30,378 bases of DNA, from IMG/VR virus record IMGVR_UViG_3300027852_000136, positions 1-30,378 of that record. The stretch is one strand, 5' to 3'. Position 1 is the stretch's first letter. Every line of letters starts with the position of its first letter. This DNA comes from a virus. A program made the position numbers and the translations under genes. The notes below the pieces were generated by a model. It was not told where the DNA came from. It made no database searches and saw only the letters and a list, made by a program, of their open reading frames with translations. Positions 1 through 30,378 of the stretch are shown here, in pieces.

Positions 1-131
1 ATGTCTAATACAAAGTTCTTAATTTGTTCATCAGTTTTTATTTCAACAAATTGTTCGTTTTGTAAGACATTTTTAACGACTGTACAGCATATTTTTATTA
101 ATGCGGTTCTATTGTAGACAGGATACCTCAT
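1..131 (-). CDS. Partial small hypothetical protein, cut by the window edge
   Basis: Open reading frame starting at ATG 129-131 on the minus strand and running off the left edge; 43 complete codons are visible. Its ATG overlaps the TGA stop of the upstream minus-strand gene (ATGA at 128-131), the same coupling used elsewhere in this cluster, which supports it being real despite its shortness. The visible part begins MRYPVYNRTALIKICC and ends in a charged, probably helical stretch. No family recognised; the C-terminus is outside the window, so size and function cannot be judged. Confidence 0.55.
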   Translation of the reverse strand, partial: MRYPVYNRTALIKICCTVVKNVLQNEQFVEIKTDEQIKNFVLD

Positions 132-319
132 ATTTTATTCCTTTTGATGATTAACAGTTTTTTATCTGTTGTAAAAACCAAGTCTAAATCAATTTTTTCA
201 AATGATTCAAGAATTTTCAAATTTAAAACATCAATTCTGCATATAATTTGATCTTTGGTCACACCCTTATCATGCAATAAATTATTATAACGTTCAAATA
301 GTTCTTTTCTTGTCAGCAT
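128..319 (-). CDS. Small hypothetical phage protein (63 aa)
   Basis: Reads MLTRKELFERYNNLLHDKG and continues as a predicted helical, charged protein with no membrane segment and no recognised domain. A GGGGA purine run lies about 12 bases before the ATG, a long but usable ribosome-binding spacing. The 5' end overlaps the end of the preceding minus-strand gene by 26 bases and its stop is coupled (ATGA) to the next gene. It belongs to a string of 55-75 residue genes on this strand that are most likely early accessory genes. Function unknown; reality supported mainly by tight operon packing. Confidence 0.6.
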   Translation of the reverse strand: MLTRKELFERYNNLLHDKGVTKDQIICRIDVLNLKILESFEKIDLDLVFTTDKKLLIIKRNKI

Positions 320-521
320 CTTGTCTCATTCCCCTATCGTAACGGTCAATTTGCATAGAAACAATCGTATTTTTAAGAAGATAAATCTTTTCACTAGCCG
401 CTCTTTCTAGTTGCTGTGATATGTCTACCTGCTCATATAATTTCAAGGCAATATCTATAAGTTGATCTTTAGTAAGTTTTGATAAATTAGGTTTCTTTAA
501 GTCTGTTTTTTTTCTAAACAT
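294..521 (-). CDS. Small helical hypothetical protein (75 aa)
   Basis: Starts at 521 after a good ribosome-binding site (AAGAAGGA, about 4-5 bases before ATG). The N-terminus is basic (MFRKKTDLKK); residues about 15-60 are predicted helix, containing KDQLIDIALKLYEQV and then EKIYLLKNTIVSM. That last stretch, a hydrophobic pair then LK then a hydrophobic run, has counterparts in the next two upstream genes (IILLKRRIVCL and VLFLKARLSVL), so these may be diverged paralogues or simply similar coiled coils. No transmembrane segment. Overlaps its neighbours at both ends. Function unknown. Confidence 0.62.
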   Translation of the reverse strand: MFRKKTDLKKPNLSKLTKDQLIDIALKLYEQVDISQQLERAASEKIYLLKNTIVSMQIDRYDRGMRQDADKKRTI

Positions 522-697
522 ACAATCCTTCTTTTTAGTAAGATAATATTTTTTTGTTGTTTAATAATAATGTCTATTTGTGCAAGTCTTTCTTTTTCAA
601 GCAATGCTAACCTTTCTACTGTCCGGTCTTTTTTATTATATTTTACAATGCTTGAATCTTTTATTTTTCTTTTTGACTTACATATAGTTTTTTCCAT
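497..697 (-). CDS. Small basic coiled-coil hypothetical protein (66 aa)
   Basis: Very basic N-terminal third (about 11 Lys/Arg in the first 27 residues) followed by a helical segment with hydrophobic heptad spacing, including IDIIIKQQKNIILLKRRIVCL. A basic tail plus coiled coil would suit nucleic-acid or protein binding, but this is inference only. The start at 697 is preceded by a weak purine tract (AAGAGATGA). It overlaps the upstream gene by 20 bases and the downstream gene by 25 bases in a different frame, so translation is probably coupled. No recognised family. Confidence 0.58.
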   Translation of the reverse strand: MEKTICKSKRKIKDSSIVKYNKKDRTVERLALLEKERLAQIDIIIKQQKNIILLKRRIVCLEKKQT

Positions 698-860
698 TAT
701 TCATCTCTTTATTGGTAAAGTCTTTTATGATTGATTTTAAAACAGACAATCGTGCTTTTAGAAATAAAACCTCTTTCTCCATTTCATAGAGATGTTCTGA
801 TTGTATTTCATGAGCTGTTTTCAATCGATCTAATTGTTTAATATTTTCTATATTAATCAT
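678..860 (-). CDS. Small coiled-coil hypothetical protein (60 aa)
   Basis: Start codon at 858-860 overlaps the TGA stop of the upstream 55-residue gene as ATGA, so it is probably translated by re-initiation. The protein is almost entirely predicted helix (LDRLKTAHEIQSEHLYEMEK, then VLFLKARLSVLK) and looks like a short coiled coil. It shares a loose LK-centred hydrophobic pattern with the two following genes. No membrane segment or known domain. Part of the minus-strand string of tiny genes; function unknown. Confidence 0.58.
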   Translation of the reverse strand: MINIENIKQLDRLKTAHEIQSEHLYEMEKEVLFLKARLSVLKSIIKDFTNKEMNNGKNYM

Positions 861-1024
861 ACTTCATATGGGCCTTTTGTAAAGTCATGGAAACAAACTT
901 CCTTAATAGGATCATAAATTTCTTTATGCTCTATAAGATTTTTGTTTATGTTCTGTTGAGTTTTTTTTATTGCTGTATCAATATCGATTCGTAGTTTTAG
1001 CAATTCAGCACTTATATCAGTCAT
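857..1024 (-). CDS. Very small hypothetical protein (55 aa)
   Basis: A 55-residue frame beginning MTDISAELLKLRIDIDTAIK. It has one of the best ribosome-binding sites of the cluster: AAGGAG about 6 bases before the ATG at 1022-1024. The N-terminal 35 residues are predicted helix and the C-terminal part (DPIKEVCFHDF) is less regular. Its TGA overlaps the start of the next gene (ATGA). The Shine-Dalgarno match and coupling support it as a real gene. Function unknown. Confidence 0.62.
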   Translation of the reverse strand: MTDISAELLKLRIDIDTAIKKTQQNINKNLIEHKEIYDPIKEVCFHDFTKGPYEV

Positions 1025-1042
1025 GTTATATCTCCTTATTGG

Positions 1043-1360
1043 TTAAACGATGCCATATTTTACGCTATCGTAATCGTGATATCTGTTAAGAAGTTCATTA
1101 AGTTCTTTAACAAACATCATATAATCATCATCATTATATTCTTCTGCTGTTAGCACTTCTTTGAGTGTTTTCTTATTTCTGAAAGTCAATATATTGTCAC
1201 ATTCTAATGTGATGGCTCTGTAATTGTCATATTCATAAAAATCAATCCATGCCTCAAATCGTAGATCTTTTTTTTGTTCTGTGTCTATTGTGTATATTGC
1301 CTTTGCTGATCCACAAGGATAGTGAACTATTGAAAGATCTGATATTTTAAAGTTGTTCAT
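1043..1360 (-). CDS. Hypothetical protein (105 aa)
   Basis: The frame is open further upstream, but the ATG at 1358-1360 (MNNFKISDLSIVHYPCG) is chosen because AAGGAA lies at proper spacing before it, whereas the longer version would start inside the preceding gene. The protein mixes beta-like segments (KAIYTIDTEQ, FEAWIDFYEYDNYRAITLE) with a C-terminal helical part containing VKELNELLNRYHDYD. It is mildly acidic and soluble, with no signal peptide. No family recognised. It sits second in the leftward unit, just after the tandem-repeat protein. Confidence 0.65.
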   Translation of the reverse strand: MNNFKISDLSIVHYPCGSAKAIYTIDTEQKKDLRFEAWIDFYEYDNYRAITLECDNILTFRNKKTLKEVLTAEEYNDDDYMMFVKELNELLNRYHDYDSVKYGIV

Positions 1361-1370
1361 AATAAGTTCC

Positions 1371-1715
1371 TTATTGTTTAGTAACATAATTCCAAAACAT
1401 ATCGTCTTTTTTATATTCATAATCTAAATTGTCATATGATGAGCATTCTGTGGCTTTCTTACCTTCAAGGATATTGATATCATCTCTTATTAATCTAACG
1501 TATTTTTCTGATTTTACTTTATAAGAATAATCTCTGTTATTGTACGAGAAACAAGAAATTGCTATCTTTCCTTCAAGTAAATCATTCTTATTTCTAATTA
1601 AAGATACGAATGAGTTATGTCTAATTTTGTAGCTATAATCACCGTTTTTATATTGTATGATTTCAAAAGCTATTCTTTTAGCTTCTTTGAGCGTTAATAT
1701 TTTCTGGTTATTCAT
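1371..1715 (-). CDS. Three-repeat small protein (36-residue repeats)
   Basis: First gene of the leftward unit. AGGAAG lies about 8 bases before the ATG at 1713-1715. The 114-residue sequence is nearly all internal repeat: YKNGDYSYK at residues 22-30, YNNRDYSYK at 58-66 and YDNLDYEYK at 94-102 recur with an exact 36-residue period. Each is preceded by a leucine/lysine/alanine segment (LTLKEAKRIA, LLEGKIAIS, ILEGKKATE), and LIR recurs at 39-41 and 75-77. Repeat number and conserved Tyr/Asp/Lys positions suggest a small repeat fold used for binding. No known family recognised and function unknown. Confidence 0.7.
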   Translation of the reverse strand: MNNQKILTLKEAKRIAFEIIQYKNGDYSYKIRHNSFVSLIRNKNDLLEGKIAISCFSYNNRDYSYKVKSEKYVRLIRDDINILEGKKATECSSYDNLDYEYKKDDMFWNYVTKQ

Positions 1716-1836
1716 TATAGACTTCCTAGTATATTCTATTAGTATTATCTAGTGTTTTAGTTAATAACAAGGTAACAATAATGTGCTGAGCACACAAAGT
1801 CAACACTTTATTTCAATTTATTTTAAAAAGGCAATA
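1716..1836. promoter_or_regulatory. Divergent intergenic control region
   Basis: 121 bases separate the first leftward gene from the first rightward gene, so promoters for both units should lie in or near here. TAGT recurs at 1727, 1740, 1750 and 1758. On the minus strand, TTGTTA followed 17 bases later by TAATAC is a weak sigma70-like pair that could serve the leftward unit. No convincing -35/-10 pair is seen for the rightward gene, although AAAAAGG at 1825-1831 is a plausible ribosome-binding site for it. The region also contains the palindrome listed separately. Confidence 0.45.
1782..1794. promoter_or_regulatory. Palindrome, possible operator
   Basis: TGTGCT-G-AGCACA is a perfect 6-bp inverted repeat with a one-base centre, in the middle of the divergent intergenic region. 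Its size and symmetry fit a dimeric repressor or activator half-site pair, and its position could control both directions. No regulator gene is visible in the window, so the role is inferred. Confidence 0.45.
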
Positions 1837-2055
1837 ATGATGGAGATAAACTTCAGGTTTGATACAGATAATGAACAAGATATGATTGAATATGAGATAT
1901 TTAGTAAATCAAAAGAAATGTATAAGGCTTTATATGATATAAAATATGAGTTAAGGAATTTATATAAGTATGAAAATTCGTATGATCAAGACACTATATG
2001 TCATCTTTATGAAATCATACTAGATGAGATTACAGATGCAGGCATTGAGTTATAA
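1837..2055 (+). CDS. Small conserved-type phage protein (72 aa)
   Basis: Start chosen at ATG 1837 (MMEINFRF) because AAAAAGG precedes it by 5 bases; the frame is open back to a GTG at 1783 but with no better site. The sequence, with FSKSKEMYKALYDIKYELRN and a C-terminal ILDEITDAGIEL, resembles in my memory a class of short acidic phage proteins with an aromatic/leucine helix (S-x-x-x-Y-x-A-L-x-D/E). No function is known for that class as far as I recall. Predicted all-helical and soluble. It stands alone between two noncoding regions and is the first gene in the rightward direction. Confidence 0.65.
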   Translation: MMEINFRFDTDNEQDMIEYEIFSKSKEMYKALYDIKYELRNLYKYENSYDQDTICHLYEIILDEITDAGIEL

Positions 2056-2140
2056 AAAATAGTTGGCACTGACCCCCCTTCGATGCCAAATATTTTATGC
2101 CAAACCACGAAAAACATTTGACAAACCACAGAAATATAAA

Positions 2141-2171
2141 AACTTACAGTCTGCGCCGTAGAATGTAAGTT
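2141..2171. terminator. Hairpin, possible weak terminator
   Basis: AACTTACA (2141-2148) and TGTAAGTT (2164-2171) form a perfect 8-bp stem. Inside it, after one mismatch, TCT/AGA can pair around a GC-rich loop. ATTTATTA follows but there is no clean U-run, so termination of the short upstream gene is only one possibility. It may instead be part of an origin or packaging structure. Confidence 0.4.
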
Positions 2172-2178
2172 ATTTATT

Positions 2179-2206
2179 ACCCCTATTTTCACCCCTATTT
2201 TTACCC
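2179..2206. repeat. 12-bp AT-rich tandem repeats (2.3 copies)
   Basis: ACCCCTATTTTC (2179-2190) is followed immediately by ACCCCTATTTTT (2191-2202) and then ACCC (2203-2206). These head-to-tail 12-mers lie about 65 bases before the DnaA-box-like array. They resemble the AT-rich repeats that melt first in bacterial and plasmid origins, but that role is inference. Confidence 0.65.
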
Positions 2207-2265
2207 AATGGATAAATCACAAATGTGACATATGTGGGATTATCACCTATAAAAATCTAAACTGC

Positions 2266-2294
2266 TTGACTGTGTATAACTCTGTGGATAACAT
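2266..2294 (+). promoter_or_regulatory. Possible sigma70-like promoter overlapping the repeat array
   Basis: TTGACT (2266-2271), a 17-base spacer, then TAACAT (2289-2294) gives a five-of-six -35 and a moderate -10. It would drive the small terminase and the structural genes. Because the DnaA-box-like repeats overlap both elements, any protein bound to the array should also affect this promoter. Confidence 0.4.
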
Positions 2295-2324
2295 ATGTAT
2301 AACTTATGTATAACTCTGGACAAC
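2271..2324 (+). repeat. Phased array of DnaA-box-like repeats
   Basis: TGTGTATAAC (2271), TGTGGATAAC (2283), TATGTATAAC (2294) and TATGTATAAC (2305) are followed by a degenerate TCTGGACAAC (2315). Starts are 12, 11, 11 and 10 bases apart, close to one helical turn, so all would face the same side of the DNA. TGTGGATAA is the exact complement of the consensus DnaA box TTATCCACA. The first copy differs from it at one base and the next two at two. The array ends three bases before the small terminase start. It could bind DnaA, a terminase small subunit or a repressor. Confidence 0.65.
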
Positions 2325-2327
2325 ATA

Positions 2328-2834
2328 ATGACAGCGGGAAGACCTACAAAATATAGAGAGGACTTTTGTGATAAAGTTATTGAGCTTGGGAAAGCGGGCA
2401 AAACCCAAGTTCAAATAGCTTCAGAATTGGATATTTGTGAAGATTCTTTATATGAATATATGAAGAAATTTCCTAAATTCTCCGAGGCTATAAAAAAAGC
2501 AAGTCAGTTCTGTGAAGCGTTTATGCTTAATCTTATGCAACATAACCTTGTTGATTCAAATATAAATACTGCAGGATGGATGATCATCATGCGTAATAAA
2601 TTTGGGTACCACAATAAGCAATATGATCAACAAAAAGATAATGCCTCTATCAGAAAACTTGTTTCAGTTGATCCAATTGAACAAATAAGAGAAGTCATTG
2701 CTCAATATGTTAACAAACAGATCTCATTAGATACTGCTGAACGATCGATTAAGATACTTGCAGTACTTCTTAATGATGAAGATAGAAAACGCGTTGAAGG
2801 ACTCTTATTGGCTGTACAAGAAATTAATAAATAA
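2328..2834 (+). CDS. terS: Terminase small subunit, DNA-binding
   Basis: Start set at ATG 2328 giving MTAGRPTKYREDF, the typical opening of phage small terminases; the frame extends to an ATG at 2295, but that lies inside the repeat array. Residues about 22-52 form a helix-turn-helix (GKTQVQIASELDICEDSLYEYMK), followed by helical packing segments. The signature AGWMIIMRNKFGYHNK near residues 82-97 matches the conserved W-x-x-x-M-K-N-x-F-G-W/Y element of this family. In the family it forms a ring that recognises packaging DNA and stimulates the large subunit. No strong ribosome-binding site is visible. The large subunit lies 16 kb downstream. The repeat array directly upstream is a candidate target. 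Confidence 0.82.
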   Translation: MTAGRPTKYREDFCDKVIELGKAGKTQVQIASELDICEDSLYEYMKKFPKFSEAIKKASQFCEAFMLNLMQHNLVDSNINTAGWMIIMRNKFGYHNKQYDQQKDNASIRKLVSVDPIEQIREVIAQYVNKQISLDTAERSIKILAVLLNDEDRKRVEGLLLAVQEINK

Positions 2835-2836
2835 AA

Positions 2837-2995
2837 ATGAACTTTAACAAAAGGCAGATAATTTCATTAGAAAATAGACTCTCTGAAATTAGCAAGATTA
2901 AAGATTTCAAGATAATTGTTGCTGATTTCAATGAAGAAATTCCTGATGATAATCCCACATCCGTCACATTAGTGATACGAGTTAAAAAGAAATGA
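2837..2995 (+). CDS. Very small hypothetical protein (52 aa)
   Basis: A 52-residue frame (MNFNKRQIISLENRLSEISK, later TSVTLVIRVKKK) beginning two bases after the small terminase stop and ending just before the next gene. The N-terminus is helical and the C-terminal part looks like one or two beta strands ending in a basic tail. No good ribosome-binding site, so it would depend on coupling with the terminase gene. It neatly fills the gap between two genes and the frame is otherwise unoccupied, which is the main support. No family recognised. Confidence 0.5.
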   Translation: MNFNKRQIISLENRLSEISKIKDFKIIVADFNEEIPDDNPTSVTLVIRVKKK

Positions 2996-2999
2996 ACAA

Positions 3000-3455
3000 A
3001 TGAACAAACGAACATTCGCATTATTTAGCAAGGGATCTATGGTTCCTTCTTTTTGTGATAAGAAAATATCACATGTGGATATTCTTGTTGATGATGGATT
3101 GCAGTACACGGTATTTAGCTTTTCTTCAAAAAAGTTTGGATATTACATTACTGTGTTTGATTCTAAGGATGGGCTAGAGAAGATGTATTTGAATAAAGGC
3201 TATAAGGTAATTGACTGTAGCAATATTCGTTATAAATACGAATTTAAACCAAGATTTAGAATTCTTAATTGTGTGGAAGTAGCTAAATATTTCCTTGGGA
3301 TTAATGATTTCTTCGTCTTCACACCGTTTCAATTGTACAAAAAGCTATTGAAACTTAACTGTAAAGAGATAAAGGGTAAAAATAATGGGCGGATCATCAA
3401 ACAAAGCAGCAAAAAAGGCTGCAAAAGAAGAGCAAGCACAATTAAACAAGCTTGA
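3000..3455 (+). CDS. Small podovirus protein, possible permuted papain-like fold (151 aa)
   Basis: Conserved-looking features are a single His in a beta context (ISHVDILV, His25) and, later, RILNCVEVAKYFLGI (Cys91) followed by FVFTPFQLYKKLLK. The order His then Cys, with a strand-rich middle, resembles circularly permuted NlpC/P60-type papain folds. The Cys-V-x-V-x-K-x-x-L-G-I ... TP-x-QLY-x-x-L pattern is, from memory, frequent in small genes near the portal of podoviruses. Enzymatic activity is inferred, not shown. The last 71 bases overlap the next gene in another frame, so the C-terminal Lys/Arg-rich tail is constrained by that gene. A weak purine stretch precedes the ATG. Confidence 0.68.
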   Translation: MNKRTFALFSKGSMVPSFCDKKISHVDILVDDGLQYTVFSFSSKKFGYYITVFDSKDGLEKMYLNKGYKVIDCSNIRYKYEFKPRFRILNCVEVAKYFLGINDFFVFTPFQLYKKLLKLNCKEIKGKNNGRIIKQSSKKGCKRRASTIKQA

Positions 3456-3564
3456 ATTAGAGAAGCAACGTAAGAACAAACAGCTTCAACGTCAGTTATT
3501 ACAATCAAGAAAGGCTACTTTTAGTTCAGGATCAACAATCGATCCACAAAACCAAATTGGATAA
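3385..3564 (+). CDS. Small MGGSS-type head-region protein (59 aa)
   Basis: Starts at 3385 with AAAGGG 8-9 bases upstream, inside the preceding gene in a different frame, and ends four bases before the portal start. Reads MGGSSNKAAKKAAKEEQAQL, continuing as a charged Gln/Lys-rich coiled coil and ending in a Gly/Ser, Asp/Pro tail (SSGSTIDPQNQIG). Tiny genes opening MGG/MGS with Ala/Lys-rich helices immediately before the portal are common in podoviruses as I recall. A role in head or connector assembly is plausible but inferred. The good ribosome-binding site and tight fit to the portal gene make it likely real. Confidence 0.68.
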   Translation: MGGSSNKAAKKAAKEEQAQLNKLELEKQRKNKQLQRQLLQSRKATFSSGSTIDPQNQIG

Positions 3565-3567
3565 ATC

Positions 3568-5244
3568 ATGATTGAAAAAAATAAGATCGATTCAGTTGAT
3601 AAGCTTCTTGGTAGGTATGGATATGCTAAGAATGAATATATATCTGTTAAAGATAGAATCGCAGATGCTTATAGGTACTTTGCTCCTAATAGAAATGTAA
3701 TCGATACATTCCTTGATGACGAACGAGCAGCAGATAGTTTAACAAAAGAGCTATTTGATGATACAGCACAAGAAGCATTGAATAAGTATGCATCCAATCT
3801 TCACTATAGTTTAATTCCACCAAACAAAAAGTTCGCACATCTTGTGCCAAGTCCTATTGTAGCCGCTAAATATGGTTATGATAGTGGTTCTTATGGTGAA
3901 TATAAGAAACAGTTAGAAGAAATTAGTGAACAGCTATTTCATGTATTAGAGCAATCTAATCTTCAATTAGCTATGAATGAGTCTTTTGTTGATTCTGGTA
4001 TCTCAACAGGTATTGTTTTAACTAAAGTAAACAACGGTAGAATAAACTATCAAGCAATCACTCCATCAAATATTTATATTGATGAAGATCCCTCTTCTGT
4101 ATTTATCTCTGATTTCTTCTTAGATAGATATATAAAGGCAAGAGATATAAAGAATGTATGGGTAAATGCTGATTTAACAGAAAAGTTAAATAAAGAAATC
4201 TCTGAAAACCCTGATAAGAAACTCATGTTTATTGAAGCATGTGTTTATTACCCTCAAAACTTAGGACCAAAGAAATTCTATTACTACGTTCAGTATGAAG
4301 AGACAAAAAGATTAATCTACGGTAAATGGTTAACATACAATCCATTCACAGCATTTCGTGCTTATAAGAGAAGTGGTGAAATATGGGGTCGTGGTATAGC
4401 TGATCGAAAGTTACCTACTGCTAAAATGCTTAATACAATGGGTAGAACTATTACTCAAGCACTTAAGTTCTCAATTGCTCCTCCTATAGCTGTTGTGGGT
4501 GGCGGACCATCTTTTAATGCGAAGAATGTTAGATTAATTCCAGGTGCTGTTATCAATGTTCCATCAATTGATTCAATTCAACTATTAAATCTAAGTGGAA
4601 ACCCAGAGTTCATATTGTCTGAAAGACAAAAACTTCAGCAAGAACTCAATGATGCTTTCTATACAGATGCTATTGGTCAAGTAGAGGACACGAAGAATCG
4701 TACTGCAACTGAAATGCAGATTCGTAATGATGCATGGCTTAGAAATAATGCTGTGAGTATTGGAAGAATCTATCGTGAAGCTGTAGAGCCAATTATTACT
4801 AAAACATTAATATTAATGCGTGAGCAAGGAATGATTGAAGATCCTACTCTAGGAACTACAAAAGTAATTATTGGGGAACAAACAGATCTCTATAAAGTGT
4901 CATTAGAAAGTCCACTTGTCGAACTACAAGATAAAGATGATGCATTAGCAATGGATGGATTATTGCAAAGACTTGAGCAAATATTCGGTTCTAATATGCT
5001 TTCAGTAATGAATATTACTGAGTTAACTCCTTATTACGCTGACAAACTAGGCGTTCCTCTGAAAATGTTAAAAGATAAAGAAGCGATAGAAGCAACTATG
5101 GGTCATATCAATGACACTTTAGAAAAGAACAGAGATGCTTTAGCACAACAACATCTTCAAGCACAAGCAGAGCAACAACCTAGCCAAGATCAAACAAGCG
5201 CTAATATGAACTCAGTCTTACAATCACTAAGGTCTCTATCATGA
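3568..5244 (+). CDS. Portal (head-tail connector) protein
   Basis: 558 residues, the usual length for the T7 gp8-type head-to-tail connecting protein. Supporting segments include AQEALNKYASNLHYSLIPPNKKF near residue 70, LAMNESFVDSGISTGIVLTKV, GRGIADRKLPTAKMLNTM, and VEDTKNRTATEMQIRNDAWLRN followed by the long crown-side helix. The C-terminus is Gln-rich (HLQAQAEQQPSQDQ). In the family it forms the dodecameric ring at one capsid vertex through which DNA is packaged and ejected, and to which the tail attaches. Start at ATG 3568 with TTGGA upstream. It overlaps the next gene by four bases (ATGA). Order portal, small gene, scaffold, capsid is canonical. Confidence 0.93.
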   Translation: MIEKNKIDSVDKLLGRYGYAKNEYISVKDRIADAYRYFAPNRNVIDTFLDDERAADSLTKELFDDTAQEALNKYASNLHYSLIPPNKKFAHLVPSPIVAAKYGYDSGSYGEYKKQLEEISEQLFHVLEQSNLQLAMNESFVDSGISTGIVLTKVNNGRINYQAITPSNIYIDEDPSSVFISDFFLDRYIKARDIKNVWVNADLTEKLNKEISENPDKKLMFIEACVYYPQNLGPKKFYYYVQYEETKRLIYGKWLTYNPFTAFRAYKRSGEIWGRGIADRKLPTAKMLNTMGRTITQALKFSIAPPIAVVGGGPSFNAKNVRLIPGAVINVPSIDSIQLLNLSGNPEFILSERQKLQQELNDAFYTDAIGQVEDTKNRTATEMQIRNDAWLRNNAVSIGRIYREAVEPIITKTLILMREQGMIEDPTLGTTKVIIGEQTDLYKVSLESPLVELQDKDDALAMDGLLQRLEQIFGSNMLSVMNITELTPYYADKLGVPLKMLKDKEAIEATMGHINDTLEKNRDALAQQHLQAQAEQQPSQDQTSANMNSVLQSLRSLS

Positions 5245-5468
5245 TGACACCAGAAGAATTTAAGAAACAAGTTGTGGCAACTTTTAATACACAAGCAGGT
5301 GAAGAGTTACTTAAATTTCTAGCTAACTATTACCTAATTGATACACCTGTTGCTCCTACAAGTTCCAATGAGGGACAAGCTAAGTTCCGTGAAGGTGAGA
5401 ACAATATTATTCGGATGTTCCTAAACATCATGAGAGAGAGTGATACTGATAAATTTAAACTAAAATAG
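5241..5468 (+). CDS. Bbp19-like small structural-region protein (75 aa)
   Basis: Coupled to the portal by a four-base overlap, with AAGG about 8 bases upstream. The sequence pattern FNTQAGEELLKFLANYYL near residues 14-31, then AKFREGENNIIRMFLNIM near residues 47-64, matches the short Bbp19-like phage domain (F-x-x-x-x-G-x-x-L-L-x-x-L ... FREG-x-x-x-I/L). It is usually found between portal and scaffold genes. Its role is not established; location suggests head assembly or a virion-associated function. An alternative start one codon later (second ATG) is equally possible. Confidence 0.72.
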   Translation: MMTPEEFKKQVVATFNTQAGEELLKFLANYYLIDTPVAPTSSNEGQAKFREGENNIIRMFLNIMRESDTDKFKLK

Positions 5469-5478
5469 GAAAATGAAC

Positions 5479-6249
5479 ATGAGCTACGAAGAAAGCAATC
5501 AAGATCAAGCTGAACAAAGCGTTGATCAATCGGTTCAAACAGAACCAGTACAAAACATGACAGAGGTGCTTGCTGATCAAGTACAATCTGTCACTGTGAC
5601 AGATACAGGCGAGGATGTTTTAACTAATAGACCTGAGGGTTTACCTGAGAAATTTAAGAGTGTTGATGATCTTATTAAGTCTTATGCTAATCTAGAGAAG
5701 ATGGTTGGATCTAAAACAACAGCTCCTAATGAATATACTGTTGAGCTTAGTGAAGATCTAAAGGGAAAGTGGGAGATTAATGCTGATGATCCACTTCTTG
5801 GAAGCTTTAAAGAATATGCTAAGGCTAATAGCCTAAGTAATGAAGTATTTAATAGCATGTTAAATTTCCATGCGAAGACATCACTTGATCAAAGTACAAA
5901 TCTTGATGATACCTTAGCAAATGAACGAGCACAGGTATTAAGAGATGTTGGTTTTAATACTACACCTGAAATCGCAGAGAAAGAAATCAAGACGTGGCTT
6001 GTTAATAATACATCAGTAGCTGAAGAAGGTAATATTGATGTGTTCTTACAAGACCCTATGGCATTAAAGTTTGTTGCGATGCTTAGGACAAATGCTGGAA
6101 TGACCGTCAAAAACGGTGGGGAAGTACAGCGTAAGAGTATGCAAGACTTTGTGAATAAGAAATCAGATCCAAGATACTTAAAGGATAAGATGTTTACTCA
6201 AAACATTGATAAAGACTTCGCAGAACACGTCAAGCGCGGATGGATTTAA
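5479..6249 (+). CDS. Capsid assembly scaffolding protein
   Basis: Start placed at ATG 5479 (MSYEESNQDQ) because AGGA at 5467-5470 is correctly spaced for it; the ATG two codons earlier is only two bases from that site. 256 residues, acidic, with a disordered Gln/Glu-rich N-terminus, a central region (LPEKFKSVDDLIKSYANLEK, then NEYTVEL) typical of T7 gp9-like scaffolds, and helical DPLLGSFKEYAKANSLSNE. The C-terminus is basic (KRGWI), as expected for the part of a scaffold that contacts capsid protein. It acts transiently inside procapsids. It lies between portal/Bbp19-like genes and the major capsid gene. Moderately confident from position and composition. Confidence 0.85.
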   Translation: MSYEESNQDQAEQSVDQSVQTEPVQNMTEVLADQVQSVTVTDTGEDVLTNRPEGLPEKFKSVDDLIKSYANLEKMVGSKTTAPNEYTVELSEDLKGKWEINADDPLLGSFKEYAKANSLSNEVFNSMLNFHAKTSLDQSTNLDDTLANERAQVLRDVGFNTTPEIAEKEIKTWLVNNTSVAEEGNIDVFLQDPMALKFVAMLRTNAGMTVKNGGEVQRKSMQDFVNKKSDPRYLKDKMFTQNIDKDFAEHVKRGWI

Positions 6250-6427
6250 ATATTGCAATAGACTTCTATTGTAATATAATAATAAAACGCGAGCTAAATC
6301 TAGCTTGCGTTCGCGATAATCTCTAATGAGACCGCAATTTATTGTAGTTTTATTAGAGCCCTAATTGGATAACTCTAAATAAACAAAAAAAGTATTTAAG
6401 TATTTATTTTTTATTTGGAGAAAACCT
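6250..6427 (+). promoter_or_regulatory. Three-hairpin leader before the major capsid gene
   Basis: 178 noncoding bases. Hairpin 1 (6250-6277) has a 12-bp stem with ATTGCAATAG, loop ACTT and CTATTGTAAT, with one G-U pair. Hairpin 2 (6286-6311) has an 11-bp stem with ACGCGAGCTA, loop AATC and TAGCTTGCGT, with one G-U pair. Hairpin 3 pairs CTCTAAT (6321-6327) with ATTAGAG (6352-6358) and may fold further inside (GCAAT/ATTGT). A direct repeat AGTATTTA (6391, 6399), an AT-rich tract and a GGAG ribosome-binding site follow. None of the stems carries a T-run, so simple terminators are unlikely. RNase III-type processing or mRNA stabilisation for high capsid expression is inferred. Confidence 0.6.
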
Positions 6428-7270
6428 ATGAGTTTCACACCAGGGCTAAATACCTTAGCCATTAAACAATTTTCATCTGAATTTATGTTACAAGTTCAAA
6501 AGATGAAACGTTCTTTCGACGGAAAAACATTAGAGATCTATGACCTCACCGGTTCTAGTTATGAAGTAAAGTTTGCTAAACAATGGGCAATGAAAAAGCG
6601 TGGAGCTTATCATTCCACTGTTGCAACGACTGCAGTTGAATATAGAAAACCTGTCATGAGTCGTAATGAGTATGTACAAAATATCTCTTCTGATATCTTC
6701 GAACAAACTTTAGTAAACGCAAGCGAATTACGCATCCAAGCTGAAAATGCTGTTGCAGCATTAAACAGAATCCAAGATCAAGAAACATTAGACGCTTTTG
6801 AAGCTGATCGTGGAAGCATGGAAACAATTTCAATGGCATCTGGTATGACCGTTGATAAATTGATTGAAGTTGGCCTAGAGTTCAATAACAAAAATATCGA
6901 TCAAGAAGATAGATATATTGTTGCAACACCTTATGAAATGGCTTCTTTGTTAAAAGATGCTAAAGCAACAAGCTCTGACTATGCAAACCAAATGTATGCA
7001 TTGATTAGTGGTAAAATTGATAACTTCATGGGATTCAAATTCAACTGGTTTGGCGAAATGGAAGAAGGCGGTCTTGTATTAGACGGCGCAGTAAGACACT
7101 GTTATGCATATACGAAAAAAGGTATTTTGAACGGCTGGTGGATGAGACCTACTGTTACGACTACTTATAAAGATGAAGCATTCAGTCATTTAGTCTTACC
7201 ACGTGTTATCTGTGGATCAAAAGTTATTGATACTGACCGTGTACTTTCATTAGAAGTCACAGAATCTTAA
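6428..7270 (+). CDS. Major capsid protein
   Basis: 280 residues after a strong GGAG site, placed directly behind the scaffold gene. The opening (LNTLAIKQFSSEFMLQVQK, then a basic/aromatic strand region) and the spaced aromatic segments (ILNGWWMRPTVTTTYKD, GFKFNWFGEM) fit a compact HK97-fold phage capsid protein of roughly 280-320 residues, rather than T7 gp10 proper. The near-end segment PRVICGSKVIDTDRVLSLEV resembles the C-terminal beta part of that group. It forms the icosahedral shell. Assignment rests on position (scaffold upstream, decoration downstream) together with the sequence. Confidence 0.88.
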   Translation: MSFTPGLNTLAIKQFSSEFMLQVQKMKRSFDGKTLEIYDLTGSSYEVKFAKQWAMKKRGAYHSTVATTAVEYRKPVMSRNEYVQNISSDIFEQTLVNASELRIQAENAVAALNRIQDQETLDAFEADRGSMETISMASGMTVDKLIEVGLEFNNKNIDQEDRYIVATPYEMASLLKDAKATSSDYANQMYALISGKIDNFMGFKFNWFGEMEEGGLVLDGAVRHCYAYTKKGILNGWWMRPTVTTTYKDEAFSHLVLPRVICGSKVIDTDRVLSLEVTES

Positions 7271-7298
7271 TATCTATTTTAAAATAAGGAGACTATAA

Positions 7299-7961
7299 AT
7301 GTCTTATACAAAAGAAAACTTAGCTAAAATCAGCTCGGGCGGATCAAGAACTACTGCTACTCTTTTTAGTTACAACACTTCTGACGATAATATGGCTACT
7401 ATCATAGCTTCAGGTTATTTCCTTGAATTAGCTGGAGAAGAAGAAGTTAAAGAAGGAGATTTTTTCTTCATCAAATCAAGTGATGCCAATCATTTATATA
7501 AAGTAACTGTTGTTACATCTACTGACATTACTTTCACATTAGATGAAAACATCTGGAACACAGCTGTTGTTACAGTTTCTAGTGCTGAGATCTTAGCATT
7601 ACGTGCTTCCCCTAAAACTTTAATTGCTGCTCCTGGTGCAGGTAAAGCAATCCGATATTTGGGTGCAACAATCCGTTTAATTTATGGAACAGCTGCATAT
7701 ACCGAATCAACAGATAACATGCGTGTTAAATATACTGATGGTTCTGGTGTTGACGTTTCTGAATTAATCGAAGCAACTGGATTTATTACATTGACCGCCG
7801 ATTCGTTAACTAGCTCAAGACCAGCTAATGACGCTATCGTTGCTCAATCAGGCGCTGAAAACCAACCTCTCGTATTACATAATACAGGTGACGGTGAATA
7901 TGCTGCTGGTGATAGTACTTTTGCTGTTTATATTGATTATCAAGTTATTAATATAGCTTAA
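7299..7961 (+). CDS. Capsid decoration / head-stabilising protein
   Basis: 220 residues with a GGAG site upstream. Two parts are visible. An N-terminal beta domain (about residues 20-85) has LFSYNTSDDNMATIIASGYF and VKEGDFFFIKSSD, a pattern common in phage head-associated proteins. A C-terminal domain (about residues 90-220) opens AEILALRASPKTLIAAPGAGKAIR and continues with strands rich in Thr, Gly and Val. The SPKTLIAAPGAGK-type segment is familiar from phage cement proteins downstream of capsid genes. It is expected to bind the outside of the shell. A strong intrinsic terminator follows immediately, so it is probably the last gene of a capsid transcript. Confidence 0.75.
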   Translation: MSYTKENLAKISSGGSRTTATLFSYNTSDDNMATIIASGYFLELAGEEEVKEGDFFFIKSSDANHLYKVTVVTSTDITFTLDENIWNTAVVTVSSAEILALRASPKTLIAAPGAGKAIRYLGATIRLIYGTAAYTESTDNMRVKYTDGSGVDVSELIEATGFITLTADSLTSSRPANDAIVAQSGAENQPLVLHNTGDGEYAAGDSTFAVYIDYQVINIA

Positions 7962-7972
7962 TAATCTTTACT

Positions 7973-8006
7973 GTAAGTCGGGTTTTGTTCAGCCCGGCTT
8001 ACTTTT
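7973..8006 (+). terminator. Intrinsic terminator after the capsid/decoration genes
   Basis: GTAAGTCGGGT (7973-7983) pairs with GCCCGGCTTAC (7992-8002) in an 11-bp stem containing two G-U pairs, followed by TTTT. GC content of the stem is high for this genome. It lies 11 bases past the decoration gene stop, a position like the T7 late terminator after gene 10. Confidence 0.85.
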
Positions 8007-8020
8007 AATTGGAGATTTTT

Positions 8021-8578
8021 ATGACTTCTAAACTTAATTTAATTTCACAAGCATATTTCCAGCTTGGAAAGAAGAGATTGTTAACTTTAGATGTTAACTC
8101 AGATCTCGATATGGGCGCTTCTGATGTATATGATTTGCTCATTCCATCTGTTATTTCTAATTTTGATTTCTATTTTACACGAAAGTATGCTTCTCTTGCT
8201 AAGAATGCTGTTGCTCCAGATGATCTAGAGTATGCATCATCTTTTGCATTGCCAAATGACTTTATTTCTATGTTACAAGTAAAGGGAACTTTAGATTATA
8301 AGATTATGGGATTAGATATATGGACAAATGAATCCGAGCTTAATATAGACTACGTAACTTCAGCATCCGAATCTCTATTCCCACCAAGCTTCTCGCTATA
8401 TATCGTCTATTTGCTATGTGAACATCTTGCTTATCAAATAACTAATGATATTAACCTTGTCCAATTGTGGACAAAAAAAGCAATGTATCAGTTCGGCGTT
8501 GTTGGAACTGTGATGACAGGGCAAGAAACTAATAAGACAATTGAATATGATTCTCTAATAGTGGCGCATAACTCATGA
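8021..8578 (+). CDS. Tail tubular protein A-like / adaptor
   Basis: Start set at ATG 8021 (MTSKLNLISQAYFQLG); a TTG 12 bases earlier opens the same frame but lies within the GGAG site region. The 185-residue protein opens with the short helix characteristic of T7 gp11-like adaptors (N-x-A/Q-L-x-x-L-G), has LLIPSVISNFDFYFTRKYA as the large helical hairpin, PNDFISMLQVKG, and helical ends (YIVYLLCEHLAYQITND). In the family it forms the dodecameric gatekeeper ring between portal and nozzle. It overlaps the next gene by four bases, and the two are the tail-tube pair. Confidence 0.85.
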   Translation: MTSKLNLISQAYFQLGKKRLLTLDVNSDLDMGASDVYDLLIPSVISNFDFYFTRKYASLAKNAVAPDDLEYASSFALPNDFISMLQVKGTLDYKIMGLDIWTNESELNIDYVTSASESLFPPSFSLYIVYLLCEHLAYQITNDINLVQLWTKKAMYQFGVVGTVMTGQETNKTIEYDSLIVAHNS

Positions 8579-10533
8579 GACGAATAAATTACGTACAACA
8601 TACATTTTCTAAAGGTGTTATTAGCCCCTTATTGTCAGGCAGAGATGATCTTGCGTTCTATAATAAAGCTTTAACAAAAGCAGAAAACGTTATTGTCCTT
8701 CCTCAAGGTGCTATTACTAATCGTTGGGGAACAACTTATGCAAATCAATTCCCTGAAGGTGATTGTATTGCTAAGGAATATCGAACTCAAGATAGAAAGA
8801 ATTATTTAATCATCTTCACGGACATTAAGGTAAGAATTTATTATAACGATGTATTGCAGAAGACATTACCATCAGTATTTACCGTTGATATTATTAATAA
8901 AGGAATGATTAAGACAGCTAAAACATTATCTGGTATGGTTATCCTTGGTGATGGAACTGTGAAACCACAGTTATTAAAGCGTGGTGCAACAGATGCTGAT
9001 TGGACATTAGAGGATCTTTCTCTTAAAACACCACCAAGTTATGACTTTAAAGAAAATTATGCAACCTATACATTCTATCTATCAAGCACTTCAGTTGGAT
9101 TTTCTCAATTAAGATGCTCACATAATATTTTTGATAAGAATTATGTGGGCGGTGTTTTCTTTGCACCAGGTGATAAAGATGAAATCGTTGAAGGGTACTT
9201 AAAGATCATTGGTTATATTGATGCTAGAAATCTTACAGTAAGCATTCAACAAGCATTCTCTGATAAACTCATTAATGGAATCAAAGGAAGCTCTTGTGTA
9301 TTAACTGAAAATGCCTTTAATGATGAATATGGATATCCTACTTCTATTACATTCTTTGACAATAGACTTTATATGGCTGCAACGCCTTCTTTGCCTTCTA
9401 CAATCTTTTGGACAAGAATAAACTCAAGCTTTGATTTCACGTTAGGTACTGGCAATGAAGATGAAGGTGGAATGGCAACGATATCAGAGAATGAAATCAT
9501 TACTAATATTGTGGGAGATTATTCCTTACAGATTTTAACTGAAGAAGCAGAGTACTCAACTATTGATGATTCAGCCTCAACAACGAATAAGAAAATTAGA
9601 AAGATGGGTGGCTTTGGCTCTGAGTTTATACAAGCCGTTAATATGGACGAACAGACGTTCTTTGTTAGATCGAAGGGTTCTGGTATCGGTTCGTTCTCTT
9701 ATCGTGGTGGTGATAGCTCTGATGCGTCTGTGCCTATATCTATATTTGCTGATCATTTAATTAATAATCCTGTATGTCTTGGAACCTATAAGGGAAAAGA
9801 TCTTACTGATTCAAACTACTTATTCATTGTTAATGAAGACGGTACATTAGTTGTATATCAAAGTCTTAAGATAGAAAACATCAGCTCATTCTTTAGTGTG
9901 AATATTAGTAATCAAGCTATTGATGGGCAAGATACACCAAAATTTAAATCAGTAGTTCCTGTAGGTAATGACATTTACTTTATTGTTGAGCGAGAAGTGA
10001 ATAATGTTAAGTATAACTACATTGAGAAAGGGAATTTTGATTCAAACTTCGATTGCGCATCATTACAAACATTCTCAACACCTGTTACTGAGGTATCTAA
10101 TCTAGATTTCTTAGAAGGTCATACAGTTGATATTAAGGTAGATGGCTTATTAGAGAACAATAAGGTTGTTTCTGCTGGAAAGATTACTTTAGATAATGAA
10201 GGGCTAGAGGTTGAAGTTGGTTTATGGTCTCCATCAGAGATAGAACTATTGCCTAATCCAACTGGCACACTATTTATTAAGAAGCGAATCTATGAGATTG
10301 TTGTTGATTATTACGAGACCTGTCCTGCGTCATTAGATATTAATGGAAGTACCTTCCCAGAGTATCAATTTAATGGAACGTTACCTTATCCAAGTCCTGA
10401 TGAGTTAAAGACAACGAGTTTTTTTAAATCAACGAATATCGATGGTTGGGCAGAAAGAAATACAATACAAATTATACAACATAAACCTTTTGATTTTAAT
10501 GTCATTAGTGTTTGTTCAAAAGTGGGGGAATAA
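8575..10533 (+). CDS. Tail tubular protein B-like / nozzle stabilisation protein
   Basis: 652 residues, translationally coupled (ATGA) to the adaptor. The N-terminal segment HTFSKGVISPLLSGRDDLAFY, followed by ALTKAENVIVLPQGAITNRWGT, is the hallmark of this family (F-x-x-G-x-x-S-P-L-L-x-G-R-x-D-L ... N-x-x-x-x-P-x-G-x-x-x-R-x-G-T). The rest is beta-rich, fitting the propeller-like nozzle. The segment GYPTSITFFDNRLYMAATPSLPSTIFWT around residues 257-284 is also typical. It closes the tail and contacts fibres. Shorter than T7 gp12 (about 790 aa), similar to Bcep22/BPP-1-type relatives from memory. Confidence 0.88.
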   Translation: MRRINYVQHTFSKGVISPLLSGRDDLAFYNKALTKAENVIVLPQGAITNRWGTTYANQFPEGDCIAKEYRTQDRKNYLIIFTDIKVRIYYNDVLQKTLPSVFTVDIINKGMIKTAKTLSGMVILGDGTVKPQLLKRGATDADWTLEDLSLKTPPSYDFKENYATYTFYLSSTSVGFSQLRCSHNIFDKNYVGGVFFAPGDKDEIVEGYLKIIGYIDARNLTVSIQQAFSDKLINGIKGSSCVLTENAFNDEYGYPTSITFFDNRLYMAATPSLPSTIFWTRINSSFDFTLGTGNEDEGGMATISENEIITNIVGDYSLQILTEEAEYSTIDDSASTTNKKIRKMGGFGSEFIQAVNMDEQTFFVRSKGSGIGSFSYRGGDSSDASVPISIFADHLINNPVCLGTYKGKDLTDSNYLFIVNEDGTLVVYQSLKIENISSFFSVNISNQAIDGQDTPKFKSVVPVGNDIYFIVEREVNNVKYNYIEKGNFDSNFDCASLQTFSTPVTEVSNLDFLEGHTVDIKVDGLLENNKVVSAGKITLDNEGLEVEVGLWSPSEIELLPNPTGTLFIKKRIYEIVVDYYETCPASLDINGSTFPEYQFNGTLPYPSPDELKTTSFFKSTNIDGWAERNTIQIIQHKPFDFNVISVCSKVGE

Positions 10534-10535
10534 TT

Positions 10536-10952
10536 ATGGGTAAAGAAGTTGGTATTGGTGCATTAGTTGGTGGATTGCCTGGTGCAATTGTCGGAGAAAA
10601 TTATGCTTCTGGTAGAGCACAAAAGCTTGCGATAAAAAGACAAATGATTCAAGAAAAGATGAAGCGTTCATCCGATCAAATAAATGCAGATCAAAAAATG
10701 GAGACTATGGTGGGTAAGCAAATAGCTGAATCATCCGGATCTGGGTTTACCTATGGTGGATCAGTAGCTAATTTAACTGCATCTAACATACAAAAGTTTG
10801 GACAAGATACCTATATCAAGAATTTATCATCACAGGCACGACTTGCAGATATGAATGTTCAGTATCACCAAGTCATGAAGAACACTTGGATTAATACATT
10901 TAAAGAAGGTCTTGGTCTTGCTAGCACTGTTGCTGAAATAGCAGCATTATAA
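10536..10952 (+). CDS. Internal virion protein, gp14-like small ejection protein
   Basis: Start at ATG 10536 follows GGGGGAA by a few bases; the upstream TTG at 10512 is within the preceding gene. 138 residues. The N-terminus (GKEVGIGALVGGLPGAIVGE) is Gly-rich and hydrophobic like a glycine-zipper membrane segment. The remainder is helical and Gln/Lys/Met-rich. This architecture and the place after the tail-tube genes match the smallest core protein of T7-like ejectosomes, thought to form a channel in the outer membrane during ejection. Function by context and composition; sequence identity cannot be tested here. Confidence 0.7.
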   Translation: MGKEVGIGALVGGLPGAIVGENYASGRAQKLAIKRQMIQEKMKRSSDQINADQKMETMVGKQIAESSGSGFTYGGSVANLTASNIQKFGQDTYIKNLSSQARLADMNVQYHQVMKNTWINTFKEGLGLASTVAEIAAL

Positions 10953-10961
10953 GGGTTATAC

Positions 10962-13070
10962 ATGTCAGAAATATATCAACCAAATTCCGTATTTCAGCCT
11001 TCTCAAGTTGTTTCGAGTGCTAATACTAGTAAACAAATAGGTGAAGCGATTGCAGATACTGCAAAAGTTGCTGGTAGCATATACGCAGATCATCAGAAAT
11101 TAAACATACAGAACAATAAGTACAGTTCAATTTCGTCATTAAGTAATTCATATAATGAAGCTTACTTAAAATCATTAAGCATTACTGACGCACATCAAAG
11201 AAGCGACTATCTTAGCAAGTCAATTGATCATATTAATAAAACAGTTATGCCAAATGTTATGCCAGAGAATGAAGACTATATTAAGTATATGTCTAATAAC
11301 ATGGCTATGAGATATAAGGTTGATGTTGGAAAAGATGTTGCTAAACAAAATGCATCTGAATTAAAGACAAATCTTTATTCGAATTATACAACATTTGCTA
11401 ATGAATCCTCTAATGCTTATCGATCTGGTAATGATCAAGATGGAACGATATGGATGGCTCAGGGATTGAATTATATCAATAAGCTTCAGAAAGCAGGTGC
11501 TTCTCCACAACAAATTGCTAATATGCGTGTTAGCTTATATAAGAATGCATATTCGAATGCTGCTATTGGTGGGTATGAGGCTGCATTAAAAAACCATAAA
11601 GGTAAAGAATATAGACAGAATCTTGAAAAGATGTCTACATTTGGCGCTGGATTAGATACACCATTTAAGCATCTTAATGCTAATGACTATGATGAAATCC
11701 GTAGCCAACTCGATCGAGTTGATCTTGAGCGTAAAAATAATCTAGGACTAACGTCTCAAAGGATCAACAAGTTAACAAATCAAACACTTTATTCATTAAA
11801 GAAAACAGGTCAGGCTTCTCAGGAAGATATAAATACCTTGTATGAAGTAACAAAAGACCCAGATCTTCTTGCTAAAAGACTCAATGATAGTAAAGACATC
11901 TATAAAGCTGTTAGAGATTCAACATCTGGAACATTACAGCAGTTAAAAGATGCATCTACAAAATATAATGAGTCTATTATTAATGCAAAAGACTTAGATT
12001 CAGAAACTAAAGATAAGGCAATTGCAGCAGAGTTAGATCAACAAATTAAATTATCCCAAACAGATCCTGTAACCTATATAGAGAATCAGCCTGAATATCA
12101 GGCACTTCTTAAAAAGCATATGAATAATAAGGATTTTGATAAACATACTTTCAGAATCAATTATCAAAGACAAAAAGGGTTGAGAGAAGCTCCTTTATCA
12201 TTGGTTGAAAAGCATGACATGCTTAATATCATTAACTCTTTGCCTACAAACTCAGCTGCTACGATATATAATGCTCATTTAAATAGTTTTAATCCTGATG
12301 TTAGACACTATGTCCAGGCGCAATTAGAATTTAAACAAAAGAAAAATGATGCTGCGTTAAATTCAAGTGTCGCAACAACAGCAGATCATCTTAATACAAG
12401 TCCTGCTAATGCAGCTTTAATCTCTGAAGCAAGTGCTTTGAAGAGCTATAAAGATTCTCCTGCTATAACAAATAGTATTATTACAGCTAATGAACTTAAT
12501 AGTAGTTTCTCAGATAAGATCGCAGACAGTGATGAATTGAAAGTGCTCGCATCAAGTGGTAATGCAGATTCAGCAACTTCTTATGGAGATTTAGTTAAGA
12601 AAATGGCTGCTACAATGGTGTTTAGACAAGGGATCAGTACAGACGATGCTATTGATCAATCTATTAAGGTACTAGATGCAGGTAAGACTTATCATGGATA
12701 TTTTAATAGCGGTCATACTTATTCATTACCATTAGATGTTAATAGCACCTATGCATGGGGCGCAATGTCTAAAAAAGTTAGTGATATAAAAGATGATACT
12801 TCTAATATAGATGTCCCAGGAACCTTTACGAATTCTTTCGGTGGCATTAATAAAAAGCTTGCACAACAGTATATGATGAGTAATTCACATTGGATTAATT
12901 ATAAAGATTCAAGTTCATCACAAAATGACGGTGTGTCATTGATGTACACAGATCAGGCAGGCATTCAAAGACATGTGTTATATAAGAATAAGCCTGTTGT
13001 TATTACCTATGATTATCTAAGAACGGGTGTTCCTAAATCAACAGCTAAAGCCATTTGGAGAATTATCTAA
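10962..13070 (+). CDS. Internal virion protein, gp15-like ejection protein
   Basis: 702 residues, preceded by AAGGG. Predicted almost wholly helical, rich in Asn, Ser, Lys, Gln and Ala, with an N-terminal segment (NTSKQIGEAIADTAKVAGSI) resembling the start of T7 gp15-like core proteins. There is no catalytic motif or clear transmembrane segment. In T7-like virions this protein forms part of the periplasmic tube through which DNA enters the cell. It ends by overlapping the next gene by one base (TAATG). Assigned from order, length (T7 gp15 is about 750 aa) and composition. Confidence 0.72.
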   Translation: MSEIYQPNSVFQPSQVVSSANTSKQIGEAIADTAKVAGSIYADHQKLNIQNNKYSSISSLSNSYNEAYLKSLSITDAHQRSDYLSKSIDHINKTVMPNVMPENEDYIKYMSNNMAMRYKVDVGKDVAKQNASELKTNLYSNYTTFANESSNAYRSGNDQDGTIWMAQGLNYINKLQKAGASPQQIANMRVSLYKNAYSNAAIGGYEAALKNHKGKEYRQNLEKMSTFGAGLDTPFKHLNANDYDEIRSQLDRVDLERKNNLGLTSQRINKLTNQTLYSLKKTGQASQEDINTLYEVTKDPDLLAKRLNDSKDIYKAVRDSTSGTLQQLKDASTKYNESIINAKDLDSETKDKAIAAELDQQIKLSQTDPVTYIENQPEYQALLKKHMNNKDFDKHTFRINYQRQKGLREAPLSLVEKHDMLNIINSLPTNSAATIYNAHLNSFNPDVRHYVQAQLEFKQKKNDAALNSSVATTADHLNTSPANAALISEASALKSYKDSPAITNSIITANELNSSFSDKIADSDELKVLASSGNADSATSYGDLVKKMAATMVFRQGISTDDAIDQSIKVLDAGKTYHGYFNSGHTYSLPLDVNSTYAWGAMSKKVSDIKDDTSNIDVPGTFTNSFGGINKKLAQQYMMSNSHWINYKDSSSSQNDGVSLMYTDQAGIQRHVLYKNKPVVITYDYLRTGVPKSTAKAIWRII

Positions 13071-14908
13071 TGTCATTTGATGATCAATCAAATATCGATA
13101 ATAAAACAATGCCTGATGTTAGTGGTAGTAGTATTGCTCCATCAGCAAATCCTGATGTTTATACAAGCGCATCACAAGGTGTTCCACTTGAAAACATTGG
13201 CAGACTCCATGGTATCGGCGTTGAGATTGAGGACATGGCTGCATCTATGGCTAGCCCCGTAATATCACAATATGATACCTATGCTAATACTATACAAAAG
13301 GTTATGGGCATTGATCTTCCTGGATCTAAATATTTAACCCATGATGAAGCAAAAAAGAAATATCCAAATGTTGATTTCGTCAATGGCGGTTATGAAAGAA
13401 ATATAAAATACTCATCAGACTCTCAATATAATCAGAATTATCGTAATGCATTATTAAATTCGATGCCATCTGGAATATTAAGTGGAATTGTTAAAGCAAC
13501 ACCTCAGATTCTATCTGGGATTGCATTTGTTGGTGCAACGCCTGAGTATGCAGCTGCTGAGGCTGCTGAAGCTGCAGAGGGTATTTCTGAAATAGCTACT
13601 AAGAATATGGGCGATATGCTTACTAAAGGAGCAGTAGGGACTTCAGAATTTACTGCATCAACATTACCTTATACATATCTACAAAAATTCCATCAGGAAA
13701 AAATACAACAACCTATCGATTCCGCTGATCTAGCAGAAGGACTTGCTTCTAATGCTGGATTGGCTGCATTGTTTGAAGTTGGTGGTGCTGCATTTAAGCA
13801 TTACGATCTTTATGAGAAGACTGTTAAACCATCTGTTGCATCAGCGAAAGAAGGAACGATTAATCTTTTTACCAAACTAGGTCTTAAAAGAAGTATTACA
13901 CCAGAGGCTGAGAAGGCAGCTGTTGATACAGCAGAAAAACAAATAGCTAATGGTGAAGATGTTAATGTTGATCCTATTATAAAAGATGGCAGACACGCAG
14001 AACGTGTTCGTGATCCTATTCCTAATGACGAGGAGATTGAAAAACAATCAAAAGATCTCGTTAATTCACTCAAAAAAGATTTAGAGAATCATAATTCAAG
14101 TATTGATGATCTAGAAAAACAACGTGATTCACTTATCGATAAAGTTAAAAACAGTACTAAGAAAGCTGCTGTAACTATGAAGGATTATTGGCGCTATGAT
14201 AATCATGATGCTACTAAAGGATTGTTTGAGAAAAGATATGGTGATGAGCTTCTCAATAAGCTAACGAAGAAGAAAGAAGTAAAGGGAATTGATGAGGATC
14301 GTGTTCGGTCTATATTAGATAATAATATTAAGTCCGATAGAAGCATGTTGAAGAAAGAATTAGGATTAAAGACAAAAAGATTATTAAGTCTTCTTGGTAA
14401 GAAAGTAAAGAATGAAAGTCTTATTAAAACCTATGAAAAATCTGTTGATAGAATTAAAGGCCATTTAGAAGAGATTAAAGGTGCTCGTGTTAGTAATCCT
14501 TTTAAAGATGATCTAGAAAAGGCGATGAAGATTCATGACAAGATGAAAGGATTAATGGCTTCAAGAGATCAGATTAATAAAGTATTAAATAGTGATGCTG
14601 TCCTATCTAGTCTTAAAGGAAATGGCGCTCCTTTAACTAAAGAAGAGTTAGGTCGATTTGTCGATGAGAGAAACTCATATCTTAATGACGATGCGTTAAT
14701 GGAAGAAGATAAGGAGGCATTAAGAAACGCTGAGAAACCTACTACTACTGAACCATCTGAACCTAAAGAAGATATGAAGTTATCTGATATCGAAAACGAT
14801 CTTGATGATAAAGAGAAAGAGTTTTTTGAGAAAAGCCTTTTAGAAATTAAGAAATCAGGTTCTTTAGAGAAAATATTGAAAGCATTTAAGGACTGTATTG
14901 ATGAGTAA
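13070..14908 (+). CDS. Internal virion protein with hydrophobic and coiled-coil regions
   Basis: Start at ATG 13070 after GGAG (13057-13060); 612 residues. The N-terminal 45 residues look disordered. Residues about 130-185 carry a hydrophobic/Ala-rich stretch (IVKATPQILSGIAFVGATPE, then repeated AAEAAE) that could insert into membranes. The C-terminal half is charged coiled coil, ending in a Glu/Lys-rich tail. No lysozyme motif is seen. With the next gene it occupies the place of T7 gp16, suggesting a gp16-like function split over two polypeptides (inference). Overlaps the next gene by eight bases. Confidence 0.65.
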   Translation: MSFDDQSNIDNKTMPDVSGSSIAPSANPDVYTSASQGVPLENIGRLHGIGVEIEDMAASMASPVISQYDTYANTIQKVMGIDLPGSKYLTHDEAKKKYPNVDFVNGGYERNIKYSSDSQYNQNYRNALLNSMPSGILSGIVKATPQILSGIAFVGATPEYAAAEAAEAAEGISEIATKNMGDMLTKGAVGTSEFTASTLPYTYLQKFHQEKIQQPIDSADLAEGLASNAGLAALFEVGGAAFKHYDLYEKTVKPSVASAKEGTINLFTKLGLKRSITPEAEKAAVDTAEKQIANGEDVNVDPIIKDGRHAERVRDPIPNDEEIEKQSKDLVNSLKKDLENHNSSIDDLEKQRDSLIDKVKNSTKKAAVTMKDYWRYDNHDATKGLFEKRYGDELLNKLTKKKEVKGIDEDRVRSILDNNIKSDRSMLKKELGLKTKRLLSLLGKKVKNESLIKTYEKSVDRIKGHLEEIKGARVSNPFKDDLEKAMKIHDKMKGLMASRDQINKVLNSDAVLSSLKGNGAPLTKEELGRFVDERNSYLNDDALMEEDKEALRNAEKPTTTEPSEPKEDMKLSDIENDLDDKEKEFFEKSLLEIKKSGSLEKILKAFKDCIDE

Positions 14909-17408
14909 ATTAGATAAAATAAAGTCATGTTCATTAAAAGTCGGCAGTCTATTGTCAAAAGAGGACATTAGAAATGGATTTGACCAAGGTGAATTAGATG
15001 CGTTATTAGCTTCTATTAATAAGTATGCTCGTTCTGAAAAAATGAAAGAAGTTTGGCTCAATAAAAAAGCTGATGCTTATGGGATGACTATTGATCAAGT
15101 TCTCGCTAAAGAAGCAGAGAAAAAAGCAGTAGCAAAAGAAGTGTTATTTCATAATGTGAAAGCACATAGAACATTTATAAATGATTTAGATAAGTTTAAA
15201 GACCCATACTATGGATTAGTTAGTTTAATAAACGGTACAGCATCACATGTAAATCGTGGTGGATTATCTCTAAATGCTCTTATTAAGTCTAAAACAGCTC
15301 GATCTTTATCGTTCTTATACGGAATGCTTAGAAAGAATAATGTTGTTGCTGATTTTAAAGACAATAACAATGGCCTTGATACAGCAAAAGAGCTTAGGAA
15401 TGAAACAACGAATAATCCAGCAGCTAAGAGAATAGCAGATTCTATTAGAGCTACTTACAATGGTATTAGACAAGAACTGCTTGATATGGGTATTACGATA
15501 CCTAAGAATGAAGACTATATCGGTAAACAAGTTCATACAAAGACAAAGCTTAGAAGCCCAACAGGAAATATATGGAGCGATATAAAGTTACGTACAAGAT
15601 TACATGTTGTTGAAAGGCGCTCAATTCCTGAGGTAGGAAAAATCCTACATGATATGTCCTATGCTAGATGGCGTTCAAGTATTGAGAATGATGTTGATTG
15701 GGATAAAACGCTAGAAGATGTCTCTGCTGATAAAGAGACGTTCATTAAGAGTTTCTTTGAATCAATCTATTCGGGAGTTCATAAAAAACCATTAAAGGTA
15801 GGGAGTCCTTTTTTGAAATTAGATGATGAGTTTACAAATCTAATGGGAAGAAGGAAGTTACATTTTAAAGATGCTGAAGGATGGGTTAAATATAATAAAG
15901 ACTATGGTGTTGGTAATGTACATGATTCAGTGCTATCAAGTATTGAAGGTATGGCGCATTCTTTAGCAACGATTAAGAAGTTAGGCACGAATAAAGATGA
16001 CTTCATGTCTAGAATGACCAAACATGTTATTGAGAAAAGAGTTCCTCATTCAGACCCTGTTCATCTTAAACGAGTTCAGAACTACATGAACTTAGAATAT
16101 AACAAATTCGATACATCAAAAGGGTTGCTCGGTAAGCTTGTTGAAATACAAAGGTTTGTTGCTTATACCACATTAGGACATCTCGGTCTTAGATCTATTG
16201 GTGATATGAATATATTAGCTAATGGTGTTGCTCCTTTTGGGGCAAGTAGACTTGGTTCAATGGGAACAGCGTTTAAGAACCTTTTTGATGGTATGAAAAA
16301 TGATGAGGCAAGAGATCTTGCTGAACGAATGGGTATTATTGCTGAAGGAAGCTTCGGTGGTCAATTTAGTCGATTGGGTGCACTAGATTCTCCTAAACGA
16401 TATTTCGTATCATATCTCTCTTTAGTAGGTAAATTATCAGGCGTTGATCGATTAGATCGAACAAATATCTACACAGCAGGATCAATTATGACTAATGCTA
16501 GTGCTAAGTATTTAGAACGTCATGCGTTTTCAGAATTACCAAAAGAATATAGTCAGATTCTAAAAAGATATGGAATTAATGATCATATCTGGAGTGTGAT
16601 GAAACGCAACTCTAAGAACTTATCGGTCGTTGGTGGTAAGAAATACCTACTCAGAGATCTTTTTGACAGAATGAGTGATAAGGATGTTAATGAAATTATC
16701 CATAAAAATGGAATGAAAGATCCAACAAAAAATATTACTAAAAAAGATACGAATTATTACAGAAATATCCTTGTTGATAATTATGATTCTATGATTAATG
16801 ACCAGGTATTTACTGCAAAAACACTTCCTGATAATGCAGACCTTGCTTATATAACAGGTGGGGATCATCGAAATCAATTTACTAATGCATTGATGAGATC
16901 AGTTACCTTATTTATGCCATTCCATGTGGCATCTATTCGAAGAACATTAGGTCATAACTTATATCGAAATGGTGCAGAAGATCTTCATGATGCTTTATTC
17001 AGTAAAGAACTTAGCGGTAACTTCAAAAGCATTGGTAAGTATATGGCTGGAGGAATGGTGTTTGGATATTTAAACATGATTTCAAGCGCTGCTATGAATG
17101 GGAAGAAAATACCTAGTATTACAGATGACGGTGTCTTACTTGATTCTTTCATTGGTGGTGGATCTGGATTTCTTTATTCATCTTATATGGATCGATTCTC
17201 TAGTGAAAATCCATTGAGCTTTGTATCGAGCATTGCTGGAACTCCTATCAATCTATTGGCTCAAGAAGCAAGCATTATATTGAAAGCTGCAAAAGGTAAG
17301 CCTGTTGGTAAGTCAGGGTTAAAACTATTAAAGAGGGTTAATCCTCTATCATTTTATTTTATAAAAGAAGCGATGAATAAGCACTTCTTTAATTCTACAT
17401 CGAGGTAA
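14901..17408 (+). CDS. Large internal virion protein, gp16-region ejection protein
   Basis: 835 residues beginning MSKLDKIKSCSLKVG at ATG 14901; a TTG one codon earlier is unlikely. It is mostly helical. Segments such as HVNRGGLSLNALIKSKTARS, LGHLGLRSIGDMNILANG, VGKLSGVDRLDRTNIYTAGS and FMPFHVASIRRTLGHNL resemble large virion-associated proteins of Bcep22/BPP-1-like podoviruses as I recall. A weakly hydrophobic stretch (YMAGGMVFGYLNMISSAAM) lies near residue 715-735. There is no transglycosylase motif. Likely an inner-membrane-facing part of the ejectosome. It is the last gene before the fibre region, and only three bases separate the two. Confidence 0.72.
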   Translation: MSKLDKIKSCSLKVGSLLSKEDIRNGFDQGELDALLASINKYARSEKMKEVWLNKKADAYGMTIDQVLAKEAEKKAVAKEVLFHNVKAHRTFINDLDKFKDPYYGLVSLINGTASHVNRGGLSLNALIKSKTARSLSFLYGMLRKNNVVADFKDNNNGLDTAKELRNETTNNPAAKRIADSIRATYNGIRQELLDMGITIPKNEDYIGKQVHTKTKLRSPTGNIWSDIKLRTRLHVVERRSIPEVGKILHDMSYARWRSSIENDVDWDKTLEDVSADKETFIKSFFESIYSGVHKKPLKVGSPFLKLDDEFTNLMGRRKLHFKDAEGWVKYNKDYGVGNVHDSVLSSIEGMAHSLATIKKLGTNKDDFMSRMTKHVIEKRVPHSDPVHLKRVQNYMNLEYNKFDTSKGLLGKLVEIQRFVAYTTLGHLGLRSIGDMNILANGVAPFGASRLGSMGTAFKNLFDGMKNDEARDLAERMGIIAEGSFGGQFSRLGALDSPKRYFVSYLSLVGKLSGVDRLDRTNIYTAGSIMTNASAKYLERHAFSELPKEYSQILKRYGINDHIWSVMKRNSKNLSVVGGKKYLLRDLFDRMSDKDVNEIIHKNGMKDPTKNITKKDTNYYRNILVDNYDSMINDQVFTAKTLPDNADLAYITGGDHRNQFTNALMRSVTLFMPFHVASIRRTLGHNLYRNGAEDLHDALFSKELSGNFKSIGKYMAGGMVFGYLNMISSAAMNGKKIPSITDDGVLLDSFIGGGSGFLYSSYMDRFSSENPLSFVSSIAGTPINLLAQEASIILKAAKGKPVGKSGLKLLKRVNPLSFYFIKEAMNKHFFNSTSR

Positions 17409-17411
17409 TAT

Positions 17412-18638
17412 ATGAGCGTTAATGACGAAGGATCAAGAGAACAGCTAGAGGTTCAGGCTTCACAAACTGTGTTTCCGTTCCCTTTTAGAATATTCACAGA
17501 GAATGGGTTAAAAGTTTATTGGGTTGATTCAAGTGATGTATCTACATTACTAACCTATTCAACAGATTATACCTTAACGGGTATAAACGATAACAATGGT
17601 GGTACAGTCACATTGACTGGTTCTGTTGCTGTACAGACAGGTGATGTTATTATTCTTCAAAGAGATGAAGCAAATAACAAGCCTCCTGAATATGATTATG
17701 AGAATCGAGCTGATTTTACGCCTCAATTATTAGATGAAAATACTGATAAGCAGTTTGTATTAATTCAACAAATAAATGATAAGATTGATGATCGAGCATT
17801 GTTGTACCCAGAAGATGTTGTACTATATAATACTCAAAGGGAAATGCCTGTTTTAAACCATCAAGAAGTGTGGGTTGGTGGTTCAAATAATAATATTGTG
17901 GCTTTAGAATTAAGTGAAGATGTAAGTTGTAGTACATTACGATCAGATTTGTTACAAAACTCTTCTGATAGCAATAGTGGTGCAACAAATGTTGGATATT
18001 ATGACACTGAAGATTCTCCAGCAGAAACAACAGTTCATGCAAAGCTTAAATCCATGCATGGGTTTTTGCCTCCAATATCATCTGATATAGCCGTTGTTAA
18101 AGATGCAACTCATAACGATAAGTTATTAAAGTTTGACTTAACGACATTGTCATTGTCAACAACAAGAACAATAACAATGCCTGATAATGATGTTTCTCTT
18201 GCTTATGCAACAGAGACAGAGCCAGGATTAACAGAGATAGCAACACAGGCAGAGGTTGATGCTGGTACAGATGATACGAAGTATGTAACACCTCTAACTT
18301 TAAAAAATTCAACACACGTGGAGACAACTGATATGTTCGCTTTTGCTAATTACGGAGTCGGAGCAATTTTACATGGTGAAAAAAACTTAAGTGTTGCTAA
18401 ATACAATGACCCAACATATGGTTTTCAGTATTTAGTTTATACCTTTGATACACCTAGAACAGATTCTGATTATGTTGTTATTCTTGATCTTAATAATAGT
18501 AATCGAACTATTGAACCTTTAATGTGGGCAAGCACCTATACTGCTGGCGGATTTAGAGTTTATTTCGATCAAGCTACATTGGCTGGAACTGAGACTATAG
18601 ATCATATGGTTAGGGTTTATGCTGACTCAGCATCATGA
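17412..18638 (+). CDS. Tail fibre, T7 gp17-like N-terminal anchor
   Basis: 408 residues after a GAGGT site. Residues 1-135 match the T7 tail-fibre N-terminal domain that attaches fibres to the tail: VFPFPFRIFTENGLKVYWVD, a Gly-Gly-Thr-Val beta element, VIILQRDEAN, and a YDYENRADFTPQLLDENTDK trimer linker. Residues about 250-300 hold the TITMPDNDVS ... GLTEIATQAEVDAGTDD element typical of fibre shafts. The C-terminal 100 residues form a short beta domain. The same shaft plus C-terminal domain recurs in the gene at 20522. Its stop overlaps the large terminase start. It is short for a receptor-binding fibre, so it may be an adaptor for the larger fibres downstream. Confidence 0.85.
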   Translation: MSVNDEGSREQLEVQASQTVFPFPFRIFTENGLKVYWVDSSDVSTLLTYSTDYTLTGINDNNGGTVTLTGSVAVQTGDVIILQRDEANNKPPEYDYENRADFTPQLLDENTDKQFVLIQQINDKIDDRALLYPEDVVLYNTQREMPVLNHQEVWVGGSNNNIVALELSEDVSCSTLRSDLLQNSSDSNSGATNVGYYDTEDSPAETTVHAKLKSMHGFLPPISSDIAVVKDATHNDKLLKFDLTTLSLSTTRTITMPDNDVSLAYATETEPGLTEIATQAEVDAGTDDTKYVTPLTLKNSTHVETTDMFAFANYGVGAILHGEKNLSVAKYNDPTYGFQYLVYTFDTPRTDSDYVVILDLNNSNRTIEPLMWASTYTAGGFRVYFDQATLAGTETIDHMVRVYADSAS

Positions 18639-19954
18639 TAATAAATTTGCCTTATAAGTTAGAGCTAAGACCGTATCAACAAGAAATCTATGATGCTTTC
18701 TTTGTTGACAAATATCGGTACATGATCCTTATATTGCCAAGAAGACATGGGAAGGATAGAACAACATTTAATATAATGGTTGCTGCTGCAATGCAGAAGG
18801 TTGGATTATATTTCTATGCCTTCCCAAACAGAACCCAAGCAAGGACTGCTATATGGGAAGGTATTATGCCTGATGGGACTAAGTTCCTTGATCATATACC
18901 TAAAGAGCTTTTAAAAAGTGTTAATAATACGGAGTTAAAAGCAACTCTTATTAACGGATCTATGATTAAACTAGTTGGTATGGATTACTATAACAACTAT
19001 GTTGGAACTAATGCATTAGGGATAGCGTTCTCTGAGTTCGCTGTTGGGAACCCAATGGGGTTTAAATTAATGCAACCTGTATTAAGGCAAAATGGTGGAT
19101 GGGCGATATTCCCATATACACCACGTGGACATAATCACGGGTATGATTTATATATGCGTAATAAAAACAACCCTAAATGGTTTGTTATGCATAAGACTGT
19201 TGAAGAATGTTTGGATGAGAATGGCGTTAGATATCTTAGCGCTGAAGATGTAGAAGAAGATCGAAACTCAATAATGAGTGATAACTTAATATTGCGGGAA
19301 TATTATTGTGATTTCGAAGCGCCACTTGATGGTGCTATATTTTCACTACAAATTAAAAAGGCATATGAAGAAAATAGAATATGTGACTTTTTAATTGATA
19401 CATCATCTCCTGTCTATACGTTTTGGGATTTAGGATATAATGATAGTACCTCAGTATGGTTTATGCAGATCGATGAGCAATTAGGCTCATTTAATATGAT
19501 CTATTACTATGAGAGCGTTGAGGTTAGTATCGACGTTGATATACGTGAAGTTAACAAAATACGTGAGAAACTTGGTATTGTTTTTGGTGGGCATTACGCA
19601 CCACATGATGGAAACCATCATCAAAAGCAGACAGGATTGACAACAGTTGAGTATGCTAGAAAGTTTGGTATGTATTTTATAGTTGTTCCTAAGATACAGA
19701 AGAAGATGCATGCTATAGAAGCAGCGAGATTAAAGTTCTCAAAAGTTAAGATTCATGAAACGAATTGTGAGCAAGGAATTAATTGTTTGAAATCTTATGT
19801 TAAGGTTTTAAATCAAACGACAGGAGAATTTGGGGCGCCTAAGCATAATTTCGCCAGTCACGGGAGCGATGCTTTTATGACGTTTGCTTGCGCACAGAAT
19901 GTTGGTTACAGTAGCTTTGAAACTACTGTAAATTATGAAAGTGTTTCATTTTAA
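18635..19954 (+). CDS. terL: Terminase large subunit (ATPase-nuclease)
   Basis: 439 residues. Walker A is LPRRHGKDRT at residues 34-43. A Walker B-like ALGIAFSEFAV sits at 127-137, with E134 as likely catalytic acid, and a coupling motif YTPRG at 161-165. The nuclease domain shows D265 in TFWDLGYND, E293 in YYYESVE, and D412 in SHGSDAF, together with GHYAPHDGN. It cuts concatemers and drives DNA into proheads through the portal. It lies directly after the fibre gene (ATGA coupling), as T7 gene 19 lies after gene 17, but far from the small subunit at 2328. All key motifs are intact. Confidence 0.94.
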   Translation: MIINLPYKLELRPYQQEIYDAFFVDKYRYMILILPRRHGKDRTTFNIMVAAAMQKVGLYFYAFPNRTQARTAIWEGIMPDGTKFLDHIPKELLKSVNNTELKATLINGSMIKLVGMDYYNNYVGTNALGIAFSEFAVGNPMGFKLMQPVLRQNGGWAIFPYTPRGHNHGYDLYMRNKNNPKWFVMHKTVEECLDENGVRYLSAEDVEEDRNSIMSDNLILREYYCDFEAPLDGAIFSLQIKKAYEENRICDFLIDTSSPVYTFWDLGYNDSTSVWFMQIDEQLGSFNMIYYYESVEVSIDVDIREVNKIREKLGIVFGGHYAPHDGNHHQKQTGLTTVEYARKFGMYFIVVPKIQKKMHAIEAARLKFSKVKIHETNCEQGINCLKSYVKVLNQTTGEFGAPKHNFASHGSDAFMTFACAQNVGYSSFETTVNYESVSF

Positions 19955-19967
19955 TAAGAGGTAAATT

Positions 19968-20297
19968 ATGAAAAATATAAAAATAGCTTCAGATCCTTTC
20001 GGTCGCTCGTTGTATATGAGTGAGTTTTCTGAAGACTGTGTTTTAATCAATGCTGTCGCTGGAACTGACCATACTGTCACTGTTCCAACTGGCGCATACA
20101 TTTGTTTTATTGGTTCAGATGTTGGTGTTGTTATTAGTAAAGCAACTGTTGGCATTCCTGCTTCAGATGCTCAAAGCACTGGGTCAGAGTTTGGACTAAA
20201 TAAATCGGGTGTTGTAGTTGAAGGCTTAACAGAAATTCACGTAAAAACATCTGCTAATGGACTTGTATCATGTGAGTTCTATAAGAACGTTGGATAA
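19968..20297 (+). CDS. Small beta-rich phage protein (109 aa)
   Basis: Preceded by AGAGG. The sequence, with AGTDHTVTVPTGAYICFIGSD, ATVGIPASDAQSTGSEFGLN and a final FYKN, resembles a widespread type of about 100-residue phage beta proteins carrying a T-V-P-A/T-G-A motif and a VPA-x-D element, usually in structural clusters. I recall no firm function. It may decorate the head or tail. It lies between the large terminase and the fibre-related genes. Confidence 0.65.
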   Translation: MKNIKIASDPFGRSLYMSEFSEDCVLINAVAGTDHTVTVPTGAYICFIGSDVGVVISKATVGIPASDAQSTGSEFGLNKSGVVVEGLTEIHVKTSANGLVSCEFYKNVG

Positions 20298-20300
20298 TAT

Positions 20301-20354
20301 ATGAGGATAAATAATACTAGTCCTTTTGTTATAGGATATAATCTATTTAGGTGA
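20301..20354 (+). pseudogene. Truncated duplicate mini-ORF (17 codons)
   Basis: Reads MRINNTSPFVIGYNLFR then TGA. It is a copy of the first 17 codons of the next gene (MKIENTSPFVIGYNPFS). TTGGA precedes the ATG. Its final AGG and TGA codons form the AGGTGA ribosome-binding site of the full-length copy. It could be a decayed tandem duplicate or a short leader whose translation is coupled to the next gene. Nothing shows that the peptide itself is used. Confidence 0.5.
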
Positions 20355-20407
20355 TCTATGAAAATAGAAAATACTAGTCCTTTTGTTATAGGATACAATC
20401 CGTTTAG
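20301..20407 (+). repeat. 50-bp direct repeat with 57-bp period
   Basis: 20301-20350 and 20358-20407 match at 43 of 50 positions, including an uninterrupted 26-base identical run in each copy. Both copies start at an ATG. This is a tandem duplication of the 5' end of the following small gene. Confidence 0.88.
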
Positions 20408-20522
20408 TAATAAAATTCTGAACAATGCTTCTATACAGATTTCTTCAGAATTATGGGGGACTGAGGATGACGATGAAATCGTAACAGAAGACTCTGATAA
20501 TATAGTTTGGAGAAAAAGCTAA
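20358..20522 (+). CDS. Small hypothetical protein in fibre region (54 aa)
   Basis: Starts at ATG 20358 behind AGGTGA, ends with TAA overlapping the next ATG (TAATG). The 54-residue protein begins MKIENTSPFVIGYNPFSNKI, then has an acidic C-terminal half (WGTEDDDEIVTEDSD) ending WRKS. No family recognised. Its place, coupled directly to a fibre paralogue and preceded by a partial copy of itself, suggests a fibre accessory or connector peptide, but this is inference. Confidence 0.6.
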   Translation: MKIENTSPFVIGYNPFSNKILNNASIQISSELWGTEDDDEIVTEDSDNIVWRKS

Positions 20523-21016
20523 TGGCGATAGAAAATTTTAAGGTTAAGTTTGATGTTGATTTAATAACATCGCAAAGAACAATAACAATGCCTGATAATG
20601 ATGTTAGTTTCGCAGATGCGACAAAGACATCTAGCGGGTTCATAGAACTTGCAACGCAAGAAGAAGTTAATGTTGGAACAAATGACACAATGGCTGTTAC
20701 TCCATTAACATTAAAAACATTATTGGCAACATTATCTGGAGGTGGAGATATGATCGCATTTAGTCAAGTTGATACTTTTGACCAACAAGTTGGTAAGATT
20801 GGACTTTCTTTTACTAGAAGTCTTGGTGATTTTACTTATACATTTACTGATGATCAACCAGATATAAACTATCTTATATTAGTTGAACTTCAAGAAGTTA
20901 CCAGTGAAGTTGTCAACACTTTTTCTATACTGAATAAATCAACAACTGGTTTCTTATTAAGAATTGATGACTCACCAAGCTATGGTCATGCCGTAAGAAT
21001 TTTGAGAGTTAACTAA
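20522..21016 (+). CDS. Short fibre paralogue without the virion anchor (164 aa)
   Basis: Start at ATG 20522 (MAIENFKVKFDVDL), with GGAG in range upstream. Residues about 18-65 repeat the shaft element of the gp17-like fibre (RTITMPDNDVS, then FIELATQEEVNVGTNDT and VTPLTL). The rest follows the same order as that fibre's C-terminal domain: DMIAF, FTYTFTDDQPDINYLILVEL, TTGFLLRI, HAVRILRVN. A 30-base stretch is identical at DNA level (20576-20605 and 18165-18194). It lacks the N-terminal T7-type anchor, so it should attach through another fibre or act in hetero-assembly. Likely arose by duplication. Confidence 0.72.
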   Translation: MAIENFKVKFDVDLITSQRTITMPDNDVSFADATKTSSGFIELATQEEVNVGTNDTMAVTPLTLKTLLATLSGGGDMIAFSQVDTFDQQVGKIGLSFTRSLGDFTYTFTDDQPDINYLILVELQEVTSEVVNTFSILNKSTTGFLLRIDDSPSYGHAVRILRVN

Positions 21017-21026
21017 GGGGTTATAA

Positions 21027-22082
21027 ATGGCAATTAAAGAAATCAATGAAATAAGTAATGCTGCTGTAGATATTAATGATACTGATAACATCGCTTTACA
21101 GACAGCAACAGACATTACTAAAAAATGTACTATTACTATTCTTTCTGAAGGCATAGCAACAGATATAGAAGATAGAACTAATACTTTTAGTACAGTACAA
21201 AAATATGATGCAACAGCTCATAGTGAAATAAGTAATGATTATGCATCTCTTGATGTGCCAACTGTTGCATGGGTTTATTTAACAGGAACATCTCTTGGTT
21301 ATACGCATAATTTGAACGGATTTTCGTTAAAGAATAATGCAACATTTCCTAATACACATATTGATATAGGTGCTGGAATCGCATCAACAAGTACATTGAT
21401 TCGTTATTCGAAATCAGTTGATACTAAAGTGAAACGAATTGACCAAACATTTTTAGCTGGTTCTGGAAATGGTGGCCGAGCACCCGGTGTTTCGTTAAGT
21501 GCAAACACTTGGTATCATGTTTTTTCTATTATGAATGATACTACTTTAGTTAATGATGTTGTTTTTGACACATCAGTAACTTGTGCAAACATTCCTACTG
21601 GATATGATAGTTATGCAAGAGTTGGTAGTTTTAAAACTGATGGTAGTTCTTTTATCAAAACATTTATATTTAGTGAGATAAATGGTGTTAGAGCATTCAG
21701 ATGGAAAACACCTGTTCTTGATAATTCCTCGACTGTTTCTGCAACAGCTGCGAACATTACTTTGTCAGTGCCAAACGATTTAGAATGTATTGCTGATTTC
21801 AATGTATCATTAAAGGTTGAAGAAGTTGGTGATAAGGAAGTTATTGTTTATATATCCAATAGCAACCTAGATGATTTAGCGCCAAGTTCAACTGTAGCAC
21901 CTCTTGGACAAGTACGTGGGGTATATTCAAAAACAAATACATATGCTGTTAGTCCAGTTTCTAATATGCAACTTAATACTGACTCATCCGGACAAATAAG
22001 AGTTAGAGCATCCGATACAGGTGGCACATTATATGTTGCTACTCTTGGTTGGGTTGACCCAGGAAATAAAATATTTTACTAG
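21027..22082 (+). CDS. Tail fibre / receptor-binding protein (351 aa)
   Basis: AAGGGG site; begins MAIKEINEISNAAVDINDTD, a short N-terminal segment of the kind that starts many trimeric fibres (parameter-like Asp-Ile-Asp strands). Residues about 60-135 are shaft-like. The segment from about residue 145 (FLAGSGNGGRAPGVSLSANT, WYHVFSIMND, NIPTGYDSYARVGSF) belongs to a C-terminal beta domain often seen in phage tail and receptor-binding proteins. The final part has further beta repeats. It probably interacts with the host surface. Stop TAG overlaps the AGGG ribosome-binding site of the giant protein downstream. Confidence 0.75.
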   Translation: MAIKEINEISNAAVDINDTDNIALQTATDITKKCTITILSEGIATDIEDRTNTFSTVQKYDATAHSEISNDYASLDVPTVAWVYLTGTSLGYTHNLNGFSLKNNATFPNTHIDIGAGIASTSTLIRYSKSVDTKVKRIDQTFLAGSGNGGRAPGVSLSANTWYHVFSIMNDTTLVNDVVFDTSVTCANIPTGYDSYARVGSFKTDGSSFIKTFIFSEINGVRAFRWKTPVLDNSSTVSATAANITLSVPNDLECIADFNVSLKVEEVGDKEVIVYISNSNLDDLAPSSTVAPLGQVRGVYSKTNTYAVSPVSNMQLNTDSSGQIRVRASDTGGTLYVATLGWVDPGNKIFY

Positions 22083-22091
22083 GGAATTTCG

Positions 22092-25000
22092 ATGACCAAT
22101 AAATTAGTATCAGTCATTCATTTAGATGATCCATCTGATGATAAGCCGTTTTATCTTCATTCGAAACAAAGAAAGATGAGCCACTCTGCTGTTAGTGTAA
22201 CAGAGGGCGGAACAATTACTATCCCAGATGGTGAAACGATTGTCATTGGCGATGATCCAGTCACTCATGAGATGAGTTATCATTCTTATACGGGTCATGA
22301 TACCGGCGGAATAATATCTATAAATGCGGATGATACGCTTATAGATATTACTGCTGGATCTGGTTATATCATTGATAACTCGATACCAGATAAAAAGGTT
22401 GTCACTAAAATTGAATGGGACGATATGATTGGTGTCTCGGTCACTTATTTAAATACAGCTTCAGGAACATTTATTGGAATTGATGCTAACGGTGATCTTG
22501 TTCAACAAATCGAAGATTTTTACCCAGGTCAAACTCATACACTGAGAGAAACAATAAGACTTGGTCGATTAGGTCATTTTGATAAGACCGTTGTATCTCA
22601 AGTATTTAACTATCCATATCATTTCTTATCTACAGATATAGATTACGCGTGTTGCAATATACTTCAAGGTACTGTTAGTGCTAAAGGTTGTGTTATTAGC
22701 AATAATGGCGCTAACTTAAAACTTGATTTCTCAGAATGGATTGCAAGAAGGATTGGTGCTAATTACGAAACAGATCCTAATAACCCTAATACTCCTGTTG
22801 TTCCTGGCGTTTCACAGTTTACTTTCTTTCCTGCACATACTGATGGAACAGGATATACTACGCTTGGCGCTTTAACATCAGATATTGATCCAACATTTTG
22901 GGATGATGGTAGCAGTACACTACAGCCTGTAGGTGTTAATGATTATACGATACAAGAAGTTGTATTTTTTCCGAATAATATAACATATACATCGTTCATT
23001 ATTTATGGACAAGAGTTGTATAGTAATTTAGGTCAAGCTGAAGAAGCATTGTTTACCTATAGAGCAGAAATCAATGATGATATTAAAGGCGGTTCATCTC
23101 GAGCTTTAATCATGATCAGAGGTGGCGCAACAGATTTAGATGTAGAAATAGCAGCGGGTAGATGTTTCATTAAAGAAATATCTACTGGTGGGGTTATTGG
23201 TGGTGGTGTTAATTATTTAGATAGAATCGGTACACAATTACAACCAAAAACAATTACTGATAATATCTATACAGAAGGATATTTTAATACAACGACATCA
23301 TTCCAATTTAATGGAACTGATATAAATACAACTGGAACACTGTCTAATATCGCATATAAGGCTCAAGACAACACTTTCTCTGTAATCCAGACGTATGCGT
23401 CACATCCATCTTTTACGCTCGATACGGAGCTTATAGACAAGAAGTATGCTGATGATTCATTTGAGCCTGTGTTAACAAAAGGAAATCTTACAGAATCAAC
23501 TTCATCTGTCTTACAGATTCTTGGTGGCACTGGTTCGGTAATAGGGGCAGGCACTTCAATAGAGGTTGATCAAGCAACGAGTACTAATGATGGTTACTTA
23601 TCGAGCGAAGACTGGATTATATTTAATAATAAACAAGATGCGTTAAGCTTTCCGATTGCTCAAAATCTTGGTGGCACTGGCATTGATTCAAGTAGCGCTA
23701 CTGATGGTCAATTGCTCATTGGTGGAACGGTAAGTAATGATCTCCAATTGGCAACATTAACAGCAGGGACTAATGTTAGTATTGTTAATGCAGGAAATTC
23801 AATAACAATCAGTTCAAGTGGTGCTGATACCTTTGCTGGTTTAACGGATGTTACGGGTGCATATACAACACCATTTGCATTATATGCAGTTAATACATCT
23901 AATGATGGCCTAGAAGAAAAGACAACGTTACTCACAGAACCATTAGCGAATCAATTTCAACTCTCTCGTGGAACAACAAACTTATTTGTTTCTAGTAGTT
24001 GTGATATCGATCAAAACATATCAACAGTATCTTTCCCAACATTTGATGATGTAACGTTAACATCTCTCAATAGAAATATAGCGTCATTGCTTTATGATTT
24101 TAGAAGCCCTGGTGGTATCACTGACATGGATGAAAGCACCATGTCATTTACTGATGGAACAAGAACATTTGATATAAGCCCTGTTGGCTCTACTTTTAGT
24201 TATTATATCAGGGGTGTTTATTATGAAGTAAGTGCTACTGATAGCGTTGTGATTACAGATCAAGAAGGCATTCATGCTATCTATTATGATGATGGTATAT
24301 TAAAGTCATTGTATGACCCATCATCCGCTCAATTTGATCTAATTATTTTAGATAATGCTATTGTAGCCTATGTCATGTGGAATGCTACTGATAATGAAGG
24401 AAAGTTATTTGAAGAAAGACATGGGATAACAATGTCTCCAGAATCGCATCTTCATTTTCACTTAAGTATTGGAACACAATATGTTAGTGGTTTGGCTTTG
24501 GCTTATTTTTCATTAGATGGAACTGGTGATTTAGATAGTCATGCTCAGTTTTCTATTCAGACAGGGGTTATTCGTGATGAAGATATTGAATTAACAACTA
24601 ATACATTGGCTTCTACTGTTGGCGCTGAAGTATGGTATTTGAGTGGGAGTAATTGGAGATGGGAAACGAACACTGGATTTTCTGTATTAACAACAGGGAC
24701 AGGTCGTCTTGCTTGGAATGATGGTGGGACGTTAGTAGAGGTTACTAATAACAATTTTGTCTTATGCCACATATGGGCAATTAATGCTTATGACAGAAAC
24801 CCAATATCCATCATGGGCCAAGAAGAATATAATACGATAAATTCTGCAAGACAGGGTGCCGAGATAGAAATAAATAATTTGATTCTATCTGGATTGCCTA
24901 GCCCAGAATTAAAACCTATTGCCTCTATAATATTTCAAACTTCAAATGGCTATGTTAATAGCGTTAAAGCAAGAGTTAGAACTACTGACACAGGTGATTC

Positions 25001-27089
25001 TTATGTTGATTGGAGACAATCAAACTTAAGTCCATCTAGTCCAGCAGCAAATCATGGATCATTGAGTGGATTAGGGAATGATGATCATTTTCAGTATTTA
25101 TTGTTAACCGGAAGATCAGGTGGCCAAATAGTTTATGGTGGTCTTGATGCTAGTGATGACATTACATTCCATACAACGCTTGATACAACAAAAGGACATT
25201 ATATTTTCCCTGATATCACTGATGGAATTGTCAAAGTAAGTACAGGCATTCTGTCTGGTGGTAATTCTGTTTCTCTAACAACAGAAGTTACTGGAATATT
25301 GCCTCTTGATAATGGCGGAACTGGTATTGATTCAAGCGCTGTAACTGATGGGCAATTGCTTATTGGTGGGACAGCTGGTAATGACTTTGATTTAGCAACG
25401 ATAACAGCAGGAACTGGAATTAGTATTGTTAATGGGACAAATTCAATAACAATCAGTTCTGCTGGCGGTAGTGGTTATTGGCAAAGGATTGGAACAATAT
25501 TGTCCCCTATAAATTCCGGTGATGATGTTGAGCTTGGAACTGGGTATCTTGAAGCTGAAGATGTTATTGCTGATAATTTTTATGTTGGAAGTAACTTATT
25601 AACTGTTGGATCAAGTCCAGATGAGTTTATTGTCGGCTCTTATCATGCAGCATACTCTACTATAACGAGTGCATTAGCAGCACAAAGTGGCGCTAAGCTA
25701 TATCGGCTATTGCCTGAAACATATTCAGAAGACATCACATTTAATAACGAACCTGGCGCTAGAATGGTCGGAGAACTTTCGACGGTAAATGGAAATATTC
25801 AGTTAGCAAGTTCCTCTTCTATTGACTTATATAATGTAACAAGTTCTGGTGTTCATGGAGTTCTTTCTGTTAGTGGAATTGGTTATTTTAAAGCATTAAA
25901 AATCAATTCTGGAACTGTAACATCAGGTATGTTATTTAGTTCTGATACTTCAGATACTCTTATATCAGAAGTTGGAAGTGCAAACATTGATTCAAATGTA
26001 TTTATAGGAACAGCATCACCAACAGCTATTGGTAATGTTATTTCGTATAATAGCTATTCAGAGTTATTTTCAACAACAGGTGATGCTTCTTATGTTAGAA
26101 CATCTGCTACCGGAAGATATTCTGCTATTGCTAATAGGTCTTTGGCTACATCATCTGCTGGAAACACTATTAATTTCATTAATCTTAACGGTGATGCAGA
26201 TGTTTGTGTGATCGCTAATGATGTGATGACCTATGATAAGATTATTAATCAATCTAATGGCAGTATCTTCTTATTAGGAAATTACCTGGATGGAGATATC
26301 ACTATATCAGCTGGACAATCTTATATTGATGCAACCTATATAACAGGTGATATTACAAGCACTGCCGCATCTAATATCACTAGTTATGTTGGTATTCCAT
26401 ATCTTGATGGTGTCGTATCAAGATCTTCTCCTAGTGGTCTTATTGGCATTGTTGGTAAAGCTGGTGATGAGGGAATTCAAGCTTATACGGGAAGTGGCTA
26501 CTTTAAAGTAATGGGCAGAGGATTAACCACTTCAGGTGGTGGTATTGAGTTTGATGGTGATTCGGGAGGAAATTATTCAAGTTGGTTTGCTGATAGATCA
26601 AGCCAAGATCTTAGAATTTATTGTAATGTTGATTCTTCTAATTATGAATTTAGAGTTTATAACTCATATACGGGTCGATCTTCAAAAATATACAATGATG
26701 CTCTTGCATCAAGTAATGGTACTGTCTATGCAAATAGTGGTTATCTTACTAGGACAAATCCTTCGGATGAAACTCTAAAAGATAACTTTAATGTTGTTGA
26801 TACAAATGGTGTGTCAGATAAATTGGCGCTACTAACTATTATGAAATATAATTGGAAAATTAATGGCACAGAGGGAATGTCTGTGACAGCACAAAAATTC
26901 CAGGAGCAGTTTCCTGATGCAATAGAAAGTGCTGATATGCCATCATATATTGATGAAAACGGAAAGACTATATTTGAGGAAAAGCTTGGGTATAATGATC
27001 GGTGGATGTGGTATCATTTGGCAGGAACGATTGATCTTATTAATCGAGTAAAAGTATTAGAAACTAAACTAGCAGAGGTGACTAAATGA
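22092..27089 (+). CDS. Giant tail fibre/spike with C-terminal S74 intramolecular chaperone
   Basis: 1665 residues, the largest gene here. The N-terminal 450 residues contain beta-rich head segments. Residues 526-575 and 1074-1123 hold two copies of a GGTGIDSS ... DGQLLIGGT ... ITISS shaft repeat. A GSLSGLGNDDHFQYLLLTG element lies between them. Residues about 1180-1500 look like a right-handed beta-helix (EFIVGSYHAAYSTITSALAA, then strand/turn repeats). The C-terminal 108 residues are a peptidase S74 chaperone: S1558-D-E-T-L-K1563 gives the Ser/Lys pair, with self-cleavage expected before S1558. The endosialidase-type chaperone helps trimerise the shaft and is then released. No polysaccharide-cleaving active site can be assigned by eye. 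Confidence 0.88.
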   Translation: MTNKLVSVIHLDDPSDDKPFYLHSKQRKMSHSAVSVTEGGTITIPDGETIVIGDDPVTHEMSYHSYTGHDTGGIISINADDTLIDITAGSGYIIDNSIPDKKVVTKIEWDDMIGVSVTYLNTASGTFIGIDANGDLVQQIEDFYPGQTHTLRETIRLGRLGHFDKTVVSQVFNYPYHFLSTDIDYACCNILQGTVSAKGCVISNNGANLKLDFSEWIARRIGANYETDPNNPNTPVVPGVSQFTFFPAHTDGTGYTTLGALTSDIDPTFWDDGSSTLQPVGVNDYTIQEVVFFPNNITYTSFIIYGQELYSNLGQAEEALFTYRAEINDDIKGGSSRALIMIRGGATDLDVEIAAGRCFIKEISTGGVIGGGVNYLDRIGTQLQPKTITDNIYTEGYFNTTTSFQFNGTDINTTGTLSNIAYKAQDNTFSVIQTYASHPSFTLDTELIDKKYADDSFEPVLTKGNLTESTSSVLQILGGTGSVIGAGTSIEVDQATSTNDGYLSSEDWIIFNNKQDALSFPIAQNLGGTGIDSSSATDGQLLIGGTVSNDLQLATLTAGTNVSIVNAGNSITISSSGADTFAGLTDVTGAYTTPFALYAVNTSNDGLEEKTTLLTEPLANQFQLSRGTTNLFVSSSCDIDQNISTVSFPTFDDVTLTSLNRNIASLLYDFRSPGGITDMDESTMSFTDGTRTFDISPVGSTFSYYIRGVYYEVSATDSVVITDQEGIHAIYYDDGILKSLYDPSSAQFDLIILDNAIVAYVMWNATDNEGKLFEERHGITMSPESHLHFHLSIGTQYVSGLALAYFSLDGTGDLDSHAQFSIQTGVIRDEDIELTTNTLASTVGAEVWYLSGSNWRWETNTGFSVLTTGTGRLAWNDGGTLVEVTNNNFVLCHIWAINAYDRNPISIMGQEEYNTINSARQGAEIEINNLILSGLPSPELKPIASIIFQTSNGYVNSVKARVRTTDTGDSYVDWRQSNLSPSSPAANHGSLSGLGNDDHFQYLLLTGRSGGQIVYGGLDASDDITFHTTLDTTKGHYIFPDITDGIVKVSTGILSGGNSVSLTTEVTGILPLDNGGTGIDSSAVTDGQLLIGGTAGNDFDLATITAGTGISIVNGTNSITISSAGGSGYWQRIGTILSPINSGDDVELGTGYLEAEDVIADNFYVGSNLLTVGSSPDEFIVGSYHAAYSTITSALAAQSGAKLYRLLPETYSEDITFNNEPGARMVGELSTVNGNIQLASSSSIDLYNVTSSGVHGVLSVSGIGYFKALKINSGTVTSGMLFSSDTSDTLISEVGSANIDSNVFIGTASPTAIGNVISYNSYSELFSTTGDASYVRTSATGRYSAIANRSLATSSAGNTINFINLNGDADVCVIANDVMTYDKIINQSNGSIFLLGNYLDGDITISAGQSYIDATYITGDITSTAASNITSYVGIPYLDGVVSRSSPSGLIGIVGKAGDEGIQAYTGSGYFKVMGRGLTTSGGGIEFDGDSGGNYSSWFADRSSQDLRIYCNVDSSNYEFRVYNSYTGRSSKIYNDALASSNGTVYANSGYLTRTNPSDETLKDNFNVVDTNGVSDKLALLTIMKYNWKINGTEGMSVTAQKFQEQFPDAIESADMPSYIDENGKTIFEEKLGYNDRWMWYHLAGTIDLINRVKVLETKLAEVTK
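23667..23815 (+). repeat. Fibre shaft repeat, copy 1
   Basis: About 150 bases encoding GGTGIDSSSATDGQLLIGGT and following strands up to NSITISSS. It matches imperfectly to 25311-25460, 1.64 kb further on in the same frame. This suggests internal duplication or modular exchange in the giant fibre. Confidence 0.75.
25311..25460 (+). repeat. Fibre shaft repeat, copy 2
   Basis: Second copy of the approximately 50-residue shaft element (NGGTGIDSSAVTDGQLLIGG, later NGTNSITISSA), positioned just before the beta-helix-like part. It may mark a joint between exchangeable fibre modules. Confidence 0.75.
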
Positions 27090-27301
27090 AAATTGAACTA
27101 AGTGAACAACAAATCAATGTTATTGAAAATTTAATGATATTAGGTGTTAAGAATAAAATCACTGGAACTAAAGATATTATTGAATTTGCAAAAGTAATTT
27201 CAAGCATCTATGGCCAAGCAAATGCATCTAAAAAACAAGTTGTTAAAGAACCTAAAAAACAAGTTGTTGAAGAACCTAAAAATCCTGTTAAGGAGAAATA
27301 A
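27086..27301 (+). CDS. Small hypothetical protein with Lys/Glu repeat tail (71 aa)
   Basis: Coupled to the giant fibre by ATGA and preceded by GAGGTGA. Residues 1-47 are one predicted helical domain (MKIELSEQQINVIENLMILG, then a second helix). The tail consists of KKQVVKEP and KKQVVEEP, a 24-base tandem repeat at DNA level (27230-27253 and 27254-27277). The charged tail is probably disordered. It opens the lysis region and overlaps the endolysin gene by one base. Function unknown. Confidence 0.65.
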   Translation: MKIELSEQQINVIENLMILGVKNKITGTKDIIEFAKVISSIYGQANASKKQVVKEPKKQVVEEPKNPVKEK

Positions 27302-27696
27302 TGGATCTTGAAATAAAGAATAAATTCAAGTTTAGTAAAATGTCTATTGAGCACTTAAATACTTGTGCTCCTTTGCTGCGTGCACTAATGATTTATTCAT
27401 TTGCAACATCTGATATTGATTTTTCTATTTTATGTGGGCACCGAGGAAAAGATGAACAAAATGCAGCATATAGAGATGGAAGATCAAAACTCAAATTCCC
27501 TAATAGCAACCATAATGCATTGCCCTCTAATGCTGTTGACATTGCCCCTTATCCTATTGATTGGGATAACATTAATTCTTTTTACTCTTTAAGCAAGCAT
27601 ATAAAGCGCGTCGCTAAATTTTTAAAAATAGATATAATTTGGGGTGGAGACTGGGAGTCATTCAAAGATATGCCTCACTATGAGCTAAAGAAATAA
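27301..27696 (+). CDS. Endolysin, M15 L-alanyl-D-glutamate-type endopeptidase
   Basis: 131 residues, with AAGGAG upstream and start TAATG. It has the zinc-peptidase pattern of the VanY/M15 endolysin group: SNHNALPSNAVDIAPYPIDW supplies H71 and D80, and WGGDWESFKDMPHYELK supplies D123 and H126. RGKDEQNAAYRDGRSKLKFP is the usual strand preceding the metal site. It cuts peptide links of peptidoglycan to release virions. No signal peptide or membrane segment is present, so a holin must let it reach the wall. Compact single-domain form suits a Gram-negative host. Confidence 0.92.
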   Translation: MDLEIKNKFKFSKMSIEHLNTCAPLLRALMIYSFATSDIDFSILCGHRGKDEQNAAYRDGRSKLKFPNSNHNALPSNAVDIAPYPIDWDNINSFYSLSKHIKRVAKFLKIDIIWGGDWESFKDMPHYELKK

Positions 27697-27724
27697 TAAT
27701 TTTTATTTATAACGGGAGTTAATA

Positions 27725-28057
27725 ATGACCGTATTTAATGAAATTACTTATGATAAAAAAATAGAAACTGGTAAAATATCAATACAGAGCAATGAAGATT
27801 ATAACTTCATTCTTCGTGCTACTGGAAGGTTACCAAGGAAGAAGGATATTATTAAGGCACTCGAGTTGCTTTATATTGAACTTAATAAGGAAGAAAATAC
27901 TAATAAGCTTGATACCTTTATTATAGAGATAAAATCAAAGCGTTCTTGTACCAAGAAAAGACATTGGTCTAAGAACAGAAAGAATGTTTGGAGCTATAAA
28001 CCAGGGATGCAAAGAGAAAACTTTTTTAAACGAATTTTAGACGGATTAAAGTCATGA
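27725..28057 (+). CDS. Small basic hypothetical protein in lysis region (110 aa)
   Basis: GGGAG precedes ATG 27725. The 110 residues mix a short beta start (EIETGKI-type segment, then EDYNFILRATGR), a helix (KKDIIKALELLYIELNKEE) and a strongly basic C-terminal third (KRSCTKKRHWSKNRKNVW, then KPGMQRENFF). No membrane segment. Basic and aromatic content could suit nucleic-acid binding. It is coupled by ATGA to the YiiX-like gene. No recognised family; placement in the lysis cluster may be incidental. Confidence 0.6.
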   Translation: MTVFNEITYDKKIETGKISIQSNEDYNFILRATGRLPRKKDIIKALELLYIELNKEENTNKLDTFIIEIKSKRSCTKKRHWSKNRKNVWSYKPGMQRENFFKRILDGLKS

Positions 28058-28530
28058 TATATAAAGATGCAAGAAAAAAAATTAAAAGTGGTGATCTTCT
28101 TGTTTGGAGTGGTAATTCTATTTTTGGTAAAATTATAAAACTTTTCACAAGATCAAAATATACCCATGTTGGAATAGCTTGGAAAATTGGTAGACGGATA
28201 TTGATTATAGAATCAGTTGAAGGCTATGGTGTTAGAATATTCCCTGCTTCTAAAAACCTTCCTTTTTATGTAATACATACTGATGTGAAATGGACTAAGG
28301 AATTAGAGTCCATTGCATTAAGTAGAGTTGGTCATCAATACAGTTGGACGGGTTGTGTTCTTGGATTTTTTGGAATTAATCCACCGAAAGATAAAAGATG
28401 GCAGTGCGCGGAATTTGCAAATGATATTCTTTTTAATGCAAAAATAGTTTCTGATAAATTTGATACGCCAGCAAGTCTTGTTAATGAATTGATACAAAAA
28501 GGGTATCATATTAAATCTGTTAATAAATGA
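28054..28530 (+). CDS. YiiX-like permuted papain-fold protein (158 aa)
   Basis: Opens with the GDLLVWSGNSIFGKII element of the permuted NlpC/P60 (YiiX/YebB/LRAT-like) group. The conserved His is H38 in YTHVGIAW; a strand with E53 follows; the nucleophile would be C118 in WQCAEFANDIL. Family members act as amidases, acyltransferases or peptidases on cell-wall or lipid substrates. In this phage the place after an endolysin suggests a helper in lysis or in surface remodelling. It has no signal peptide. A second possible papain-like gene lies at 3000. Catalytic residues look intact, but the true substrate is unknown. Confidence 0.8.
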   Translation: MIYKDARKKIKSGDLLVWSGNSIFGKIIKLFTRSKYTHVGIAWKIGRRILIIESVEGYGVRIFPASKNLPFYVIHTDVKWTKELESIALSRVGHQYSWTGCVLGFFGINPPKDKRWQCAEFANDILFNAKIVSDKFDTPASLVNELIQKGYHIKSVNK

Positions 28531-28537
28531 TATAGTT

Positions 28538-28927
28538 ATGGAAAAGTTAGAACGAGACATGCTCAATAAAATAATCTATAAAATAGATCACTTAGAAGAA
28601 ATGATTAATGGTGTCCTTATTGAAAATGCAAAGAGAGGTAAGGATATTGATTCTAATTCTAGACATATTCTAAAGGCAGAGGGAGCAATAGAAGCTTTGG
28701 GAAAATTAATAAGGATCAATAAGGAATCGATATTGATGAACTCAGTGTCGATAAAAAATATATCTGTCAAACAAAAAAATATGAACGATAATTTAGTAGA
28801 TATAAACGATACGAATAATATCAATTGGATAAAAACATTAGGGAAATATGTGCCAAATATTATGATAATCGGAATTATTTCACTAATGTTTGCTGAACCT
28901 TCTTTAAGAAAAATGTTCCATCATTAG
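28538..28927 (+). CDS. Coiled-coil protein with C-terminal membrane segment; holin or XhlA-like candidate
   Basis: 129 residues. Residues 1-95 are a charged coiled coil (MEKLERDMLNKIIYKIDHLE, then helical repeats of SIKNISVKQKNMND type). A single transmembrane stretch lies near residues 106-119 (VPNIMIIGIISLMF), with a short tail ending FHH. Coiled coil plus C-terminal anchor resembles XhlA-type hemolysin/holin partners, and the position after an endolysin suits that. No other membrane protein is visible in the cluster, so it is the best holin-related candidate. Its start has a weak ribosome-binding site. Its stop overlaps the convergent gene's stop by four bases. Confidence 0.62.
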   Translation: MEKLERDMLNKIIYKIDHLEEMINGVLIENAKRGKDIDSNSRHILKAEGAIEALGKLIRINKESILMNSVSIKNISVKQKNMNDNLVDINDTNNINWIKTLGKYVPNIMIIGIISLMFAEPSLRKMFHH

Positions 28928-29385
28928 ACTTTAGCTCGATAGTACTTTATATTTTCGTTATCTTCATTTTTGTCTTTATCTTCGACATAGGTCTCTGGTT
29001 CAAAGAATCCAAATACATATTTCTTGCCTGTTATTACTTCATTTTCGTCAACTTTTCTTAATATTTTCATATCTTCAGGCTGTACATAGCTTTTTGAACT
29101 TATTTCTTCTGTATAGTATATGTTTTCATTAGATTCATCATAAGAGTAAGAGAAAGAATACTCATCTGTTGTTTCAGTGATTTCATCTTCTTCAATACTT
29201 AGTAGTTGTTTTAATGAAGATGACCCATAATCTATATCAATTACTTCATAATCTATATCAATTACTTCATAATCTGTATCTTCATCGTCTGAAAAATAGA
29301 GTATCTCTTTTTGAATGATAAAATCTTTGCCTTCTATTTTGAAACGCATAGATCTTCTGATTGGTTTCGGTGTTTTTAAAAACAT
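28924..29385 (-). CDS. Acidic early protein with tandem DYEVIDI repeats (153 aa)
   Basis: Minus-strand gene ending at the convergent junction. By my count, Asp plus Glu make about 39 residues against about 20 Lys/Arg, so net charge is near -19. Residues 31-90 are almost purely acidic with Tyr and Ser. DYEVIDI is repeated twice from a 21-base tandem repeat. Acidic, Tyr-rich early proteins of this size include DNA mimics such as T7 Ocr, but no homology is seen, so that is speculative. GGAGAAATG with a short spacing lies before its start. It is likely cotranscribed with the three following minus-strand genes. Confidence 0.68.
   Translation of the reverse strand: MFLKTPKPIRRSMRFKIEGKDFIIQKEILYFSDDEDTDYEVIDIDYEVIDIDYGSSSLKQLLSIEEDEITETTDEYSFSYSYDESNENIYYTEEISSKSYVQPEDMKILRKVDENEVITGKKYVFGFFEPETYVEDKDKNEDNENIKYYRAKV
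29227..29286 (-). repeat. 21-bp tandem repeat in the acidic gene
   Basis: Two identical 21-base units (29227-29247 and 29248-29268) and a degenerate third (29269-29286). On the minus strand each full unit encodes one DYEVIDI block. In-frame length suggests repeat-number variation without frameshift. Confidence 0.88.
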
Positions 29386-29403
29386 ATCATTTCTCCTATA
29401 AAA

Positions 29404-29661
29404 TTATATCTTTTGTGTTGGTTTATTATCATCGTCATATCCCATTACATATGAAAAAGATGATCCCAATTTTTTGATTTGTTCTTGCTCGTATTTACAT
29501 AGCCTTTTTTCATCTGCAGCTTCGCAGATTCTATCTAGCCATTCTAGCCCTTCTCCGTAAGTATATTCTTCTATAACCTCTAGATCGTCTATTGTGTTAT
29601 CTTCTATGTTAGGATAGACATCCCCATTTATTGTTTCTATAAAATATTTTTGTCTTTTCAT
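29404..29661 (-). CDS. Small acidic hypothetical protein (85 aa)
   Basis: Start at 29661 behind TAGGAG at good spacing. The protein begins MKRQKYFIETINGDVYPNIE, contains a helix with WLDRICEAADEKRL and a C-terminal part that ends GYDDDNKPTQKI. It is acidic, cytoplasmic, with two Cys (ICEAA, RLCKY) that could bind metal only if paired with other ligands, which are not apparent. No known family. Lies second from the downstream end of a four-gene leftward unit with short gaps. Confidence 0.65.
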   Translation of the reverse strand: MKRQKYFIETINGDVYPNIEDNTIDDLEVIEEYTYGEGLEWLDRICEAADEKRLCKYEQEQIKKLGSSFSYVMGYDDDNKPTQKI

Positions 29662-29680
29662 GATAAACTCCTATTTTAAT

Positions 29681-29875
29681 TTAGTCTCCAAATGGCATGA
29701 ATGAAAACCCTGATTTTGGTGTTGTTCCATTTTTTTTCATTTCTTCAACTCTTCTTTCAAAGGATTCCCACCATTTATTTTCTAATTCTATGGATTTTTT
29801 TATCAATATTTCTCGTTTTTCTTTGTTTTCTTTATCTTTTTTTTCTCTTTCTATTGTTGCTTCTGTTTTAAACAT
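29681..29875 (-). CDS. Small charged coiled-coil hypothetical protein (64 aa)
   Basis: Start at 29875 preceded by AAGGGGA. Reads MFKTEATIEREKKDKENKEK, then a helix with ENKWWESFERRVEEMKKNG and a short Gly/Phe-rich end (KSGFSFMPFGD). Almost half the residues are charged. Predicted single long helix or coiled coil. No family recognised; leftward early-type gene. Confidence 0.65.
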   Translation of the reverse strand: MFKTEATIEREKKDKENKEKREILIKKSIELENKWWESFERRVEEMKKNGTTPKSGFSFMPFGD

Positions 29876-29885
29876 AGTTTTCCCC

Positions 29886-30362
29886 TTATTTAATTATTAG
29901 TGATTTGATTTTAATGAGTTCTGCTCCATCTATAATTTCTCCATTCTTAAGATCAGCCTTAAGTATTTTCTTAGAGAGCTCTTTTTTAATGACAAAGTAC
30001 TTATCATCAATGATGAGCTCATCAGTTATCTTAACTGACGCAGGATTATTCCTTATTTTTGCAGAATGTACTGCATTCCCAACTTCTTTAATCCCTATTT
30101 TTTCTAAATTTTGTAATAAATATCTCTTAATACTCTCTATTTTCTTTTCTACAGACTTTCTTTTCTTAATAAGCCTATCTGTTTCTTTTTTAATTGCGTT
30201 AGAGTCAGCGCCCAAATTCTTTAAATAAGCAATTATTCCAACTGACTTTACCTCGAAGTCTCCTTCAAGAGATTCAAGCGTGTCAAAGTATGCTTGTTCG
30301 CTTATATCGTCATCATATTCAATACTCAGTATTGAATTACTTATTTCATATAGATTTGTCAT
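29886..30362 (-). CDS. Gp157-family phage protein
   Basis: 158 residues with GGAAG before ATG at 30360-30362. The sequence follows the Gp157 pattern: an N-terminal LYEISNSIL helix, YFDTLESLEGDFEVKSVGII, NAIKKETDRLIKKRKSVEKK as a long coiled coil, IESIKRYLLQNLEKIGIKEV, and then a C-terminal beta part with NPASVKITDEL and DDKYFVIKKE. Family members occur in early recombination/replication clusters of many phages and were linked to phage resistance in Streptococcus thermophilus. Biochemical role is unclear. Its presence suggests the early module begins or continues beyond the right edge. Confidence 0.85.
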   Translation of the reverse strand: MTNLYEISNSILSIEYDDDISEQAYFDTLESLEGDFEVKSVGIIAYLKNLGADSNAIKKETDRLIKKRKSVEKKIESIKRYLLQNLEKIGIKEVGNAVHSAKIRNNPASVKITDELIIDDKYFVIKKELSKKILKADLKNGEIIDGAELIKIKSLIIK

Positions 30363-30378
30363 TGTTCTTCCAATTTTG

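Follow-up and report, generated by a model that had tools for sequence, protein, structure and literature searches.

An oriC-like array of five DnaA boxes before the small terminase gene of a tailed phage: a predicted host-DnaA platform and candidate replication origin

The IMG/VR virus record analysed here (the window, 30,378 bases, probably an incomplete genome) carries an array of DnaA-box repeats at 2271-2324, immediately before the gene of its small terminase subunit (TerS). Judged from its sequence, the array is very probably bound by host DnaA. The further reading, that it is a directional host-DnaA-binding element like the left half of E. coli oriC and most likely the origin of the phage, is given about an even chance. 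A DnaA-dependent origin was among the options raised by the first-pass annotation: predicted DnaA binding gains support from the box consensus, from counterparts in bacterial oriC and from variation at positions where DnaA is tolerant, and origin use is the likeliest role, though only as an inference, since the phage has no close relative and the window is incomplete. To our knowledge, few tailed phages begin replication via host DnaA, and literature searches turned up no description of such an array next to a gene for a small terminase, nor of any in Autographiviridae.

The array consists of five head-to-tail 10-mers on the same strand: TGTGTATAAC at 2271, TGTGGATAAC at 2283, TATGTATAAC at 2294 and again at 2305, and TCTGGACAAC at 2315. 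Direct reading bears out the coordinates and spacings originally described, four 10-bp repeats plus a degenerate fifth at steps of 12, 11, 11 and 10 bases, and the array does abut the small terminase gene, its last base falling 4 bases short of the TerS ATG at 2328. The description of one repeat as an exact complement of the DnaA box was right as to exactness but not as to number, since the first two copies both match the reverse complement of the DnaA consensus TTATNCACA without error; the third and fourth each depart from it at one position and the fifth at two. Strong and weak sites in one orientation, clustered with helical phasing, make this an array of the oriC type. The features of the region are:

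2056-2327, no strand: non-coding stretch carrying the array, between a 73-aa ORF (1834-2055) and TerS
2177-2204, plus strand: two AT-rich 12-bp tandem repeats (ACCCCTATTTTC/T), 11/12 identical, candidate only
2271-2279, minus strand: DnaA box 1, TTATACACA, exact, R2-type (like E. coli R2)
2283-2291, minus strand: DnaA box 2, TTATCCACA, exact, R1/R4-type (like E. coli R1/R4)
2294-2302, minus strand: weak DnaA box 3, TTATACATA, one mismatch, a variant also present in the L015 and L154 arrays
2305-2313, minus strand: weak DnaA box 4, TTATACATA, one mismatch
2315-2323, minus strand: degenerate copy 5, TTGTCCAGA, two mismatches (compare TTTGGGGACAAC in L154)
2328-2834, plus strand: small terminase subunit TerS, 168 aa, the downstream neighbour (phrog_309, E 4e-21)

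TerS is followed by portal, scaffold, capsid and tail genes, and the large terminase gene (TerL) is located at 18635. About 100 bp to the left of the array is an imperfect palindrome (AACTTACAGTCTGCGCCGTAGAATGTAAGTT, 2141-2171), and the 16-base near-repeats TGCCAAACCACGAAAA and TGACAAACCACAGAAA (2098-2134), 21 bp or two helical turns apart, are a possible regulator site. At the right end of the window, a minus-strand gene for a Siphovirus Gp157/Gam-like protein (29886-30362) begins a truncated leftward early module.

Clustering of this kind is rare by chance: at least four boxes (up to one mismatch, one strand) within 35 starts occurred in none of 2000 first-order Markov shuffles of the window, and two exact boxes equally close occurred in four of the 2000. 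Scored as a four-copy repeat phased at 10-12 bp, the array reaches 27 of 30, and the rest of the 30 kb is always below 25. A pair of strict TTATNCACA boxes set exactly 5 bases apart had no match in the window's own record, because the spacing of the array differs.

The array itself was the sole match in a blastn search with the region, in a Berlinvirus and a microvirus. Triple TGTGGATAACT arrays at 11-13 bp steps were found in 54 viral contigs, and a control pattern with one base altered in each box was found in none; the reversed two-box pattern was absent from all 46 records examined, and no viral contig had precisely the combination of weak boxes seen in the window. Non-consensus copies, compared over their first nine bases, vary mainly at positions 2 (G to A) and 5 (G to T or A) of the 10-mer, and the variants of the window (G2>A, G5>T) fall at positions where DnaA boxes vary. 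Bacterial genomes yielded 87 matches to the array, and the 145 ORFs neighbouring 80 bacterial array loci (L155-L234) include 27 matches to the DnaA C-terminal domain and 14 to DnaN, tallies of ORFs rather than loci in a collection whose loci are not independent samples; on account of these neighbours, the array type is a standard component of oriC. Thirteen of the ORFs flanking these bacterial arrays encode NusA, and nusA may have a conserved DnaA site that serves in regulation or titration. Another array is flanked by rpe and a phosphatase gene in a record filed as Acinetobacter phage MD-2021a, the genes of which are apparently chromosomal (L063:4001-4058), and arrays like it occur in further A. 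baumannii records.

In the mechanism proposed for an origin, DnaA would nucleate on the two strong boxes at the left, and the three weaker boxes, at steps of 10-12 bp, would let it grow into a head-to-tail filament. Head-to-tail oligomers of DnaA are favoured where the boxes are directional (PMC10316083), and weak DnaA sites extend from strong ones (PMC4285127). The filament could then open AT-rich DNA to its left (approximately 2060-2270) and load the host helicase, and replication would start at the array. The DNA to be opened is placed to the left of the array, at 2056-2270, because the boxes have the polarity seen in the left half of E. coli oriC. The 12-bp repeats at 2177-2204 are on the side expected for an E. 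coli-type unwinding element, and the GC-skew minimum of the window and a divergence of gene blocks are located just left of the array, the skew being confounded with gene strand. Against an origin stand the ordinary duplex stability of the region (the least stable stretches at 2050-2330 are at about the 10th percentile of the AT-rich window, which is not exceptional), the lack of a nearby replication or initiator gene (none was recognised among the scanned window proteins, in a record that is probably not a whole genome), the lack of the array in distant portal and TerS relatives, and the similar arrays of T5-like and Berlinvirus phages, which are found within or close to terminal repeats and not at known origins.

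Families encoded upstream of arrays in other phages include helicases, primases and initiators. In three phage contigs the array is within the replication initiator gene, the product of which matches Phage_rep_O (Pfam) and O-like PHROGs in L007, and replication-initiation and DnaD-like helicase-loader PHROGs in L022 and L043; this placement parallels that of the lambda origin, which sits within gene O. The array is downstream of a gene for a VapE-like helicase/primase in L008, an arrangement shared by L026, and comes after or overlaps the Rep gene in microviruses, one of which has five exact boxes at steps of 12, 12, 11 and 11 after Rep. An array of varying copy number precedes the terminase genes in L015, L029 and L154, and the boxes have been kept between L154 and L015/L029 while most of the flanking sequence diverged (the TerL proteins of L015 and L154 are 76% identical). 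L015 and L154 carry the weak TATGTATAAC copy, and L154 also carries a GGGGACAAC copy resembling the fifth copy of the window; L154 was retrieved with a pattern requiring a TATGNATAAC copy, and L015 was found also without that requirement. Directly after the array in all three contigs is a G-rich run (L015:3450-3475, L029:10390-10410, L154:2385-2400).

Searches by way of TerS and portal identified no close relatives of the window phage. Its portal protein is 24-28% identical to those of the nearest isolates, Vibrio and Pelagibacter podoviruses of 32-36 kb (22-29% for portal relatives overall, none of which has the array), and its TerS is about 30% like that of Vibrio siphoviruses and up to about 40% (39-42%) over parts of environmental homologues. 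The label T7-like, applied earlier, suits the podovirus-type portal but not the gene order, in which TerS comes first and TerL is past the tail genes, unlike T7. No DnaA-box cluster was found in the 80 portal loci and 80 TerS loci fetched, where exact boxes are at or below chance density, and none of 18 inspected regions upstream of TerS relatives has a comparable repeat. Conservation of the array in relatives with the flanking genes retained, a comparison proposed in the first-pass annotation, was therefore negative, with only distant relatives to compare; the array goes with the lineage of neither TerS nor portal, since 0/80 relatives of each carry it. Stand-alone DnaA box-binding domains (PF08299, in frames of 89-190 aa) are encoded by 11 of 50 portal/TerS relatives (L005:8307-8828, G059, G065, G069, G072, G077, G078, G080, G089, G090 and G098), including the four 34-36 kb IMG/VR portal relatives and Pelagibacter phage HTVC035P; none of these 11 records showed a DnaA-box cluster, and the proteins might block or redirect host DnaA. 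The idea that arrays accompany phage-encoded DnaA-domain proteins was rejected, because proteins over the cut-off are present in 2/48 contigs with an array versus 11/50 relatives without one, which is no positive link.

Other functions of the array can be envisioned. The TerS encoded at 2328 could recognise the phased repeats as a pac or cos site, as the first-pass annotation, which named a repressor operator as its third option, also suggested; such sites often lie beside terS, as the array does, and helically phased repeats would fit a TerS in the form of a ring. This option found no support and is very improbable indeed: a conserved TerS recognition site is disfavoured because the array follows neither lineage, being absent from all 80 TerS and all 80 portal relatives, and the repeat is an exact match to DnaA boxes and is found again next to genes of other kinds. 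It is quite unlikely that the array serves to control expression, although DnaA is a known transcription factor and, spread over 2271-2324, would cover both a weak promoter-like site overlapped by the array (TTGACT-17-TAACAT, 2266-2294) and the start of terS 4 bases beyond it, repressing or timing the terminase. Promoter-like sites in the region are no commoner than chance (4, versus 4.9 expected from shuffles), and in L015 and L029 a strong sigma-70-like promoter is located about 300 bp past the array.

Sequestration of host DnaA by multi-copy phage DNA, which would halt new rounds of host chromosome replication and free replisomes and nucleotides with no initiation at the array, would account for the recurrence of arrays in unrelated phage types, including T5-like phages and Berlinviruses, which would seem to need no origin that depends on DnaA. 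Berlinviruses are relatives of T7-like phages and have an RNA polymerase and a replisome of their own. Titration of DnaA has been proposed for a region near the E. coli origin that is dense in DnaA boxes (PMC12371093). The two strong boxes of the window are few for titration, however, and arrays within initiator genes and adjoining dnaA point to initiation, which makes titration unlikely as the function of the array. The array might also mark the entering or packaged end of the genome and be a target of DnaA while the DNA enters the cell, like the injection stop signal (ISS) of T5, which is reported to contain DnaA boxes (PMC13250531). Consistent with this role, T5-like and Berlinvirus arrays are in or near terminal repeats, those of Berlinviruses between terL and the early genes. 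TerL could be located in 27 contigs, and the array is within 3.5 kb of it in 19 of them on a circular map (11.75 expected, p ~5e-4, with a limit chosen after the positions had been viewed and with many contigs being fragments), and 20 of the 27 are co-oriented with it. Proximity is weak in linear coordinates (13 versus 9.5 expected, p 0.06), so that the association with TerL is suggestive only. A genome-end element is decidedly improbable.

A broader proposal, unlikely as it stands, is that many unrelated tailed phages independently placed oriC-type arrays by packaging genes or terminal repeats, where host DnaA would link the onset of replication to the ends used in entry or packaging (or stop host replication); the window would be the member with a layout like the left half of E. 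coli oriC. If the preferred reading of the array as a host-DnaA platform and likely origin is true, five boxes beside terS, an array with counterparts across many unrelated phages, would offer direct access to the ways in which phages exploit or inactivate the initiator of the host, and may help to account for the DnaA boxes described at the genome ends of T5-like phages.

Among known systems, the arrays of L015, L029 and L154 are like that of the window in preceding a small TerS-like ORF and TerL, and in the weak copy shared with L015 and L154, but are followed by the G-run and the strong sigma-70-like promoter, and their terminase proteins are unrelated to those of the window. Berlinviruses A7, nasanit, P483 and NJ2 also have helically phased TGTGGATAACT-like copies near packaging genes, but more of them, after terL (at the genome terminus in A7) rather than before terS, and with no flanking homologues of the window. 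The injection stop signal and terminal-repeat arrays of T5-like phages likewise place DnaA boxes in phage non-coding DNA, with array-like copies in terminal repeats, but belong to a different phage type. The bacterial oriC of the dnaA-dnaN type (L155-L234) has the same box, as tandem TGTGGATAACT copies, at the same head-to-tail spacing of 11-12 bp; the copies of the window are more degenerate (two exact, two weak, one very weak), with no dnaA gene nearby. Compared with E. coli oriC, the array belongs to a phage, beside terS, and is more regular in its steps, and neither a distinctive 13-mer unwinding element nor a GATC cluster was found; with the left half of that origin (DUE, R1, weak boxes) it shares boxes on the same strand, strong then weak, in the same polarity to the presumed unwinding side.
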